64,000 nucleotides of DNA. It comes from Candidatus Loosdrechtia aerotolerans. Lineage in GTDB: Bacteria > Planctomycetota > Brocadiia > Brocadiales > Brocadiaceae. The DNA lies in assembly GCA_021646405.1 (NCBI GenBank), contig SOER01000007.1, positions 1-64,000 on the forward strand. Reading direction: 5' to 3'. How positions within the stretch are numbered: the first letter of the stretch is position 1; each line of letters begins with the position of its first letter. The notes below the pieces were generated by a model. That model was not told the origin of the DNA, made no database searches, and worked only from the letters and a program-made list of their open reading frames with translations. Positions 1 to 64,000 of this stretch are shown here, piece by piece. Both the position numbers and the translations under genes were made by a program.

Positions 1-65
1 TATACAGGTAAATACCTTTTTTAGCTCTGAAAGAGCGGTATAGATGGGATTCATGGAGTTTTATG

Positions 66-154
66 TCACCCTTTCAGGGTGAATTCTCTTGTTTTTTCAT
101 TATCCCAGGGTAAAAATTTACCCTGGGATATCAGAGAAAAGCCCTTTGGGCTTT
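66..154. repeat. Cluster of short perfect palindromes (REP-like)
   Basis: Three hairpin-forming palindromes lie within 90 bases: TCACCCT/AGGGTGA around TTC at 66-82, 14-base arms TATCCCAGGGTAAA at 101-114 and its complement at 117-130, and AAAGCCC/GGGCTTT near 137-154. A weaker one, GCTC...GAGC, lies near 25-37. No coding frame runs through them. Such clusters resemble repetitive extragenic palindromes or tandem terminators, but no gene enters from the left within the window, so the role is unknown. Confidence 0.55.
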
Positions 155-288
155 AAAAAGGATTTGGTTTTATAGGTCTTCATAAATACTCCTTTCTCTT
201 GTCAAAGTAGTATACCTACCCGCGACAATTTTAATGAAAAAAGTTACCTATATCCTACATTCCGCACGTAAAAGTCATAAGTTGTTCA

Positions 289-332
289 AACTCCTTATTA
301 ATAAAAACGTACAAAAATTTGTGGTCAGGTAC
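289..332. repeat. 44-bp dispersed repeat, copy 1
   Basis: The last 24 bases (309-332) are identical to 54288-54311. The similarity extends 20 bases further left in diverged form (AACTCC....TAATA.AAA), matching 54268-54287. The core begins and ends with GTAC and contains the palindrome ACAAAAATTTGT. It stops two bases before an open gene fragment. I read it as the end of a mobile element or a small non-autonomous repeat; the family is not recognised. Confidence 0.6.
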
Positions 333-336
333 GTAA

Positions 337-516
337 GTCCCTGAATTACGATACTTGTGGCAAGATAACCGCCTTCTTCCAGGGATTCAAACAACGGATG
401 CTAATGGACAAGCAGTATTTGTCGTTCAGGCGAATGAAGTCGGTAAAACACTTATAGTATTCAAGGTAAGAGGTTTAAAATCTTTTACAGTCGTTGGGAT
501 TGGAGTGAAGTGGTAA
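337..516 (+). pseudogene. Truncated C-terminal fragment, Ig-like/surface-protein type
   Basis: A 59-codon frame with no start codon runs from just after a stop (334-336) to TAA at 514-516. It contains TTDANGQAVFVVQA followed by alternating hydrophobic strands, a pattern typical of bacterial Ig-like (Big_1 style) or other beta-sandwich domains of surface proteins. The frame begins immediately after the 44-bp repeat, so an insertion or deletion at the repeat probably removed the 5' part of the gene. No parent gene is in the window. The domain assignment rests on a short motif. Confidence 0.4.
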
Positions 517-876
517 TTGGGTATGGCGAGGAAAAATACATTATAGGAGAGTCGGGGTAATCAATTTTCCCGGTCCTGCTGTTTACGGTTGTTGGTTTGT
601 TAATTACCGACTCGCACAAGAAGCTTTATCCGAAATAGAAGATACGATCTACTCTACTCTGTTAGAATTATCCTAGTTGGGTTTTGATTTATACGTTTAA
701 CTTAGTATTGCTTCCGGTGAAAATGTAAAATTATAGACCTTTAATTGCGTGAATTATATAGGACACAACAAAAACAAATAATAAAATTAATGCACTTATG
801 AAGTGTGGCCAATTTAACATATAAGCTTTATCGATTTTCAAGCTAAATATTTCAGACAAATACAGAATTATATAAT
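517..876. other. Non-coding stretch, nothing recognised
   Basis: AT-rich sequence with frequent stops in all frames. No RNA gene, terminator or convincing promoter was seen. It separates the truncated fragment on the plus strand from the convergent minus-strand pair that ends at 877. Confidence 0.5.
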
Positions 877-1182
877 TTAGAGAGAGAGAACGCATATTAA
901 CATAAGAAATGTTGTGTTAAATGCTATTTTTATAAAATTACCAAATTTTACTTTTTTCTCACACTTTTTAATCCACTTATTAATAAACTCATCGGCTTCT
1001 TTTGGGACCGTATTATGCGCAACTAATTTACTGATAAAATTATTTCTATCTTCGCTACTCGGATTATCGCCTTTATTGTTTTCTCTGTATAACCTACAAT
1101 ATTCTTCAACTTTTACATCATGAATAGATTTAATTATATACGGCCTTAATTTTAATATTAGATTCTTTAAATCATTATTCAT
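877..1182 (-). CDS. Hypothetical small protein with hydrophobic C-terminus
   Basis: Unrecognised 101-residue protein. It is charged and mostly helical up to about residue 80, with a lysine-rich stretch (KKCEKKVKFG), and ends in one hydrophobic segment of about 18 residues that reaches the last residue, so a tail-anchored topology is possible. It starts 6 bases after the stop of the dCTP-deaminase-like gene on the same strand, so the two are almost certainly co-transcribed. Both are clearly AT-richer than the genes from 2.5 kb on, which suggests they were acquired together. No function is assigned. Confidence 0.55.
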   Translation of the reverse strand: MNNDLKNLILKLRPYIIKSIHDVKVEEYCRLYRENNKGDNPSSEDRNNFISKLVAHNTVPKEADEFINKWIKKCEKKVKFGNFIKIAFNTTFLMLICVLSL

Positions 1183-1188
1183 TATAAA

Positions 1189-1896
1189 TTATTTTAAGCC
1201 AACACTTCTTCTCTCTTCAGGGGATAGTGTATCTAGTATCTTAATAGACTTTTGTTTTAATCTTTTTTCAAAGAACAACATTAGATCTTTTGTATTAATT
1301 TTATTTCTGTGTTCTTTATTGTATAAAGTTAAATAATCGATAAACTCAGAATCTAGATGTAGTTTTGATAAACTAATATCTAATTCGCCAAAATATTTTG
1401 CATCTTTTCTTTCATTATAGCCTCGTTGTGATTCCGGTTCTACATCATAAACCACCAATTGGCAGATTCTCATACCAGGAACTAACTGTATTTCAAAATT
1501 TCCAATATTATTAATAACTATCGGTAGTTTTCCACAATAACCGGGATTGATATAAGTTGATAATCCTACATTAATTCCAAGCCTGATCAAACTATTTCTG
1601 TTATGAATTTGTCCCATATAGCGCTTGGATATACCAATTGTTTCTTTTATTTGAGCGAGAACAAAAGCACCTGGCTCCAACGTATACCTATCAAGAGAAA
1701 CCTCTTCAAAAATATCTTCAGATACTTCATCGAAAATATTTAAGATTTCCGAATAACCCTTTTTAGGCACTTTTATCTTACTATTCAATGTAAGGTCAAC
1801 GGAAGATGGTTGTATATGATCAAAAACAAATGGATCAATACTAATTTCTTTATCATAAAGTTTTTCTAATAGTCTCACTTCAGATAAAATAGACAT
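1189..1896 (-). CDS. dCTP deaminase/dUTPase-family protein, probably catalytically altered
   Basis: 235 residues; canonical bacterial Dcd is about 190. Family landmarks are present: HIQPSSVDLTLN (27-38), LEPGAFVLAQ (73-82), R100-N-S102-L-I-R105-LG matching the triphosphate-binding RSSLARLG, and PGM near 140. Ungapped alignment of NPGYCGKLPIVINN (117-130) with the E. coli DPGWxGCIVLEFYN segment puts Val127 where the general-base Glu (E138) belongs and Asn117 in place of Asp. Residues from about 170 form a charged extension not found in the short enzymes. Family membership is firm; loss of deamination is inferred. A regulatory, binding or defence role is possible. The gene is AT-rich and forms an operon with the small protein downstream. 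Confidence 0.8.
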   Translation of the reverse strand: MSILSEVRLLEKLYDKEISIDPFVFDHIQPSSVDLTLNSKIKVPKKGYSEILNIFDEVSEDIFEEVSLDRYTLEPGAFVLAQIKETIGISKRYMGQIHNRNSLIRLGINVGLSTYINPGYCGKLPIVINNIGNFEIQLVPGMRICQLVVYDVEPESQRGYNERKDAKYFGELDISLSKLHLDSEFIDYLTLYNKEHRNKINTKDLMLFFEKRLKQKSIKILDTLSPEERRSVGLK

Positions 1897-2019
1897 AATT
1901 CACCTCAATTCTTTTGATAGTGTTGAGTTGAATACAACAACATGGCATTATATAATCATGATATTAAAGGTTTGTCAATAAAATAACAGAAGCGTTATAA
2001 TTATCCACCTTGGAGCGTA

Positions 2020-2223
2020 TTATGCACTTTGAAATATCACCTCAGCAAATCTTCTGAGCATGAGTATGGCGAAAGCAAGGAAATGAAGACCGGACAATAC
2101 TTCAGGCAGTCGCTCATAATCCCTTATGAGCCTTCTGAACTTGCTCTTCCAAGTAAAGGACCTCCCAACGACCCATCTTCTGGGGAGAAGTACAAATCCT
2201 TTCTTTGTCTGAGGGAGCTTCAT
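2020..2223 (-). pseudogene. IS5-family transposase remnant (C-terminal part)
   Basis: The 67-residue frame contains [18 protein letters not shown] and [19 protein letters not shown], the conserved C-terminal block of IS5-group DDE transposases (usually RRWVVERSFAW...RDYERL). The catalytic Glu of VVER is Gly here. Only about 60 residues of a 250-300 residue enzyme remain, placed directly behind an element end at 2218-2319, so the middle of the gene has been deleted. It cannot be an active transposase. Confidence 0.75.
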
Positions 2224-2319
2224 ACTAATATACTCTTATGCAAAAATACTTTTCAATACTATTTTACCTATAATAAATATATATATATCAGGTAAATATG
2301 GGCTTTGTGCAACAAAGCC
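2218..2319. mobile_element. IS5-type element end, copy 1
   Basis: About 100 bases ending in GGCTTTGTGCAACAAAGCC (2301-2319), itself a hairpin with 7-base arms. The whole segment reappears in inverted orientation at 9307-9412 with small indels; the terminal 19 bases there are the exact reverse complement. A degraded partner end may lie beyond the remnant's stop codon, where GTGCATAATACGC reads on the minus strand just after the coding fragment. That would make this a deletion derivative of about 310 bp. Confidence 0.6.
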
Positions 2320-2496
2320 GATTGGAAGTGTTATATATCGGATAAAAGATGGAAAAATTGTAAAAAATGTGGTAAAAAGGTGTAAAATTGAGCGGCAAAA
2401 ATTACTCTTGAGAAGAAAAAGCAGCAGTAAAACGGTATGTGCACAGGGGGTTTTTACCGTTCTATAAACCTTATAATAAAACTATTATAATTACCT
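2320..2496. other. Leader region of the ComM-type gene
   Basis: No gene. A possible stem AACGGTA...TACCGTT spans about 2430-2461, and AT-rich TTATAAT-like runs follow just before the ATG at 2497. No promoter pair with good spacing could be fixed. Confidence 0.3.
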
Positions 2497-4056
2497 ATGC
2501 TGGCAAAAGTCAAAAGCATTGCTGTTTATGGAATTGAAGCGTATGTATTAGATATTGAAGTATATGTTGCAGGCGGCAATATTCCTTACACGGTAATTGT
2601 AGGACTGCCTGATGCAGCAGTCAAGGAGAGTCGCGACAGGGTGAAGGCGGTACTGAACAACAGCGGGTATAAATTTCCTAACAGAAGCCTGATAATCAAC
2701 CTGGCGCCGGCAGACCGCAAGAAAGAAGGTCCGGTCTTTGAATTACCAATAGCAGTTGGAATACTCGTTGCAACCGAACAGATTATTGTTCCCGATATCC
2801 ATACGTATGCCATTGTTGGAGAGCTATCCCTGGACGGTACATTGCGCCCTGTTAAGGGATGTTTATCGATGGCATTTAAAGGGAGAGAATACGGCATTAA
2901 AAAATTCATTGTACCGTCCGGAAATGCCTCAGAGGCTGCTATTATAGAAGGGATAGAGGTTATTCCCGTTGAAACCCTTGCTGATGCGATAGGAATTTTG
3001 ACCGGGTCTGTTCCTCCTGTACCCCATAAAATCGAATTCAAAGATATATTTAAAGAGTCTTCTCGCTATGATATGGATTATGCTGATGTAAAAGGACAGG
3101 AACATGCAAAAAGGGCGTTAACCGTTGCCGTTGCAGGGGGTCATAATATCATTATGGTAGGCCCTCCCGGGGCAGGCAAGACTATGCTGGCACAGCGCAT
3201 ACCAACTGTTATGCCGGCGTTAACCCTGGATGAAGCAATAGAGACAACCAAGATTTATAGCGTGGCCGGGCTCCTCAGCCCCGGACAATCATTGATCGTA
3301 ACACGGCCATTTCGTGCCCCCCACCATACTATCAGCACTGCCGGACTCGTTGGAGGTGGTTCGTTTCCCAGACCAGGGGAGATTAGTCTTTCGCATAACG
3401 GTGTGCTTTTTTTAGATGAACTTCCTGAGTTTGAACGAAGGACAATAGAAGTACTCCGTCAACCACTTGAAACCGGTTACGTAACGATCTCGCGTGCTAT
3501 GCATTCTGTAACCTACCCGGCAAAATTTTTTGTTTGTTTAGCCCTCAATCCATGTCCGTGTGGATTCTTCTCTGATAGCCAGAGACCATGCCGCTGCACA
3601 CCTCATCAAATCAAGGGGTACCAGTCAAAGATCTCCGGACCGTTATTGGATAGAATAGATATTCAACTTGAAATTCCTGCAGTAAAATATCGGGAACTGG
3701 TTGAGAGGAGGGAGGTACAGTCTTCTGATTCTATGAGAAAAAAAGTGATGGCAGCCCGGGAGGTGCAGAGGAAACGTTTTCAGGATATATCTCTGAACGA
3801 TAAGCGAGGGCAGCCGGTAATAACAAATGCGCATATGAATCCGAAACAGATTAAAAAATATTGTGTGCTGGATAATGCTGCAGAAGCCTTACTACATCAG
3901 GCAATGACGGAACTGGAAATTTCTGCCCGTGGATATAACAAGATTATCAAGGTATCCCGCACTATTGCAGATATGGATGAAAGCGAAATGATAAGAATAG
4001 AACATGTCTCAGAAGCGATCCAGTACAGGAACCTGGATAGAAGCTTGTGGAAATGA
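2497..4056 (+). CDS. comM: YifB/ComM-type Mg-chelatase-like AAA+ ATPase
   Basis: 519 residues, the usual length for the YifB/ComM family; ComM promotes branch migration during natural transformation. The N-terminal Lon-substrate-like domain contains PYTVIVGLPDAAVKESRDRV. The ATPase core has Walker A GPPGAGKTML (near 222-231), Walker B VLFLDELPEF, and a cysteine cluster (CPCGFFSDSQRPCRC) typical of the family. The C-terminal Mg-chelatase subdomain (SARGYNKIIKVSRTIAD) is intact. It stands alone, between the IS remnant and a radical SAM gene. ComF, another competence-linked protein, lies at 19.3-20.0 kb. Activity in competence is inferred from the family. Confidence 0.93.
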   Translation: MLAKVKSIAVYGIEAYVLDIEVYVAGGNIPYTVIVGLPDAAVKESRDRVKAVLNNSGYKFPNRSLIINLAPADRKKEGPVFELPIAVGILVATEQIIVPDIHTYAIVGELSLDGTLRPVKGCLSMAFKGREYGIKKFIVPSGNASEAAIIEGIEVIPVETLADAIGILTGSVPPVPHKIEFKDIFKESSRYDMDYADVKGQEHAKRALTVAVAGGHNIIMVGPPGAGKTMLAQRIPTVMPALTLDEAIETTKIYSVAGLLSPGQSLIVTRPFRAPHHTISTAGLVGGGSFPRPGEISLSHNGVLFLDELPEFERRTIEVLRQPLETGYVTISRAMHSVTYPAKFFVCLALNPCPCGFFSDSQRPCRCTPHQIKGYQSKISGPLLDRIDIQLEIPAVKYRELVERREVQSSDSMRKKVMAAREVQRKRFQDISLNDKRGQPVITNAHMNPKQIKKYCVLDNAAEALLHQAMTELEISARGYNKIIKVSRTIADMDESEMIRIEHVSEAIQYRNLDRSLWK

Positions 4057-4202
4057 TATTTTTTGTTTAAAAAGTAAAGAGGATAAAATCTTTGAGGAAT
4101 AGTATGAATTACATCGCTGACGTACGATAATTTATCCCGGAAAACTGTTTTATTGTTCCTGAGAAAATGTAATTATCACGTATAAGGTTAAATACAGAGA
4201 TA

Positions 4203-5732
4203 ATGAATATCCTCCTTGTAGACCCTCCTTTCTATAGATTTTTCAATTACTACAATCGCTATTTTCCATTGGGACTGGGTTACCTTGCCTCTGTTTTAAA
4301 AGAGGCAGGACACCGGGTGACCATTTACGATGCTGACTGTAATAGAAGCCCGGAGGGGATGGATTATACGAGATTACCTGAAAAATATCATACCTATATA
4401 AGAGAATTGAGGAACCCGGAGAATCCAATCATCAGAGAGGTTTCTAAAACTATTACGGAATATCAACCTGATATCGTTGGAATAACGGTTATGACGCCCA
4501 AGGTAGCCTCCGCCTTTACCGTTGCCCGTCTGGTAAAAGCATATAACAAAAAATGTTATACCGTTTTTGGTGGTCCTCATGCAACGTTAAAGGCTAATGA
4601 GATTCTTAAGAATACAAAAGATGTTGATTTTGTTGTGAGCGGAGAGGGTGAATCTGTATTTCTTGAATTGGTAAATATAATAAACAGTACAGGCAAGGGT
4701 GTCTGTAGTGCGAACGTTCAGACGGATATCCTGTCTGCCGTTCATGCAATACGCGGACTCTCTTATCGGAATAGCGATACGATTGTTCATAACGCTGCGG
4801 GAGGACTTGCTGATAGTCTGGATTCTCTTCCATTCCCTGACAGAAAAGCGCTGTTAGGCTCCCGTACCTATACCTCAGAAGATATGGGATTATTAATGGG
4901 AAGCCGGGGTTGCCCGTATAATTGTTCCTATTGTGCAACACAAATATGGACAAGAAGGGTAAGATATCGCTCTCTCACTAATATCTTAGAAGAAATTATC
5001 TCTGTAGGTAATACCTATGGAACCCTTCAATTTACCTTTAAGGATGATTCCTTTACTGTGAACAGAAAACGGGTTCTGGAATTCTGCGATAGCTTGTTAC
5101 GTGCAAATATAAAGATCCACTGGGATTGCAATACGCGGGTAGATTTGGTGGATTTAGAGCTTCTCAGGGCTATGAAGAGAGCAGGTTGTAACAGTATAAA
5201 GGTAGGAATAGAATCAGGCAGTGAAAGAATATTGAAGCTCATGGATAAAGGTGTTACCATGGAAAACATACGAGAAACTTCATATCTTTTTCGCGAAGCC
5301 GGAATTCACTGGACGGCATATTTCATGATGGGTATACCTACGGAAACCAAAGAGGATATAAAAAAAACGCTTGATCTTTTATATACAATAAAACCGAGTT
5401 TTGCTTCTATTGGTGTCTATGAACCTTTTCCAGGAACAAGACTCTTTAATATTGGTGTTGAAATGGGGCTTTTCCGTGAGGAGATGTCATATGAGGATTT
5501 TTTTACCCGCATACCAAGTGACTATTATTTGAAAGATATAAAACGCAGGGTCGATACCATGAGCCATGAGGATTTTGCTACACTGGAAAAGGAAGTAAAG
5601 AATGCCTTTCATAGGTATAACAGAGGGTTTTTGCGTATCCTTAAGAGGGTGAAAGCCAGAAGTCGTGTATATGTATCTATGCCCGGGGTTCTTTTTAATG
5701 ATGTGAATAAATTTTTAGGATGGCTTAAGTAG
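4203..5732 (+). CDS. B12-binding-domain radical SAM protein
   Basis: 509 residues. An N-terminal cobalamin-binding-like domain (MNILLVDPP at the start, GITVMTPK and FGGPHATL near 100-130) is followed by a radical SAM core with the cluster motif CPYNCSYC at about 239-246 and the Elp3/MiaB-like features GIESGSERILKLMDKG and FMMGIPTET. The family includes BchE-, HpnJ- and methyltransferase-type enzymes acting on lipids, tetrapyrroles or natural products; the substrate cannot be read from sequence. The next gene, a sugar transferase, starts 48 bases downstream on the same strand, so a role in envelope lipid or polysaccharide modification is possible but unproven. Confidence 0.88.
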   Translation: MNILLVDPPFYRFFNYYNRYFPLGLGYLASVLKEAGHRVTIYDADCNRSPEGMDYTRLPEKYHTYIRELRNPENPIIREVSKTITEYQPDIVGITVMTPKVASAFTVARLVKAYNKKCYTVFGGPHATLKANEILKNTKDVDFVVSGEGESVFLELVNIINSTGKGVCSANVQTDILSAVHAIRGLSYRNSDTIVHNAAGGLADSLDSLPFPDRKALLGSRTYTSEDMGLLMGSRGCPYNCSYCATQIWTRRVRYRSLTNILEEIISVGNTYGTLQFTFKDDSFTVNRKRVLEFCDSLLRANIKIHWDCNTRVDLVDLELLRAMKRAGCNSIKVGIESGSERILKLMDKGVTMENIRETSYLFREAGIHWTAYFMMGIPTETKEDIKKTLDLLYTIKPSFASIGVYEPFPGTRLFNIGVEMGLFREEMSYEDFFTRIPSDYYLKDIKRRVDTMSHEDFATLEKEVKNAFHRYNRGFLRILKRVKARSRVYVSMPGVLFNDVNKFLGWLK

Positions 5733-5780
5733 CAGCGTATGCAGTTTTTTCATTACCATATAAGAGTTTTCTCATAATCT

Positions 5781-7172
5781 ATGCCGGTTACTGTTTTCAA
5801 TTACCCCGTATCGAAGCGGCAACTCATACTCAGCCTGGGTGACCTGTTTATTATAAACAGTTCAATCTTTTTATCAGTAATAATTCGCCTGGGTTTCATC
5901 GATGGCTGGATTTACATGCGGGATAATCCCCTGTCATTTTTGTTAACAGGACTCACCTTCGTTCTTATATTTTTTTTCACTGAACTCTATGATATGCGAA
6001 GAGACTACACGTCTATAAACACCATTATAACCGTTATTGGTGCATCTGCCACTGCATTCGTTATTATAACATTTCTGTTTTATGTTAGCTGGTACTTGCG
6101 GATAGGGAGAGGAGTGTTTGCCATATTATGTTTTTTGATTACATTTTTCATTATTTGGTGGAGGATTCTGTATAGTTATTTGCTCGATCAGCCAATGTTT
6201 AACCGGAATACGGTAATTATTGGTGCCGGTCAGATGGGAAGGTTTATCTTACAAGAAATAAAACAATCGAGGAAAACCGGATTAAAAATTATCGGTTTTC
6301 TTGATGACGATGTATTAAAAAAAGATGATATGATTGATGGAATTCCAGTAATGGGGAACCGGTATACCCTCAGTAACGGTATTCACAAATATAATATTCA
6401 GCTTATCGTAGTGGCTATTGCCGGCGAAAAACATCCGGATTTAATCAAGTTATTGATTCAGTGTTCATGGAACGGGGTAGATATTGTTGACGTACCAACC
6501 CTCTATGAACAACTTACCGGTAAAATACCCTTTTATCATGTTGACGATATGTGGATGTTGCAAATTGTCATAGGGAGATCGAAATTATACGGAAGATTAG
6601 TAAAGCCTGTCCTTGAGACGTTTTTTGCATTGATACTATTTGTACTGTTTATACCTGTGATGGCAGTGATAGCTCTTTTTGTTAAGATAGGTTCTCAAGG
6701 CAAAGTCCTGTACATCCAGGAACGTATCGGTAAGGATAACAAACGGTTTAAGATGATAAAATTCCGCACTATGGCGGAAGATGCAGAATTAAATACCGGA
6801 GCGGTTTATGCTGCAGATAATGATGCGAGAATTACCGGGATTGGAAGGTTCTTAAGAAAATGGAGATTAGACGAAACGCCTCAGTTATTCAATGTTATTA
6901 TTGGAAATATGAGCCTGGTCGGTCCTCGTCCTGAAAGACAGGTATTTATAAAGGAGTTTGAAGAGGCTATACCTTTTTACCGCCAGCGGCTTGCTGTCAG
7001 ACCAGGGCTAACGGGCTGGGCTCAGGTAAAATACCCTTATGCATCCAGCATAGAACAGACGAAAGAAAAATTGCAATACGATTTATACTACATTAAAAAT
7101 ATGTGTTGTCTCCTGGATCTCGTGATACTGCTGAAAACGGTAAACGTAGTGCTATTTGGGCAGGGGAAATGA
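5781..7172 (+). CDS. Polyprenyl glycosylphosphotransferase (initiating sugar transferase)
   Basis: 463 residues with the WbaJ/WbaP-type layout: four N-terminal membrane segments (about 10-125), a nucleotide-binding-like fold starting IIGAGQMGRFILQEI (near 150), a fifth hydrophobic segment (about 275-300) and the bacterial sugar transferase domain with IQERIGKDNKRFKMIKFRTM, DETPQLFN and GNMSLVGPRPE. The family transfers a sugar-1-phosphate to undecaprenyl phosphate and starts exopolysaccharide or O-antigen repeat units on the inner membrane. No other polysaccharide assembly genes are next to it; the heptosyltransferase at 28.3 kb is the only other glycan gene seen. Confidence 0.92.
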   Translation: MPVTVFNYPVSKRQLILSLGDLFIINSSIFLSVIIRLGFIDGWIYMRDNPLSFLLTGLTFVLIFFFTELYDMRRDYTSINTIITVIGASATAFVIITFLFYVSWYLRIGRGVFAILCFLITFFIIWWRILYSYLLDQPMFNRNTVIIGAGQMGRFILQEIKQSRKTGLKIIGFLDDDVLKKDDMIDGIPVMGNRYTLSNGIHKYNIQLIVVAIAGEKHPDLIKLLIQCSWNGVDIVDVPTLYEQLTGKIPFYHVDDMWMLQIVIGRSKLYGRLVKPVLETFFALILFVLFIPVMAVIALFVKIGSQGKVLYIQERIGKDNKRFKMIKFRTMAEDAELNTGAVYAADNDARITGIGRFLRKWRLDETPQLFNVIIGNMSLVGPRPERQVFIKEFEEAIPFYRQRLAVRPGLTGWAQVKYPYASSIEQTKEKLQYDLYYIKNMCCLLDLVILLKTVNVVLFGQGK

Positions 7173-7174
7173 AT

Positions 7175-7203
7175 TGAGAAGGTATCTTATAATATCCTTC
7201 TCA
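7175..7203. terminator. Hairpin between convergent genes, weak terminator
   Basis: TGAGAAGG...CCTTCTCA forms a stem just after the sugar transferase stop and includes the last codons of the convergent bPH2 gene, whose stop is at 7187-7189. There is no clear T-run on either side, so it may stop transcription only weakly. Confidence 0.4.
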
Positions 7204-7693
7204 AAAAGGTACGCCTCTCATAATAAGAGGCCTTTTCTCTGCTGATAAGTTCTTTTATTTTATAAGGTTCTTTTATACCTTTCAATATATGTTTTGCGGG
7301 TTCATCCGTGTTTATGGTAAGATTTCCAATCCTGAAACGTTTTTGCAAGCCTCTTTGTTTAATCAAGATACTTGTGATATCATTGTGCCTTATCTCGGTA
7401 GGTTTTAAAGAGAAAGGACCTTTTTTCATGAGAATCCCTTCCCGTGTAATCGAATATTTAGTTGTATAAACTGAGGCTATAAGGTAAACAACAAGAAGAC
7501 CACTTACCGATACGATATTCAACCCCGTAATAGTATGTGTACCGAATTTTGTAAAAGCTAAATAAATTGAAAACCCCAGGATGCTAAAGATTAACCAGTG
7601 TTGCCAAATACTAGGTCTCAAAGATCGAACGATTTTATCCTTGGAATCCCTAATAACAGGAATCTCCATATTTGCAATTTTTACACTTGTCAT
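7187..7693 (-). CDS. bPH2-domain membrane protein (YdbS-like)
   Basis: 168 residues. Two closely spaced membrane segments (about 33-50 and 56-76) are followed by a bacterial pleckstrin-homology-like domain: TTKYSITREGILMKKG, then RHNDITSILIKQRGLQKRFRIGNLTI. This membrane-hairpin plus bPH2 layout is that of the YdbS/YdbT group, whose role is poorly known. It is convergent with the sugar transferase and has no close partner upstream. The family call is good; function is not assigned. Confidence 0.8.
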   Translation of the reverse strand: MTSVKIANMEIPVIRDSKDKIVRSLRPSIWQHWLIFSILGFSIYLAFTKFGTHTITGLNIVSVSGLLVVYLIASVYTTKYSITREGILMKKGPFSLKPTEIRHNDITSILIKQRGLQKRFRIGNLTINTDEPAKHILKGIKEPYKIKELISREKASYYERRTFLRRIL

Positions 7694-7897
7694 GGGAAGA
7701 TTGTGAACCTATTCTACCTGTTCTGGAAAAAATTTTATATACAATTCTAAATTATAGGAATGATGGGTGATTATGTCAAGTGTTGTATCTATCAAGATAT
7801 ATATAATTGCTCGGGCTCATGGTTCCCGGTTTAAGGTTTAGCAGGAAAGGGTGAGGCTAATCACTCTGAATCTTTACAACATTTTGTTTTGAGATCA

Positions 7898-8566
7898 CTA
7901 TAGGTAGAGTTCTATGAAATGGAAGATCCAGCTACCAAGATAGGCAAAACAGAGTAATGTTATCCAAAAAGGTTTCAGAAAATCAGTGTATATGCGATTT
8001 TTTGTATAGTACTCGAGCCCTTTTGCCGCCAGGGTAATCAATGAGGGGTTTATAAAGAGTTCATTGGTACCTGGTACGCTGTTTTCACCAATAAGATTAA
8101 AGAGAATACCAACCACGGCACTGATAAACAGAGAAAGATAGATATTCTCTTTGACGGTGATAATACAAGAAATAATGAGTGCATGTAAAACGAGTGACGT
8201 TGCAACTTCATACCATCCTCTGTAAAATCCATACGAGATGATTAAATAGGGAATATGAAAGAAGATCAGGATGGTATCATTTTCCTGATTTTTATTGTAT
8301 AACAGCAGTAAGGATGCTGGTGCAATAAGTTTGAGTATATCATTGTCTCTCAGGTAGCCCATACCACCTAAGAAAACACAGAACACACCAATTAAGGCTC
8401 CCAGATAAAAAAATATCTGCTTTTTATTTTTGAGCCGTAATGTCCATCTGATGAAAAGGAAAACGACAAACGATTTTACTGTCATAAGGCATTCCCTGAC
8501 CCAGAAGATTTCTCTATATATATAGACCAGGTCTCTTATTATACATTTTAAGATAAATTCCACCAT
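7898..8566 (-). CDS. Unrecognised multi-pass membrane protein, tandem copy A
   Basis: 222 residues, mostly hydrophobic, with about six predicted membrane segments. Landmarks are KKQIFFYLG, YNKNQENDTILIFFHIPYLI, ENIYLSLFIS and GILFNLIGEN. I do not recognise the family. It is the downstream member of a tandem pair: copy B (8588-9274) is collinear over the whole length and about three-quarters identical by eye, and the last roughly 55 bases of coding sequence are nearly identical in DNA. The 21-base gap and shared strand suggest co-transcription. The pair sits just inside the second IS remnant. Confidence 0.7.
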   Translation of the reverse strand: MVEFILKCIIRDLVYIYREIFWVRECLMTVKSFVVFLFIRWTLRLKNKKQIFFYLGALIGVFCVFLGGMGYLRDNDILKLIAPASLLLLYNKNQENDTILIFFHIPYLIISYGFYRGWYEVATSLVLHALIISCIITVKENIYLSLFISAVVGILFNLIGENSVPGTNELFINPSLITLAAKGLEYYTKNRIYTDFLKPFWITLLCFAYLGSWIFHFIELYL

Positions 8567-8587
8567 ACTATTTAAATTTCGGTATTC

Positions 8588-9274
8588 TTAATGAAGATTA
8601 TGACGAAACAGGTAGAGTTCTATGAAATGGAAGATCCAGCTACCAAGATAGGCAAAACAGAGTAACGTTATCCAAAAAGATTTCAGAAAATCAGTATATT
8701 TGCGATTTTTTGTATAGTGTTCGAGTCCTTTTACCGCCAGGGTAATCAGTGCGGGATTTAGAAAGAGTTCGTTAGTACCTGGCTCGGTGTTTTCACCAAT
8801 AAGATTAAAGAGGATACCAACCACGACACTGATAAACAGAGAAAGATAGATATTTTCTTTAGCAAAGATAACACAAGAAATAATGAATGCGTGTGAAAAG
8901 AGTGATGCTATGAATTCGTGCAAGCCTCTGTAAAATTCATACGAGATGATTAAATAGGGAATATGAAAGAAGATCAGGATGGTATCATTTTCCTGATTTT
9001 TATTGTATAACAGCAGCAGCAAGGACGTTGGTGCAATAAGTTTGAGTATGTCATTGTCGCTCAAGTACTCCATATCACCAAAGAAAACACAGAGCACCGC
9101 AATTACCCCCCCCAGATAAAAAAATATCTGCTTTTTATAGCTGAATCTTAACATCCATCTGGCAAAAAGAAAAACAAGAAATGACTTTATTGTCGTAAGA
9201 CATTCCTTGAGCCAGAAGATTTCTTTATATATATAGGCCAGGTCCTTTATACCTTCTAAAATAAATTCCATCAT
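8588..9274 (-). CDS. Unrecognised multi-pass membrane protein, tandem copy B
   Basis: 228 residues, paralogous to copy A along its full length, with an extra six-residue tail after the shared HFIELYL end and one extra Leu in the LLLLL run (CAG repeats at the DNA level). About six membrane segments and no cysteine pairs or obvious catalytic motif. Differences concentrate in the N-terminus and the loop before ENIYLSLFIS. It is the first gene of the pair, starting 32 bases from the IS5-type end at 9307. Duplication is seen directly; function is unknown. Confidence 0.7.
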   Translation of the reverse strand: MMEFILEGIKDLAYIYKEIFWLKECLTTIKSFLVFLFARWMLRFSYKKQIFFYLGGVIAVLCVFFGDMEYLSDNDILKLIAPTSLLLLLYNKNQENDTILIFFHIPYLIISYEFYRGLHEFIASLFSHAFIISCVIFAKENIYLSLFISVVVGILFNLIGENTEPGTNELFLNPALITLAVKGLEHYTKNRKYTDFLKSFWITLLCFAYLGSWIFHFIELYLFRHNLH

Positions 9275-9306
9275 ACTATATTAAATTCAGGATTTATAAT
9301 ATATAC

Positions 9307-9412
9307 GGCTTTGTTGCACAAAGCCCCATATTTATCTGATATACTATACATTATAGTAAGTAAAATAGTATCAAAAAGTATTTTTGCATAATAAGAAGAG
9401 TATATATCAGTA
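9307..9412. mobile_element. IS5-type element end, copy 2 (inverted)
   Basis: It begins with GGCTTTGTTGCACAAAGCC (9307-9325), the exact reverse complement of 2301-2319, and continues for about 85 bases as a diverged inverted copy of 2218-2300. Shared landmarks are CATATTTAT, AAAATAGTAT and AAAAAGTATTTTTGCATAA. The element body extends rightwards. Confidence 0.65.
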
Positions 9413-9433
9413 TGAGCTGAGAATTTCAGACAC

Positions 9434-9553
9434 ATGAGGAATACTTCTCTAAAACGCTGGAAAGAGGGAGTGAAATACCATATCCGTTCACTGGTAGAAA
9501 ATGCCATCTTTCGCTTGAAAAGTATCTTTGGGGATAAAAGGATACTTCTGTAA
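9434..9553 (+). pseudogene. Transposase remnant, different IS5 subgroup
   Basis: A short frame from ATG 9434 to TAA 9551-9553 encodes LKRWKEGVKYHIRSLVENAI and FRLKSIFGDK, the C-terminal block of IS5/IS4-type DDE transposases that contains the catalytic Glu. Only about 39 residues remain, directly behind the element end at 9307-9412. It differs from the remnant at 2020-2223 although the adjoining element ends are homologous. Non-functional. Confidence 0.65.
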
Positions 9554-9650
9554 GGAGGTTATGAAAGTTTGTAAATAAGTTATAACTTGGATAAAATATC
9601 CTTTCTCTCTGTATAAATGTATTTACTTTTCGTTACCACTATATGCTCTC

Positions 9651-10979
9651 TCAAAGCTCTTTAAGGCATATTTCGAATATTGACAATGCAATATCAGCAT
9701 CGTTTCTCGAAAGAATCAGTGGCGGACAAAAGCGTATGGCACTGCGTCCGCAGCCTAACAACAAAAGTCCTTTTGAGAACGCCTTTTGAATAATGCGGTC
9801 TCGTTCTTCCGGAGCAAATTCTTTTGTGCCTTTATCTTTCACAATCTCAACAGCAAGCATAAGTCCTAACCCTCTCACATCACCAATTACCGGATACGTG
9901 TGTTCCAGTCTCTTGAGTTGATTTAAAATATAAGCGCCTTGCCTGGCCGCATTTTCAACTAATCCGTCTTCAAGAAGCTGGATGGTGGTAAGTGCAGCAT
10001 GACAACTGATGGGATTACCTCCAAAGGTACTTGCATGGCTGCCGGATACCCAATCCATTATCTCTTCAGATGCAACGGTAGCGGATAGTGGCAGTCCTGA
10101 TGCTATGCCTTTCGCAATGGTAATAATATCCGGAACTACACCAAAATGTTCGCAGGCAAACATCTTCCCTGTTCTCCCCATACCTGATTGTACCTCGTCA
10201 GCAACGTACAGGATATTGTAATCGCGCGTTAGTTGATATAGCGCTGCATGAAATTCTCGTGGAGGCACAATATATCCACCTTCTCCCTGAACAATCTCAA
10301 CAAAAATTGCTGCAACATCTTCCGGCGGTACTTTTGTTTTAAACAGCTCTTCCCGTATCCATGCTACACATGCAGCATTACAGTTGTCTGGTGTCAGGTT
10401 ATAATGACACCTGTAGCAATATGCATAAGGAACATGGATAACTTCCGGAATAAGGGGGAGAAAACGCTTTCGATGGTTTAATTTGCTGGCAGTAAGTGAG
10501 AGTGCCCCCATGGTTCTTCCATGGAAAGCATTGTAAAAGGCTATAACAACATTCCTTTTGGTATGGTATCGCGCTAATTTGAATGCTGCCTCTACAGATT
10601 CAGCACCGGAGTTTCCAAAGAAAGTTTTTTTTGTGCCGGGTCCGGGACAGATTGCAGATAATTTTTCAGCTAACAAGATTTGTAAGGGATTATAAAAATC
10701 TGCGCCGGACATATGAATTAAGGTGTTTGCCTGGTCTGTAATTGATGATATAATCTGATTGTGATTATGACCGGTACTACAAACGGCAATACCTGCAGTA
10801 AAATCGAGAAAGATATTACCATCGACATCCTCTACTGTCATGCCCTTTGCACTTTTTACCACCAGTGGATATCCTTTCGTCAGGGATGGAGAGATAAATT
10901 TCTTTTCCTTCTCGATATATTGAATTGCTTGAGGACCAGGAAGTCCGGTTCGTATATAAGGATAATTATCCGGTGCCAT
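9651..10979 (-). CDS. Class-III PLP-dependent aminotransferase
   Basis: About 442 residues from the ATG at 10979, preferred because GGAG lies 6 bases upstream; an in-frame TTG at 11003 would add eight residues. Fold-type I class III motifs are present: FGNSGAESVEAAFKLAR, AFHGRTMGALS, the metal-like insert CYRCHYNLTPDNC seen in archaeal-type relatives, ADEVQSGMGRTG, and the PLP lysine in TIAKGIASGLPL. The family covers 4-aminobutyrate, ornithine and acetylornithine aminotransferases and related racemases. The Cys-rich insert points to the 4-aminobutyrate/ornithine-like branch rather than ArgD, but the substrate is open. Monocistronic. Confidence 0.88.
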   Translation of the reverse strand: MAPDNYPYIRTGLPGPQAIQYIEKEKKFISPSLTKGYPLVVKSAKGMTVEDVDGNIFLDFTAGIAVCSTGHNHNQIISSITDQANTLIHMSGADFYNPLQILLAEKLSAICPGPGTKKTFFGNSGAESVEAAFKLARYHTKRNVVIAFYNAFHGRTMGALSLTASKLNHRKRFLPLIPEVIHVPYAYCYRCHYNLTPDNCNAACVAWIREELFKTKVPPEDVAAIFVEIVQGEGGYIVPPREFHAALYQLTRDYNILYVADEVQSGMGRTGKMFACEHFGVVPDIITIAKGIASGLPLSATVASEEIMDWVSGSHASTFGGNPISCHAALTTIQLLEDGLVENAARQGAYILNQLKRLEHTYPVIGDVRGLGLMLAVEIVKDKGTKEFAPEERDRIIQKAFSKGLLLLGCGRSAIRFCPPLILSRNDADIALSIFEICLKEL

Positions 10980-11103
10980 ATGTTTCTCCAATGATAGTAC
11001 CAATACGGTTTCATTTCTTTAACAGCAATAAAAATATTAATTATATACAAGACCTTGATTAACAAACAGATATTTTTTTCCTCATATTTAAAAACACAGG
11101 GAC

Positions 11104-11132
11104 TTGACAAATTTATATTTTAATTTTATAAA
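11104..11132 (+). promoter_or_regulatory. Candidate sigma-70 promoter for the TPR gene
   Basis: TTGACA (11104-11109), 17-base spacer, TATAAA (11127-11132). It lies 66 bases before the ATG at 11199. Confidence 0.6.
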
Positions 11133-11198
11133 TATATTTATCTATGAGCAATGCCTATAATTATAATAGTTTATTCAGATTACGAGAGAACGTGAAAA

Positions 11199-11642
11199 AT
11201 GAAACAAACAAGCAGATTTTTTGATTCTATCACCTTACCTGATTATAAATTTACTATCCAATCGCCTGATTTTAAGAAGGAGGGTGAAGAATTCGTAATC
11301 TGGTTTCTTGAGGGTATTCTTGAGAATAACCCCAATTATGTTGACTGCCTCATGTACTTAGGTAATATATATACGGCAAATGGAATGTATAAAAAAGGAC
11401 TTTTGATAGACAAGCGATTGTGTTGCCTGAGGCCGAATGATCCTGTAGTTCATTACAACCTTGCCTGCAGTTATACATTATTAAAGGACCTTGATGCGGC
11501 TTTTCAGGCATTAGAGAAGGCAATTGTGCTGGGCTATAAAGACATTTATCACCTGGAGCAGGATAAAGACCTGGCCCTTTTACGGGAGGACATCAGGTAC
11601 AAGAAACTAGTTGCAAAGATGAAAAAGCGCCAGTTTATTTAA
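11199..11642 (+). CDS. Small TPR-repeat protein
   Basis: 147 residues made largely of tetratricopeptide-like helical pairs: NPNYVDCLMYLGNIYTANG, then NDPVVHYNLACSYTLLKDLD and AFQALEKAIVLGY. The end (DKDLALLREDIRYKKLV) is typical of TPR proteins such as the TPR_10/11 group. No signal peptide or membrane segment, so it is a cytoplasmic protein-protein adaptor by inference. Its 3' end overlaps that of the convergent coaX by 8 bases. Partners are unknown. Confidence 0.8.
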   Translation: MKQTSRFFDSITLPDYKFTIQSPDFKKEGEEFVIWFLEGILENNPNYVDCLMYLGNIYTANGMYKKGLLIDKRLCCLRPNDPVVHYNLACSYTLLKDLDAAFQALEKAIVLGYKDIYHLEQDKDLALLREDIRYKKLVAKMKKRQFI

Positions 11643-12396
11643 GGGAGGCGAGATTAGCTTTGTAGACAATCCTTATCCCCTGCAGGGTAAGGTCAGGGAT
11701 TACATTGGCAATAAGGGGAATCTCCTGCGCCAGTATTTTTGCATCCCCTCCCGTTGCGACTATTGTTGGCGTACATTTTAATTCATTACAAAGCATGTGT
11801 ATAAGGTTACTTACCATACCAACAGTACCCCAATAAATACCAGAATTCACAGCATCTTCTGTATTTTTTCCCAGGACGTGTTCCGGTTTATGAACGAATA
11901 CTTCAGGTAAGAACGCTGTGTAATGGTGCAATGCCTTTGAGGATGTTTTGATTCCGGGGGCAATAATACCTCCCAAAAAAGCCCCCTTGTTATTTATCAC
12001 ATCAAGTGTAATTGCAGTACCAGCATCAATAATAACTATCCAGTTTTTTATTCTCTCAAATGCTGCTACTGCATTTACTAATCGGTCAGTACCGGTTCTT
12101 TCAGGATGATCAGTTAAAACGGGAATGGGAACAGGAATATCTTTGCCAATACATTGGGGCTTTAAAGAATAATATTTTTCTAAACATTCAGTAATAAAGA
12201 CTTCTACCTTTGGATTAACAGAAGAGAAAATGGCTGCTTTTACATGATGAGGGATAGCTGAACGCAAAAGTTCCCGAAAATCAGCTTGAGACGTGTTTAT
12301 AACTCTATTGTCCAGTGAACAGGAGGAAATGAGGGCATCTTCTTTAAATACCCCAAGGTGAACGCTGGTATTGCCGATATCAATCGCTAACAACAT
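11635..12396 (-). CDS. coaX: Type III pantothenate kinase
   Basis: 253 residues, normal for the family. It phosphorylates pantothenate in the first committed step of CoA synthesis. ASKHA-fold motifs are visible: MLLAIDIGNTSVHLGVF (phosphate 1), HPERTGTDRLVNAVAA, WIVIIDAGTAITLDVI, GGIIAPGIKTSSKALHHYTAFLP, and ATGGDA near the C-terminus. It is the last gene of the minus-strand run rplU-rpmA-obg-coaX, 18 bases after obg. It overlaps the 3' end of the convergent TPR gene. Confidence 0.95.
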   Translation of the reverse strand: MLLAIDIGNTSVHLGVFKEDALISSCSLDNRVINTSQADFRELLRSAIPHHVKAAIFSSVNPKVEVFITECLEKYYSLKPQCIGKDIPVPIPVLTDHPERTGTDRLVNAVAAFERIKNWIVIIDAGTAITLDVINNKGAFLGGIIAPGIKTSSKALHHYTAFLPEVFVHKPEHVLGKNTEDAVNSGIYWGTVGMVSNLIHMLCNELKCTPTIVATGGDAKILAQEIPLIANVIPDLTLQGIRIVYKANLASLK

Positions 12397-12414
12397 AATA
12401 CTGCTGTATCATTT

Positions 12415-13419
12415 TTAGGATAATATTTCACGTAAGGCATTGGTAATCAGGTTTAAAAGTGTGTCTAAGTTTTCACCGGTAACCATCGAGACCGGACATA
12501 CCGGCTTTGATATTTTTTTTTCCAGTGCCTGAATATATTCATTTTCCGTCTCCCGGTCCAGGAGGTCTGTTTTGTTTGCTACAATAATCTCTTTTTTTTC
12601 GGTAAGCTGGGGGTTGTACTGTTGTAATTCATTCCGGATAATATGGTATGCGTCTTCAGGTTTTGTTGTTGCATAGGGAGAGATGTCCAGGAGATGTACC
12701 AGGAGTTTTGTCCTTTCAATATGACGTAAAAATTCGTCCCCGAGTCCTATCCCTTTATGTGCACCTTCAACGAGTCCAGGGATATCAGCCATGACAAACC
12801 TTCGGTAATCCTTAAGCTCAACAATCCCGAGTTGCGGTTGAAGTGTGGTAAAGGGATATTCTGCGATTTTAGGTCTTGCGGCGGATAAACGGGAGAGTAA
12901 AGTTGATTTTCCAGCGTTTGGCATTCCAATGAGCCCTACATCTGCAAGTAGTTTTAACTGGAGGATGATCCATCGTTCTTCTCCTGGCTTACCCTTTTCT
13001 GCATGCCGTGGAACCTGATTTGTCGATGATGCAAAATACTTATTTCCCCTCCCTCCTCTTCCTCCTCTTGCAATAACAACGCTTTCTCCTGCAGTACTCA
13101 TATCCTTTAAAATACGTCCGCTTTCCTTATCGATTACTATAGTACCTTTTGGCAAATCAATAAGGATGTCCTCGCCACTTTTGCCCGTTCTCGTATTCCC
13201 TTTTCCATGTGCCCCGTTTTCCGCTATATATTTTACCCGGGAAGTGAGATCGAGTAATGTATCTACCTTACCACTAATATGGAGTATAACATCCCCGCCT
13301 TTACCGCCGTCTCCTCCATCGGGTCCGCCATGAGGGATATACTTTTCTCTTCGGAAGCTGATGCAGCCGTTTCCTCCGTCGCCTCCTTTTACATAGATAA
13401 CTGCTTCATCAATAAACAC
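12415..13419 (-). CDS. obgE: Obg family GTPase
   Basis: 334 residues, the minimal Obg length without a long C-terminal domain. The glycine-rich Obg fold (GGDGGNGCISFRREKYIPHG and further Gly repeats) occupies residues 1-155. The G domain follows with G1 GMPNAGKST, G3 DIPGLVEGAH and G4 NKTD. Obg acts in 50S ribosome maturation and stress signalling. It follows L21 and L27, 26 bases after rpmA, the widely conserved rplU-rpmA-obg order. Confidence 0.96.
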   Translation of the reverse strand: MFIDEAVIYVKGGDGGNGCISFRREKYIPHGGPDGGDGGKGGDVILHISGKVDTLLDLTSRVKYIAENGAHGKGNTRTGKSGEDILIDLPKGTIVIDKESGRILKDMSTAGESVVIARGGRGGRGNKYFASSTNQVPRHAEKGKPGEERWIILQLKLLADVGLIGMPNAGKSTLLSRLSAARPKIAEYPFTTLQPQLGIVELKDYRRFVMADIPGLVEGAHKGIGLGDEFLRHIERTKLLVHLLDISPYATTKPEDAYHIIRNELQQYNPQLTEKKEIIVANKTDLLDRETENEYIQALEKKISKPVCPVSMVTGENLDTLLNLITNALREILS

Positions 13420-13445
13420 GTTATAATCCGGCGTTCCTGAAGCGC

Positions 13446-13697
13446 TTACTGAGTACGCGAACTGTATACACTTACCCGGTGTCGTGTCTCAAACTTTACA
13501 ACACCATCTATTAAGGAAAAGAGCGTATTATCCCTCCCTATACTGACATTTAACCCTGGCCTGAATTTTGTACCACACTGGCGCACAATTATAGAACCTG
13601 CCTTCACAGATTGGCCACCAAACCTTTTTACCCCCCGCATTTGGGGATTACTATCTCTTCCGTTCTTTGAGGAGCCCTGTCCCTTTTTATGAGCCAT
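13446..13697 (-). CDS. rpmA: 50S ribosomal protein L27
   Basis: 83 residues. It starts [20 protein letters not shown] and carries [19 protein letters not shown] and [19 protein letters not shown], the L27 signature. The N-terminus is the short form without the cleavable extension seen in Firmicutes. It sits between rplU (47-base gap) and obg, with AAGGAGG a few bases before the ATG. Confidence 0.97.
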
Positions 13698-13744
13698 ATG
13701 AATAACCTCCTTACTCTTATATAAAATGAAAAATAAGACTATAT

Positions 13745-14065
13745 TTAACTTAAAACAATTTCTTTAACTTTTATTTGGGTATATTTTTCACGATGCCCCC
13801 TTCTGGTCATAGATTCTTTCCTTCTGCGGAATTTTATTGTCATAGACTTCTTACCTTTTTTAACACCTTTGACTTCTGCAATAACCTTTGCGTTTCTATT
13901 GTTTGTAACCCCGATAGTCGCGTTACCGTTCTCATCAGAATAAACAAGTACATCGTTAAACTCCAGGGTTTCTCCAACTTCTGTATTGGCTTTTAAGTCA
14001 ATAAGGTGTTGTTCCCCTGTTCTTACTTTGTATTGCTTCCCCCTATCCTTTATTATTGCGTACAT
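13745..14065 (-). CDS. rplU: 50S ribosomal protein L21
   Basis: 106 residues, normal length. It starts [14 protein letters not shown] and has the C-terminal [21 protein letters not shown] typical region of L21 (variants of RRKxxxRxxGHRQxxTxVxI). It is the first ribosomal gene of the rplU-rpmA-obg set and follows the RNase G gene by 75 bases; that gap contains a small imperfect stem (TTTCTACAGAAA) that could be part of a leader. Confidence 0.96.
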
Positions 14066-14140
14066 TTTAAACTCTCCTTTCTATGACAGCTTTCTGTAGA
14101 AACAGTATGAGTATTCCATGATAAAATAAAATGGTAAAAG

Positions 14141-15664
14141 CTATATAATAACAGGTTCATCTTTTTGATTCAAATAGCGAATCTCTATTTTACTATATTC
14201 ATGATCCAGAGCACTAAGAATATTTATTTTCTTATTGCAGGATTCTTCTATTTCTAACATCTGCTTTCTTTTTTGATTTTGTAAGTAATTAGCAACTTTC
14301 GAATTTGCAATAATCTCAATTTTGGCAATCTGCGGTAAATGGATAGCAAACTTTAAATCTCTCATAGCACTTAAACAAAGGCTTTCAACCGTTTTAGTAT
14401 ATCCAGTTCCCCCGCAAAATTTACATTCTTCAAAAAGAACATCCCGGAGACTATACCGGATCCTCTGCCGGGTAAGTTCAACGGTGCAGAACTTTGACAT
14501 TTTCAACATTTTTGTTCGTGCTTTATCCCTTTTAAGAGCGTCTGTAAGGGCTTTTTCAATTGCATGGATATGCTCTTCTTCCCGCATATCGATGAAATCG
14601 ATTACGATTACTCCTCCGAGATCCCTCAGCCGTATTTGCCGTGCAACTTCTCTTGCAGCTTTGAGATTAGTCTTAAAAGCGGTTTCTTCCGGATCGCTTT
14701 CCTCTTTAAACCTACCACTGTTTACATCGATCGCAACGAGCGCCTCGGTTTGTTCAATTATAATTGAACCACCTCTGGGAAGAGGAATCTTTTTCCTGTT
14801 TATATGCTCAATTTCTTTTTCGATATTGTACTTATGAAATAATGGTTTATCCTCGGTATAAAGGGTAAGGATTTTCTCATACTTTGGCATAATAATGCGG
14901 AGAAAATCCCGCGTTCTCCCGTAGACTGGTTCTGAATCTACGATGATTTCCTTGATATCTGTTGAAAAGATATCTCTGATAGCACGGATAACTAAGTCAC
15001 TTTCCTGGTAAATGACTGCAGGTGTATTGATACTTTTTGCCCGCTTCGCAATATTTTTCCAGAGCCGTAGCAGATAATGGAAGTCCTTATGGATCTCTTT
15101 TTTCGTTTGATGTTCCCCTGCTGTCCGTATAATAAAACCTACTTTAGCCGGGGGATTTAAACCCGCAAGTATTCTTTTTAACCGCTGACGTTCTTCCTCA
15201 CTACTGATTTTCCTCGAGACTCCGTGCCGGGATACACCGGGCATTAAAACCAGGTACCTTCCGGGTAAGCTGATATAGGTTGTTAAACTCGGGCCCTTTG
15301 CACCAATGCCCTCTTTTATTACCTGAACCAGTATTTCCTGTCCCTGGTGTAAAAGATCCCGTATCTTATAATGATATTCCTGATGAGGTTTGCCTGCCAT
15401 ATCATTTTCTACGATCTGTTCTCCGTTTCCCGTGGGGGGGAGAACATCTGATACATGAAGAAACCCGTTTTTTTTCAGTCCAATATCAACAAATGCGGCC
15501 TCGATACTTGGTTCGATGTTAACAACCCTTCCTTTGTAGATATTTCCGGCAATCTGCTCCCGAGAACTCCTTTCAATATATAATTCCTCAAGAATATTAT
15601 TTTCTAAGATGGCCATGCGGCATTCTTCTGGTTCAACGGCATTAATAAGCATCCTCTTGTCCAT
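14141..15664 (-). CDS. rng: Ribonuclease E/G family endoribonuclease
   Basis: 507 residues, the length of RNase G (no RNase E scaffold tail). An N-terminal S1-like domain (NIYKGRVVNIEPSIEAAFVDIGL, 41-63) is followed by the 5'-sensor/DNase I-like catalytic part with the metal-binding aspartates in LVAIDVNSGRF and GGVIVIDFIDM. The zinc-link cysteines are in CKFCGG near 420. The enzyme cleaves single-stranded RNA and matures 16S rRNA. The adjacency TIGR03936-rng-rplU-rpmA is shared with many bacteria. The upstream gene ends 14 bases before this start. Confidence 0.94.
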   Translation of the reverse strand: MDKRMLINAVEPEECRMAILENNILEELYIERSSREQIAGNIYKGRVVNIEPSIEAAFVDIGLKKNGFLHVSDVLPPTGNGEQIVENDMAGKPHQEYHYKIRDLLHQGQEILVQVIKEGIGAKGPSLTTYISLPGRYLVLMPGVSRHGVSRKISSEEERQRLKRILAGLNPPAKVGFIIRTAGEHQTKKEIHKDFHYLLRLWKNIAKRAKSINTPAVIYQESDLVIRAIRDIFSTDIKEIIVDSEPVYGRTRDFLRIIMPKYEKILTLYTEDKPLFHKYNIEKEIEHINRKKIPLPRGGSIIIEQTEALVAIDVNSGRFKEESDPEETAFKTNLKAAREVARQIRLRDLGGVIVIDFIDMREEEHIHAIEKALTDALKRDKARTKMLKMSKFCTVELTRQRIRYSLRDVLFEECKFCGGTGYTKTVESLCLSAMRDLKFAIHLPQIAKIEIIANSKVANYLQNQKRKQMLEIEESCNKKINILSALDHEYSKIEIRYLNQKDEPVII

Positions 15665-15678
15665 GAATTTTTCCTTAG

Positions 15679-16302
15679 TTAGGCAGAAGATATGTTGACT
15701 TTTGTTCTGATAATTTCAAAGAACTCTTTTCCCCTGGTAAAACCGAGTATATGAAGTATCTCTTCAGGCTTTGCTGTACCCCCGGGTGTCATTCTTAAGG
15801 TTATGATCAACTTATTGGATTTTATCTGAATATCTTTAACAGATGGCCGGATATCAAAGAGTTTGTGATGTCCATCCTTTAATCGGTTTACCGTAATGGA
15901 TGATTGTTGTAAAAACGTATTAACCTTTACTGTTTTTAAAAGGCTCGCATCCTGGAAAATAACTTCATAACATATATCACCAATATGATTCTTTGTGGAA
16001 TCGGATATCACTTCTCCTGAAAGAATCTGAATTTCTTTTGGTAGTTGCCGGCTTAAGCATTCATGTAAAATCTCAAGGGGTATCGGTTTTTGCAGTTCCA
16101 ATTCCAAAATTTCGTCTTTACCGATTATTCCAACACTCAAAGCCAGTGGGATGGATAGCCTTGGGTGAGGGTTAAAGCCTTTGGATATCTCAATGGGTAT
16201 GTGCGCTCTTCTTACAGCCCTTTCAAAAACCTTCATTAAATCATGATGAGAGATAAAACGAATATCTCCTGTTTTTGTAAAACGAATACGTATTCTTAAG
16301 AT
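15679..16302 (-). CDS. TIGR03936/DUF2344 radical-SAM-linked protein, apparently non-ATG start
   Basis: The first ATG (16236) would give 185 residues but would cut off a conserved N-terminus. In the same frame upstream reads RIRIRFTKTGDIRFISHHDL, then MKVFERAVRRAHIPIE, matching the family start (RIRFSKTG..RFLSHLDLMRVFERALRR). The frame is open only back to a stop at 16318-16320 and contains no ATG, GTG or TTG before 16236. The likely start is ATC at 16302 or ATA at 16293, with AAGAGG about 11 bases upstream of the ATC. I place the start at 16302 provisionally. The family accompanies TIGR03960 radical SAM proteins; its role is unknown. Confidence 0.75.
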   Translation of the reverse strand: MLRIRIRFTKTGDIRFISHHDLMKVFERAVRRAHIPIEISKGFNPHPRLSIPLALSVGIIGKDEILELELQKPIPLEILHECLSRQLPKEIQILSGEVISDSTKNHIGDICYEVIFQDASLLKTVKVNTFLQQSSITVNRLKDGHHKLFDIRPSVKDIQIKSNKLIITLRMTPGGTAKPEEILHILGFTRGKEFFEIIRTKVNISSA

Positions 16303-16403
16303 AGAATAATCAACCTCTTACAAAACAATTCAAATATAATAAAATAAAATACTTAAGGAAAAGTTTAATATTGATATTTCCTGCTGTCAAGGATATTTTA
16401 GCC

Positions 16404-18440
16404 TTAAAACGCCTCTGGTAGTATTTCAATTGCGATATTTCTGAGATAATTTACCGTCTTTTCCGGATCATCAAAAAGGCACACTGTCTCAGCTACTTCT
16501 TTTGCTTTTTCAAAGGTAATGGACCGTACAATTTTTTTTATTTCAGGTATAATGGTAGCGGGTGCTACACTAAACTGTGTTAACCCCATTCCAATGAGAG
16601 GCACAGCATATTCAATCTCACTTCCCATTTCCCCGCAAATCCCTATGGGGATATTATGTTCCTCTGCTGCTTTTATAGCGATTCTTAAAAATCTTAAAAT
16701 GGCTGGATGTACCGGACAATACAAATATGCAACTCGTTCATTATTTCTATCAACAGCCAAAGAATATTGAATAAGATCATTCGTGCCGATGCTAAAGAAA
16801 TCACATTCTTTTGCCAGCATATCGGCTATCATAATAGACGAAGGGACCTCAAGCATAATTCCCATATCAATGTTTTTATTAAAGGGAATCCTTTCCTTGT
16901 CTAATTCTTCCATAGTTTCCCAGACCATTTGTTTTGCACGCCGTAACTCTTGCAAAGAGGAGATGAGCGGAAATAGAATCTTTACATTCCCCATGACAGA
17001 GGCCCTTAAGAGTGCCCTGAGTTGTATCTTAAATATTGATGGGTTTTCAAAGCAATAGCGTATAGAGCGGCACCCCAAAAAGGGATTACCTTCTTTCCTG
17101 TCATCCAGGTATTCAAACTTATCAGCACCCAAATCAAGTGTTCTAATGATAATAGGTTTATTATCCAGTTCCCGTACAACCGCGGTATATGCTTCTAAAT
17201 GCTCTTCCTCTGTAGGAGGTGTAGGTGAGCCCAAATAGAGAAATTCTGTCCTGTAGAGTCCAATCCCTTCTGCACCGTACCTGATATTTATATTCGTCTC
17301 TTTTGGAAATTCAATATTTCCATAAATAGAAATATGCCTTCCGTCACGCGTTGTCGATGGCTGATCTTTCAGTTCAGTAGCTAATTTTTCTTCAAAAACA
17401 TGAATGCTCTTGACCTTACTTTTATAGTTTGATAATGTTTCTTCGTCAGGGCGGACAATAACAATACCTCTGTTACCATCAACAATCACCGTATCACCAC
17501 CGAAAACATCCGTAGTAATTGTGCCAATCCCTACTACAGCGGGTATTCCCAGGGCGCGGGCAACTATAGCAGTATGAGACGTTCTGCCACCAACATCAGT
17601 GGCAAAACCTTTAACCTTTTCGGTATCGAGTAAAGCAGTTTGGGAAGGGGAAAGATCATGCGCTACCAATACTACTTCCTGGGCAAGGTTCTTGAGTTCT
17701 TCTCTTTTTTCACCTAGTAGATTCCTTAACAATCTTCGTTCTATGTCGAAGATGTCACTTACCCTTTCCGCTAAATAGGCATCATTAACGCCCTGAAATT
17801 TTCTTATATAGACACGCAATGCCAAGGATACAGCGAATTCTGGTGTGAAATTGGTTTTTCTTATTTTTTCAACAATTTCATTTTTCAGGCGTGTATCCTG
17901 TAAAACCATGCGGTGGGTCCCAAAGATTGATCCAATTTCAGAACCTAAATTTTCTGAAACCTTTGTTTCTAAATTTTGAATTTCCCTTTTTGAATATTCT
18001 ATAGCTTTTTCGAGTCGATAAATTTCTCCCTCAACTTCTTCTTTTCTTATAATGTGGCGGGGAATACGATACCCTTCACTTTCAAACATGAAGGCCTCAT
18101 GGATGACTACTCCCGGAGAGACTGCTATTCCTTTCCGGATCTCCATAAATTCTTCTTCAAATTTACCTTTTACAAGCCATTCTAGCGCATCCAGTGCTTC
18201 GGCAGCATCAGATCCCTTTGCGCAAATGAATATCTCTGTATCATTTTCAGCGCCAAGGGTCAGGAGTTCAATGATGCTTTTACCGTCAACCTCTTTATTT
18301 TTTGCTTTTACACGGATATCCGAGTTGTATTTGTTTGCTATTTCCGCGAATTTGGTTGCAGGACGGGCATGCATACCGTTGGAATTGGTAATTTTTACTT
18401 TTCTTTCAAACAATCGAGAATTCGTACTATGGATATTCAT
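16404..18440 (-). CDS. ptsI: HPr-Enzyme I fusion, PTS phosphotransferase
   Basis: 678 residues. Residues 1 to about 92 are an HPr domain with the phospho-histidine H24 in SNGMHARPATKFAEI and a Ser46-like site in DGKSIIELLTLGA. The rest is a complete Enzyme I: start RKGIAVSPGVV, active His289 in GGRTSHTAIVARALG, PEP-binding C-terminal barrel with RTEFLYL, GTNDLIQYSLAVDRNNE and GICGEMGSE. Phosphate would pass from PEP to EI His to the fused HPr. The upstream gene is an EIIA-type protein; no EIIB or EIIC is near, so this looks like a regulatory PTS. The fusion is seen directly. Confidence 0.93.
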   Translation of the reverse strand: MNIHSTNSRLFERKVKITNSNGMHARPATKFAEIANKYNSDIRVKAKNKEVDGKSIIELLTLGAENDTEIFICAKGSDAAEALDALEWLVKGKFEEEFMEIRKGIAVSPGVVIHEAFMFESEGYRIPRHIIRKEEVEGEIYRLEKAIEYSKREIQNLETKVSENLGSEIGSIFGTHRMVLQDTRLKNEIVEKIRKTNFTPEFAVSLALRVYIRKFQGVNDAYLAERVSDIFDIERRLLRNLLGEKREELKNLAQEVVLVAHDLSPSQTALLDTEKVKGFATDVGGRTSHTAIVARALGIPAVVGIGTITTDVFGGDTVIVDGNRGIVIVRPDEETLSNYKSKVKSIHVFEEKLATELKDQPSTTRDGRHISIYGNIEFPKETNINIRYGAEGIGLYRTEFLYLGSPTPPTEEEHLEAYTAVVRELDNKPIIIRTLDLGADKFEYLDDRKEGNPFLGCRSIRYCFENPSIFKIQLRALLRASVMGNVKILFPLISSLQELRRAKQMVWETMEELDKERIPFNKNIDMGIMLEVPSSIMIADMLAKECDFFSIGTNDLIQYSLAVDRNNERVAYLYCPVHPAILRFLRIAIKAAEEHNIPIGICGEMGSEIEYAVPLIGMGLTQFSVAPATIIPEIKKIVRSITFEKAKEVAETVCLFDDPEKTVNYLRNIAIEILPEAF

Positions 18441-18575
18441 GGTATGTTATCTTATTACTTTTGTGAAACAAAATGGGATATGAAAAAGATTTCTTTCTGC
18501 GTGTTCGGGTCTTTTTGGGCTAATCCTAATGTATATATCTTGACTCTTCCTATAATTGATTACAGTATTCTTTCG

Positions 18576-19046
18576 CTAAACCTGGATACCATCAACCTCT
18601 CTTAATATCTCAATCATACCTTCTCTACCATTGGCTTCACGCATAAAACGGCGGAAATCGCTATCTCGTATAACGGTGGATATCCTTTCCAATGCCGCAA
18701 GATGTGATCCGGCAGAATCGTTTGGGGAAAGTAAAAGAAAGAACAGGTATACAGGTTCTCCGTCTAATGCATTAAAATCAACACCATTTTTTGACCGTGC
18801 AATTGTTCCGATGATCTTTCCTGTGCTGTCATGTTTTGTATGAGGAACAGCAACTCCCTTTCCTATTCCTGTACTGCCTAATTCTTCTCTCTTCATAAGA
18901 GATTTAACCACATTTTCAACATCCTTGTTATTGATTTTCTTTGCATCCCTTAAAGAGCACACCATTTCTCTGATTACACTCTCTTTTTCTGTAGCTATAA
19001 GCTCCGTAATTATGGCATCTTCCACTATAAAGTCGGTTAATTTCAT
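18576..19046 (-). CDS. ptsN: PTS EIIA-type (PtsN-like) protein
   Basis: 156 residues covering one EIIA(Fru/Ntr) domain: MVCSLRDAKKINNKD, MKREELGSTGIGKGVAVPHTKHD with the phospho-acceptor His in VPHTKH, and DSAGSHLAALERIS. There is no N-terminal regulatory extension and no linked HPr or EIIB. It lies 135 bases upstream of the HPr-EI fusion on the same strand and would accept phosphate from it. PtsN proteins regulate potassium uptake, nitrogen or envelope stress in other bacteria; the target here cannot be read. Confidence 0.9.
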   Translation of the reverse strand: MKLTDFIVEDAIITELIATEKESVIREMVCSLRDAKKINNKDVENVVKSLMKREELGSTGIGKGVAVPHTKHDSTGKIIGTIARSKNGVDFNALDGEPVYLFFLLLSPNDSAGSHLAALERISTVIRDSDFRRFMREANGREGMIEILREVDGIQV

Positions 19047-19298
19047 GTTATAAAATCCCTCCCTTGGTATTATTTCCCGCTGTGCTTTCGTACCTGTGCC
19101 AGGATCTAACGTTTCTATAAATAATTATAGGCCTTTTGTGGATAAATATACCTCAAGTTTTTATTTTTATATTCTTGCTTGAATTTTAATGTTCCTTATA
19201 ACGTTCTATTTTTGAACAAAAGTTCATAAATCTTTAAAAAAAACCATTTTACTCGTTATAAAAATATCAGTCAAGAAAATAAAGTCATACCGGTACTC

Positions 19299-20033
19299 CT
19301 ATAATATTGCAATTGCCAGGACGAGTAAATGAACGGATTGAACACCTGCTTCTTTTAATTTTTTTGAACATTCTGCGGCCGTAACCCCGGTAGTTAAAAC
19401 ATCATCTACCAACAATATTTTTTTCCCTCGTAATTGCTTCGTATGTTTAACAATGAATGCATCATGAATATTCACCTGTCGTTGGGTTTTTGATAACTGT
19501 GTCTGTGAGCTGGTATTTCTTATGCGGTAGAGATTATTTATGGAGACGGGCTTTAAGAAATGTCTTTGGATTCCTTTTGATAAAAGTTCTGACTGATTAA
19601 AACCCCGGTGAAAATTTTTTAGCCAGTAAAGAGGTACTGGTACTATGATATCTATCTCCGGAACAATGTCATACAATTTTTTATTTTGCAATATGATATC
19701 ATTTAACATCATGAATAAAAATCTTTGCCGGCCGTATTTAAATGCATGGAGTAATGTTCTCATAACGCCTTCGTAATAAGCAACTGCTACTATTGTATCA
19801 AAGTGAAGGTATTTTCCTTTGCATGCGCTGCAGCCTTTTGTACTTAGTACCGTATAAGGTCCCGGAACAGCTCCGCATCGAATACATTGAGTATTATCAA
19901 GATAAGAGATCTGCCCTTTACAATCATTGCAGAGATAAAACTCACATGAGTTATTCAAATTACGTTTGCAATGGAGGCATGACCGGGGATAGAAAAGGTC
20001 TAAGAAGGCATGGAGATAATTATCAAAAATCAT
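19299..20033 (-). CDS. comF: ComF-family phosphoribosyltransferase-like protein
   Basis: 244 residues. Four zinc-finger-like cysteine pairs lie in the first 75 residues (CLHCKRN, CNDCKG, CIRCG, CSACKGKYLHFD). The phosphoribosyltransferase fold follows, with FHRGFNQSELLSKGI and the PRPP loop ILLVDDVLTTGVTAAEC. ComF proteins take part in DNA uptake in naturally competent bacteria. The start lies 1 base after the stop of the LptF/G-type gene, so it is the last gene of the operon running leftwards from rodA. Confidence 0.92.
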   Translation of the reverse strand: MIFDNYLHAFLDLFYPRSCLHCKRNLNNSCEFYLCNDCKGQISYLDNTQCIRCGAVPGPYTVLSTKGCSACKGKYLHFDTIVAVAYYEGVMRTLLHAFKYGRQRFLFMMLNDIILQNKKLYDIVPEIDIIVPVPLYWLKNFHRGFNQSELLSKGIQRHFLKPVSINNLYRIRNTSSQTQLSKTQRQVNIHDAFIVKHTKQLRGKKILLVDDVLTTGVTAAECSKKLKEAGVQSVHLLVLAIAIL

Positions 20034-20034
20034 A

Positions 20035-21108
20035 TTACATATTCATCATATCAAAAAACAATAAACCTACAGATCCAAAAAGGACAACGGGCAACCATGC
20101 AGCCAGTATGGGATGAAGCATTCCCGTATTGCCAAGATTGGAACAAATAAAGGATAACGCATAAAATATGCCGCAAATAAGAACGCAGAAACCGACACGT
20201 AAAAACAGATTTCTTGTTAACCTTTCAAATCCAACTACAAGAGGTATGCCTATCAGGAGGAGCACGAAATGGGTAAGGGTATATGCGATCCTTGTATGAA
20301 ACAATACACTGCTCCTGAGGTTGTCTGGCTCTTTTTTGCATAGTTCTTTTAGTTGTTTAAAGCTGAGCAGGCTCGGATCTAATTGTATTTTCCCTAGTTC
20401 AGATGGAGTTATCGAAGACACAAATTCCATGTTCTCGATTCGTTGTACGGGAGCAACCCATTTTCCATTTTCATCATACCTGTGCTTTATTACATTAGTA
20501 AGTAACCATGTATTATTTCCTAACCATTTTCCCTCGTCAGCATGGATAGTAAACTTCTTTTTCCCGTTCTCATATCTCGAAAGGATAAACACTGATTGCA
20601 TGTTTTGTAATTTACTATCATACTTCCAGATACGCATCAAGGTTTTGTTTCCCGTATCATCGAGAAGAAGATTTTTTCTGAGATTATTACTAAATGCAGT
20701 TTGTTGTAACGTCTCCAGTCTTTCTGCAAATCGTGGAATAATCCATTCCTGGTTTCCAAAAGAGGCGAAAGACATGAAAACAGTTACAATAAAGATGGGA
20801 AGCAATATCCGATAAAGGGAAATGCCGGCAACGAGCATAGCCAGTATTTCCCGGTTTTTCGCCATTCTTACAAGGACAATACCGACGGCTATCAGGGTTA
20901 TTGCAGGAAAGAGTTGAAAAATAATTACGGGAAAAAGATACAGATAATAGTGTATTCCTGTGCTAAAAGCCTCTCCCCCCATGTCAATAAAATCTCCTAA
21001 TCTTTGAAGGAGATCAATAATAACATATATTCCTGAGATGATGATAAGACAGAGAAAAAATGTTGGAATAAATGCCCGTAGAATATAATTATCTAATCTT
21101 GAGAACAT
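20035..21108 (-). CDS. LptF/LptG-family permease (YjgP/YjgQ)
   Basis: 357 residues with the family layout: three membrane segments near the N-terminus (first about 10-32, with LDNYILRAFIPTFFLCLIII), a periplasmic jelly-roll-like region of about 150 residues, and three C-terminal segments. The family moves lipopolysaccharide from the inner membrane to the Lpt bridge. Only one LptF/G gene is visible and no LptB or LptC is adjacent; whether it is F or G is undecided. It lies 8 bases after folK. Confidence 0.85.
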   Translation of the reverse strand: MFSRLDNYILRAFIPTFFLCLIIISGIYVIIDLLQRLGDFIDMGGEAFSTGIHYYLYLFPVIIFQLFPAITLIAVGIVLVRMAKNREILAMLVAGISLYRILLPIFIVTVFMSFASFGNQEWIIPRFAERLETLQQTAFSNNLRKNLLLDDTGNKTLMRIWKYDSKLQNMQSVFILSRYENGKKKFTIHADEGKWLGNNTWLLTNVIKHRYDENGKWVAPVQRIENMEFVSSITPSELGKIQLDPSLLSFKQLKELCKKEPDNLRSSVLFHTRIAYTLTHFVLLLIGIPLVVGFERLTRNLFLRVGFCVLICGIFYALSFICSNLGNTGMLHPILAAWLPVVLFGSVGLLFFDMMNM

Positions 21109-21116
21109 ATAGCCAC

Positions 21117-21593
21117 TTAAACCGTACTATCTGAAGTTCGAAGTTCATTGTATAATTGATGAATAGTTTTTTTAAAAATGGGATGAACAATGTTAGGTTC
21201 AATTTCAGCAAGAGGTTCTAATACAAATGTTCGTACATGCATTAAGGGATGAGGTATTTTTAATTGATTATTGTTTATAATCTCATCTCCATAAAGTAAG
21301 ATATCAATATCAATAATTCTGGGTCCCCATTTTTGTGTGCGAACCCTCCCCATTTCTTTTTCAATTCTCTGAAATTGGCTCAGTAGTTGAGAAGATGGTA
21401 GTGAAGTTCGTATGCTTAATGCAGCATTGAGAAACATTGGCTGTGGAGGTCCACCTACCGGTATCGTTTCATAGAACTTTGAGAATTTTACAGGTTGTGT
21501 GTCTATAAGGGCAATAATATGGCCGTAAGCGCTCAGTAAATTTTTTGCTCTATTTCCAACGTTTGAGCCAAGGCCAATACATACTTGTATCAT
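21117..21593 (-). CDS. folK: HPPK, dihydropterin pyrophosphokinase
   Basis: Start chosen at 21593 because MIQVCIGLGSNVGNR is the conserved N-terminus; an upstream in-frame ATG at 21650 would add 19 unrelated residues and overlap the preceding gene. The product is about 158 residues, the usual size. Motifs are SKFYETIPVGGPPQPMFLNA, GRVRTQKWGPRIIDIDILLYG and IPHPLMHVRTFVLEPLAEI. It transfers pyrophosphate from ATP to 6-hydroxymethyl-dihydropterin in folate synthesis. It belongs to the minus-strand operon between the radical SAM gene and the LptF/G gene. Confidence 0.95.
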   Translation of the reverse strand: MIQVCIGLGSNVGNRAKNLLSAYGHIIALIDTQPVKFSKFYETIPVGGPPQPMFLNAALSIRTSLPSSQLLSQFQRIEKEMGRVRTQKWGPRIIDIDILLYGDEIINNNQLKIPHPLMHVRTFVLEPLAEIEPNIVHPIFKKTIHQLYNELRTSDSTV

Positions 21594-21609
21594 AAATAAA
21601 CTTTTAACC

Positions 21610-23454
21610 TTATACAACACAAAAACTTCTAGAGCGTGCACAACTTCCACATTCCGGACAATCGTTTGTACGGCAATCCAATGTTACTTCCCTTCTCAAG
21701 GACCTTTGTTTTTCCTCCAAAAGAAATGGTTTTTTTGTACCACCGCTAATATGGTCCCATGGAAATATTTCGTTTTCATTCCTCTGGCGGTATACATAGA
21801 AGTGCCAGTTAACTCCGGCTTTTTGAAATGCATCCATCCATGAGAGGAATCTAAAATGCTCCTCCCATGCATCAAATTTGCATCCATTCTGCCATGCCGT
21901 ATATATAACCCTTCCTAATCTTCTGTCTCCACGTGCAAATATTCCTTCCAGGATACTGCGTTCTGCAGTATGAAATTTTATCCGGATACACCTTCTCCGA
22001 ATTCTCTGAAATAACTTGTTTCTAATCTCTTTTATCCTCTCCAGGGAGGCCATCGGTTCCCATTGGAAAGGGGTATGTGCCTTCGGCACAAAAGGTGCAA
22101 TGCTAATATTGACATGCCCGGAGGAGCCATTTACCGCCTTCCCCAAATCTGATATATTGTAGGCAATCCTTGCAATAGCATCGATATCATCATCCGTCTC
22201 TGTTGGAAGTCCAATCATAAAATATAATTTAACCAGGTTCCACCCCTGCCTAAACGCTTCTTCAACACCTCGATAAAGGTTGTCATCGGTAATATTTTTA
22301 TTGATAACTTTTCTCAAACTCTGTGTTGCTGCCTCAGGTGCGAGGGTAAGCCCCGATTTGCGGACAGTATTAAGCATGGAGGGTAGAAGGACAAGCTGTT
22401 CATTTATCCTGAGGGAAGGAAAAGAGATATTTACATACCTTGGGTTAAAAATACGGTTCATTTGATTCATCAGGTCCTTCAGGAACGGATAGTCACTAAT
22501 GGAAAGGGATGCTAAAGAGATTTCATTGTGACCGGTATTAGCATAACAGAGTTCCGATAGTTTTATAATATTGTCAACGGTGCGGGGGCGGGTAGGCCGT
22601 TTGCTCATACCTGCCTGACAGAATCGACATCCCTGCGTGCATCCACGCATGACTTCAATGGTAATACGGTCGTGAATTGTTTTTACATAAGGTACAATAA
22701 GTCTTGTTGGGTAGTATGCCTTGTTCAGGTCCCTGACAGAGGCTGATTGTACAGTCGACGGTATGCCAGCTATCCTTGGTTGTACTTTTTGTATGGTATT
22801 ATCCGGATGGTATGAAACATCATACAAAGACGGGGCATAAGCATTTTTCATTGTCTGAGCAATCGAAATAATCTTCTCATTCCGGGAGAGTTTTTGGTGT
22901 TTCATTTCCTTAAATAATTCAATAAACTGCGGCAGGCTCTCCTCCCCATCCCCGATAAGGAAAATATCGATAAAGTCTGATATGGATTCAGGAGAAATGG
23001 CAGCAGGCCCCCCGGCGATGATAAGCGGGTCCGTTTCACCCCGTTCTGATGCGATAACTGGAATCCCCGCAAGATCAAGCATATTCAAGACGTTGGTATA
23101 GGATAATTCATACTGGAGTGAGAAACCAATAATATCAAACTCTTTTAAGGGGGTACACGTTTCGAGAGAGAAGAGGGGAACCTTATGCTTCCTCATAAGT
23201 GATTCCATATCAACCAGCGGGGTGAAAACCCTCTCGCAAACGGTATCATCTCGTTCGTTGAGGAGTCCGTAAAGGATTTGCATACCTAAATGAGACATAC
23301 CGATACTGTAAGTATCGGGGAATGCTAATGTAACCTTCACGCTGACATACGTATGATCTTTCGTGACAGAATTCCACTCTCCTCCGATATACTGACCCGG
23401 CATTTCTACAAACGGTAAGATATTTTCTCTAATATAGCGTTTTAAAGTATTCAT
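21610..23454 (-). CDS. TIGR03960-family radical SAM protein
   Basis: Start taken at 23454 (MNTLKRYIRENILPFV); an in-frame ATG at 23493 adds 13 hydrophobic residues that do not match the family. It has about 614 residues. The N-terminal B12-binding-like region contains FPDTYSIGMSHLGMQILYG and IIAGGPAAISPE. The radical SAM cluster motif is CTQGCRFCQAG, followed by LAPEAATQSLRKVINK and MIGLPTETDDDI. The C-terminus ends in a cysteine group (CRTNDCPECGSC) that may bind a second cluster or zinc. In many genomes this family is next to or fused with TIGR03936; here the partner is at 15.7-16.3 kb. Reaction unknown. Confidence 0.9.
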   Translation of the reverse strand: MNTLKRYIRENILPFVEMPGQYIGGEWNSVTKDHTYVSVKVTLAFPDTYSIGMSHLGMQILYGLLNERDDTVCERVFTPLVDMESLMRKHKVPLFSLETCTPLKEFDIIGFSLQYELSYTNVLNMLDLAGIPVIASERGETDPLIIAGGPAAISPESISDFIDIFLIGDGEESLPQFIELFKEMKHQKLSRNEKIISIAQTMKNAYAPSLYDVSYHPDNTIQKVQPRIAGIPSTVQSASVRDLNKAYYPTRLIVPYVKTIHDRITIEVMRGCTQGCRFCQAGMSKRPTRPRTVDNIIKLSELCYANTGHNEISLASLSISDYPFLKDLMNQMNRIFNPRYVNISFPSLRINEQLVLLPSMLNTVRKSGLTLAPEAATQSLRKVINKNITDDNLYRGVEEAFRQGWNLVKLYFMIGLPTETDDDIDAIARIAYNISDLGKAVNGSSGHVNISIAPFVPKAHTPFQWEPMASLERIKEIRNKLFQRIRRRCIRIKFHTAERSILEGIFARGDRRLGRVIYTAWQNGCKFDAWEEHFRFLSWMDAFQKAGVNWHFYVYRQRNENEIFPWDHISGGTKKPFLLEEKQRSLRREVTLDCRTNDCPECGSCARSRSFCVV

Positions 23455-23501
23455 AATATGTGTTATGATAATAAGAAATGAGATACGAAGCAAGCACTGT
23501 T

Positions 23502-24608
23502 TCAGTTTGTAAAGTGGAGGCGTTGAGAGGCAAGATCGATCTTTGAACGCATCTTGACATTAAAAATAATGGAAAGGGAGATAAAGGACGTGAGCATGGA
23601 GGAACCTCCATAACTTATAAAGGGCAATGTCACTCCTACAATAGGGGCTACTCCTAAATTCATACCAATGTTGATAATTATCTGGGTTGCAAACAGGGTT
23701 ATCAGTCCAACAACAACAAGCCTTCCAAAAGGGTCCCGCGTATTTCTGGCAATACCGATACCGCAAGCAATGAAAGCAACGTAAAGAAATAAGACAAAGC
23801 ATGCCCGCAAAAATCCCCATTCTTCAGCAATAACAGCAAAGATAAAATCCGTATGGCGTTCTGGTAGAAATTTCATTTGATTCTGTGTGCCACTTCCCCA
23901 CCCTGCTCCAAGTAAACCACCAGAACCAATAGCAATAAGAGACTGAATTCTGTGATACCCTGCTCCCCAGTCTGTTGTTTTTTCAGGCCAGAGGAAACCA
24001 ATAATTCTCATCTTTTGATAAGATTTTAATAGATACATCCAGAGTAGGGGAGAAATGGCTAGCCCTGTACCGAGTAATACAAGGAGATGGAAAAGCCGGA
24101 TACCGGCAGTATATAAAATAGAGAGCAGGATAGGAATCAGGATTAACGCTGTACCCAAGTCTGGCTGCTTGATAATAAGCACCATAGGGATAAATGTCAG
24201 AAGGAGGGAGATTCCTATATCAGATAGCCCGAGAATATGCTTTTTGTACCGGAGAAATCTTGCGAGTACAAGGACGAGGGCAATTTTCATGAACTCTGAG
24301 GGTTGAACAGAAAAGGAGCCAAGGGAAAACCATCTTTGCGAGCCTTTTACAGAAGACCCTAAGGCAAATAACAGGATCAGGAGAAAGAGGGCAGATGTAT
24401 AGATAATATATGAGTATTCTGCAAAGGAATGATAATCAAAGTAAAGGAGTGTAAAAAAGAGGGTAAATCCGGTAAGAATCCAGACAAGTTGTTTATAGAG
24501 AAACCTCTCGGATGATGCACTCCAGACAAAAAATATCCCTATAGTGAGAAGAATACACAAGATAAGGAATGTTAACCAGTCAAATTTTTTCACATCTACA
24601 CGATTCAA
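23502..24608 (-). CDS. rodA: RodA-type SEDS peptidoglycan polymerase
   Basis: 368 residues with about ten membrane segments. SEDS landmarks: GSSVKGSQRWFSLGSFSVQPSEFMKI, KQPDLGTALILIPI, the loop containing RIQSLIAIGSGGLLGAGWG, PERHTDFIFAVIAEEWGF and the end LPFISYGGSSMLTSF. RodA rather than FtsW is favoured by length and by the missing FtsW tail. This implies a peptidoglycan layer, in line with current knowledge of planctomycetes. It is the first gene of the minus-strand set rodA-TIGR03960-folK-lptF/G-comF. No penicillin-binding protein is adjacent. Confidence 0.9.
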   Translation of the reverse strand: MNRVDVKKFDWLTFLILCILLTIGIFFVWSASSERFLYKQLVWILTGFTLFFTLLYFDYHSFAEYSYIIYTSALFLLILLFALGSSVKGSQRWFSLGSFSVQPSEFMKIALVLVLARFLRYKKHILGLSDIGISLLLTFIPMVLIIKQPDLGTALILIPILLSILYTAGIRLFHLLVLLGTGLAISPLLWMYLLKSYQKMRIIGFLWPEKTTDWGAGYHRIQSLIAIGSGGLLGAGWGSGTQNQMKFLPERHTDFIFAVIAEEWGFLRACFVLFLYVAFIACGIGIARNTRDPFGRLVVVGLITLFATQIIINIGMNLGVAPIVGVTLPFISYGGSSMLTSFISLSIIFNVKMRSKIDLASQRLHFTN

Positions 24609-24949
24609 TAGAAAAGGAATATGTATTCTTCATTTCTTCTATACGCACCATCCGAAGATACTCCTGATATTCTTTGCCCTTACCGTCTTTTCATCGTACG
24701 CGATTTTACCAGAACTTTTCTTTCGAGTCAAACATGTGTTCTCAGCAGGAAGGAAACGGTTATCGTAATTCAGGAAAACATCCCGGAGTGCATGGAGGGA
24801 TGGCCATTGCGGAGGATGTTACAGCATACAGTATGGAGCGATCCCGGGAATTTGAGTATATATGTTTTTGTATTTTTGCCCCTCATATGTTATTCTTTAG
24901 ATTCAGTAACAGTATCCTTCTCTGTAAATTATTGCGATATAACTTGCTT
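24609..24949. other. Divergent intergenic region rodA / BatA-like
   Basis: No convincing gene. An in-frame extension of the BatA-like gene back to 24674 exists but has no family resemblance. A weak pair TTGTAT-N17-TATTCT near 24867-24895 could be a promoter for the plus-strand gene. Confidence 0.35.
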
Positions 24950-27085
24950 ATGCTATCTTTCTTTAATCCGCTTTTATTATTGGGTATTCTGGGAGCGAGT
25001 ATTCCTGTTATTATTCATCTTATAAACAGGAAAAAGGCAATTTCGCATAAATTTGCAGCTATCGATTTTATCCTGAAGACTGAAAAGCGCATTTCAGTCA
25101 AGCTTAAGTTCCGTCAACTCATCCTCTTAATCTTAAGGACTCTCCTGGTTATCCTTTTTGCGCTAGCCCTTGCCAAACCATTTATAACAGGCTTTGGAGG
25201 CGGGGTTCCTGAAAAAAATGTTCCTACGGGTAACGTCATTATACTCGATGATTCATACAGTATGCAGTATGGAAAAAAGAAAGACACTTTTTTTATGACC
25301 GCCAAGGCAACAGCGCAGAAGATTATTGATGGTTTAACAAAAGACGATGCAGCAGCGGTAATTACATATTCTACTGTTGAATCACAAGCTTTACCAGAAC
25401 TTGAGTACGACAAAAAGAGTCTTCTCAATCATATAGACCAGCTGCAACCTGCTTTTATATATAGCCGTGTTACTCCTGTACTGGATGCGGCAATAGAAAT
25501 ATTAGCGGAGGCCGAATTACCTGTTAAGAGAATATACCTGCTTACCGATATGACACGAAATGGTTGGAATTTTGATTGGTTTAAGATGGGGAATGAAAGG
25601 TTGAGAAACAACGTATCTGATGTCCATATTATAGACCTTTCAGGAGGGGAGATACTCAAGAATGTTGCTATTACTCATATTGAACCTAAACTTGATATGA
25701 CAATGAGGGATGGTGAGGCTTCTATTAAGGTAACAGTATCTAATTTCTCGCCAACCAGGGTAAAAAATCTTCTTGCACAAGTTTTTATAGATCAAAAAAA
25801 GGTAACCCAGGGATTTTTTACCATGGAGGCGAACTCATCGGAAACAAAGGAATTCTTCTTTCCTGTAGAAAAAGGAAAGGACCATACCGGATGGATTGAG
25901 ATTTCTGCAGATAACTTAGCGATAGACAATAAAAGATATTTTACGATAAGCGGAACGCAAAAAATGAATGCCTTATTAGTTGATGGTGATCCCAAAACAA
26001 ATATCTACGAAAGTGAGACGTTTTACTTGGAAAAGGCATTAAATCCCGGGCGGGAGCATGTGTCCTCTATCAAACCAACCGTATGTTCCGTTCATGAAAT
26101 CAACAATTTCAGCTTCGTCGATTTTGATATTATCTTTTTATGCAATATCGAAACATTATTGTATGAGAAGATTATAGAACTTGAAAGATTTGTGAAAGGC
26201 GGTGGGGCAGTGTTTTTTTCTCTTGGCAATAAAGTAGATACCGGGTACTATAACAGCTCTTTCGGTACGCTATTTTTACCCTATCGGCTGCATACCACAA
26301 AGACCTTTTCCAGTGATAGTCCCTTATCGGAAGAACAACCTCTTTACTTTAAGGTACCGGAGCCGAGGCACCCTGTATTGCAGGTGCTCTCTGAGGCTGA
26401 TATAGGTACATTATCTTCTGCAAGGTTCTATCGGATATTTTATGTTGATCCTGCACCGCTTGGGGATTGTAAAACGATACTATCTTTTTCCGATGATACT
26501 CCTGCACTTATTGAAAGGCAAATAGACCGGGGTACATGTGTGCTCTTTACATCTTCAATCGATAGGGATTGGACAGATATGCCTGTAAAATCTTTCTTCC
26601 TCCCCCTCATGCAGCAGCTCTGTAGGTACTTATCAGGAGCAGTTTCAGAAGGGGTACAGACAGAACTCCTGGTTAAACAGGAGTGGAAAGTTCCTAGCCC
26701 TTATGGCGTTGATGCTATAGAAATAATCAATCCTGAAGGTACAAGAACTATGGTACAGCCAAGATTCTTACATAACGAGCGATACTTTTTCTACCCAGAT
26801 ACAAATATTCCGGGTATTTATGCCGTTACAGCAGATGGAAAGCCGGTTCCGTATCTTTCAACCTATTTTCCAGTAAACATAAACACGAATGAATCTAACC
26901 TGGAAAAAATAGATCAGAAGGATATTGCAGCATTGATGGGGGGAGTAAAATATACGATAACCACTTCTCATGGAAATGAAAGGCGTGAGGTACTTTTGGG
27001 GGAGGCCCGCAAGACCCTCTGGGGAGCCCTTCTGTTCCTTGCCTTTTGCGTCTTTTTTGTTGAGGCGTTTATTTCGAGAAAATAA
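24950..27085 (+). CDS. BatA-N-terminal/VWA-domain membrane protein
   Basis: Start chosen at 24950 since MLSFFNPLLLLGILGASIPV is the classic N-terminal double-membrane motif (TIGR02226, BatA), giving 711 residues. A second membrane segment (about 56-78) precedes a von Willebrand A-like domain with the metal site in ILDDSYSMQYG. A further domain resembling a class I glutamine-amidotransferase fold (NALLVDGD, RFVKGGGAVFFSLG) lies around 340-470. One C-terminal membrane segment ends the protein (LWGALLFLAFCVFFVEAF). Planctomycetes often carry such proteins beside a MoxR ATPase and a DUF58 protein; neither is adjacent here. Function unknown; periplasm-facing by inference. Confidence 0.82.
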   Translation: MLSFFNPLLLLGILGASIPVIIHLINRKKAISHKFAAIDFILKTEKRISVKLKFRQLILLILRTLLVILFALALAKPFITGFGGGVPEKNVPTGNVIILDDSYSMQYGKKKDTFFMTAKATAQKIIDGLTKDDAAAVITYSTVESQALPELEYDKKSLLNHIDQLQPAFIYSRVTPVLDAAIEILAEAELPVKRIYLLTDMTRNGWNFDWFKMGNERLRNNVSDVHIIDLSGGEILKNVAITHIEPKLDMTMRDGEASIKVTVSNFSPTRVKNLLAQVFIDQKKVTQGFFTMEANSSETKEFFFPVEKGKDHTGWIEISADNLAIDNKRYFTISGTQKMNALLVDGDPKTNIYESETFYLEKALNPGREHVSSIKPTVCSVHEINNFSFVDFDIIFLCNIETLLYEKIIELERFVKGGGAVFFSLGNKVDTGYYNSSFGTLFLPYRLHTTKTFSSDSPLSEEQPLYFKVPEPRHPVLQVLSEADIGTLSSARFYRIFYVDPAPLGDCKTILSFSDDTPALIERQIDRGTCVLFTSSIDRDWTDMPVKSFFLPLMQQLCRYLSGAVSEGVQTELLVKQEWKVPSPYGVDAIEIINPEGTRTMVQPRFLHNERYFFYPDTNIPGIYAVTADGKPVPYLSTYFPVNINTNESNLEKIDQKDIAALMGGVKYTITTSHGNERREVLLGEARKTLWGALLFLAFCVFFVEAFISRK

Positions 27086-27227
27086 CGGGTTTTGTGTTTA
27101 AGTTTATACGGTAAATTTTGAAAATTGCATGTCTAATATCGCGATTTGGTTTTTTTAGCTGATAACCAGCAAAAGAGGTTATTGGTAAAATATATTCTCA
27201 GATACTTTTGTACCATAAAACGAGACT

Positions 27228-28181
27228 ATGCCATTACAAGTTGTGCTATTTTTGGTAGGCCTTACAGGGTTATACTTTGGAGCTGAATGGCTCGTGAAAG
27301 GGGCCTCCAGGTTTGCCCGCTCTTTCAATATCAGACCAATAGTTATAGGGCTTACTATAATAGCTTTTGGTTCCTCAACACCTGAACTCGTTACTAGTAT
27401 AACGGCTGGTATCAATCATTTAAATGATGTTGCCATGGGTAATATCATTGGGAGCAATATTGCCAATATTGGCCTTGTATTAGGGCTCTCAGCTATAATT
27501 CAACCAATCAAAATTGACATGGGCCTCCTTCTTCGTGAGATGCCCGTTGTAATCGGCATATCTCTCATTCTCTATTTTATGGGATGGGATGGTACACTGA
27601 GCCGTCGGGAAGGTATCGTACTTTTTGTAGGAGTTATTCTCTATACATTTTGTGTATATCGTGCAGCATTAAAGGAGTCCAGGGCAGTAGAGCAAGAATA
27701 CCTTGAATATGAAGAGTTTATTGGGGTAACACGCGATGCATTAATTAAGGATATACTATTAATTATCCTTGGTTTCGGAGCACTTATTGGAGGTGCGTAT
27801 CTGCTGATTCATGCAGCAATATATATTGCACGGGTAATGGGGATTAGCGAACTTGTTATAGGACTTACCGTTATTGCTGTCGGTACCTCTCTTCCTGAGC
27901 TTGCTACTTCGCTGGTTGCCACTATCCGTAAGGAATCTGATATTAGCATAGGTAATGTTATTGGCAGTAACATCTTTAATATCCTCGCGATCCTTGGTAT
28001 TGCTGCAATTATTCAACCCCTGTCAGTTAATACCCTTTCTCTTCGCGTTGATATGCCCGTCATGCTCTTGTTTTGTATATTCCTCATGCCCATGATTACC
28101 TGGAAGTTTGCCCTGAGCCGTGTACAAGGATTTTTCTTGCTGGCCGGGTATAGTATGTATGTGTTGTGGTTGTTTAAATAA
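27228..28181 (+). CDS. CaCA-family sodium/calcium exchanger (YrbG-like)
   Basis: 317 residues with two inverted halves, each carrying an alpha-repeat: FGSSTPELVTSITAG with MGNIIGSNIANIGLVLG, and VGTSLPELATSLVAT with IGNVIGSNIFNILAILG. These hold the conserved acidic and polar ion-binding residues. About ten membrane segments. The family exchanges Ca2+ (or other cations) for Na+ or H+ across the inner membrane. It is monocistronic and not linked to its neighbours by function. Confidence 0.93.
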   Translation: MPLQVVLFLVGLTGLYFGAEWLVKGASRFARSFNIRPIVIGLTIIAFGSSTPELVTSITAGINHLNDVAMGNIIGSNIANIGLVLGLSAIIQPIKIDMGLLLREMPVVIGISLILYFMGWDGTLSRREGIVLFVGVILYTFCVYRAALKESRAVEQEYLEYEEFIGVTRDALIKDILLIILGFGALIGGAYLLIHAAIYIARVMGISELVIGLTVIAVGTSLPELATSLVATIRKESDISIGNVIGSNIFNILAILGIAAIIQPLSVNTLSLRVDMPVMLLFCIFLMPMITWKFALSRVQGFFLLAGYSMYVLWLFK

Positions 28182-28300
28182 TCTCCTCCAGCCTGTTTGG
28201 TAAATGCATTTCAAATCACCATACTTGCTGGTGTGTCCGTTATTATATTGATGATAATAACCGATAATATGCTATTTACAGTATAAAACACGGACGTTTT

Positions 28301-29356
28301 TTAAGCATTTGCACCAATCAAATCCAAACTTACCCTGGCCACTCTTTCCGGTTTTATATGTGTCATACACCGATGATCTTTTGGACATGCCTTACGATGA
28401 CAGGCAAGACAATCCACATCGGCCCTGATAACCTGTCCTATTTCTGCAGGAGTATCTGTATATCGCGGATCGTTTGGTCCCATCAGGGTTACGACAGGTC
28501 TTTTAAAAGCGACTGCAATGTGCCGGGGACCAGAATCGACCGTGATAAGCAAAGCACACCTTTTGATGAGTGCCTTGAGCGTATCGAGTGATCTAATCTC
28601 ATTTCCCAAATTTATTATTTTTGAACGTGCAGCCTTTTCTATGTCCATTGCCAATTTTGTTTCGTTTGGTGCACAAACAATGGCTATAGTACAATCTAAG
28701 TGTTTCTTAATAAGGTCCGCAGTTCCAGCAAAACCTTCCGCTGTCCAGCATTTTGAAGAACCATATGCTGCACCAGGACTTAATAAAATAAGAGGGTGGC
28801 TATTTGATATTTCGAATTTTTCAGATATTTCGTCCGCACGTTTTAAACTTTCCTGATTAAGGAACAATTCTAATTCCTTTGAACGTACTTTACATCCCAT
28901 ATACGTACAAAGCCGAAGATAGTAATCACCCATATAGGTAGGGCGAAAATGGCCGTTTTCATACAGTCTCTCTAAAGGATCGGTAAGCAGCCATGATCGT
29001 ATATCTCGTTTATACCCGACACGACGTTTAACACCCCCCAGCCAGAACATAAGTGCGGAGCTAAAGGAGTTAGGAAAGAGAAACCCGAGATCATACTTTC
29101 CGGACCGTATTTGTTTTATAAGAGAGATATATCGCGCTTCCCGGCAATGTTGCTTCCCTGTGTCTATCAAGGCTACTTCGTCAAACCATGGAGTATCCTC
29201 AATAAGACTCAAAACATAGGGTTTTAGAAGAATGGTTATTTTTGCATTGATGAAATTTTCCCGAATACAGCGAAAGGCAGGTGTTGCCATAATGACATCG
29301 CCTACCCAGTTGGGTGAGCGGATAATGATACTGTTTATATTCGCTGGCTTTATCAA
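28301..29356 (-). CDS. waaF: GT9-family heptosyltransferase (WaaF-like)
   Basis: 351 residues. The N-terminus SIIIRSPNWVGDVIMATPAFR and the middle ILLSPGAAYGSSKCWTAEGFAGTADLI match ADP-heptose:LPS heptosyltransferase II; the C-terminus has ITVDSGPRHIAVAFKRPVVTLMG and the Cys-rich patch CLACHRKACPKDHRCM. The family adds heptose to the inner core of lipopolysaccharide, which fits the LptF/G permease at 20 kb and a Gram-negative-type outer membrane. It is alone on the minus strand between the exchanger and the kinase pair. Confidence 0.9.
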   Translation of the reverse strand: MIKPANINSIIIRSPNWVGDVIMATPAFRCIRENFINAKITILLKPYVLSLIEDTPWFDEVALIDTGKQHCREARYISLIKQIRSGKYDLGFLFPNSFSSALMFWLGGVKRRVGYKRDIRSWLLTDPLERLYENGHFRPTYMGDYYLRLCTYMGCKVRSKELELFLNQESLKRADEISEKFEISNSHPLILLSPGAAYGSSKCWTAEGFAGTADLIKKHLDCTIAIVCAPNETKLAMDIEKAARSKIINLGNEIRSLDTLKALIKRCALLITVDSGPRHIAVAFKRPVVTLMGPNDPRYTDTPAEIGQVIRADVDCLACHRKACPKDHRCMTHIKPERVARVSLDLIGANA

Positions 29357-29552
29357 TTAGCCTCCCTCATATAAAAATACTACCCTGTCCTTCGCGGTCT
29401 GTTTTGACCTTACCTCTTATAACGGGTTGTGCAGAATAGTGTAGTATAATATCAGGTTATGTACTGCAAAACAAGTTTATCTGTACCACCCTCTTACCCT
29501 GAAGCTATATGGGTACTCAATACTTTATGTCCACAAAGCGTTATTTTTTCTA

Positions 29553-29581
29553 TTGACAGGCTGTTTTTTCATGAATATGAT
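29553..29581 (+). promoter_or_regulatory. Candidate sigma-70 promoter for the kinase/regulator pair
   Basis: TTGACA (29553-29558), 17-base spacer, TATGAT (29576-29581). It lies 47 bases before the kinase ATG. Confidence 0.65.
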
Positions 29582-29628
29582 AAATCCATTGGTTTTATTT
29601 TTACTCAATTGGCAAATATAGCTATTCC

Positions 29629-31755
29629 ATGCCACTGTACGAAATTATCTCTCTTATAGGATTTGTATTAGGCACCATCCTTCATATAGTACTCGCCGTC
29701 TTAATTGTACAACGGAAACAAAAGACAAGAAGTGAACTTGTATTCTTATTTCTTGTTATCAGCGTTGCTATGTGGCATTTTGGAAATACCGTATATTTCT
29801 TCAGTTTTCTCCTTTTTGGTAAAAATACGGTATTGATTAATCTTATTTCCGATGCAATCTCTTATGCAGGAATTGGTTTTATGCCCAGCCTTCTCCTGCA
29901 CACGGCAATTCTCTTTCTTATTGAAAGCAAACCATATATTAAAAAATCTTTGCAACGTCTCATATTCATTGCTATTTATCTTCCCGTTATTCCCTTTTCC
30001 TTAGTGACAAAAAATTTTATTGTATCAGAAGATATCGATTTTATAGCAGCATCTTCTTACGTTAAGCCTTTTGTTGTGTGGCTTATTATATCATTATTTA
30101 TTGCAGCAAGTATTTCAAGGAGGCTTGCAACGACAGTAGATGAGAAAGAAGAGCGGAAGTTCCATATGGCCATTTTTTGGGTCATCATAAGTATTGTGAT
30201 ATTTATTGGATTTACCGTTCTCCTGGAGGGAAATAAGATTCCCTATGTTGGTGATTATTTAGTACTTGTTGCCATGTTGTCATCAATCTTCCCGAGCATT
30301 ATTTTTTCTTATTATGTATATCGATACAATTACATGGAATTTGTACTCCGCCGAAGTGTTTTCTATTCATTCCTTACCCTTATTCTTATTTGCCTCTATT
30401 ATTTTGGAATTAAAAAGTTAAGCAAATCACTCGAGCAAAACTATTTCGTAAATTCGAGGATTTTGGAATCTGTTTTTGTTATTAATCTGGTATTCTGGTT
30501 TCCAAAACTGAAAGAGGGTGTACAAAAACTTTTTCGGAAGCTCATATTTCACCGTATTGCGGACAGTGAATACGTATTGAATGAATTAAGTCATATTATC
30601 AGCACGGATCCTCTGGTGAATTTTAGGAGGCTTCTTGAAGATGTTGTGGAGTCAATTAAAAAGGCTACGGCCATTCAATCTACCAACCTCCTGCTTTTCA
30701 AGCCTGTTCCATTTTTGAAAAAAAAAACGGAGCGGGTTCAGGTTATTGGTAATCAAAAATACAGGCATATCAATCAGAAGGATATACAGCATATTATTGA
30801 ATTTTTTTCTACTGGTGAATTTGTTGTGCTCAACCGATATGAGGTAAAGGATGTCTTAATTATCAACGAGATGAGGCTCCTGGATGCTATTTTTATATTT
30901 CCGATTTTTGTTAACCGTAAACTTACGGGTCTGTTAAGCTTAGGGCGTGCAAAACGAGGCTTACCCGTCGCCTCCGATCATTTAGATCAATTAATGATTA
31001 TTGCTAACGAGATCGGTTCTGCAGTAGAAAAATCAAAGATTATTGAGGAAAAACTTCTCTTGGAAAGAAAGATGTATGAAAATGAAAAATTATCGAGTCT
31101 TGGACGGCTCTCAACGAGTGTAGCCCATGAGGTCAAAAACCCTTTAAGCTCTATTAAAGCTATTGTTCAGGTTATGCAAGAAGATTCGAAGAATGATTCG
31201 CTACAAGAAGATTTGGCTATTATCGTGGATGAAATAGATAGGCTGACAAAAGTAGTTAATCAATTACTACAATTTGCAAAACCAGGCCGTGAGATAAAAA
31301 CCAGTGTCAAAATCGGTGAGATTATTCATTCGACATTAATTGTACTGAATCATGAGGCAAAACAGAATAAGATTGTGACATACTGTGACATTCCTATGAA
31401 TGTTCCGACTATTATTGCCGATGAAGGCGCATTAAAGGAGGTATTTTTTAATTTACTCCATAATGCAATCCAGGCAATGCCTCACGGAGGAGAGATACGG
31501 GTCCGCGCCGATTATCAGCCTGATAAACAGAGGGTTCAGATGACCGTTGCCGATACCGGGCCTGGGATACCACAAAATTCACTTCTTAAAATTTTTGATC
31601 CCTTCTATACAACAAAACAAACAGGTACAGGGTTAGGGCTTTCCATTGTGAAAAAAAAGTTAGAGGATATGGATGCATCTATTTATGTTGAGAGCAATGG
31701 AAACGGGACATCATTTATTATCTGTTTTCCTTTGAATGAAAACATATTTACATAG
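29629..31755 (+). CDS. NtrB-type sensor histidine kinase with 7-TM sensor region
   Basis: 708 residues. Seven or more membrane segments fill residues 1 to about 235 in the style of the histidine-kinase N-terminal 7TM domain. A GAF-like region (about 310-465) follows, then a HisKA domain with the phospho-histidine in STSVAHEVKNPLSSIKA, and a HATPase_c domain with N-box LLHNAIQAMPHGGE, G1 VADTGPGIP and G2 GTGLGLSIVKK. The response regulator begins 2 bases after its stop. The membrane part may sense a small molecule or membrane state; the ligand is unknown. It is transcribed from the strong candidate promoter at 29553. Confidence 0.9.
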   Translation: MPLYEIISLIGFVLGTILHIVLAVLIVQRKQKTRSELVFLFLVISVAMWHFGNTVYFFSFLLFGKNTVLINLISDAISYAGIGFMPSLLLHTAILFLIESKPYIKKSLQRLIFIAIYLPVIPFSLVTKNFIVSEDIDFIAASSYVKPFVVWLIISLFIAASISRRLATTVDEKEERKFHMAIFWVIISIVIFIGFTVLLEGNKIPYVGDYLVLVAMLSSIFPSIIFSYYVYRYNYMEFVLRRSVFYSFLTLILICLYYFGIKKLSKSLEQNYFVNSRILESVFVINLVFWFPKLKEGVQKLFRKLIFHRIADSEYVLNELSHIISTDPLVNFRRLLEDVVESIKKATAIQSTNLLLFKPVPFLKKKTERVQVIGNQKYRHINQKDIQHIIEFFSTGEFVVLNRYEVKDVLIINEMRLLDAIFIFPIFVNRKLTGLLSLGRAKRGLPVASDHLDQLMIIANEIGSAVEKSKIIEEKLLLERKMYENEKLSSLGRLSTSVAHEVKNPLSSIKAIVQVMQEDSKNDSLQEDLAIIVDEIDRLTKVVNQLLQFAKPGREIKTSVKIGEIIHSTLIVLNHEAKQNKIVTYCDIPMNVPTIIADEGALKEVFFNLLHNAIQAMPHGGEIRVRADYQPDKQRVQMTVADTGPGIPQNSLLKIFDPFYTTKQTGTGLGLSIVKKKLEDMDASIYVESNGNGTSFIICFPLNENIFT

Positions 31756-31757
31756 GT

Positions 31758-33146
31758 ATGGGTATGATTAAACCATCAATATTAATTGTAGATGATGAAA
31801 AAGCAGCACGATACGCGATGAGAAAGATACTGCAAAAGGACAACTATACGATATATGAAGCAAAGGATGGTATCAGTGCATTACAAATTATAAAAACACT
31901 GCAGCCCCTCCTGGTATTTCTGGATATCAATATGCCACAACTTGACGGTATGAAGACACTGGAGATGATTAAGGTAATGAGGAACCCTCCTCTCGTAGTC
32001 ATCATAACTGCGTATGGTTCTGAGAAGATTGCCGTTGAGGCTATGAAAAAAGGGGCATATGATTATATCTCAAAACCATATGATATTGATGAATTAAGAA
32101 TTATTGTCAAAAATGCCTTTGAAAAGCTTGCCCTGCAGGAAGAGAATGCCCGGCTTAAAATGGAAATTGGACGACTGGAAGGCATGGGTGAGCTCATCGG
32201 GCAAAGTGAACTCATGAGAGAGGTTTTTGATAAGATTGAGAAGGTAGGCACCACTGATGTTACAGTATTGATTCAGGGTGAAAGTGGTAGTGGCAAGGAA
32301 CTGGTAGCCCGCGAAATTCATAAAAGAAGCAAACGCAAAAATGAATCTCTCATTATTATGAACTGCGCTGCAGTACCGGAGACATTGATCGAAAGTGAAC
32401 TTTTCGGACATGAAAAGGGGGCATTTACCGGTGCCACAGAAAGACGTTTGGGTAAATTTGAACTTGCCGACCGGGGTACAATATTTCTTGACGAAATCGG
32501 AGATATGAGTTTTAGTACACAATCAAAACTCTTACGGATATTACAGGAGCAAAAATTTGAACGCCTTGGCGGGACGGAAACGCTCTCGGTAGATGTGCGA
32601 ATTGTTAGTGCCACCCATCGTGATCTTGAAGAGGAAATTGAGGAAGGCAGGTTTCGGGAGGATCTCTATTACCGGATTAAGGTTGTGAATATAAAGCTCC
32701 CTCCTTTGAGGTATAGGAAAGAGGATATTCCCCTTTTAGCAAATCGTTTTCTCCAGTATTTTTCGGAAAAACATCAAAAGTGTATAAAATCGATTTCTCA
32801 CGAAGCAATAAAATTGCTCGTATCATATAGCTGGCCCGGTAATATTCGCCAACTGAAAAACGTTATCGAAAGTTCTGTAGTCCTCTCCGATGGTGAAACA
32901 CTTGGCGATATAGATTTACCAGAAGAAATAAGCCGTACAGAAAATTGCGCACTCATACTGAAAGATATGAATTATCATCTCTCGTTCCGCGATGCAAAGA
33001 GGATACTTATAGAAAATTTCGAACGTGATTTTATAAAAAAGAAGTTGGAAGAATGCAATTGGAATATTAGCCGAACTGCTGAAGCACTTGATATGCACCG
33101 ACAAAATCTGCAGCAAAAGATACGGGAACTTCGCATAGGCAAATAA
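31758..33146 (+). CDS. Sigma-54-dependent response regulator (NtrC family)
   Basis: 462 residues; a second in-frame ATG at 31764 is equally plausible. The receiver domain (5-120) has ILIVDDEKAARY, phospho-acceptor Asp in VFLDINMPQLDG and KPYDIDEL. The AAA+ domain has Walker A GESGSGKE and the sigma-54 contact loop [13 protein letters not shown], and Walker B IFLDEIGDM. The C-terminal Fis-type helix-turn-helix is NISRTAEALDMHRQNLQQKI. It would activate RpoN-dependent genes when phosphorylated by the kinase directly upstream. Targets are not apparent in the window. Confidence 0.94.
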   Translation: MGMIKPSILIVDDEKAARYAMRKILQKDNYTIYEAKDGISALQIIKTLQPLLVFLDINMPQLDGMKTLEMIKVMRNPPLVVIITAYGSEKIAVEAMKKGAYDYISKPYDIDELRIIVKNAFEKLALQEENARLKMEIGRLEGMGELIGQSELMREVFDKIEKVGTTDVTVLIQGESGSGKELVAREIHKRSKRKNESLIIMNCAAVPETLIESELFGHEKGAFTGATERRLGKFELADRGTIFLDEIGDMSFSTQSKLLRILQEQKFERLGGTETLSVDVRIVSATHRDLEEEIEEGRFREDLYYRIKVVNIKLPPLRYRKEDIPLLANRFLQYFSEKHQKCIKSISHEAIKLLVSYSWPGNIRQLKNVIESSVVLSDGETLGDIDLPEEISRTENCALILKDMNYHLSFRDAKRILIENFERDFIKKKLEECNWNISRTAEALDMHRQNLQQKIRELRIGK

Positions 33147-33170
33147 AAAAGGGAAGGCATAATCCTTCCC
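33145..33170 (-). terminator. Rho-independent terminator, minus strand
   Basis: On the minus strand GGGAAGG-ATTATG-CCTTCCC (33170-33151) is followed directly by six T residues and more T-rich sequence. It sits 45 bases downstream of the coiled-coil gene's stop and doubles as a hairpin just after the sigma-54 regulator on the plus strand. Confidence 0.75.
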
Positions 33171-33214
33171 CTCATACATCCATTGGAAAAGTTCGTGTTT
33201 CCTTTTCCTGAAGC

Positions 33215-34075
33215 TTATTTTATTTGTTTTAAGTTATTTTCAATCCGGGATAATAGCTTGCTTACCTCTGAAAGGTTTATAGTGGGTGAAGTGATTCTTT
33301 CCCTCAGTAAAGCAAAAGCTTTGTTTATATCTTCTGTTTGAGCACTTGATGTAGTGCCTTCCATAAGCGGAAAGTGTGGCGTTGATGATGGTGTTTGAGG
33401 CTGGCCTGGTGCCTCCTCACCTCCGCCCTGTTGTTCTTTTAGTCTCGCTAATTCCTGTTCTAATGCCTTTTTTGCCTCCTGAAGTTCTGTTAGAGCGTTT
33501 TGCTTTTCTGCAAGCTCCTGATCAGCAGCATTTTTTGCCTCTGTATAATAGTCAATCTGTTTTTTCAGTTCCCGCTGCTCCCTCTTCATATCAGCAACCT
33601 GGAGTTCTGATTTACCAGCAATACTTTTACTCTCTTCCTCAATTTCTGAGATCCGTTGCATGAGTTTGTCTTTCTCTTCCTCTAATGATGCAATCGTATT
33701 TTGCTGTTCCGTGATTGTACTTTGCAAACCGCTAATCTGCACACCTACAGCGGCTTTTATTGCACCGAAGGTACCTACTTCCTCCTGGAGTTCGGATACC
33801 TGTGCTGCTAAATCTTCCTTCTCTGATTCATATTCAGAAACCTTCTCTTCAATTTCTTTTTTCGCCGCTTCAGTCTTGTCTAGATTTTCCATTAATTCCG
33901 GTATTTTCAATACTTCCTTACGTCCAGCGCCAAGCTGCTTTTCAAGCTCGTGTACCCGTTCTTTTTGTATTCTATACTTTTGTGTAACCGATACGCCAAA
34001 ACCTACGCAGAGCAGTCCGAAAAGACCTACCAACACGACCATAATAGCCTTTGCTTTTGTATTACAACTAGACAT
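33215..34075 (-). CDS. Membrane-anchored coiled-coil protein
   Basis: 286 residues. A single membrane segment (about 11-33, MVVLVGLFGLLCVGFGVSV) is followed by a coiled coil to about residue 215, rich in Glu, Lys and Gln (LEKQLGAGRKEV, ISEIEEESKSIAGK, LAEKQNALTELQEAKKALEQ). A Gly/Pro-rich linker comes next (GGGEEAPGQPQTPSS) and then a short helical end. No known enzyme domain. A structural or scaffolding role at the membrane is plausible but not shown. It has its own terminator at 33145-33170. Confidence 0.7.
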   Translation of the reverse strand: MSSCNTKAKAIMVVLVGLFGLLCVGFGVSVTQKYRIQKERVHELEKQLGAGRKEVLKIPELMENLDKTEAAKKEIEEKVSEYESEKEDLAAQVSELQEEVGTFGAIKAAVGVQISGLQSTITEQQNTIASLEEEKDKLMQRISEIEEESKSIAGKSELQVADMKREQRELKKQIDYYTEAKNAADQELAEKQNALTELQEAKKALEQELARLKEQQGGGEEAPGQPQTPSSTPHFPLMEGTTSSAQTEDINKAFALLRERITSPTINLSEVSKLLSRIENNLKQIK

Positions 34076-34329
34076 TGGAACCCCCCTTGGTGTATTTTTT
34101 GATTTCCTGCTGACTTTAAAAAGTTAAAAATATTGAAAAAAAATAATTGTATCTAAAAAATGACGTAGGCACACTATAGCACAATAAAAATGAAGTTTCA
34201 AGTAAAATTGTTACCAAAATGAGCTTGATTTTCCATACACCATAGTACCATAATACCGGCTAAAATAAACATTCTGTATTCCGTAGAATCATTATATCTC
34301 CGATCTTCTTTTTTAGCTATCGATATCAA

Positions 34330-37300
34330 ATGAGTAACAAGGATAATTTCGTTCATCTTCATGTCCATAGTGAATACAGCCTTCTTGACGGTGCTTGTAA
34401 AATTAGCGACCTTGTGGAAAGGGCTGTTCAGCTGAAAATGCAAGCCCTTGCCCTTACGGATCATGGGAATATGTTTGGCGCTATCGAATTTTATGAGGTG
34501 GCAAAATCCCGGGGAATAAAACCCATTCTGGGCTATGAAGCATACATGGCGCAGGGAAGCCGTTTTGATAAAGAATCCAAAAACGGTAAAGAGGTTCTTA
34601 GCCATATTACCCTCCTCGCGGAAAACTATGAGGGGTATTGTAATCTTCTGAAACTTACTACCTCTGCATATCTTGAAGGTTTTTATTATAAGCCACGAAT
34701 TGACAAAGAACTTCTAAAAACGTTCTCGAAAGGAATCATTTGTCTGAGCGGGTGTATGACCTCTCAAATTAATCAATGTTTGTTAAATAATCGTCTTGAA
34801 GACGCTATGAAAATAGCAAGAGGGTACAAGGATATATTTGGCCCTGATCGTTTTTACCTCGAAGTTCAGAATAACAAAATTGAAAATCAGGCACGATTAG
34901 TATCCGAGGCGGTGGAGATAGGAAAGAGATTGGATATACCTCTCGTTGCAACAAATGATACCCATTATATGGATATGGATGATGCAATGGCACATGATGT
35001 TCTCCTATGTATCAATACGGGGAAGCGTTTTTCTGATATACAGAGGTTGCGTTTTGGATCTCAGGAATTCTACTTTAAAAATGCTCATGAAATGTACAGT
35101 GCTTTTCAGGACGTTCCGGGGGCTGTTGAAAATACCTTAAAAATTGCTGAACGGTGTAATGTTGAAATGGCCTTTGGGAAGGTTCATTTACCTAAATTTC
35201 TTGCACCGGAAGGTATGTCTAATAAACAGTATTTACAGAAGCTCTGTGAAGAAGGGGCGGTGAGGAAATATGGTTCTGTTACATCGGGTGTCCGCGAACG
35301 TTTGGATTATGAGCTTACCGTTATTGAAAATACCGGTTTTGTCGATTATTTTTTAATTGTCTGGGATTTCATTAACTTTGCCGTACAGCAGCGTATACCT
35401 GCAACAGGACGCGGTTCCGGAGCAGGTAGCCTCGTTGCTTATTTGCTAAATATCACCAATATCGACCCCATTAAGAATGATTTATTATTTGAGAGGTTTT
35501 TAAATGCAGAGAGAGTCTCTATGCCCGATTTAGATATTGATTTCTGTGCAGAGGGTCGTGAAAAGGTTATCCAGTACGTCAGAAATAAATACGGCGGAGA
35601 CAGCAATGTGGCTCAGATTATTACCTTCGGGACAATGAAGGCAAAGGCAGTTATTCGGGATGTTGGGCGGGTACTCAGTATCCCTCTCTCTGAAGTGGAT
35701 AAGGTAGCGAAACTTATCCCCAACACACTGAATATAACGTTACGGCAGGCATTAGAGCAGGAACCTGCATTAAAGGCACTTTATGAGAACGAAAAACATA
35801 TCCGCGATCTCTTTAACATTTCACAAAAACTTGAAGGGTTATGCCGGCATGCATCAGTACACGCAGCAGGCATTGTGATTTCAGATGAACCGCTTACTCA
35901 GTATGTTCCACTTGCGAGAACAAGGGATGCAGTTACTACTCAGTACTACGATGAAATACTGGTTGATAAGATCGGATTGTTAAAAGCAGATTTTCTTGGC
36001 GTCCGAAAATTAACGGTTATTGACAAGGCTACCAAGTTAATTCACAAAACTACAGGAATAGATATCAACCTTGCAGAAATCGCTATGGACGATAAAAAAA
36101 CATATGAATTATTAACCCGTGGGGATGTAAAGGGTGTTTTTCAAGTAGAGACAAGCCGTGGGTTTAAAGAATTACTAAGAAAACTAAAACCTGATAAATT
36201 TGCCGATATCCTTCCGTTAGTAGCTCTGTACAGGCCCGGGCCACTACAGAGTGGGATGGTGGAATCTTTTATTAATCGAAAACACGGAAAGGAAGAGGTA
36301 ACGTACCTCCACCCTTTGCTCGAGCCTATCTTAAAAGAAACGTATGGGGTAATTTTGTATCAGGAACAGGTTATGCGTATTGCCAACCGGTTAGCAGGTT
36401 TTACTCTGAATCAGGCGGATAATCTCCGGAAAGCGATGGGAAAGAAGAAGCCTGAAATTATGGCAAAATTCAAAGACCAATTCGTAAATGGTGCCATTGC
36501 GAATGGAATCCCAAAGGAAATCGCTATAAGTATCTTTGAACTGATGGAGTACTTTGCTGGGTATGGTTTCAATAAATCTCATTCAGCAGCCTATGCGGTA
36601 ATTACCTACCAAACCGCATATTTGAAAGCACATTATCCCGTTCAGTATATGGTTGCACAGATGAGTTGTGAGAAGGAAAACATCGATAAAGTTGTAGATT
36701 ACATAGAGGATTGCCGCCGGATGAGCATTGAGGTGATGCCACCGGATATTAATGAAAGTCAGAATGATTTTACAATTTACCAGGGGAATAAAATACGGTT
36801 CGGACTAGGAGCTATTAAAAATGTGGGGGGGAAGGCTATCGATTCTATAATACAATCACGGGATACGGGGGGGCCATTTGTTTCTCTCTTTGATTTTTGC
36901 AAGCGGGTTGATATGCGGGCCGTTAATAAGCAAGTAATTGAGTACTTGATTAAATCAGGATGCTTTGATTCCCTGCATACGAATCGTGCAGGATTGCTTG
37001 CGGGGCTCGACACTGTTATGCAGATGGGGAGTATGGCAAATAAGGATAGACGCACCGGCCAGAAGTCCCTGTTCAGTCCCGATAGCGATTTAGATATATT
37101 CAAGGAAGAAGAATCAGGGATAGATGGTACTGTAAGCTGCTGGTCTGAAAAAGAGACGCGGCAGGCAGAAAGAGAGAGTCTCGGATTCTACTTGAGTTCC
37201 CATCCTTTAAACGCGTACAAGGAAAAAATCAAACAAATATCCACAACATCGTCAACAGATATTTCTGAACTCCCTGAAGGCGAAGAAATAGTCATGGGGG

Positions 37301-37800
37301 GTATTATTACCAATCTTAGGCCCAGCAATACAAAACGCGGTGATCCCATGGTATATATTACCCTTGAAGATATGAACGGTACAGTTGAGTGTATTGCTTT
37401 TCAGAAAGAATCAAAAGCGTACAAATCGCTTTTAAACTTGGATGAAGTTATCTTTGTCAGGGGGCAAATTGGTTTCCAAAGCACTACTCCAACTATCCGG
37501 GTTAAGGAAATCATTGCTGAAAAAGATGCTTTTTCACGCCTGGCAAAATGCATAACCATCCGATTCGAGACCTCACAATTTGAAGAATCAAAATTATTTC
37601 AACTACGAGAAATTATTAAGGTTCATAATGGGGAATGCCCCCTTTTCTTTGAGATTACCACGCCTCAGGGCAGTTATTTCATTAAAGCATCCCGTCAATA
37701 TTTCATCTCTGTAACAGATACCTTTCTCTCGCGCATACAAGAACTCTTTAGTCCAGAAACCCTACAGTTAAACCAGCCGGAAATACTGACAATCCTTTAA
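34330..37800 (+). CDS. dnaE: DNA polymerase III alpha subunit
   Basis: 1156 residues, normal for DnaE1. The PHP domain begins FVHLHVHSEYSLLDGACK. The polymerase core has RGSGAGSLVAYLL, the catalytic aspartates in MPDLDIDFC, GVFQVETSRGFKELLRKLKP and YQEQVMRIANRLAGF. The C-terminal part has a helix-hairpin-helix region and an OB fold (GGIITNLRPSNTKRGDPM). It is the replicative polymerase. It stands in a plus-strand run with the NDK-like, MBL and gyrA genes. Confidence 0.97.
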   Translation: MSNKDNFVHLHVHSEYSLLDGACKISDLVERAVQLKMQALALTDHGNMFGAIEFYEVAKSRGIKPILGYEAYMAQGSRFDKESKNGKEVLSHITLLAENYEGYCNLLKLTTSAYLEGFYYKPRIDKELLKTFSKGIICLSGCMTSQINQCLLNNRLEDAMKIARGYKDIFGPDRFYLEVQNNKIENQARLVSEAVEIGKRLDIPLVATNDTHYMDMDDAMAHDVLLCINTGKRFSDIQRLRFGSQEFYFKNAHEMYSAFQDVPGAVENTLKIAERCNVEMAFGKVHLPKFLAPEGMSNKQYLQKLCEEGAVRKYGSVTSGVRERLDYELTVIENTGFVDYFLIVWDFINFAVQQRIPATGRGSGAGSLVAYLLNITNIDPIKNDLLFERFLNAERVSMPDLDIDFCAEGREKVIQYVRNKYGGDSNVAQIITFGTMKAKAVIRDVGRVLSIPLSEVDKVAKLIPNTLNITLRQALEQEPALKALYENEKHIRDLFNISQKLEGLCRHASVHAAGIVISDEPLTQYVPLARTRDAVTTQYYDEILVDKIGLLKADFLGVRKLTVIDKATKLIHKTTGIDINLAEIAMDDKKTYELLTRGDVKGVFQVETSRGFKELLRKLKPDKFADILPLVALYRPGPLQSGMVESFINRKHGKEEVTYLHPLLEPILKETYGVILYQEQVMRIANRLAGFTLNQADNLRKAMGKKKPEIMAKFKDQFVNGAIANGIPKEIAISIFELMEYFAGYGFNKSHSAAYAVITYQTAYLKAHYPVQYMVAQMSCEKENIDKVVDYIEDCRRMSIEVMPPDINESQNDFTIYQGNKIRFGLGAIKNVGGKAIDSIIQSRDTGGPFVSLFDFCKRVDMRAVNKQVIEYLIKSGCFDSLHTNRAGLLAGLDTVMQMGSMANKDRRTGQKSLFSPDSDLDIFKEEESGIDGTVSCWSEKETRQAERESLGFYLSSHPLNAYKEKIKQISTTSSTDISELPEGEEIVMGGIITNLRPSNTKRGDPMVYITLEDMNGTVECIAFQKESKAYKSLLNLDEVIFVRGQIGFQSTTPTIRVKEIIAEKDAFSRLAKCITIRFETSQFEESKLFQLREIIKVHNGECPLFFEITTPQGSYFIKASRQYFISVTDTFLSRIQELFSPETLQLNQPEILTIL

Positions 37801-37806
37801 AAACTA

Positions 37807-37835
37807 TTGACCCATTGTATCTGTCGTGTTACAAT
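37807..37835 (+). promoter_or_regulatory. Candidate sigma-70 promoter for the NDK-like gene
   Basis: TTGACC (37807-37812), 17-base spacer, TACAAT (37830-37835). It begins 7 bases after the dnaE stop and lies 134 bases before the next ATG. Confidence 0.5.
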
Positions 37836-37969
37836 TTAGCATTTAACCGATTTTTATTACAAGATATATCGGGTATTGAAAAAACCAAGTATTGAAAGAA
37901 GTTAGGATATATTATAGGTGTTTAAATATTTACTTATTTCTATCTTGATTCTCGGAGAAAACCATATTT

Positions 37970-39160
37970 ATGGCAAGTGAACTTACGTATGCATTGATTA
38001 CTCCTTACAGTCTTTTAAAAAGCCGTACCGGTGGTATTTTAGGGCGTTTGCTTTCGTTGACAAATCTTGAGTTTATAGGCGCAACGATGTTTGCACCAAG
38101 TGATGCCTTTGTTGATAAATACTGCTTAACTATTGAAGAACAGAATATCAAGCCCGCATGGAAGAAAGTTATGATTAACTATGTTAATAGTAACTTTCGC
38201 AAAGAGAATAAATTCGGAATTACCAACAGGACGGTACTGCTCCTTTTTAAAGGGTCCAATGCTATTGTAAAGATGAAAGACGATGTTATTGGACCCATCA
38301 CAAGCTTTCAGGGACATACTATCCGTGGAAGTTTTGGAGACTATGTTGAAAGCTCCAATGGTACTACTGAATATTTTGAGCCAGCAGTAATTACCTCTGC
38401 AGACCCCATTACCAATAACAAGCAGCTTGAGCTGTTTGCTGAATATTTACCCGGGGATGGAGGAGTTCTTGAGGACGTTATTCAATATTCTGAAGGAGCC
38501 AGGCCAGAAACTACATTGGTTATCTTGAAACCGTTTGAAGAACAAAGTCCGCTACCGGGGAACATTATCGATATGTTTTCAAGAGCTGGTCTCTATATTG
38601 TTGGAATAAAGCTTTTAAGAATGAGCATTGCACAGGCTGAAGAATTTTACGGCCCCTTGATAGATATTTTTCGAGAAAAATTAAAACCAAAGCCGGAAAA
38701 GATAGCTGAAAAACTCAAAGACTGTTTTAAATCCCTCTTTACTTTTGAGGTGCCGGGTGACATACTTAGCGGTCAGGCGGAACAATTATCTGAACAATTA
38801 AAAAACATAAATGCGATGCACGAGTTCAATAAGATCATACAATATATGACTGGATTAGATCCCGAAAAAACAGATGCGGCTGGGAAGAGAATGCCAGGAA
38901 CAACCCGCTGCCTTGCCCTCTTATATCAAGGGCCCGATGCAATTAGCAAAATACGGAATATTTTAGGCCCTACCGACTCAAAGAAGGGTGAACCCGGTAA
39001 AGTCAGGAGGATTTATGGCGAAGATATTATGAAGAATGCTGCACATGCTTCTGATTCTACAGAGAATGCGGAAAGAGAGCGGAAGATTATCGGACTTTGG
39101 GATAATAGTGGGCCCTGTGAACTTAAAGGATTAATAGAAAACTATTTACAGAAAATATAG
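37970..39160 (+). CDS. Tandem nucleoside-diphosphate-kinase-like protein, first domain degenerate
   Basis: 396 residues; ordinary NDK is about 140. The second half holds NDK landmarks: TTLVILKPFEE with the phosphate-binding Lys, KIRNILGPTDSKKGEPG, and the active His359 in KNAAHASDSTENAERE. It is split by an insert of about 60 helical residues. The first half (YALITPYSLLKSRTGGILG, VIGPITSFQGHTIRGSFGDY) aligns with the same fold but has Thr for the Lys and no His (SSNGTTEYFEP). So one active and one probably inactive copy are fused. The active half would pass gamma-phosphate between nucleotides. It is followed 4 bases later by the MBL gene. Confidence 0.85.
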   Translation: MASELTYALITPYSLLKSRTGGILGRLLSLTNLEFIGATMFAPSDAFVDKYCLTIEEQNIKPAWKKVMINYVNSNFRKENKFGITNRTVLLLFKGSNAIVKMKDDVIGPITSFQGHTIRGSFGDYVESSNGTTEYFEPAVITSADPITNNKQLELFAEYLPGDGGVLEDVIQYSEGARPETTLVILKPFEEQSPLPGNIIDMFSRAGLYIVGIKLLRMSIAQAEEFYGPLIDIFREKLKPKPEKIAEKLKDCFKSLFTFEVPGDILSGQAEQLSEQLKNINAMHEFNKIIQYMTGLDPEKTDAAGKRMPGTTRCLALLYQGPDAISKIRNILGPTDSKKGEPGKVRRIYGEDIMKNAAHASDSTENAERERKIIGLWDNSGPCELKGLIENYLQKI

Positions 39161-39164
39161 AAGT

Positions 39165-39839
39165 ATGCTTATTCATAAGTTAAATGTAGGACCTTTACAG
39201 GTATGTTGTTATATTATTGCAGGCAAGGCTTCTTCAGATGCATTGATTATTGATTCAGGTGCAGACGCAGAAGATATTATTGCCTTTATCAAAAATAGGC
39301 ACTTAACACCGAGAAGTATTGTGCTTACCCATGGTCATGGTGACCATATAGGCGCCAATGCTGATCTGAAAAAGATTTTTCCGGCTATTCAGATTTTTGT
39401 GCATGAAAAAGATCAGGATATGCTCCCGTATCCGGCCAAAAACCTCTCTATCCTTTCTGCCTTTTATGGCGGCCCAACAGTACGGTCTCCGTTTGCAGAC
39501 AAGCTGCTGAAAGATGGTGACATTGTTGGTGTGGATGGGTGTGTGTTTGAAGTCATTCATATTCCGGGACATACTCCCGGCGGAATATGTTTATACAGTA
39601 AGAACCGAGAGGATGGAAAGCCTCCTCTCTTGTTTTCCGGAGATAGTCTCTTTAAGGGCGGCATTGGCCGGACAGATTTTCCCGGATGTAATCATAAAAC
39701 ACTTATTCAGTCTATCAGGGAGCGTTTATTTATGCTTGATGAAAGAACGATTGTGTATCCCGGCCATGGTCCGTCAACGACTATTGGAGAAGAAAAGAAC
39801 TATAATCCATTTGTATCTGAGGTAACTATAAATGGTTGA
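39165..39839 (+). CDS. Metallo-beta-lactamase-fold hydrolase (glyoxalase II-like)
   Basis: 224 residues. The metal motif THGHGDHIGAN (HxHxDH), a second His in VIHIPGHTPGG, Asp in LFSGDSLF and a final His in VYPGHGPSTTIG give the complete dinuclear metal site of the MBL fold. It resembles the small YcbL/GloB-like hydrolases that cleave thioesters; the substrate is not known. It starts 4 bases after the NDK-like gene and its last 8 bases overlap the gyrA start, so the three are likely co-transcribed. Confidence 0.9.
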   Translation: MLIHKLNVGPLQVCCYIIAGKASSDALIIDSGADAEDIIAFIKNRHLTPRSIVLTHGHGDHIGANADLKKIFPAIQIFVHEKDQDMLPYPAKNLSILSAFYGGPTVRSPFADKLLKDGDIVGVDGCVFEVIHIPGHTPGGICLYSKNREDGKPPLLFSGDSLFKGGIGRTDFPGCNHKTLIQSIRERLFMLDERTIVYPGHGPSTTIGEEKNYNPFVSEVTING

Positions 39840-42360
39840 AAGAAGAGAAAATATAAAAGACCTCTTCATTGAAGAGGAGATGAAAGATTCGTATCTTAAT
39901 TATGCAATGAGTGTCATAATGAGCCGGGCGCTTCCCGATGTGAGGGATGGTTTAAAACCTTCACAAAGGCGCATCCTTGTTGCCATGAACGACCTTGGTT
40001 TAGGCCCTCGTTCTAAATTCAGAAAATGTGCTAAAATTGCTGGTGACACTACGGGAAACTATCATCCTCACGGTGAACAGGTTGTCTATCCAACCCTCGT
40101 TCGCATGGCACAGGATTTTAATTATCGATATCCCCTCGTTCATGGTCAGGGAAATTTTGGTTCTATTGATGGTGATCCTCCTGCTGCTATGCGTTACACA
40201 GAGGCCCGGATGACAGAAGTTACAATGATTATGATGGAAGATCTCGAGAGAGAAACTGTTGATTATGTACCGAACTATGATGATACCAGGGTGGAACCTA
40301 TTGTCCTTCCTTCAAAATTTCCCAATCTCCTCTGTAATGGTTGTTCTGGTATAGCAGTTGGTATGGCTACCAGCATCCCACCCCACAATGTAGGTGAGAT
40401 CTGTGATGGAATTATTAAGGTTATTGATAACCCCGATATCACGGTTGATGAATTGATGAAGATTATCAAAGGGCCTGATTTTCCTACCGGGGCCTTAATC
40501 TGCGGTACTGAAGGTATTAAAGAGGGATATCGGAAGGGGCGCGGGACGATTACTGTACGGGCACGGGTACATACAGAAACATCCAAAAGTGGAAGAAAGA
40601 GTATTGTTGTGACTGAAATACCATACCAGCTAAACAGAGATAATATTTTGGAGCGTATTGCTGAGTTGGTGAAGGAAGAACAGATTAAGGGTATCTCAGA
40701 TGTCCGGAATGAAAGTGATCGGGAAGGAAGCCGGCTTGTCATTGAATTGAAAAAAGGTGAAGATGAAGAGATCATCTTGAATCAGCTGTATAAACATACG
40801 AAACTCCAGGACAGTTTCAGTATCATCATGATTGCTCTGGTAAATAATCGTCCAGAAACCCTCAACTTGAAGCAGATGCTGGTTTACTATATCGAGCACC
40901 GAAAGGTTGTCATTACGCGAAGGACAAAATATTTACTGGAAAAGGCACAAGCAAAGGCTCATATCCTGGAAGGGCTGAGGATTGCACTCCAGAATATAGA
41001 CGCAATTATTAATTTAATTAAGACATCTGCCTCTGTTAATCATGCACGCAAGGGGCTTATCAGTCAATTTTCTCTCACGGAGATTCAAGCGAATGCCATC
41101 TTGGATATGAGGCTCCAGAGACTAACGGGGCTTGAACAGGAAAAGATCGAAGAAGAGTATAAAAGATTATGTGCAGATATTAAAGAATACCAGGCCATCC
41201 TGGCCAGTGAAAAACTGGTGTTGGATATTATCAAAAAGGATATCAGAGAGATTAAAGAACGTTTCGGTGATAAACGTCGCACAGAAATTGTTAGTGCGGT
41301 TACTGATTTAGATCTGGAAGATCTTATTGCTGAAGAGAACGTTGTTGTTATTATTACTCATGAAGGATATATCAAGCGGTTGCCGCTTACCTCTTACCGA
41401 AAACAGCATCGCGGTGGTAAGGGTGTTACTGGTGCAGAAATGAAAGAAGGGGATTTTATTGAACATCTGTTTGTGGCATTGACGCATGATTATATCCTGT
41501 TTTTTACCGACCAGGGTCGAGTTTACTGGCAAAAGGTTTATGATATTCCAGAGATGGGGAGGACATCAAAGGGCCGGGCGCTCATTAATTTGTTGAATGT
41601 CAAAGATGGTGAATGCATAACGTCTCTTATTCCTGTACGAAATTTTGATGATCGGCAACTGGTTATGGTAACGAGTAACGGGATTATTAAAAAGACTCCC
41701 TTGTGCGCATATGGTAATCCTAAAAAAGGTGGTATTATTGCTATTACCCTGGATCAAGGGGATAAGTTAATTGGTGTTAAATTAACAAACGGTAAACAAG
41801 ATATTATACTCGGTACCGAACAGGGGAAGGCCATGTGCTTTTCAGAGAAAGATGTTAGAACAATGGGGCGCGTAACCCATGGGGTAAAGGGGATTACCCT
41901 GAAAGACGGAGACAAGGTGAGAGGTGTGGTTATTGTAGATGAAAATGCCTCCTTGTTAACGGTTTGCGAACATGGTTTTGGTAAACGTACAGATTTTGGC
42001 GAATATCCTGTGCATCGCCGGGGCGGACAGGGTGTCATTAACATTAAAACCACTGAGAGAAACGGAAAGGTCGTTGCCTTACTTGATGTGAGAGATGAAG
42101 ATGACCTGATTATGATAACTGCAAAAGGCATGGTGATCCGTACCTCAGTGAACACCATTCGCAGTATTGGAAGGAATACGCAAGGGGTCAAACTCTTTTC
42201 TATAGTAGAGGGAGACAAACTTGTCTCTGTTGCCCGTATTATTCCTGAAGAAACACCTTCCGGCAAGGATGAGGTTTTAACAGGTACAGTGAAGAAAGAA
42301 CCGGAGACTGGTGAAGAAGGTACTGCTGAAAAAGGTACTCTGGAAGAGGCTGAGGAATAG
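39832..42360 (+). CDS. gyrA: DNA gyrase subunit A
   Basis: 842 residues. The cleavage-reunion domain holds the active Tyr122 in AMRYTEARM and the quinolone-region GDTTGNYHPHGEQVVYPTLVRMAQ. The C-terminal beta-pinwheel carries the gyrase-specific box QHRGGKG, which distinguishes it from ParC. The protein ends in an acidic tail rich in Glu. The start codon overlaps the preceding MBL gene by 8 bases. gyrB is not in the window. Confidence 0.97.
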   Translation: MVERRENIKDLFIEEEMKDSYLNYAMSVIMSRALPDVRDGLKPSQRRILVAMNDLGLGPRSKFRKCAKIAGDTTGNYHPHGEQVVYPTLVRMAQDFNYRYPLVHGQGNFGSIDGDPPAAMRYTEARMTEVTMIMMEDLERETVDYVPNYDDTRVEPIVLPSKFPNLLCNGCSGIAVGMATSIPPHNVGEICDGIIKVIDNPDITVDELMKIIKGPDFPTGALICGTEGIKEGYRKGRGTITVRARVHTETSKSGRKSIVVTEIPYQLNRDNILERIAELVKEEQIKGISDVRNESDREGSRLVIELKKGEDEEIILNQLYKHTKLQDSFSIIMIALVNNRPETLNLKQMLVYYIEHRKVVITRRTKYLLEKAQAKAHILEGLRIALQNIDAIINLIKTSASVNHARKGLISQFSLTEIQANAILDMRLQRLTGLEQEKIEEEYKRLCADIKEYQAILASEKLVLDIIKKDIREIKERFGDKRRTEIVSAVTDLDLEDLIAEENVVVIITHEGYIKRLPLTSYRKQHRGGKGVTGAEMKEGDFIEHLFVALTHDYILFFTDQGRVYWQKVYDIPEMGRTSKGRALINLLNVKDGECITSLIPVRNFDDRQLVMVTSNGIIKKTPLCAYGNPKKGGIIAITLDQGDKLIGVKLTNGKQDIILGTEQGKAMCFSEKDVRTMGRVTHGVKGITLKDGDKVRGVVIVDENASLLTVCEHGFGKRTDFGEYPVHRRGGQGVINIKTTERNGKVVALLDVRDEDDLIMITAKGMVIRTSVNTIRSIGRNTQGVKLFSIVEGDKLVSVARIIPEETPSGKDEVLTGTVKKEPETGEEGTAEKGTLEEAEE

Positions 42361-42591
42361 AACAGGCTTATAACGCGGTTTAAGAACCAAACCTGTAAAA
42401 AACAGAGATTCAATGCCATCGCAAGGTTTGCAGAACTAGTTTCATCTTTTGATACCTTCCGTAAGAATCTGAACCGTCAGGAATTTTTATTCAGAATGAT
42501 TATGTGTTTGCGGATAGCTGTACAACCAGTTTTCATTCTGTTAAGCCATCCGTAAGCTTTGTTTTTTTAAGTGTTTATTGTTATTTTTTTA

Positions 42592-42620
42592 TTGACTTGC
42601 CGATACAAAAATTATATTCT
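42592..42620 (+). promoter_or_regulatory. Candidate sigma-70 promoter for the Fur-family gene
   Basis: TTGACT (42592-42597), 17-base spacer, TATTCT (42615-42620), 46 bases before the ATG at 42667. The rest of the 306-base gap after gyrA shows no gene; ACAGG...CCTGT near 42362-42398 is a loose stem at best. Confidence 0.55.
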
Positions 42621-42666
42621 ATTTTTGTTAACAATCATTTTTCTTTATATTTCGGAATAAATAACT

Positions 42667-43083
42667 ATGGAATCTATAGAAAAATTAACGAATATATTAA
42701 GAAGTAACGGCATGAAGATCACACCTCAGCGGTTGATGATCTTTAAGGTCTTGAAGAATAATACTTCCCACCCGTCTGCAGAAGAGATATTCAGGAGAGT
42801 AAAAAGGACTTATCCTACTGTGTCATTTACCACCATTTATAAAACGCTAGAAACTTTAAGGGATCTTGGAGAGATAAAAGAGCTTATTATCGATAAGGAT
42901 CGTAAACATTATGATCCTAATACAGACAGCCATCACCATGTTATCTGTTCTACCTGCAAAAAAATAGGTGATATTCTCGATGATTATTCGCCATCTATCA
43001 AACTGCCTGATTCTATTAAAAATAAGTACACTGTTTCAGGTTTCCAAATATCTTTCTATGGTGTTTGTAATGATTGCAGATAG
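42667..43083 (+). CDS. Fur-family regulator, PerR-like
   Basis: 138 residues. A winged helix (residues 1-80, KITPQRLMIFKVLKNN...SFTTIYKTLETLRDLG) precedes a dimerisation domain with HYDPNTDSHHHVICSTCKK and a second pair CNDC at the C-terminus, the structural zinc site. The short spacing and the HHHVIC segment resemble PerR more than Fur, but the Asp/His set that decides peroxide sensing cannot be judged safely by eye. Monocistronic, with a promoter at 42592. CopA and a class I amidotransferase lie nearby without obvious linkage. Confidence 0.88.
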   Translation: MESIEKLTNILRSNGMKITPQRLMIFKVLKNNTSHPSAEEIFRRVKRTYPTVSFTTIYKTLETLRDLGEIKELIIDKDRKHYDPNTDSHHHVICSTCKKIGDILDDYSPSIKLPDSIKNKYTVSGFQISFYGVCNDCR

Positions 43084-43111
43084 GGCTTGTTTGCTGTATA
43101 AAAATGCACCT

Positions 43112-43813
43112 TTAATTTGAAGCGTGAATAAGGGAAGTGAACAGAGATATATGTCCCGGTCTATGAATCATACGTTCCGGATGCCACTGGACGCCTAAAA
43201 GAAAAGGGTATCCTTCCCATTCAATGGCCTCTATAATACCATCGGTCGCATGGGCAGTGTCCCTTAAACCTTTACCCAATGTTTTAATGGCCTGGTGATG
43301 TATGCTATTTGTCGTAATACAATCCGTTCCAAAGATTCTGGAAAGAAGTGAATCCCTTTTTGCTGCCACAGGGTGAGTATACTGCTCGTTTTCTGGATCT
43401 TTATGGGTAATTGGTGTTGAGACCTCAGTTGGAATATCTTGTATTAAAGAACCACCGAAGGCGACATTTACGAGCTGCGCACCGTAACATATTGCCAGAA
43501 TGGGTTTTCTCATTATAATTGCCGTTTGTAATAAGGTAAAATCAGCAACGTCTTTGTCCGCATGGACGCATTTAGTTCTTTCATGTCTTCTTTCTCCGTA
43601 GCGCTCCGGTGGAATATCGTTTCCTCCTGTAAGGAGTAAACCATTGACTCTTTTCAGAAAGAATTCTATATCGTTTTCATTTTTTAGTATAGGCAAGAGT
43701 ACAGGGATACCGCCAGCTGCAATGATGGCGTCGCTGTAGTCCCTGTATAAAAAAGAATATGGTAGTCTGCTTTCTTTTTCGTAATCACAATTAATACCAA
43801 TAACCGGTTTCAT
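43112..43813 (-). CDS. Class-I glutamine amidotransferase, peptidase C26 (PuuD-like)
   Basis: 233 residues. The nucleophile Cys is in PILAICYGAQLVNVAFGG, the catalytic His in GVQWHPERM, and the Gly-rich start of the site in LLTGGNDIPPERYGE. This is the gamma-glutamyl-gamma-aminobutyrate hydrolase family; these enzymes remove glutamate from gamma-glutamyl compounds. The substrate here is unknown. It follows hslU by 2 bases, so it is probably co-transcribed with hslVU, an arrangement without an obvious functional link. Confidence 0.88.
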   Translation of the reverse strand: MKPVIGINCDYEKESRLPYSFLYRDYSDAIIAAGGIPVLLPILKNENDIEFFLKRVNGLLLTGGNDIPPERYGERRHERTKCVHADKDVADFTLLQTAIIMRKPILAICYGAQLVNVAFGGSLIQDIPTEVSTPITHKDPENEQYTHPVAAKRDSLLSRIFGTDCITTNSIHHQAIKTLGKGLRDTAHATDGIIEAIEWEGYPFLLGVQWHPERMIHRPGHISLFTSLIHASN

Positions 43814-43815
43814 CT

Positions 43816-45156
43816 TTATAAGATATATCGACTCAAATCCTCGTCTTTTACGATTGCCTGTAACTTATCATAAACATACTGCGCATTAATAACTATCTCT
43901 GCACCATTCATATCGGGTGCGTCAAATGATGCATCTTCCACGAGTTTTTCCATTACCGTATGTAGCCTTCGTGCACCGATATTTTGAGTACGTTTATTTA
44001 CTTGTACGGCAATTTCTGCGATAGCCTCGATAGCGTCATTTTCAAACCGTACTTTTACTCCTTCGGTCTCAAGAAGTGCCTTGTACTGTTTAATTAATGC
44101 ATTTTTTGGTTCGATCAGAATTCGCAAGAATTCTTCTTTTCCAAGGTCGTCTAATTCTACCCGAATAGGGAATCGTCCTTGAAGTTCGGGTATCAAATCG
44201 GAAGGCTTCGATACGTGGAATGCCCCTGCTGCGATAAAGAGAATGCGATCGGTCCTTACCATTCCGTATCGCGTATTTACGGTGGTACCGTCGACAATCG
44301 GCAACAAGTCTCTTTGTACGCCTTCCCTGGATATATCAGGGCCGTGTTTTGATTCACGTCCGGCAATCTTATCAATTTCATCAATAAAGATAAGACCGTA
44401 TAGCTCAGTCCTTCGAATTGCTTCCTGCATTACCTTTTCTTTGTCAATGAGCTTTTCAGCCTCTTCCTGTGACAGAATCCTTTTTGCTTCAGCTACAGAA
44501 ACCTTACGCACTTGGGTACGCGGAGGGACCATCTTCTCAAGCATGTTCTGGAAATCCATGCCTATTTCTTCAATGCCTGCCACAAAACCCTGTAATACAA
44601 AAGGCTTCTCATGGGTGGTAAGTTCCACGGTACGGTTTGCAAGTTCCCCATCATGTAATTTTTTCCGAAACTTCTCCCGGGTACTTGCACGTTGCTTTTC
44701 AATATCGGGAGTGGATTGCTGTTCAGTACTTTTTGGGGGCGGTGGCAAGAGTAGGTCTAAAAGCCTCTCCTCTGCCATTTTTTCGGCCTTTTCTTGAACA
44801 TTCTGAATCATCTCGGCCTTAACCATATTTATTCCGATCTCTGTAATATCACGGACCATAGATTCTACATCACGACCATGATACCCAACCTCTGTATACT
44901 TTGATGCTTCTACTTTAAGGAAAGGAGCTTTAACTAATGCAGCCATACGTCTTGCTATTTCTGTTTTTCCTACACCTGTGGGACCAATCATGATAATGTT
45001 TTTTGGTAAGACCTCTTCTCGCAATTCATTCGTGAGCTGTTGTCTGCGCCATCGATTTCGTATGGCAATTGCCACTGCACGTTTGGCATTCTTTTGACCG
45101 ATAATGTATTTGTCGAGTTCTTCTACGATCTTACGCGGCGTTAGATTATCATTCAC
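43816..45156 (-). CDS. hslU: HslU ATPase of the HslUV protease
   Basis: 446 residues, normal. The GTG start at 45156 overlaps the last bases of hslV (GTGA). Walker A is [13 protein letters not shown], Walker [14 protein letters not shown], with the intermediate I domain (about 105-245) between, and sensor-2 [12 protein letters not shown]. The C-terminus YIL-type end (EDLSRYIL) matches the tail that docks into HslV. It unfolds substrates for HslV. Same operon as hslV and the C26 gene. Confidence 0.97.
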
Positions 45157-45695
45157 GTATTAATCTCCTCCACCTTGATATTTTTATTCGTATAAACGCA
45201 AATATCTGCGGCAATGTTGAGGGCCTCTTCAACAATTTCTTTCGCAGTTAATGAACTATGCTTCACCAGCGCCCTTGCCGCTGCAATCGCGTAAGAACCT
45301 CCAGAACCGATACCAATAATGCCATCATCTGGTTCAATGACATCACCACTGCCAGATATTAAAAAGGAGTAGTTTTTGTCTATAACAATGAGTAATGACT
45401 CTAATCGTCTCAATACTTTATCCGTACGCCATTCTCTTGCCAGCTCATGAGCACTCCGCAATACATTGCCCTGGTATTGCTCAAGCTTCGCATCGAACCG
45501 TTCCATGAGGGCAAAAGCATCAGCAGATGAACCTGCAAAACCTACAATGACTTTATCATGGTAGAGTCTGCGAATCTTTTTTGCATCCTTCTTTATCACT
45601 GATGCATTCATGGTGACCTGGCCATCGCCACCGATTGCGACATGCCCATTTTTTCGAACGGCTAAGATTGTTGTAGATACAATAACAGGTTTCAA
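45153..45695 (-). CDS. hslV: HslV peptidase of the HslUV protease
   Basis: 180 residues. The proteasome-like N-terminal threonine is in [20 protein letters not shown]. Seven residues (MKPVIVS) precede the first Thr, so it must be trimmed to expose the catalytic Thr8. Other family blocks are [20 protein letters not shown] and [18 protein letters not shown]. It is the first gene of the hslV-hslU-C26 operon. Confidence 0.96.
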
Positions 45696-45873
45696 ATAGA
45701 TATTCCCCTGTAAAAATGTTTTTCGATAGTTTCGTATGGTTAAATATCAATAGTATTATGGAGAAAGTTGAGTTCATTACTCCTTATACTACAAGCATTT
45801 TTTACCCAAAGCTAAAACAAATGTTATCAATTTACAGAAAGGTTATCAAGGGTTTTCTCCTCTCCCATAGTAT

Positions 45874-45901
45874 TTGACAAATAACGGATTGAACGTATAA
45901 T
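45874..45901 (+). promoter_or_regulatory. Strong sigma-70 promoter for the CBS-domain gene
   Basis: TTGACA (45874-45879), 16-base spacer, TATAAT (45896-45901): both hexamers match the consensus fully. It lies about 98 bases before the start at 46000. Nothing else was seen in this 305-base gap. Confidence 0.7.
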
Positions 45902-45999
45902 AAAAAGATAATGTAGAGTTGAAAAGTTATAGGTAAAATCGCTTGGGTAGTACCTTTAGCACTCTAGAACCGATACTATTTACAAGGAGGTATATACGC

Positions 46000-46407
46000 A
46001 TGATGGCCAAAGTAGCTAAAGATATAATGAATAGGATTGTTACTGCAGCCAAGAAGAATACTATTGGCAGGGATTTAGCCGTAAAACTATTATCTGGTAT
46101 GTATAGCGGATTACCTGTTGTGGATGATGAGGGAAAGGTTATTGGAGTAGTAAGTGAATTTGATCTTCTCAAGGCAATAAAAAACGGAAAGACGCTAGAG
46201 CAGGTAACGGCGGGGGAAATTATGTCAGAAAACCCCCTCTGTGTATCAGAGGATGCTTCAATTGATGAAGTTACGGAACTTATGATAAAACATAATATTA
46301 TCCGTATTCCTGTAATAAGAAATGGTAACCTTGTGGGAATTATATCCAGATGTGATATTCTCAGTAGTATTATACAGCCTGAATTTGTTACCATTTATAC
46401 TGATTAA
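46000..46407 (+). CDS. Two-CBS-domain protein
   Basis: 135 residues from the ATG at 46000, preceded by a strong AAGGAGG 12 bases upstream; a longer frame from 45943 lacks such a site. Two CBS domains fill the protein: AKDIMNRIVTAAKKNTIG...SGLPVVDDEGKVIGVVSEFDL and GEIMSENPLCVSEDASIDE...IRIPVIRNGNLVGIISRCDIL. CBS pairs bind adenine nucleotides and usually regulate a partner; here the pair is free-standing. It has its own strong promoter. Partner unknown. Confidence 0.9.
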   Translation: MMAKVAKDIMNRIVTAAKKNTIGRDLAVKLLSGMYSGLPVVDDEGKVIGVVSEFDLLKAIKNGKTLEQVTAGEIMSENPLCVSEDASIDEVTELMIKHNIIRIPVIRNGNLVGIISRCDILSSIIQPEFVTIYTD

Positions 46408-46625
46408 AGGCTATGAAGTTATATACATGAACGTGAATAGCCACAAATAGATGAAAAACAGTTTAAAGGAATTTGTGACCAAATAGTATTTTACAACCCC
46501 TGTTATAACCCACATGATATTCTGCGATTAGGAAAATCACAGGATTCAAAACGAAATCCAAATCCTGCCGGGACTAAAGGCTTCAGGAAATGTAAATATT
46601 AAATCCCCGTTTTCAAGGACTAAAA

Positions 46626-48830
46626 ATGGCTGAACAAACGATAAAATTTGACATTACCGGTATGCATTGCGTTAATTGCGCTATGACAATTGAGCGAAAA
46701 TTGAAAGAAGTTCAAGGGGTAAAATCGATTCGGGTTAACTTTTCTACAAATACAGGAATCGTTACCTATGATACCGATGTTATAAACAAGGCTCGGCTTT
46801 TCCATTATATTAAAGATATTGGTTACGCTGCAAAAGAGCGGTTCCAGCTAGATCAGACTTCAAAAAGACATATTCAACTGGGATGGCTCTTCTTGAGTAT
46901 TATAGGAGCCGTAGCTATCATGGCAATCATGTACATGCCACTCCCTGGTTTATCATATGCTCATAAATCCTTTATTATGATGATGATTGCTACAGCAACG
47001 CTTTTAGGACCAGGGATGGATTTCTTTGTGAGTGCATATAAATCCATTAAAAATCTCTCCGCCAATATGGACGTGCTCGTCTCAATAGGCGTTCTGTCCG
47101 CTTATATCTATAGTATTCTGGCCCTGTATGGGATTTTTGGAATGAGAGGTCACATGTTCTTTGAAACAGCAGTAATGCTGATTGCCTTTATTCGCGTTGG
47201 AAAATATATGGAAGAACGCGTGAAGGGAAGGGCCAGTCAGGTACTTCAGAAATTACTCAGGCTGCAAGCGGCCAGGGCACGATTGCTATCGCCGGAAGGA
47301 AAAGAATCAGAGGTAGATACATCATTACTCCGAAAAGGAGATACAGTTGTGATACGGCCTGGTGAAATCGTTCCAATCGATGGCGAAGTGCTCAGAGGCA
47401 CATCATCCGTAGATGAATCCATGGTGACGGGCGAATCAATGCCTGTAGTGAAACAAGAAGGTGACAAGGTTATAGGGGCAACCATTAACAAAACAGGGGT
47501 TTTGGTAGTAAGAACAAATAAAGTAGGTGAGGAAACTGTTTTATCGCAGATTATAAATATGGTTGAAGAGGCCCAGATGGATAGACCGCCTATTCAGCGA
47601 TTTGTAGACAGGGTAACGAACATATTTGTACCAGCGGTAGTGGCGTTTTCCCTTATAACCTTTATCAGTTGGTATTTTTTGTTCTCTCATGTTGTCGGGG
47701 AGCAGTATTTCATATGGGCACTCAAGACAGCAGTTGCCGTACTGGTAATTGCATGTCCGTGTGCGATGGGGCTGGCTACTCCTACAGCTATTATGGTCAG
47801 CAGCGGTATAGGTCTTGAACGTTCTATCCTCGTTAAACGCGCCAGTGCCCTTGAGAAAATCGCACAGCTTAACACTATAATCCTGGATAAAACGGGAACG
47901 ATTACCGAAGGACATTTTGAAGTAACGGATACTGTTCCCTTAAAAACTGCTCAAGAGACAGAACTTCTTACGTATGCGGCAGCAGGGTGCTCATTTTCCA
48001 ATCACCCCCTTGCCCGGTCAGTTATAGAAGAGGCAGAAAAGAGGGGGCTCGTATGGGATACCGTTCAGGATTTTCATGAAGAGCCAGGGAGTGGTATTGC
48101 CTGCCACTATAAAGGAAAGAATCTCCTTATAGGAAATAAACCCCTTATGGTATCCCATTCCATCAGAACAGAGGAGATAGAGGACAGGGTTAAAGAGTTA
48201 GAGATTCACGGGAAGTCTCTTATGTATATAGCATACGATCAGACATTCCTTGGTGTTCTGGGCCTTATGGATAGAATAAAACGCAATGTCCGTGAGACTG
48301 TGGAACGATTAAAACAGATGAATATACGTACCGTTATGATAACAGGTGATAGTGAACAGGTTGCAAAGGCTGTCGGAGCGGAGGCAGGTATTGAAGAATA
48401 TCGTGCCAGAGTACTTCCTGCGGAGAAGATGGCGATTGTAAAGGATTTTCAGAAGAATGGTATGAGTGTTGGAATGGTTGGCGATGGCATTAATGACGCC
48501 CCTGCCTTAGCACAGGCTGATGTTGGGATTGCCATTGGTGCCGGAACAGATGTTGCGAAAGAAACGGGTGATATTATCCTCATAAGAAACGACGTGATGG
48601 ATATCGTAAGGGCTATTCAGTTAGGACGGCGGACATTATCCAAAATAAAGCAGAATCTTTTCTGGGCATTTTTTTATAATGTCGTTGGTATTCCCATTGC
48701 AGCCGGAGTCTTATACCCGTTCTTCGGTATAAGCCTGAAGCCCGAGTATGCAGGCCTGGCAATGGCCTTTTCATCGGTATCGGTAGTAACCAATTCCTTA
48801 TTGCTCAAACGCACATCCCTTTTGAATTAA
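46626..48830 (+). CDS. copA: Copper-translocating P1B-type ATPase
   Basis: 734 residues. One N-terminal heavy-metal domain with [12 protein letters not shown] (CxxC), eight membrane segments, the metal-binding CPC in [13 protein letters not shown], the phosphorylated Asp in [12 protein letters not shown], the HP motif in [10 protein letters not shown] and the hinge [20 protein letters not shown]. The CPC class and the single HMA domain fit Cu+ export. No CsoR or CopZ gene is next to it. Copper handling may matter for the cupredoxin-like protein at 56.0 kb, but that is a guess. Confidence 0.94.
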
Positions 48831-48844
48831 AATTTGACAAGAAA

Positions 48845-49591
48845 CTATCTCTGTCTCAAGAGCTCTTTTGTTTTCTCTGTTATACTGTGGAAGAAAATAT
48901 CATTCTTAAATATATGAAGTTTTTCAAATTCAGTCCATATTTCTGCACGATTATCTGTATAATCGACGTCCCGGAAGACGTCTATATCAAATATTACCGG
49001 TAATTTATTATCATCAGTAGGCCCTTCTAACGTCTGATTGATAACGGCAACGGCCTGAATATCAGTATTAGGTATAACAAGCCGCATGAAAAAATAGTTT
49101 ACGATTTGTGGAAGCTCTGGTGCAATCTCGGGGGCCGTGGAAAGATATTCCTTGATGTCCTTCAAAGGTAAAGGGATCTCTACTCGATTTATGTATCGTA
49201 ATGCAATGCGCATGATCCTGACGGGTGTGGTAATCTGGAAATACAGATTCCAGAGTGCTTGTGCCTCATTCCGAAATTCTTCCCAGTCTTTGTAAGGTTT
49301 TAGTTTATTATACGTAAAACCATCCAGTCTTACCTGAATGATTTTCTTTTTGTCCGGGGATTGTAGAAAATATCCATCAAAAACTCCTTCATTTGGCAGG
49401 GTTGCAGCTTCCGGCATTAATGTAATGCCGGACCGGGTAGATATCCGTTGCTGTTTTTCAGGAAAGTATTTTCTGATTTTCTCATGAAACGACTCTAACT
49501 GAGTAACCGGAGTTCCTTCCGGTAGTTTTACCTGAATATCTAAAAGGGCCTCAATAATGGGATTATTGGGGAAATCATAATATTTGTTCAA
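48845..49591 (-). CDS. TIGR04255-family protein
   Basis: 248 residues. The N-terminus NNPIIEALLDIQVKLPEG and the middle RIALRYINRVEIP match TIGR04255, a family of unknown function (variants of P-I-EA-x-D-I near the start, R-x-x-LRYIN in the middle). No membrane segment or catalytic motif. It is convergent with copA, 14 bases from its stop, and has no partner gene. Members appear in accessory regions of varied bacteria; no role is assigned. Confidence 0.75.
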   Translation of the reverse strand: MNKYYDFPNNPIIEALLDIQVKLPEGTPVTQLESFHEKIRKYFPEKQQRISTRSGITLMPEAATLPNEGVFDGYFLQSPDKKKIIQVRLDGFTYNKLKPYKDWEEFRNEAQALWNLYFQITTPVRIMRIALRYINRVEIPLPLKDIKEYLSTAPEIAPELPQIVNYFFMRLVIPNTDIQAVAVINQTLEGPTDDNKLPVIFDIDVFRDVDYTDNRAEIWTEFEKLHIFKNDIFFHSITEKTKELLRQR

Positions 49592-49744
49592 TTTCTATCC
49601 TCTGGACAAAAGTACCTGGTTTTCTTGGAGCATAAAAGAGATACTGCTGAAGGGGATGAGAGTACTCATCGTCATGCCTGTCTGGATTATAATAGAGAAT
49701 CAAGAGTCCCTGCAAGGTTATTTGCGTTTTTTCTGAGGAAATTT

Positions 49745-49773
49745 TTGATTGTTATACATGCTCTGTATACTAT
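49745..49773 (+). promoter_or_regulatory. Candidate promoter for the PAS kinase/regulator pair
   Basis: TTGATT (49745-49750), 17-base spacer, TACTAT (49768-49773), with a TATAAT overlapping just to the right. The ATG is at 49837. Confidence 0.4.
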
Positions 49774-49836
49774 AATTAATTATTTAAGGTATGTCATGGT
49801 TGGGAATATTTAGAGGTACCTATAGAGAAAATAACT

Positions 49837-50940
49837 ATGGGAGAAACTACTATAGCTCATATTTTAAATCAGGCTTTAGAGTATGCAAGCAAGGGGATTA
49901 TGATTCAGGATACAAACCGAAAGGTGATATTTTTTAATCGCGCCTGTGAAGAGATTACAAAATGGTCAAAAGAGGAGATCCTTGGGAAGGATTGCGGCGA
50001 TATTTTTCAGTGCCATACCTCTACTGGTATGTGTTTAACAGAAAAATTTTGTCCCGGAATGGATATTTTTCAAGAAAAACTGTCTCAGGCCTCCCGGGAA
50101 CTCATGATCAGGAAGGGTGATGGTAGTGAATCATGGGTAGAGACAAGCGCCTCGGCTATCAGGGATGCGGAAGGGAAGATAACGCATATTATTACTATTG
50201 TGGAGGATATCGGAGAGAGAAAGAGGTTCTCAGACGAAGTCCTCAGATCGAAAACCCTGTCTACTTTAGGTGAATTTGCTGCAGAATTGGCTCATGAGGT
50301 GAAAAATCCCCTGAATGCAATGAATATCCAAATGCTATTGCTCGTGCGCGAAATAGAAGGAATACGTCAAATAGGTAAAAAATCAAAGAGCGAATTGCTT
50401 GATATTGTTTCCATAGTACAGAAGGAACTCATTCGTTTAAGCGGGTTTATTGAAGAATGCCTGCATTTTTCGAAAACAGGGGAATTAAATAAAGATTACG
50501 TGAAGGTAGATGAGTTGCTAGAAGAGATTGTTTCTTTGCTTGCGCCCCAGGCACAATTAAACGGTATTCAAATAAAATTGAATATATCGGGTAAAATGCC
50601 CGAAATAAAAATAGACAGGGATAAAATAAAGCAAGCAATTTTGAATATCTTAATCAATAGTATCGAGGCAATGCCCGACGGAGGAAGGTTATCGGTGAAT
50701 GCGGGGTGTATTGAACGTGAAATAGCAATCTCCTGTCAGGATACCGGCCCTGGAATTCCCGATGAGATCAAGAATGAGATATTTAATTTATTCTATTCTA
50801 CGAAAGAAGGAGGTACTGGCGTAGGGCTTTCCCTTGCTCAGAATATTATTCAGGCCCATGGCGGTATCATAAGGTTGGATCAGACCGTGCAGGGGAGTAA
50901 GTTTGTAATTACAATACCAACAGGCAATGGGAAGTATTAA
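49837..50940 (+). CDS. Soluble PAS-domain NtrB-type histidine kinase with Cys-rich PAS
   Basis: 367 residues without membrane segments. A PAS domain (about 8-130) has KVIFFNRACEEITKWSKEEI and four nearby cysteines C53, C59, C66 and C72 (GKDCGDIFQCHTSTGMC, then CPG). HisKA has the phospho-His in AELAHEVKNPLNAMNIQM; HATPase_c has ILNSIEAMPDGG, CQDTGPGIPDE and GTGVGLSLAQNI. The cysteines could bind an Fe-S cluster or act as thiol switches, as in redox-sensing PAS kinases, but this is inferred. The sigma-54 regulator follows after 5 bases. Confidence 0.92.
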   Translation: MGETTIAHILNQALEYASKGIMIQDTNRKVIFFNRACEEITKWSKEEILGKDCGDIFQCHTSTGMCLTEKFCPGMDIFQEKLSQASRELMIRKGDGSESWVETSASAIRDAEGKITHIITIVEDIGERKRFSDEVLRSKTLSTLGEFAAELAHEVKNPLNAMNIQMLLLVREIEGIRQIGKKSKSELLDIVSIVQKELIRLSGFIEECLHFSKTGELNKDYVKVDELLEEIVSLLAPQAQLNGIQIKLNISGKMPEIKIDRDKIKQAILNILINSIEAMPDGGRLSVNAGCIEREIAISCQDTGPGIPDEIKNEIFNLFYSTKEGGTGVGLSLAQNIIQAHGGIIRLDQTVQGSKFVITIPTGNGKY

Positions 50941-50945
50941 ATTTC

Positions 50946-52292
50946 ATGACAAAACCAAGGTTATTACTCGTAGACGATGATAAAAGCGCACTTGATGGAT
51001 TAATAAAGATATTAACCCTTGATGGGTACCCTGTTTCTGGTGTTTTATCAGGTTATGAGGCATTAAATCTTTTATCAAAGAAAAATTTCGATATTGTTGT
51101 AACGGATATGAAGCTGCCGGGATTGGGGGGGATACCCCTGATTCATGAGATCAAGAAAAAGGATGAATCGATAGCGATTGTGGTTATTACTGCATACAGT
51201 TCGGTTAAAACTGCTGTAGATGCTATAAAATGTGGAGCAGATAATTATCTGACAAAACCAATACATATCGAAGAGTTGACGTTGATATTAGAGAAGTTAT
51301 GGGAGAAACAACAGCTCATTGAGCAGAACAGGCTCTTAAAAGAGAAGTTAAAGAATAAGTACAGGTTTTCCGAACTTGTTGGCGGTACGCCTCAAATGCA
51401 GCAGATATTTAAGATGATTGAGGACGTGGCACCAAGTACTGCATCAATTCTTATCCTGGGTGAGACAGGGACGGGAAAAGAGCTTGTGGCGAATGCAATA
51501 CACTACCAGAGTGAAAGAGCAGGGATGCCTTTTATTGCATTACACTGTGCTGCCTTGTCGGAAGGCGTACTGGAAAGCGAACTCTTTGGTCACGAGAAAG
51601 GGGCGTTTACCGGTGCCGTTCAATCAAGAAAGGGTCGATTTGAATTGGCGGATGGTGGTACTCTGTTTTTAGACGAAGTAGGTGAAATGAGCCTGAAGGT
51701 TCAGGTTAAACTGCTGCGGGTGCTTGAGAAAGGCGAGTTTGAGCGTGTTGGCAGCGAAAAGACAATAAAGGTGGATGTACGGTTTGTTGCAGCAACCAAC
51801 CGGGATCTTGAAAAAGAAGTCCTGGAGGGAAGGTTTCGGGAAGACTTATATTATCGATTGAATGTTATTACCGTGCACCTGCCACCGTTAAGAGAGAGAA
51901 AAGAAGATACTCCCCTTCTTGCGAATTTTTTTTTGATGAAATATACAAAAAAATATAAGAAGGAAATTCACGGTTTTACTCCTGCTGCAGTGAAGGCGCT
52001 TTGTTCACATCAATGGCCAGGTAACGTAAGGGAATTAGAGAATATTGTTGAGAGGGCAATTGTCCTTTGTAAAGGTAATATGATTACCGAGAAACATCTG
52101 CCCGGTAGTATTATTCAAGGTACAGAAGATATACCGGTAGTTAAGATTCCTATCGGCACTTCGTTAAAAGAAGCAGAAAAGGAAATTATTCAAAAAACAC
52201 TCCAGATAACCCATGGCAGTAAAAGTGACGCCGCAAAGATACTGGGGATCTCCTCGAGAAAGATTGAGTATAAACTAAAGGAATGGGGGTAG
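50946..52292 (+). CDS. Sigma-54-dependent response regulator (NtrC family)
   Basis: 448 residues. Receiver domain (1-120) with [14 protein letters not shown], acceptor Asp in [13 protein letters not shown] and [13 protein letters not shown]+ domain with Walker A GETGTGKE, sigma-54 loop [15 protein letters not shown], Walker [11 protein letters not shown]-terminal Fis-type helix-turn-helix [21 protein letters not shown]. Paired with the PAS kinase upstream. Its receiver domain is copied as a separate gene at 53723-54136. It differs from the 31758 regulator in sensor partner and detail. Confidence 0.94.
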
Positions 52293-52598
52293 AAACGAAA
52301 TTTTTTCGCCCTTTTTCTTCAACATACCGGTAATTTCCGCAAATTTTTCGATAAAATGCTTTCTCATACCCCCCTTCTTTTTCTATTCTTCCCTTGTGAC
52401 AAAAATATAAATTTTTATAAGTACTGTATTTCTACTTGTTTATGTTGTGTGGTATCATGATTGGTTACTTGTGGTATGTTAATTGTTTATACAATAAGCG
52501 ACTCTAATAATGGGTTAACCTTGCAAGGGAAAGCGATTGTAAAAACAGAGTATGGAACAGGTATAATTTCTAACTTTTTAAAAGAGGAGTACCAATCG
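52293..52598. other. Intergenic region before the protoglobin gene
   Basis: No gene is supported; the in-frame extension of the protoglobin frame back to 52461 lacks a ribosome binding site and family similarity. The stretch is AT-rich, with small T-runs and a short CGAAATTTTTTCG stem near 52297-52309. Confidence 0.4.
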
Positions 52599-53255
52599 AT
52601 GAATTCAGCTATGGCAAATGCTTATATGAAAACGTTTCCAATGGAGGCAGAGAAGAAGGTTTCTGCTGGCAAACGAAATCCTGTTTTGGATATTCCCGAA
52701 TTTAATAACACATGGAATATTTACAGAGAAACCAGTCTTGATATTATGAAGCGTTATGAATATATGGCCCAGTGTGTGGATTTTACGGATAAAGATACGG
52801 AGGCCATCAGGGAGTCTAAGGACATTTTGGCACCTCATCTTGAGGCAATCCTTGATCATATTTATTGGGAAAAGCTTATTAATGATCCCTGGTTGTCGAA
52901 ATGGTTCAGAGACGAGACAGGAAAAATTTCTAAAGAATATGTTACTATCAGGAGGGCGAGACAGCGAAGATTTATTTTAAAGATCCTCGAGTGTAAATGG
53001 GATGAGGAGTTCTGGAATTTCGTCCGTTGGGTTGGTGCCGTACATGTGCCGATATTTGGTTTTGAAGATCTTTATATACCGGTAAGGCTGAATCTGGCTC
53101 TTTGGGGGTATATCCATCAATATTTGTTTAACTTCCTTGCAGAACAACTGAAAGATGATCCTGAAAAGCTTCGCAGGATTACCTCTGCCTGGACAAAACT
53201 TTTCTGGTTGATTATTGATGTCTATCATATCGATTATTTTGCTCCCTGGATGTAA
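52599..53255 (+). CDS. Protoglobin-domain protein
   Basis: 218 residues from ATG 52599, chosen because AGAGGAG lies 9 bases upstream. The sequence is one protoglobin domain (Pfam Protoglobin): RYEYMAQCVDFTDKDTEAIR, an aromatic-rich core, FRDETGKISKEYVTIRRARQ, and the proximal heme His149 in VGAVHVPIFGFEDLYIPVRL. Protoglobins bind O2, CO and NO; some act as sensors when joined to kinases or cyclases, but here the domain stands alone. It lies between the PAS kinase/regulator pair and a small ferredoxin, upstream of the cytochrome block. A gas-sensing or NO-handling role is inferred. Confidence 0.9.
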   Translation: MNSAMANAYMKTFPMEAEKKVSAGKRNPVLDIPEFNNTWNIYRETSLDIMKRYEYMAQCVDFTDKDTEAIRESKDILAPHLEAILDHIYWEKLINDPWLSKWFRDETGKISKEYVTIRRARQRRFILKILECKWDEEFWNFVRWVGAVHVPIFGFEDLYIPVRLNLALWGYIHQYLFNFLAEQLKDDPEKLRRITSAWTKLFWLIIDVYHIDYFAPWM

Positions 53256-53280
53256 TTGCGGTAATGAACAATCACCCTAT

Positions 53281-53312
53281 TCCCCCTTTTCTCAAGGGGG
53301 ATTAAGGGGGTT
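53281..53312. repeat. CCCCC/GGGGG palindromic repeat (REP-like)
   Basis: CCCCCTTTTCTCAAGGGGG (53282-53300) is a hairpin followed by ATTAAGGGGG. Such G-tract inverted repeats recur in intergenic regions of many environmental bacteria. It lies just after the protoglobin stop and could also stop transcription, although there is no T-run. Confidence 0.5.
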
Positions 53313-53401
53313 GTCCTGTTTCATGAGGTTTTAATGGGTAAACTTATCTAAAACGTTTACGATGATTTGATTTATTTAAGAATATTTAGGAGAAAATTAC
53401 C

Positions 53402-53599
53402 ATGAAGATAAATGCTGTTTGGTTTGAAGGAGATTGTGTTAAATGTGCAATGTGTATTGAAGAAGCATCAGGGGCATTTGATTTTGTTGTAGAGGCTGGT
53501 CCTCAGGTAAAACCGGATATTGATATCACCTCTTTTACCGAAGAAATTAAACGTGCAGCAGGTCTTTGTCCGACGCAGTGTATAAAGTACAATCAATAG
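53402..53599 (+). CDS. Small single-cluster ferredoxin
   Basis: 65 residues. Cys12, Cys15 and Cys18 (CVKCAMC) plus Cys56 followed by Pro (CPTQC) form the ligand set of a 3Fe-4S or 4Fe-4S ferredoxin of the short single-cluster type; a fifth Cys60 is extra. There is no signal peptide, so it is cytoplasmic. A good ribosome binding site (TTAGGAG) precedes the ATG. It sits between the protoglobin and the stand-alone receiver and may supply electrons to the heme protein, but nothing in the sequence proves this. Confidence 0.85.
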   Translation: MKINAVWFEGDCVKCAMCIEEASGAFDFVVEAGPQVKPDIDITSFTEEIKRAAGLCPTQCIKYNQ

Positions 53600-53722
53600 G
53601 GTAGCAGCATGGTAAGGAATTATACACCCAGAGAAAAACACGGTGTTAGGCGGTATAGCCGGATGTTCGATTTCTGAAAAGAACAGAGGGATTTACAGGG
53701 CATTAATGGTAAAATTATAGGT

Positions 53723-54136
53723 ATGATAAAACCACGGGTATTACTGGTAGATGATGATAAAAATACACTGAATGGACTCGTAAAGTTATTAACACATGAC
53801 GGATATCCCGTCTACGGTGTTCTATCAGGGTACGAAGCGTTAAGCCTTTTCTCTAAAAAACGGTTTAATATCGTTATAACGGACTTGAAGTTACCAGGGT
53901 TGGGAGGTATGTCTTTAATTCAAGAAATAAAAAAAAGGAATATCTATGTGGCAATTGTGGTTATTACAGCCTATAGTTCTGTGAAAACAGCCATAGAAGC
54001 TATACAATGTGGAGCAGATGAATACTTAACAAAACCGATAGACATTAAAGAGTTGGAATCGGTAATCGAAAGGTTGTGGAAAAGACAACGGTTAGTTTCG
54101 CAAAATCAGCTTTTAAAAGAAGGGTCAAAAGAATAA
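53723..54136 (+). CDS. Stand-alone response regulator receiver
   Basis: 137 residues, one CheY-like receiver with VLLVDDDKNTLNGL, acceptor Asp in IVITDLKLPGLGG and LTKPIDIKEL, ending in a helix (ERLWKRQRLVSQNQLLKEG). It is collinear with the receiver of the 50946 regulator, about two-thirds to three-quarters identical by eye, and stops where that protein enters its AAA+ domain. So it is a partial duplication that lost the output domains. It could compete for phosphate from the PAS kinase. Confidence 0.88.
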   Translation: MIKPRVLLVDDDKNTLNGLVKLLTHDGYPVYGVLSGYEALSLFSKKRFNIVITDLKLPGLGGMSLIQEIKKRNIYVAIVVITAYSSVKTAIEAIQCGADEYLTKPIDIKELESVIERLWKRQRLVSQNQLLKEGSKE

Positions 54137-54267
54137 GGAGAAACCTCCCGGGTCCTCCTCATTCTCTCCTGTTTTCTTATGCATTCTTTTCTAAAACTTA
54201 CCTGTTTGCCGTACATTTTTTCATTTCATAACAATTAAGTACCTGTACATAAATATTTGCATATTGA

Positions 54268-54311
54268 AACTCCCCGGTAATACAAATGTACAAAAATTTG
54301 TGGTCAGGTAC
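54268..54311. repeat. 44-bp dispersed repeat, copy 2
   Basis: The last 24 bases are identical to 309-332 and the 20 bases before them are a diverged match to 289-308. It lies in a 361-base gene-free gap between the receiver and the secreted protein at 54498. No transposase is next to it. Confidence 0.6.
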
Positions 54312-54445
54312 CTAACCATACCTTGGCCTTATACCTGCATTTCTCTTTATTTTTTGTTTGATATAAAATTTGTACGTGTTAAACTAGTTCTTATTATGTA
54401 CTCAAGAGGCTTTGTCTTTTATGAATCAAACTCAAATTCAAGGGT

Positions 54446-54474
54446 TTGAGTTATTACCAGGACTGGAATAGAAT
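54446..54474 (+). promoter_or_regulatory. Candidate promoter for the 54498 gene
   Basis: TTGAGT (54446-54451), 17-base spacer, TAGAAT (54469-54474), giving a very short leader before the ATG at 54498. TAGGAA near 54484 may serve as ribosome binding site. Confidence 0.4.
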
Positions 54475-54497
54475 GCTTGCTGTAGGAAATCTATTCA

Positions 54498-55490
54498 ATG
54501 AGGCAATGTAAAACTGTTGGACCCGCTCTATTGTTTTTACTCACCTGCTTCTGTATAACGACATATGCAGATACAGCAATTTTAGCAAACAGTAAGCAAA
54601 GTATTGATCTTACCGTAATAGCTGTCGCCGATGAATATATAGAGGCAGTAATTTTAAAAAAAGATATAAGATCATTAAATATGCAGTTTTCTGACACTCT
54701 TGGCTACCCGGATGTGATGTTTCTCAAGGTTCCGGAGGTGGTTATCGAGTGCAAAGTTAAAGATATTTCTGAAGATTGCATACAAGTCTTTATTCCCGCC
54801 TCGTTAATCTCTTCTCTTAAAACCCCTTCTTTTTCTGATGATAAACGGGTTGATGCAGCTTTGGATGAAACAGAAAAAGAGCCAGAAACAACGATAGATG
54901 ATGAACGTGATGAAGACAAAAGACAGGAGCAATTGACATTAAAACAAGAATCAGAAATCAATATTTCCCGCATACATGAAGAATTTAGGAAAGGGGCAAT
55001 TGTTGATCAAATTCGGACTGTTCCTCCAGAAAATGCAAATACGGAAAAACAATATAGATTAAAGATCATAAGGATAAAAGAAGCGAGAAATAGCTTAGAA
55101 AAAGTGGTAGAATTAAATGAAGAAGATGTACAAAAAGAGAATACCGCTTTCCCAAATGATATTCGACTTGGTAGTATTGAAGGAAAAATACTACAGAATG
55201 GAACTCCCCTTGTAGATTGTCAGGTGAAATTGCAATTGCTGGAAAAGGTTGGCCTTATATCAAAAGGTTATCGCCCGGTAGAAGGAGCTGTAGCGTTTGA
55301 GGCTGCTACTGATCAGAACGGAATCTATTGTTTTATGGATATGCCCACGGGTTTATATAAGATATACTGGAGGCCGTCTTCGGAAAGCGAGTGGATTAGC
55401 CGTTTCAAAATGGAACCGGATGTTACGGTAAAACCAGGCAGATTAACAAACTCAAAAACTATCGAGACGTTAAAGAGAACGCTAAACTAA
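54498..55490 (+). CDS. Secreted protein with C-terminal carboxypeptidase-regulatory-like domain
   Basis: 330 residues. A signal peptide (about 1-25, PALLFLLTCFCITTYADT) directs export. The middle (100-215) is highly charged and mostly helical, with few hydrophobics. The C-terminus (about 225-320) looks like a transthyretin-like/CarboxypepD_reg domain: LGSIEGKILQNGTPLVDCQV, DQNGIYCFMDMPTGLYKIYW. No catalytic residues. It may bind a periplasmic partner. It is upstream of the cytochrome block on the same strand, separated by 513 bases that contain a promoter, so probably a separate unit. Confidence 0.6.
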   Translation: MRQCKTVGPALLFLLTCFCITTYADTAILANSKQSIDLTVIAVADEYIEAVILKKDIRSLNMQFSDTLGYPDVMFLKVPEVVIECKVKDISEDCIQVFIPASLISSLKTPSFSDDKRVDAALDETEKEPETTIDDERDEDKRQEQLTLKQESEINISRIHEEFRKGAIVDQIRTVPPENANTEKQYRLKIIRIKEARNSLEKVVELNEEDVQKENTAFPNDIRLGSIEGKILQNGTPLVDCQVKLQLLEKVGLISKGYRPVEGAVAFEAATDQNGIYCFMDMPTGLYKIYWRPSSESEWISRFKMEPDVTVKPGRLTNSKTIETLKRTLN

Positions 55491-55886
55491 TTCCTAAATA
55501 GCGTTTAACGATATCCACCTGCTAACTTTCAAAGATTTTATACATCTGCTATTTCCCGCTCACGGTAATAAACAGTGAGCAAACAGCCTGCTAGAGTAAT
55601 TTGCATTTCTTCGCATATTTAGTGTACTTAAATAATTCTGTAATGCTAAATATGAAACTACTATTTCAATCCTGAAATTCACGAGGGGTATATTACGGTT
55701 TATAAGATGTTTTTGTTTTAAACAGGTATTTGTTTAAGTGTTTATTTAATTAAAACTTAAGTGTTTTTTTTTGCTTTTTGATTTTTTTAAATAAAAAGGA
55801 ACGGATATTGTTCGTTTTTAGGCTGTTGTGCGATAATTGTGAAATAAGTTTTACTTTACAAACTTCTAAGGCATATTAAATTATAT

Positions 55887-55915
55887 TTGACAAATTTCAT
55901 ATACAAATATATGAT
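55887..55915 (+). promoter_or_regulatory. Strong candidate promoter for the cytochrome block
   Basis: TTGACA (55887-55892), exactly 17-base spacer, TATGAT (55910-55915). The first gene starts at 56004, giving a leader of about 80 bases. The 513-base gap around it is AT-rich and holds no gene; CCGCTCACGG...near 55555-55578 includes an inexact CTCAC/GTGAG stem. Confidence 0.65.
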
Positions 55916-56003
55916 AGCTATTTTTGGCTTAAGTAGGCATTAGAGTGTATTGGTTTAGAATTTTAGAATCCATAGTAACTTTTGTAGATGAAGATGGAGG
56001 TTT

Positions 56004-56762
56004 ATGATGGCGAAAAGTTTGCGGTTGATGCTCATCGGTGGTATGGCAATTAGCGTTTTGTGCGGTGTATCGGGGTTAAGCCATACAACAATGGCTGCAG
56101 GTAAAAAAACACCATATAAAGAGATTGAAGTGAGTGATGGTGGTACGATTACCGGAAGCGTAACATTTGATGGTGATGTTCCAGAGGTAAAAATACTGAG
56201 GATTGATAAAGATGAGCAGACATGTGGTCATGATAATAAGCAGTCAGAGCAATTGGTAATTAATGAGGGGTCTAAAGGCATCCAGTATGCAGTTGTTTCT
56301 CTCGTTGATATTCCTGCTGGCAAGAAGGCTGAGGCGACAGCGGCTGTGCTGGATCAGAAGGAATGTGTATTTGTACCTCATGTACTTGCAGTATCAGCGG
56401 GAAGCAGTGTCGATCTGTTAAATAGTGACGATGTAATGCATAATCTGCATTCCTGGTCTATCAGAAATCCAGCTTTCAATGAAGGTGTGTCCGGTGGTGG
56501 AAAATTAACAAAGAAATTTGATATTCCGGAGATCGTAAAGATAACGTGTGATGTACACAAGTGGATGAGTGCTTTTATTAAAGTGGAACCAAACCCGTAC
56601 TTTGCGGTTACCGATGAGAATGGTCGTTTTAAGATCGAAAATGTACCGGCAGGCTCTTATAAGATTGCAGCATGGCAGGAAAAGCTTGGGAAGAAAAAAA
56701 GTGAGGTTGTTGTGAAACCGAATGAAGAGACTGTGGTAGATTTTGTCTATGAAAAGAAATAA
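56004..56762 (+). CDS. Periplasmic cupredoxin-like protein with regulatory-like domain
   Basis: 252 residues. A signal peptide (about 1-32, ending TTMAAG) is followed by a beta-rich region GGTITGSVTFDGDVPEV, then a cupredoxin-like part with possible copper ligands His146/His149 (DDVMHNLHSW), Cys182, His185 and Met188 (TCDVHKWM). The C-terminus is a carboxypeptidase-regulatory-like fold (DENGRFKIENVPAGSYKIAAW). Related proteins have been annotated as methylamine-utilisation-like or plastocyanin-domain proteins. It is the first gene of the block, 52 bases before the bd-like subunit, so a role in electron transfer is likely but the redox partner is unknown. Confidence 0.75.
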   Translation: MMAKSLRLMLIGGMAISVLCGVSGLSHTTMAAGKKTPYKEIEVSDGGTITGSVTFDGDVPEVKILRIDKDEQTCGHDNKQSEQLVINEGSKGIQYAVVSLVDIPAGKKAEATAAVLDQKECVFVPHVLAVSAGSSVDLLNSDDVMHNLHSWSIRNPAFNEGVSGGGKLTKKFDIPEIVKITCDVHKWMSAFIKVEPNPYFAVTDENGRFKIENVPAGSYKIAAWQEKLGKKKSEVVVKPNEETVVDFVYEKK

Positions 56763-56814
56763 CAGGAATCATATAGGGTATGGATTGTGTAAATTACTTG
56801 TTTGAAAAGGCGCA

Positions 56815-58971
56815 TTGATAATGAATAAATCTAAGATATTACTACGGTTAACAAAAAGAAATATTGTTGTTGCACTTGTGCTTATCATATCAATCTGTGC
56901 ATCTTTTTCACTTACGCATAAGGCATTTGCAACTGAAGTGGAATCGGGTGTGGAATTGCCACAGTTTGATACCGACCAGCCATCAGATACTTCACAAGCA
57001 TCGGAAGGATCGCAAGCGGAAGATGCCGGAGCTTTGGCTGCCGCAGAGGAGGAAGAGTTAGAACCTGTTCAATACAGATCATTTTTTGGACTTGATTCTC
57101 GTGTTGTGGTCTGGATCGTTTCTGAATTGCATCTCATGTTTGCTGCTTTTGTGCTTGGTGTTCCGATTTTTGCGGTGATCGTTGAGATTGTTGGCTTTAA
57201 AGGCGGAGATATCAAGTATGATAAAATGGCAAAAGAGTTTACTAAGCTTTTGTCTGCAGCGTTTGCTACAACTGCATCGCTCGGTGGTTTGCTTGCGTTC
57301 TGTCTGTTTGGGCTTTATCCTGAATTTATGAGCCATATGACAAATGTCTTTGCACCAACCATGTACGTATATGCCTTAATGTTCTTTGGTGAGGCATTTA
57401 CACTCTATGCGTATTACTACTCCTGGGATATACTGAAGGGTTCTGCTAGTAAGAAATGGTTTCATATCTCACTTGGTGTGTTACTTAACCTCTTTGGTAC
57501 CGCACTTATGTTCACCACAAACTCATGGGCAACATATATGATGAGCCCTTCTGGCATTGTACCAACCACAGGCAGGGTTTTAAGCCTGTATGATGCTTTT
57601 TACAATTTACTTTGGATGCCTGTAAATATTCACAGGTTAATTGCAAATGTGTGTTTTGGTGGTTTTATTGTAGGGGCATATGCAGCGGTAAAATTTTTAG
57701 GTTCGAGGACGGAAGAAGAAAGGGCTCACTACGATTGGATGGGTTATGTTGGTAATTTTATCGGAATAGGTGCTTTGATTCCTTTACCGTTTGCAGGGTA
57801 CTGGCTGGGGCGCGAGGTGTATAGTGCGAGCCCAGTAATGGGGAATATTATGATGGGCGGTGCCTTCTCATGGACATTTATCATTCAGGCTATTCTGATC
57901 GGTATGCTTTTCATTGGTGCGAATTATTATTTGTGGCTCGGGATGGGGAGGATCAAGGGTTCTGAGAGGTATACAAAATTTATCAAGTATCTTGTTTTTA
58001 TAATCTTCGCATGTTTTGCTGTTTGGTTAACCCCTCATAATTTGCCATTAAGTGGTGAAGAGAGGGCAATGATTGGCGAGCAGTACCATCCGTTCTCCAA
58101 ATATTTTGGAGTAATGGCAGCAAAGAATGCCGTTGTGAATATGATTATTTTAGCAACCTTCTTTTCATTCTTGATCTATCGCCGCAGCAATAAAGGCGAG
58201 ACGGTGCCATTTGCAGAGCAGGGGAAGGCTGGTAAGGTTGGTATATTTTCAGCATTGATATTTTGCTTGCTGATGTTAGTTTCATATGCGGTATCGCTTA
58301 ACTTTGTCGATATAGATGCCAATATGAAGCCCTTTGTGAAGCCTTTGATATTTTCGCTCTACATTCAGACATTTGCAGTATGTGTTACCACCTTTTTAAC
58401 TTTTAAGGATAAAGGTAAACTGGCTCAAATGCTATTATTTGCGGTAACAGCAAGTATCGCGGTGTTGTATTTTTGGTACTATGGATTCCAGGTTATGGAG
58501 AAGGCAAATCTGGTATTGCGATATCTGTCTGTAACACAGGTTTCCATCGTAATGAGCTGTTTAATTATGAACGCTGTGATAGATGTCTTTATGTTTCGTA
58601 AAGCAAAGGTGGTTGGAGGTATTGTATGGGGCAAGATGCCTGTGAGGTCCCAATATGCGTTGATTCTCTTATGTGTTGTTATTGTTATTCTCATGGGCCT
58701 TATGGGCTTTATACGCTCCGGTTTACGCATGGATTGGCATATCTATGGTGTATTGCAGGATACATCTCAGTGGGCATATACTCCAACGCTATCGTTTATG
58801 GGGCGTATAGTCGGTGTCATTGTTGCTCTCTTCCTTGGTCTGGTTGCCTTCGTATTTTGGCTGGCAAATTTAGGTGAAAGAAAAGCGAAGGAAAAGGTTG
58901 CTGAGTATGGATATGAGACTGAGACAGAGCCGAAAGGTGTGTTAGCGGCAGGGTGTAAGGATGTTCGCTGA
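56815..58971 (+). CDS. Cytochrome bd-like subunit I (CydA-like), enlarged form
   Basis: 718 residues; classical CydA is about 470-520. An N-terminal hydrophobic segment (19-40) ends in KAFATEV and leads into an acidic Ser/Glu-rich linker up to about 85. The CydA core then starts: His106 in SELHLMFAAFVLG (cf. heme-ligand His19 of E. coli), Glu193 in FFGEAFTLYAYYY, SWATYMMSPSG, His273 in VNIHRLIANVCFGG (cf. His186), and WLTPHNLP. The C-terminal 200 residues add further membrane segments and RSGLRMDWHIYGVL. No CydB follows; c-type cytochrome genes do. Quinol or c-type heme as electron donor cannot be decided. Confidence 0.85.
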   Translation: MIMNKSKILLRLTKRNIVVALVLIISICASFSLTHKAFATEVESGVELPQFDTDQPSDTSQASEGSQAEDAGALAAAEEEELEPVQYRSFFGLDSRVVVWIVSELHLMFAAFVLGVPIFAVIVEIVGFKGGDIKYDKMAKEFTKLLSAAFATTASLGGLLAFCLFGLYPEFMSHMTNVFAPTMYVYALMFFGEAFTLYAYYYSWDILKGSASKKWFHISLGVLLNLFGTALMFTTNSWATYMMSPSGIVPTTGRVLSLYDAFYNLLWMPVNIHRLIANVCFGGFIVGAYAAVKFLGSRTEEERAHYDWMGYVGNFIGIGALIPLPFAGYWLGREVYSASPVMGNIMMGGAFSWTFIIQAILIGMLFIGANYYLWLGMGRIKGSERYTKFIKYLVFIIFACFAVWLTPHNLPLSGEERAMIGEQYHPFSKYFGVMAAKNAVVNMIILATFFSFLIYRRSNKGETVPFAEQGKAGKVGIFSALIFCLLMLVSYAVSLNFVDIDANMKPFVKPLIFSLYIQTFAVCVTTFLTFKDKGKLAQMLLFAVTASIAVLYFWYYGFQVMEKANLVLRYLSVTQVSIVMSCLIMNAVIDVFMFRKAKVVGGIVWGKMPVRSQYALILLCVVIVILMGLMGFIRSGLRMDWHIYGVLQDTSQWAYTPTLSFMGRIVGVIVALFLGLVAFVFWLANLGERKAKEKVAEYGYETETEPKGVLAAGCKDVR

Positions 58972-59082
58972 ATTTTTAAAAAACCGTGGTAATGTAAATA
59001 GTGTGAGGCAAAAGACTGAGATTGTAAAGTTGTAATCGGGTTAAAATCTTAAGATTGTAAAATGAGAGCGTAGAGAAAACTT

Positions 59083-60033
59083 ATGAATAAAAGCATGTTA
59101 AAAATTACGGCTTTTGGAGTTGCGGTTATAGGATTCTATATCTATATCACGATGTATGTTGCTGATCTTTCTGGGTCAGGCGGAGGCGGTCCTGTCACAG
59201 GTGTTAGCCCAGAAGCCGGTGAGGAGATATTCTGGGGTGATGGGCAATGCAGCACTTGTCATAAAGTAGGCTCGTCCGGAAGTGCTACGAGAGGTCCCGA
59301 CCAAGAGGGCCTGGCGATCCGTGCAGATGAACGTGCGAAGGAGTTAGGTTTACCGTCGGGCCTTGATTATCTTGTAGAATCAATTGTTGAACCTGACAAA
59401 TATATCGTGAAAGGGTATGATAAAATCATGCCTAAGGTCTATGATCCGCCCATTGTGTTATCCCGTGAAAAGATTTTGGCAGTGATTGCATACCTCCAAA
59501 CGTTGGGTGGAGAGCCGGATATCGATGCAATCATGAAGTTTAAAGATAAGATACCTGAAGCCTCGAAAAAGAAGGTAAAGCCATGGGTTCCGCCAATCGT
59601 GGTTGACGCAAAAGAAGGAGAGAAGATATTTTTTGATGAATCACGGTCTGTTACCTGTGGTAAATGCCATGTCGTAAACGGAAGAGGTAACAAGGTAGGT
59701 CCGGAACTTACCGGTATTGGTGCAATCCAAACACCTGAATACTTTATAGAATCAATCCTGGAACCAAGTGCAAAGATTGTAACAGGGTATGAAACTATGT
59801 ATGTGATAACGGTGGACGGTATTCCATACAATGGGTTAATTAAGAGTGATACAGAAGAAGAACTGGTATTGCTGGCGGAGGAAAGTGGTGAAATCGAAGA
59901 AGTTGTTATTCCAAAGGATGAGATTGAGGTGATGAAGAAACAAGAGGTGTCGATTATGCCGGGCAATATTCGTGAGCTTCTCAGTGTCCAGGATTTTTAT
60001 GGGATTATATCCTTTTTGCAAAGTCTAAAATAA
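59083..60033 (+). CDS. Membrane-anchored diheme cytochrome c with TIGR02603-type domain
   Basis: 316 residues. One N-terminal membrane anchor (about 7-27), then heme sites C56-S-T-C59-H60 and C192-G-K-C195-H196. The second half (GPELTGIGAIQTPEYFIESI, LEPSAKIVTGYETMYVITVDG, EVSIMPGNIRELLS) matches the planctomycete-type putative heme-binding domain TIGR02603. The protein faces the periplasm (or the equivalent compartment) and should carry electrons to or from the bd-like subunit 111 bases upstream. It lies on the same strand as the rest of the block. Confidence 0.9.
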   Translation: MNKSMLKITAFGVAVIGFYIYITMYVADLSGSGGGGPVTGVSPEAGEEIFWGDGQCSTCHKVGSSGSATRGPDQEGLAIRADERAKELGLPSGLDYLVESIVEPDKYIVKGYDKIMPKVYDPPIVLSREKILAVIAYLQTLGGEPDIDAIMKFKDKIPEASKKKVKPWVPPIVVDAKEGEKIFFDESRSVTCGKCHVVNGRGNKVGPELTGIGAIQTPEYFIESILEPSAKIVTGYETMYVITVDGIPYNGLIKSDTEEELVLLAEESGEIEEVVIPKDEIEVMKKQEVSIMPGNIRELLSVQDFYGIISFLQSLK

Positions 60034-60080
60034 GTCAGAGATGTCGTTTAGCGGAGAAATCAATAGTTAGGAGTGTATGA

Positions 60081-60851
60081 ATGGTTAATAAACGTCGTAC
60101 ATATTTGATGATATGGGTTATTTTTGCGGTAATTTGTCTATTCTTGTTTCTCAAATATGCTTCGCCTAAAGTGTTTCAGATATTGATGGCAAAGGGTCAC
60201 CCTATGCCTACACCAAGCACACTAATGATGTGGTATATGATCATGGGGGTGCTGGCAGGCCTTGTTTATGCTACAACCAGTAACCAGAAATTTGTTGATT
60301 TTTTGAGTTTCCTGTTACCTGATCGTGGTCCTGTGATTAAATCTTTACTTCAAAAGGTGCTGTTTGTATCTTTCCCTGTGCTTGTCGGCTGGTTTGTATA
60401 TTCGTGGTCGCTTCCCGGTGCTGCTTCACCTGTTGAATTAAGAATTCAGCATCCAACACTACCACAAAACTACGAAAAACTTGAGAATCCGTTTCGCCAT
60501 GAAGATGCTGAAACCCAGAGGTTATGTATCGAGGAAGGAAAAATTCTTTTTCAGACGTATTGTCGTCCGTGCCATGGTTCAAAAGCAGATGGCAACGGTC
60601 CGTTTGCTAACGCATTTCGGTTAAGGCCGATCAACTTCCAGGACCCCGGTACCATTGCAACGGTAGTAGATAATTATCTCTTTTGGCGAATTAAAGAAGG
60701 TGCTCCTGGTCTTCCTTCCGAATCAACGCCGTGGGATTCTGCTATGCCTTCATGGAAAGATGATTTAAAGGATGATGAGATCTGGAAGATTATCATGGGT
60801 GAGTATGATACCGCCGGGGTAATGCCAAGACAAAGAGAGAAACTCGAATAG
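60081..60851 (+). CDS. Membrane-bound monoheme cytochrome c
   Basis: 256 residues. Three hydrophobic segments (about 9-28, 47-64 and 92-112) anchor a C-terminal cytochrome c domain with C161-R-P-C164-H165 in YCRPCHGSKADGNGPFANAF and a likely Met ligand in DSAMPSWKDDL near the end. The region before the heme (QHPTLPQNYEKLENPFRHED) resembles the linker of anammox and Nitrospira respiratory cytochromes. It starts 47 bases after the diheme gene. Role in the same complex is inferred from context. Confidence 0.88.
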   Translation: MVNKRRTYLMIWVIFAVICLFLFLKYASPKVFQILMAKGHPMPTPSTLMMWYMIMGVLAGLVYATTSNQKFVDFLSFLLPDRGPVIKSLLQKVLFVSFPVLVGWFVYSWSLPGAASPVELRIQHPTLPQNYEKLENPFRHEDAETQRLCIEEGKILFQTYCRPCHGSKADGNGPFANAFRLRPINFQDPGTIATVVDNYLFWRIKEGAPGLPSESTPWDSAMPSWKDDLKDDEIWKIIMGEYDTAGVMPRQREKLE

Positions 60852-60931
60852 GTATTATTGAAAGCAGTTTCAATGAAACAGTTATTGGTGATTAATTTGA
60901 GAACAGTAATGGAAGAAGAGCAAGTGAGACT

Positions 60932-62527
60932 ATGATAAAAGCATTTAAAAAAGGACTGATTGGTTTTGGGTTGTTAGGTGTGTGCGCTGCTGGCATTTCT
61001 GGAATAGCTGCTGTTGAAGAGGCTCAGGCATCGCATTTATTTAGAACATATAAGCGTGAGACCCCACCAAAACCCCCTGAGACACCTGAAGCGATAGCCG
61101 AGGGAAAAAAGATTTATGAAAAGAGATGCTGGTATTGTCATGGAATTGAAGGTGGAGGCGATGGGCCCGCTGCCAGAACGATGTTTCCAAAACCAAGGAA
61201 TTTTACCCGGAATGAATATAAAGTCCGCTCTACTACTTTTGGATCAGTTCCTACAGATGAGGATCTATTCAGGATTATTACAAGCGGTATAGAGGGGACT
61301 GCCATGCCTTTCTGGTATACGATTAGTGAGAAGGAGCGATGGCAGGTTTTATATTATCTTAAGACATTTAACAATCAATTTAAAGAGAGCGGTGCTGCCA
61401 AGATGGTTTCTCTTGGCGGAGGTATTCCATCGAGCCCGGAAAGTATTCAAAGAGGCAAAGAGTTATTCAAAGAGACAAAATGCTTTGAATGTCATGGTGA
61501 AGACGGAAGGGGAAACGGTCCTTTAACCGTTGCTTTGCAGACAGAATGGGACATGCCATACCGGGCACGGGACTTAACGAAGAGTTGGCTCTTTAAAGGT
61601 GGTAATACAATAGAAGACATTTATCGCACCGTTTCTACCGGTTTTAATGAAACGCCAATGGGTTCATATTTAGAAAAGCTTTCTGATGAAGATCGCTGGC
61701 ATATTGCACATTATGTAAAAAGTATATCAAAGGATATGACATCAGATGTGGTAATAAAAGCAACGCTTTTAGAGACCGAAGAATTACCAACGGATACTTC
61801 CGATGAAAACTGGAGTAAGGCTGCCGTAATAGAGATTCCTCTGTCAGGACAAATTATTGCAAGCCCGAGGTTATGGACACCTTCTGTTGATGCTCTTAGA
61901 ATTAGGGCCCTTTATAATGAGGATGAAATAGCGTTTTTGTTAGAGTGGGATGATTCGACAAATAGACAGGAAGACGTTTTTCGTGATTCTGTTTCCGTTC
62001 AATTCCCCACGAAAATCCCTGATTCTCTGAAAAAACCGTATTTTGCAATGGGTGACTCGGGTGGTGCTGTAAATCTGTGGGTATGGAAGGCATATTGGGG
62101 TGAAGGGTTTGGCTCGGTGATTGAGGCCCCTGAGACAGAGCCGGGTGAAGCATACGAACTGAATGCAAAAAGTTTTAATAAAATTTCAAGACAACCGCCT
62201 GAAAGCCAGAATATAACGGGAACGGGTGTATATCAAAATGGAAGGTGGAGTGTTGTAATAAAAAGACCTTTAAAAACAGATGATGCTAAAAATGATATTC
62301 AGTTTGAAGTAGGAAGGTTAATACCGATTGCGTTTGCAGTATGGGACGGATCAAATAGTGATGTAGGTTCTCAAAAGTCTGTATCTTCATGGTATTATGT
62401 GAATCTGGAAAAACAGGTGCCAAAAACGATTTTTGCATATGTTTTGGTTGCAATTATCATGGGGGCAAGTGTTGAGCTGTGGTTTATAGCAAGACTGCGC
62501 AGATTCCCGCCCAAGGAAGAAGAGTAG
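60932..62527 (+). CDS. Diheme cytochrome c fused to ethylbenzene-dehydrogenase-like heme b domain
   Basis: 531 residues. A signal peptide (about 1-33, ending EEAQAS) precedes two cytochrome c domains with C66-W-Y-C69-H70 and C184-F-E-C187-H188, each with downstream Met motifs (TAMPFWY, TPMGSYL). From about 280 to 490 the sequence (LRIRALYNEDEIAFLLEWDD, FEVGRLIPIAFAVWDGSNS) resembles the heme-b-binding gamma subunit of ethylbenzene dehydrogenase and NXR-type enzymes. A C-terminal membrane segment (about 500-520) anchors it. So three hemes may be carried by one chain. It is co-directional, 80 bases after the monoheme gene. Confidence 0.85.
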   Translation: MIKAFKKGLIGFGLLGVCAAGISGIAAVEEAQASHLFRTYKRETPPKPPETPEAIAEGKKIYEKRCWYCHGIEGGGDGPAARTMFPKPRNFTRNEYKVRSTTFGSVPTDEDLFRIITSGIEGTAMPFWYTISEKERWQVLYYLKTFNNQFKESGAAKMVSLGGGIPSSPESIQRGKELFKETKCFECHGEDGRGNGPLTVALQTEWDMPYRARDLTKSWLFKGGNTIEDIYRTVSTGFNETPMGSYLEKLSDEDRWHIAHYVKSISKDMTSDVVIKATLLETEELPTDTSDENWSKAAVIEIPLSGQIIASPRLWTPSVDALRIRALYNEDEIAFLLEWDDSTNRQEDVFRDSVSVQFPTKIPDSLKKPYFAMGDSGGAVNLWVWKAYWGEGFGSVIEAPETEPGEAYELNAKSFNKISRQPPESQNITGTGVYQNGRWSVVIKRPLKTDDAKNDIQFEVGRLIPIAFAVWDGSNSDVGSQKSVSSWYYVNLEKQVPKTIFAYVLVAIIMGASVELWFIARLRRFPPKEEE

Positions 62528-62596
62528 GTTGATAGGGTATTAATTATTATGATTCAGAGTCATTCAGAGTTATAATTTCATGTTTAAGGAGTAATT

Positions 62597-64000
62597 ATGA
62601 AAGTGAAATCAATGGTCTGCTTACCTCGACTAAAGCTAACGATTTTAATTGCTGGCATGTTTTTCTCATTGATAGGATTTCTGAATGCTTCGTTTGGACA
62701 AGAGCGAAAGATCGATTCTCTGTTTTTGGAGTTAGATAAAAAATATCGGATTCCTGAAGAGTGGTCCATGCTGCCATATGAACTTGAAGATCCTTATAAA
62801 AGAGTAAAAAACGGGCCTCCTCTTACGAATGTTGTTAAAAAAGCAAACGTGGAGTGGATTTCTCGGTGGATTGCTAATCCTGCAAAAGTAGTACAAAATG
62901 CAAAAATGCCCAATTTAGGTTTAACGTTTGATGAGATTAAGGCAGTGATTGTTTATCTGAATAGTATATCGGATAAAGATGTTCCGCAGGTCTCCTGGGA
63001 CCCGTTTTTGTTAAAAAAGGAAGATGACCTCACCGATGATGAATATGATGAGATGGATGCTATCTATGCGAATGGTAAAGGAGTCTGGGGTCGTGCCCGC
63101 TGCACGATTTGTCATCCTGTGAAAGGTGTCGGCGGAAATGTAGGTGTCGGGCCGGATCTAGGTGAAATTACTCAAAAGGTAAACAGAGATTGGTTATATA
63201 ATTGGATTAAGAATCCTAAAGAACACTTTCCGGATACCATGATGTCTCAATTCCGTTTTTCAGATGGTGATATCCGGGGACTTGTTGAATTTATTATGCG
63301 TGATACACAGTTTATCCCTGAAGAAGTATATGATGATGAAGGCGAAGTTATTAAACCTGAAAATACAGGTATGCAGGTATTAACGAAACAGGAATTTAAC
63401 GGTATTATGAAAGATGCAGCACTTATTGAAAAGGGGAAGGATGTAATTGAAAAAGCACGTTGTTTCGTTTGTCATGACATAAAAGGTGTTGCGGAAATAA
63501 TGCCTGTAGTTGAATATAAACGCGATGGGCTTGAGGGGTTCGAAAAGCTTTTGTTTGAGATACGATGTTTAACCTGTCATACCATCCAGGAGAAAGGTGG
63601 CACGTATGCGCCAAACTTAACGTTTGTGGGGAGTAAAATTAATATGCCGTGGGAGCATGATTTTCTGCAGTCTCCCGATATTATCCGTCCTCTGAGCCAG
63701 CAGATGCCAAAATTTAATTTGACAACAGAAGACGCGACCGTAGCAACGGAATTTATGGACAAGCACCTTCTTCATAAAGAACCGTTACAGGATATCTTTA
63801 ATGGTGAGGTACCATCAGACGATATCGTTGCTGCCGGGGAAAAGCTTTTCTACGAAAAGGGATGCCATGCATGTCACGCTGAAGGGACAAAAGGTGGTGG
63901 TGTTGTTGGCCCTAACTTAGGAACAGTTGGTGATCGGTTACAAACGTCATATATGCAAAGACACTTAAAGAATCCGCAAGAGATGAACTCTCAAGCTGTT
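62597..64000 (+). CDS. Multiheme cytochrome c, at least four hemes, runs off the window
   Basis: 468 codons are open up to the window edge. The start at ATG 62597 is preceded by AAGGAG. A signal/anchor segment (about 14-34, LTILIAGMFFSLIGFLNASF) precedes heme sites C169-T-I-C-H, C289-F-V-C-H, C324-L-T-C-H and C423-H-A-C-H. Between 60 and 130 lies a further cytochrome-like fold without CxxCH (WISRWIANPAKVVQNAKMPN). The repeated LKNP/IKNPKEHFP motifs match c-type cytochromes that form arrays. It begins 69 bases after the previous gene. The C-terminus and further hemes are outside the window. Confidence 0.9.
   Translation, partial: MKVKSMVCLPRLKLTILIAGMFFSLIGFLNASFGQERKIDSLFLELDKKYRIPEEWSMLPYELEDPYKRVKNGPPLTNVVKKANVEWISRWIANPAKVVQNAKMPNLGLTFDEIKAVIVYLNSISDKDVPQVSWDPFLLKKEDDLTDDEYDEMDAIYANGKGVWGRARCTICHPVKGVGGNVGVGPDLGEITQKVNRDWLYNWIKNPKEHFPDTMMSQFRFSDGDIRGLVEFIMRDTQFIPEEVYDDEGEVIKPENTGMQVLTKQEFNGIMKDAALIEKGKDVIEKARCFVCHDIKGVAEIMPVVEYKRDGLEGFEKLLFEIRCLTCHTIQEKGGTYAPNLTFVGSKINMPWEHDFLQSPDIIRPLSQQMPKFNLTTEDATVATEFMDKHLLHKEPLQDIFNGEVPSDDIVAAGEKLFYEKGCHACHAEGTKGGGVVGPNLGTVGDRLQTSYMQRHLKNPQEMNSQAV

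Follow-up and report, generated by a model that had tools for sequence, protein, structure and literature searches.

A CydA-like subunit beside the nitrite oxidoreductase genes of an anammox bacterium: a probable partner of c-type cytochromes without CydB

Here, we analyze a cytochrome bd-like gene of Candidatus Loosdrechtia aerotolerans, contained in a contiguous stretch of 64,000 nucleotides (hereafter the window). Our findings favor a model, which we hold to be fairly probable, where the CydA-like product and partners of the kustd1709-1711 type constitute a c-type-cytochrome oxidoreductase serving nitrite oxidation rather than a CydAB-type quinol oxidase. Having lost both the Q-loop and its usual partner subunit, the CydA-like protein most likely trades electrons with c-type cytochromes. 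Both the gene and its cluster are already known, given the gene-for-gene match to kustd1699-1713 of Kuenenia and the published bd-like protein; the present work adds some new constraints.

The Gene and Its Neighborhood

The open reading frame (table 1) encodes 718 amino acids if translated from a TTG codon and 716 from an in-frame ATG at 56821, two codons further on, which is the likely start. Its product matches the Pfam family of cytochrome bd subunit I (PF01654) over residues 95-341 with E 2.1e-20, far beyond chance, in agreement with the CydA-like assignment of the first-pass annotation; this was the only family matched, and NrfD was not found. The surplus of about 200 residues over CydA that had been noted amounts to 196 relative to E. 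coli CydA (522 aa) and to some 270 relative to short CydAs, and the exported-looking N-terminus and acidic linker described at the same time are both visible in the sequence. The gene is single copy in the genome. As for CydB, whose absence had been remarked on, a PF02322 profile search of the whole genome, 99% complete, returned no match above the cut-off.

The four cytochrome c genes reported to follow are indeed present, with 2, 1, 2, and 4 CxxCH motifs, respectively, and a fifth, with one CxxCH, lies just beyond the window. The third encodes an alternative NxrC (alt-NxrC) that combines two c-type heme domains, a heme b domain of the ethylbenzene-dehydrogenase/DMSO-reductase type, and a C-terminal membrane helix. 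Past the window (locus L005), the fifth cytochrome gene shares its strand with genes for a universal stress protein, NxrC, NxrB, a TorD-like chaperone, and NxrA, with nxrC, nxrB, and nxrA located 2-10 kb past the window end. The genome also encodes hydrazine synthase alpha (HZS alpha), and is thus that of an anammox bacterium. An Rfam scan of the window gave no match. In the assembly, nxrA is broken outside the window by an exact 131-bp tandem repeat (L005:10953-11214; contig C59 ~72953-73214), whose length, not divisible by 3, shifts the frame; most likely, an assembly overlap was left unmerged.

On the upstream side, a cupredoxin-like gene precedes the CydA-like gene in 24/24 testable anammox loci, and its Kuenenia orthologue, kustd1713, has been named blue copper protein (PMC11897245). 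Still further upstream, the window holds a 330-aa exported-looking protein with an acidic center and no Pfam match (54498-55490); a lone 137-aa receiver domain (53723-54136), closely similar to the N-terminus of the full NtrC-type regulator at 50946-52292, which looks like a partial duplication; and a protoglobin (52461-53255; PF11563, E 2e-25) that, encoded near the nxr cluster and just downstream of genes for a PAS histidine kinase and an NtrC-type regulator, may be a gas sensor.

In Kuenenia, the nxr cluster lists kustd1712 as "similar to subunit 1 of alternative cytochrome bd quinol oxidase" (PMC6423088), and the bd-like protein and its cluster have been described in anammox bacteria, Nitrospina, and Nitrospira (PMC3578206, PMC6606698). 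The window gene is the positional orthologue of kustd1712, which bears out the kinship with bd-like proteins of nitrite oxidizers and anammox bacteria proposed in the first-pass annotation. The products of kustd1705-1712 were found in the membrane fraction (PMC11897245); kustd1712 was not detected in one proteome (PMC6423088). For the diheme cytochrome kustd1711, a crystal structure is available and the potential is ~+350 mV (PMC11791136), a value that would suit nitrite/nitrate.

Table 1. Features of the CydA-like locus (window coordinates) and natural fusions found in other genomes (locus coordinates)
Feature	Position	Strand	Basis
Exported blue-copper-type (cupredoxin-like) protein with C-terminal carboxypeptidase-regulatory-like domain, kustd1713 orthologue	56004..56762	+	Pfam CarboxypepD_reg; position
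CydA-like (cytochrome bd-like) membrane protein, type A, kustd1712 orthologue	56815..58971	+	PF01654, AlphaFold model
Signal-like N-terminal segment: positive n-region (Lys/Arg-rich), hydrophobic core, AFA end	56821..56934	+	read from sequence
Acidic linker after the signal-like segment	to ~57060	+	read from sequence
His106, equivalent to E. coli His19 (high-spin heme ligand)	57130..57132	+	MAFFT; 110/112 relatives
Tyr186 at the position of E. coli Glu99 (heme d ligand)	57370..57372	+	Tyr in 112/112
Glu193, equivalent to E. coli Glu107	57391..57393	+	112/112
His273, equivalent to E. coli His186 (heme b558 ligand)	57631..57633	+	112/112
Q-loop replacement: two-helix membrane hairpin and p-side loop with His408 and His425	57868..58113	+	model helices 273-300, 304-325
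Met434, probable equivalent of E. coli Met393 (heme b558 ligand)	58114..58116	+	Met in 112/112; structural range of 80-600 model
Four extra transmembrane helices between TM7 and TM8 equivalents	58222..58596	+	models; ~65 residues of them missing in A' paralogues
Motif S635-G-L-R638-M-D-W641-H642, equivalent to E. coli E445-Y-G-R448-Q-P-W451	58717..58740	+	motif alignment
Diheme cytochrome c, kustd1711 orthologue	59083..60033	+	2 CxxCH; Pfam Cytochrom_C
Membrane-anchored monoheme cytochrome c, kustd1710 orthologue	60081..60851	+	1 CxxCH; Cytochrome_CBB3
Alt-NxrC, kustd1709 orthologue	60932..62527	+	EB_dh E 2e-31, Cytochrom_C, TIGR03477
Tetraheme cytochrome c, kustd1708 orthologue	62597..64000 (runs beyond window; 497 aa)	+	4 CxxCH; complete in locus L005 597-2090
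A'-diheme cytochrome c fusions	L117:5187-7733, L118:5283-7814, L119:6088-8727, L120:4796-7324		

Heme-Ligand and Quinol-Site Residues

Residues were mapped to E. coli CydA with MAFFT and checked by a profile-profile alignment (hhalign, residues 98-309, 98.5%), which, having no alignment beyond residue 309, is silent on the C-terminal ligands; conservation was counted over 112 aligned relatives. The earlier placement of His106, Glu193, and His273 at CydA positions is upheld, with the two methods agreeing on their correspondence to E. coli His19, Glu107, and His186. In E. coli CydA, His19 is a heme ligand. Ligand roles have likewise been assigned to Glu99, Glu445, His186, and Met393 (PMC6853902). 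Besides the Tyr at the Glu99 position, Ser635 replaces the heme b595 ligand Glu445, as anchored by the R448-x-x-W451 motif, and this Ser is present in 112/112 relatives. The heme b558 pair, on the other hand, is kept in the form of His273 and, probably, Met434, with the register of Met434 to Met393 fixed to within about one helical turn (VIA alignment and a structural model cut at residue 600). Two other candidates for the Met393 position were discarded: Met561, the choice of MAFFT, and Gln575, suggested by a hand alignment and dropped once the same model had placed TM7. The alignment of that model with E. coli CydA reaches only model residue 381, so that the helix starting with Met434 corresponds to TM7 and Met561 is rejected; Met561 is, moreover, absent from the whole A' clade (see below). 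Conservation also extends to three further histidines that the model places on the p-side, His408, His425, and the nearly invariant His642. The quinol residues Lys252 and Glu257, together with the Q-loop, are absent from the CydA-like protein according to both the MAFFT alignment and the model, and no alternative quinone motif was found in it.

Predicted Fold

The AlphaFold model, built for residues 80-718 from a 64-sequence alignment (pTM 0.87), contains 15 long helices; the second model covers residues 80-600. In a fold search with the former, the ten solved CydA entries listed score Z 33-35 over 345-358 aligned residues, followed, as the next fold family, by the NrfD-type subunits of alternative complex III at Z 20-23; rows for pectin-methylesterase inhibitors and GPCRs were set aside as helix-bundle background. 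With the 80-600 model, the alignment extends no further than model residue 381, equivalent to E. coli 415-418, which makes helix 434-458 the counterpart of TM7, the four helices within 470-594 an insertion, and the last two helices TM8 and TM9. In the model, the mature N-terminus faces the p-side, a topology supported by the positive-inside count (14 Lys/Arg in 223 p-side positions vs 31 in 157 n-side positions). Overall, the prediction is of a CydA fold in which His273 and probably Met434 form a low-spin heme b site on the p-side and His106 provides one further heme ligand.

Distribution and Paralogy

The order was surveyed in 62 genomes, grouped into families f1 (Brocadiaceae, 33 genomes), f4 (Scalindua-type, 17), f3 (9), and f2. 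All 33 Brocadiaceae carry the CydA-like gene in one copy each, split into fragments in two assemblies, and normally adjoining nxr. In f4, it occurs in 16 of 17 genomes, some with several copies. None of the nine anammox-type f3 genomes has it, even though HZS alpha is found in 6/9 and a divergent NxrA-like protein (53-58% identity) in 7/9; thus, the module is not required for every NXR. CydB (PF02322) was matched in only 2/62 genomes of the order and in none of the 33 Brocadiaceae. Outside the order, relatives with 45-62% identity are found in Nitrospirota, Nitrospinota, Gemmatimonadota, Rokubacteria, Myxococcota, SAR324, KSB1, and many Proteobacteria, and searches of plasmids and phages yielded distant canonical CydA or nothing. 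This pattern bears on the notion that the gene is a CydA relic, degenerate or misassigned, that plays no part in redox chemistry, to which the short reach of the CydA profile (only ~250 residues) might point. Yet in most of the 33 Brocadiaceae the gene is intact, with 78-87% identity over nearly its entire length, the ligand residues are invariant across phyla, and the whole CydA fold is kept in the model. The conservation pattern refutes such a relic, and we grant it next to no likelihood.

Homologues of kustd1711, kustd1710, and kustd1709 (diheme, monoheme, and alt-NxrC) lie within 4.5 kb downstream in 59 of the 60 loci with enough flank, and the cassette cupredoxin/CydA-like/diheme/monoheme/alt-NxrC recurs in many phyla, usually without nxr. 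Among the non-anammox genomes with the cassette, an NxrA match (E < 1e-30) occurs in 9/32, and a heme-copper oxidase in 27/32. Nitrite is thus not the sole donor, and the cassette is a general electron-transfer unit that anammox bacteria employ beside nxr. The genomes surveyed are mostly metagenome assemblies, which makes single absences weak. In one Poribacteria MAG (L061:1-21908), NxrA, NxrB, and TorD adjoin the CydA-like cassette and no heme-copper oxidase was matched in the genome.

The relatives form two paralogous clades, A and A', and the window gene is of type A (tree of 98 rows, SH-aLRT 100, obtained by a quick method and with long branches). In many Proteobacteria, an A cassette is followed by an A' cassette. 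The 33 Brocadiaceae, by contrast, have type A only, with A' restricted to other families, and hence the CydAA' heterodimer, as proposed for Nitrospira and Nitrospina, is impossible there. In three genomes of f4 and one of f2, the C-terminus of A' continues, as a fusion, into a diheme cytochrome c that resembles the product of the gene at 59083 (table 1). These fusions are the strongest evidence here that a CydA-like subunit and this diheme cytochrome would act jointly.

The pairing of A with A' is also the setting for a different proposal, in which the protein would be a cytochrome c-fed reductase of O2 (or NO), as for OR-N CydAA', with electrons passing from the diheme cytochrome to a high-spin heme at His106 in the service of defense or respiration. 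OR-N proteins are treated as putative cytochrome c-oxidizing O2 reductases in Nitrospinota and Nitrospirales, and His106 and Glu193 are conserved; the heme-copper oxidases of the 27/32 non-anammox carriers, many of which have both A and A', indicate that oxic or micro-oxic life is common among them. Nevertheless, Glu99 is replaced by Tyr in every relative (112/112) and Glu445 by Ser, Brocadiaceae have no A' partner, and the whole kustd cluster, together with nxr, falls rather than rises when NO replaces nitrite (PMC6423088). In Scalindua, O2 reduction is ascribed to a cbb3 oxidase and flavodiiron proteins. With the acidic ligands lost, A' missing, and the cluster down-regulated with NO, reduction of O2 or NO becomes less likely, and we judge it improbable for the window gene. 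Elsewhere in the same genome, we noted a distant member of the heme-copper oxidase superfamily (G000:C11:214988-216133; 648 aa frame, weak PF00115 match) that could be an NO-reductase-like enzyme.

Functional Model

The first-pass annotation had envisaged electron exchange between quinone and c-type hemes. The c-type heme half of this claim gains support from the synteny with the diheme, monoheme, and alt-NxrC genes and from the natural fusions; the quinone half does not, as Lys252/Glu257 and the Q-loop are absent, although a new site is possible. For the c-type-cytochrome oxidoreductase that we favor, gene order and fusions suggest that the CydA-like, diheme, monoheme, and alt-NxrC proteins may assemble into one complex in the anammoxosome membrane. 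The diheme cytochrome would dock on the p-side, at the former Q-loop site, exchanging electrons with the low-spin heme b, whereas alt-NxrC would join the CydA-like unit to NXR; together, the p-side c-type hemes and alt-NxrC could form the path by which NXR and the heme(s) b of the CydA-like protein exchange high-potential electrons. Electrons from nitrite would enter the membrane here, to be driven uphill by reverse transport or passed to another acceptor.

Anammox bacteria need low-potential electrons for carbon fixation, and in an anaerobe the most attractive use would be reverse electron transport from nitrite. One specific variant of the favored model makes the protein a nitrite-fed quinone reductase that resembles alternative complex III and has acquired a new quinone site. 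Such a role was suggested for the bd-like protein (PMC3578206, PMC6606698), and it accords with the need for low-potential electrons as well as with the resemblance of the fold to NrfD-type subunits (Z 20-23). That resemblance is, however, far weaker than the one to CydA, and neither the canonical quinol determinants nor an alternative motif could be recognized; we therefore regard the quinone reductase as possible but doubtful. Equally tentative is the fuller form of our proposal, namely that the bd-superfamily subunit of Brocadiaceae, lacking CydB or a second CydA, would be the heme b core of a c-type-cytochrome complex moving nitrite-derived electrons into the membrane of an anaerobe. If true, the bd family would include an enzyme that neither oxidizes quinol nor reduces oxygen. 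The complex would stand at the junction between anammox nitrite oxidation (~+0.42 V) and the low-potential electrons for carbon fixation. The ligand map, the missing A', and the fusions of CydA-like and diheme proteins provide concrete, testable constraints: they make a quinol oxidase unlikely and point to a heme b protein linked to cytochrome c whose direct partner would be kustd1711.

Comparison with Known Systems

The closest counterpart is kustd1712 of Ca. Kuenenia stuttgartiensis, where the gene order is the same as here (1713, 1712, 1711, 1710, 1709, 1708, 1707, 1706, NxrC, NxrB, NxrA), and the copy of Ca. Kuenenia hertensis has 82% identity to the CydA-like protein. One difference is that the homologue of kustd1705 (NXR-T), part of the Kuenenia nxr cluster, is not seen here between the universal stress protein gene and nxrC; in other genera, NXR-T is located elsewhere (PMC8387239). 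The OR-N/bd-like proteins of Nitrospira and Nitrospina share with the window protein the N-terminal similarity to CydA, membrane helices in place of the Q-loop, and the lack of quinol residues, and their genes neighbor those of c-type cytochromes and alt-NxrC, as here. Bd-like proteins have been described as CydA-like in their N-terminal half, with ~14 helices, some of them replacing the Q-loop, and without the quinol residues (PMC3578206), as against the 15 helices modeled here. A CydAA' pair (OR-N1/OR-N2) has been hypothesized for the Nitrospira and Nitrospina proteins, whereas Brocadiaceae have one CydA-type gene only. With canonical CydA of CydAB, the protein shares the fold, His19, Glu107, His186, and probably Met393; it differs in having no Q-loop, Tyr for Glu99, Ser for Glu445, ~200 extra residues, and no CydB. 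Finally, the NrfD-type subunits of alternative complex III (6btm chain F, 8k9e chain C) have a similar helix-bundle fold and c-type heme partners, but at 8-9% identity, whereas the heme ligands conserved in the CydA-like protein are those of CydA.
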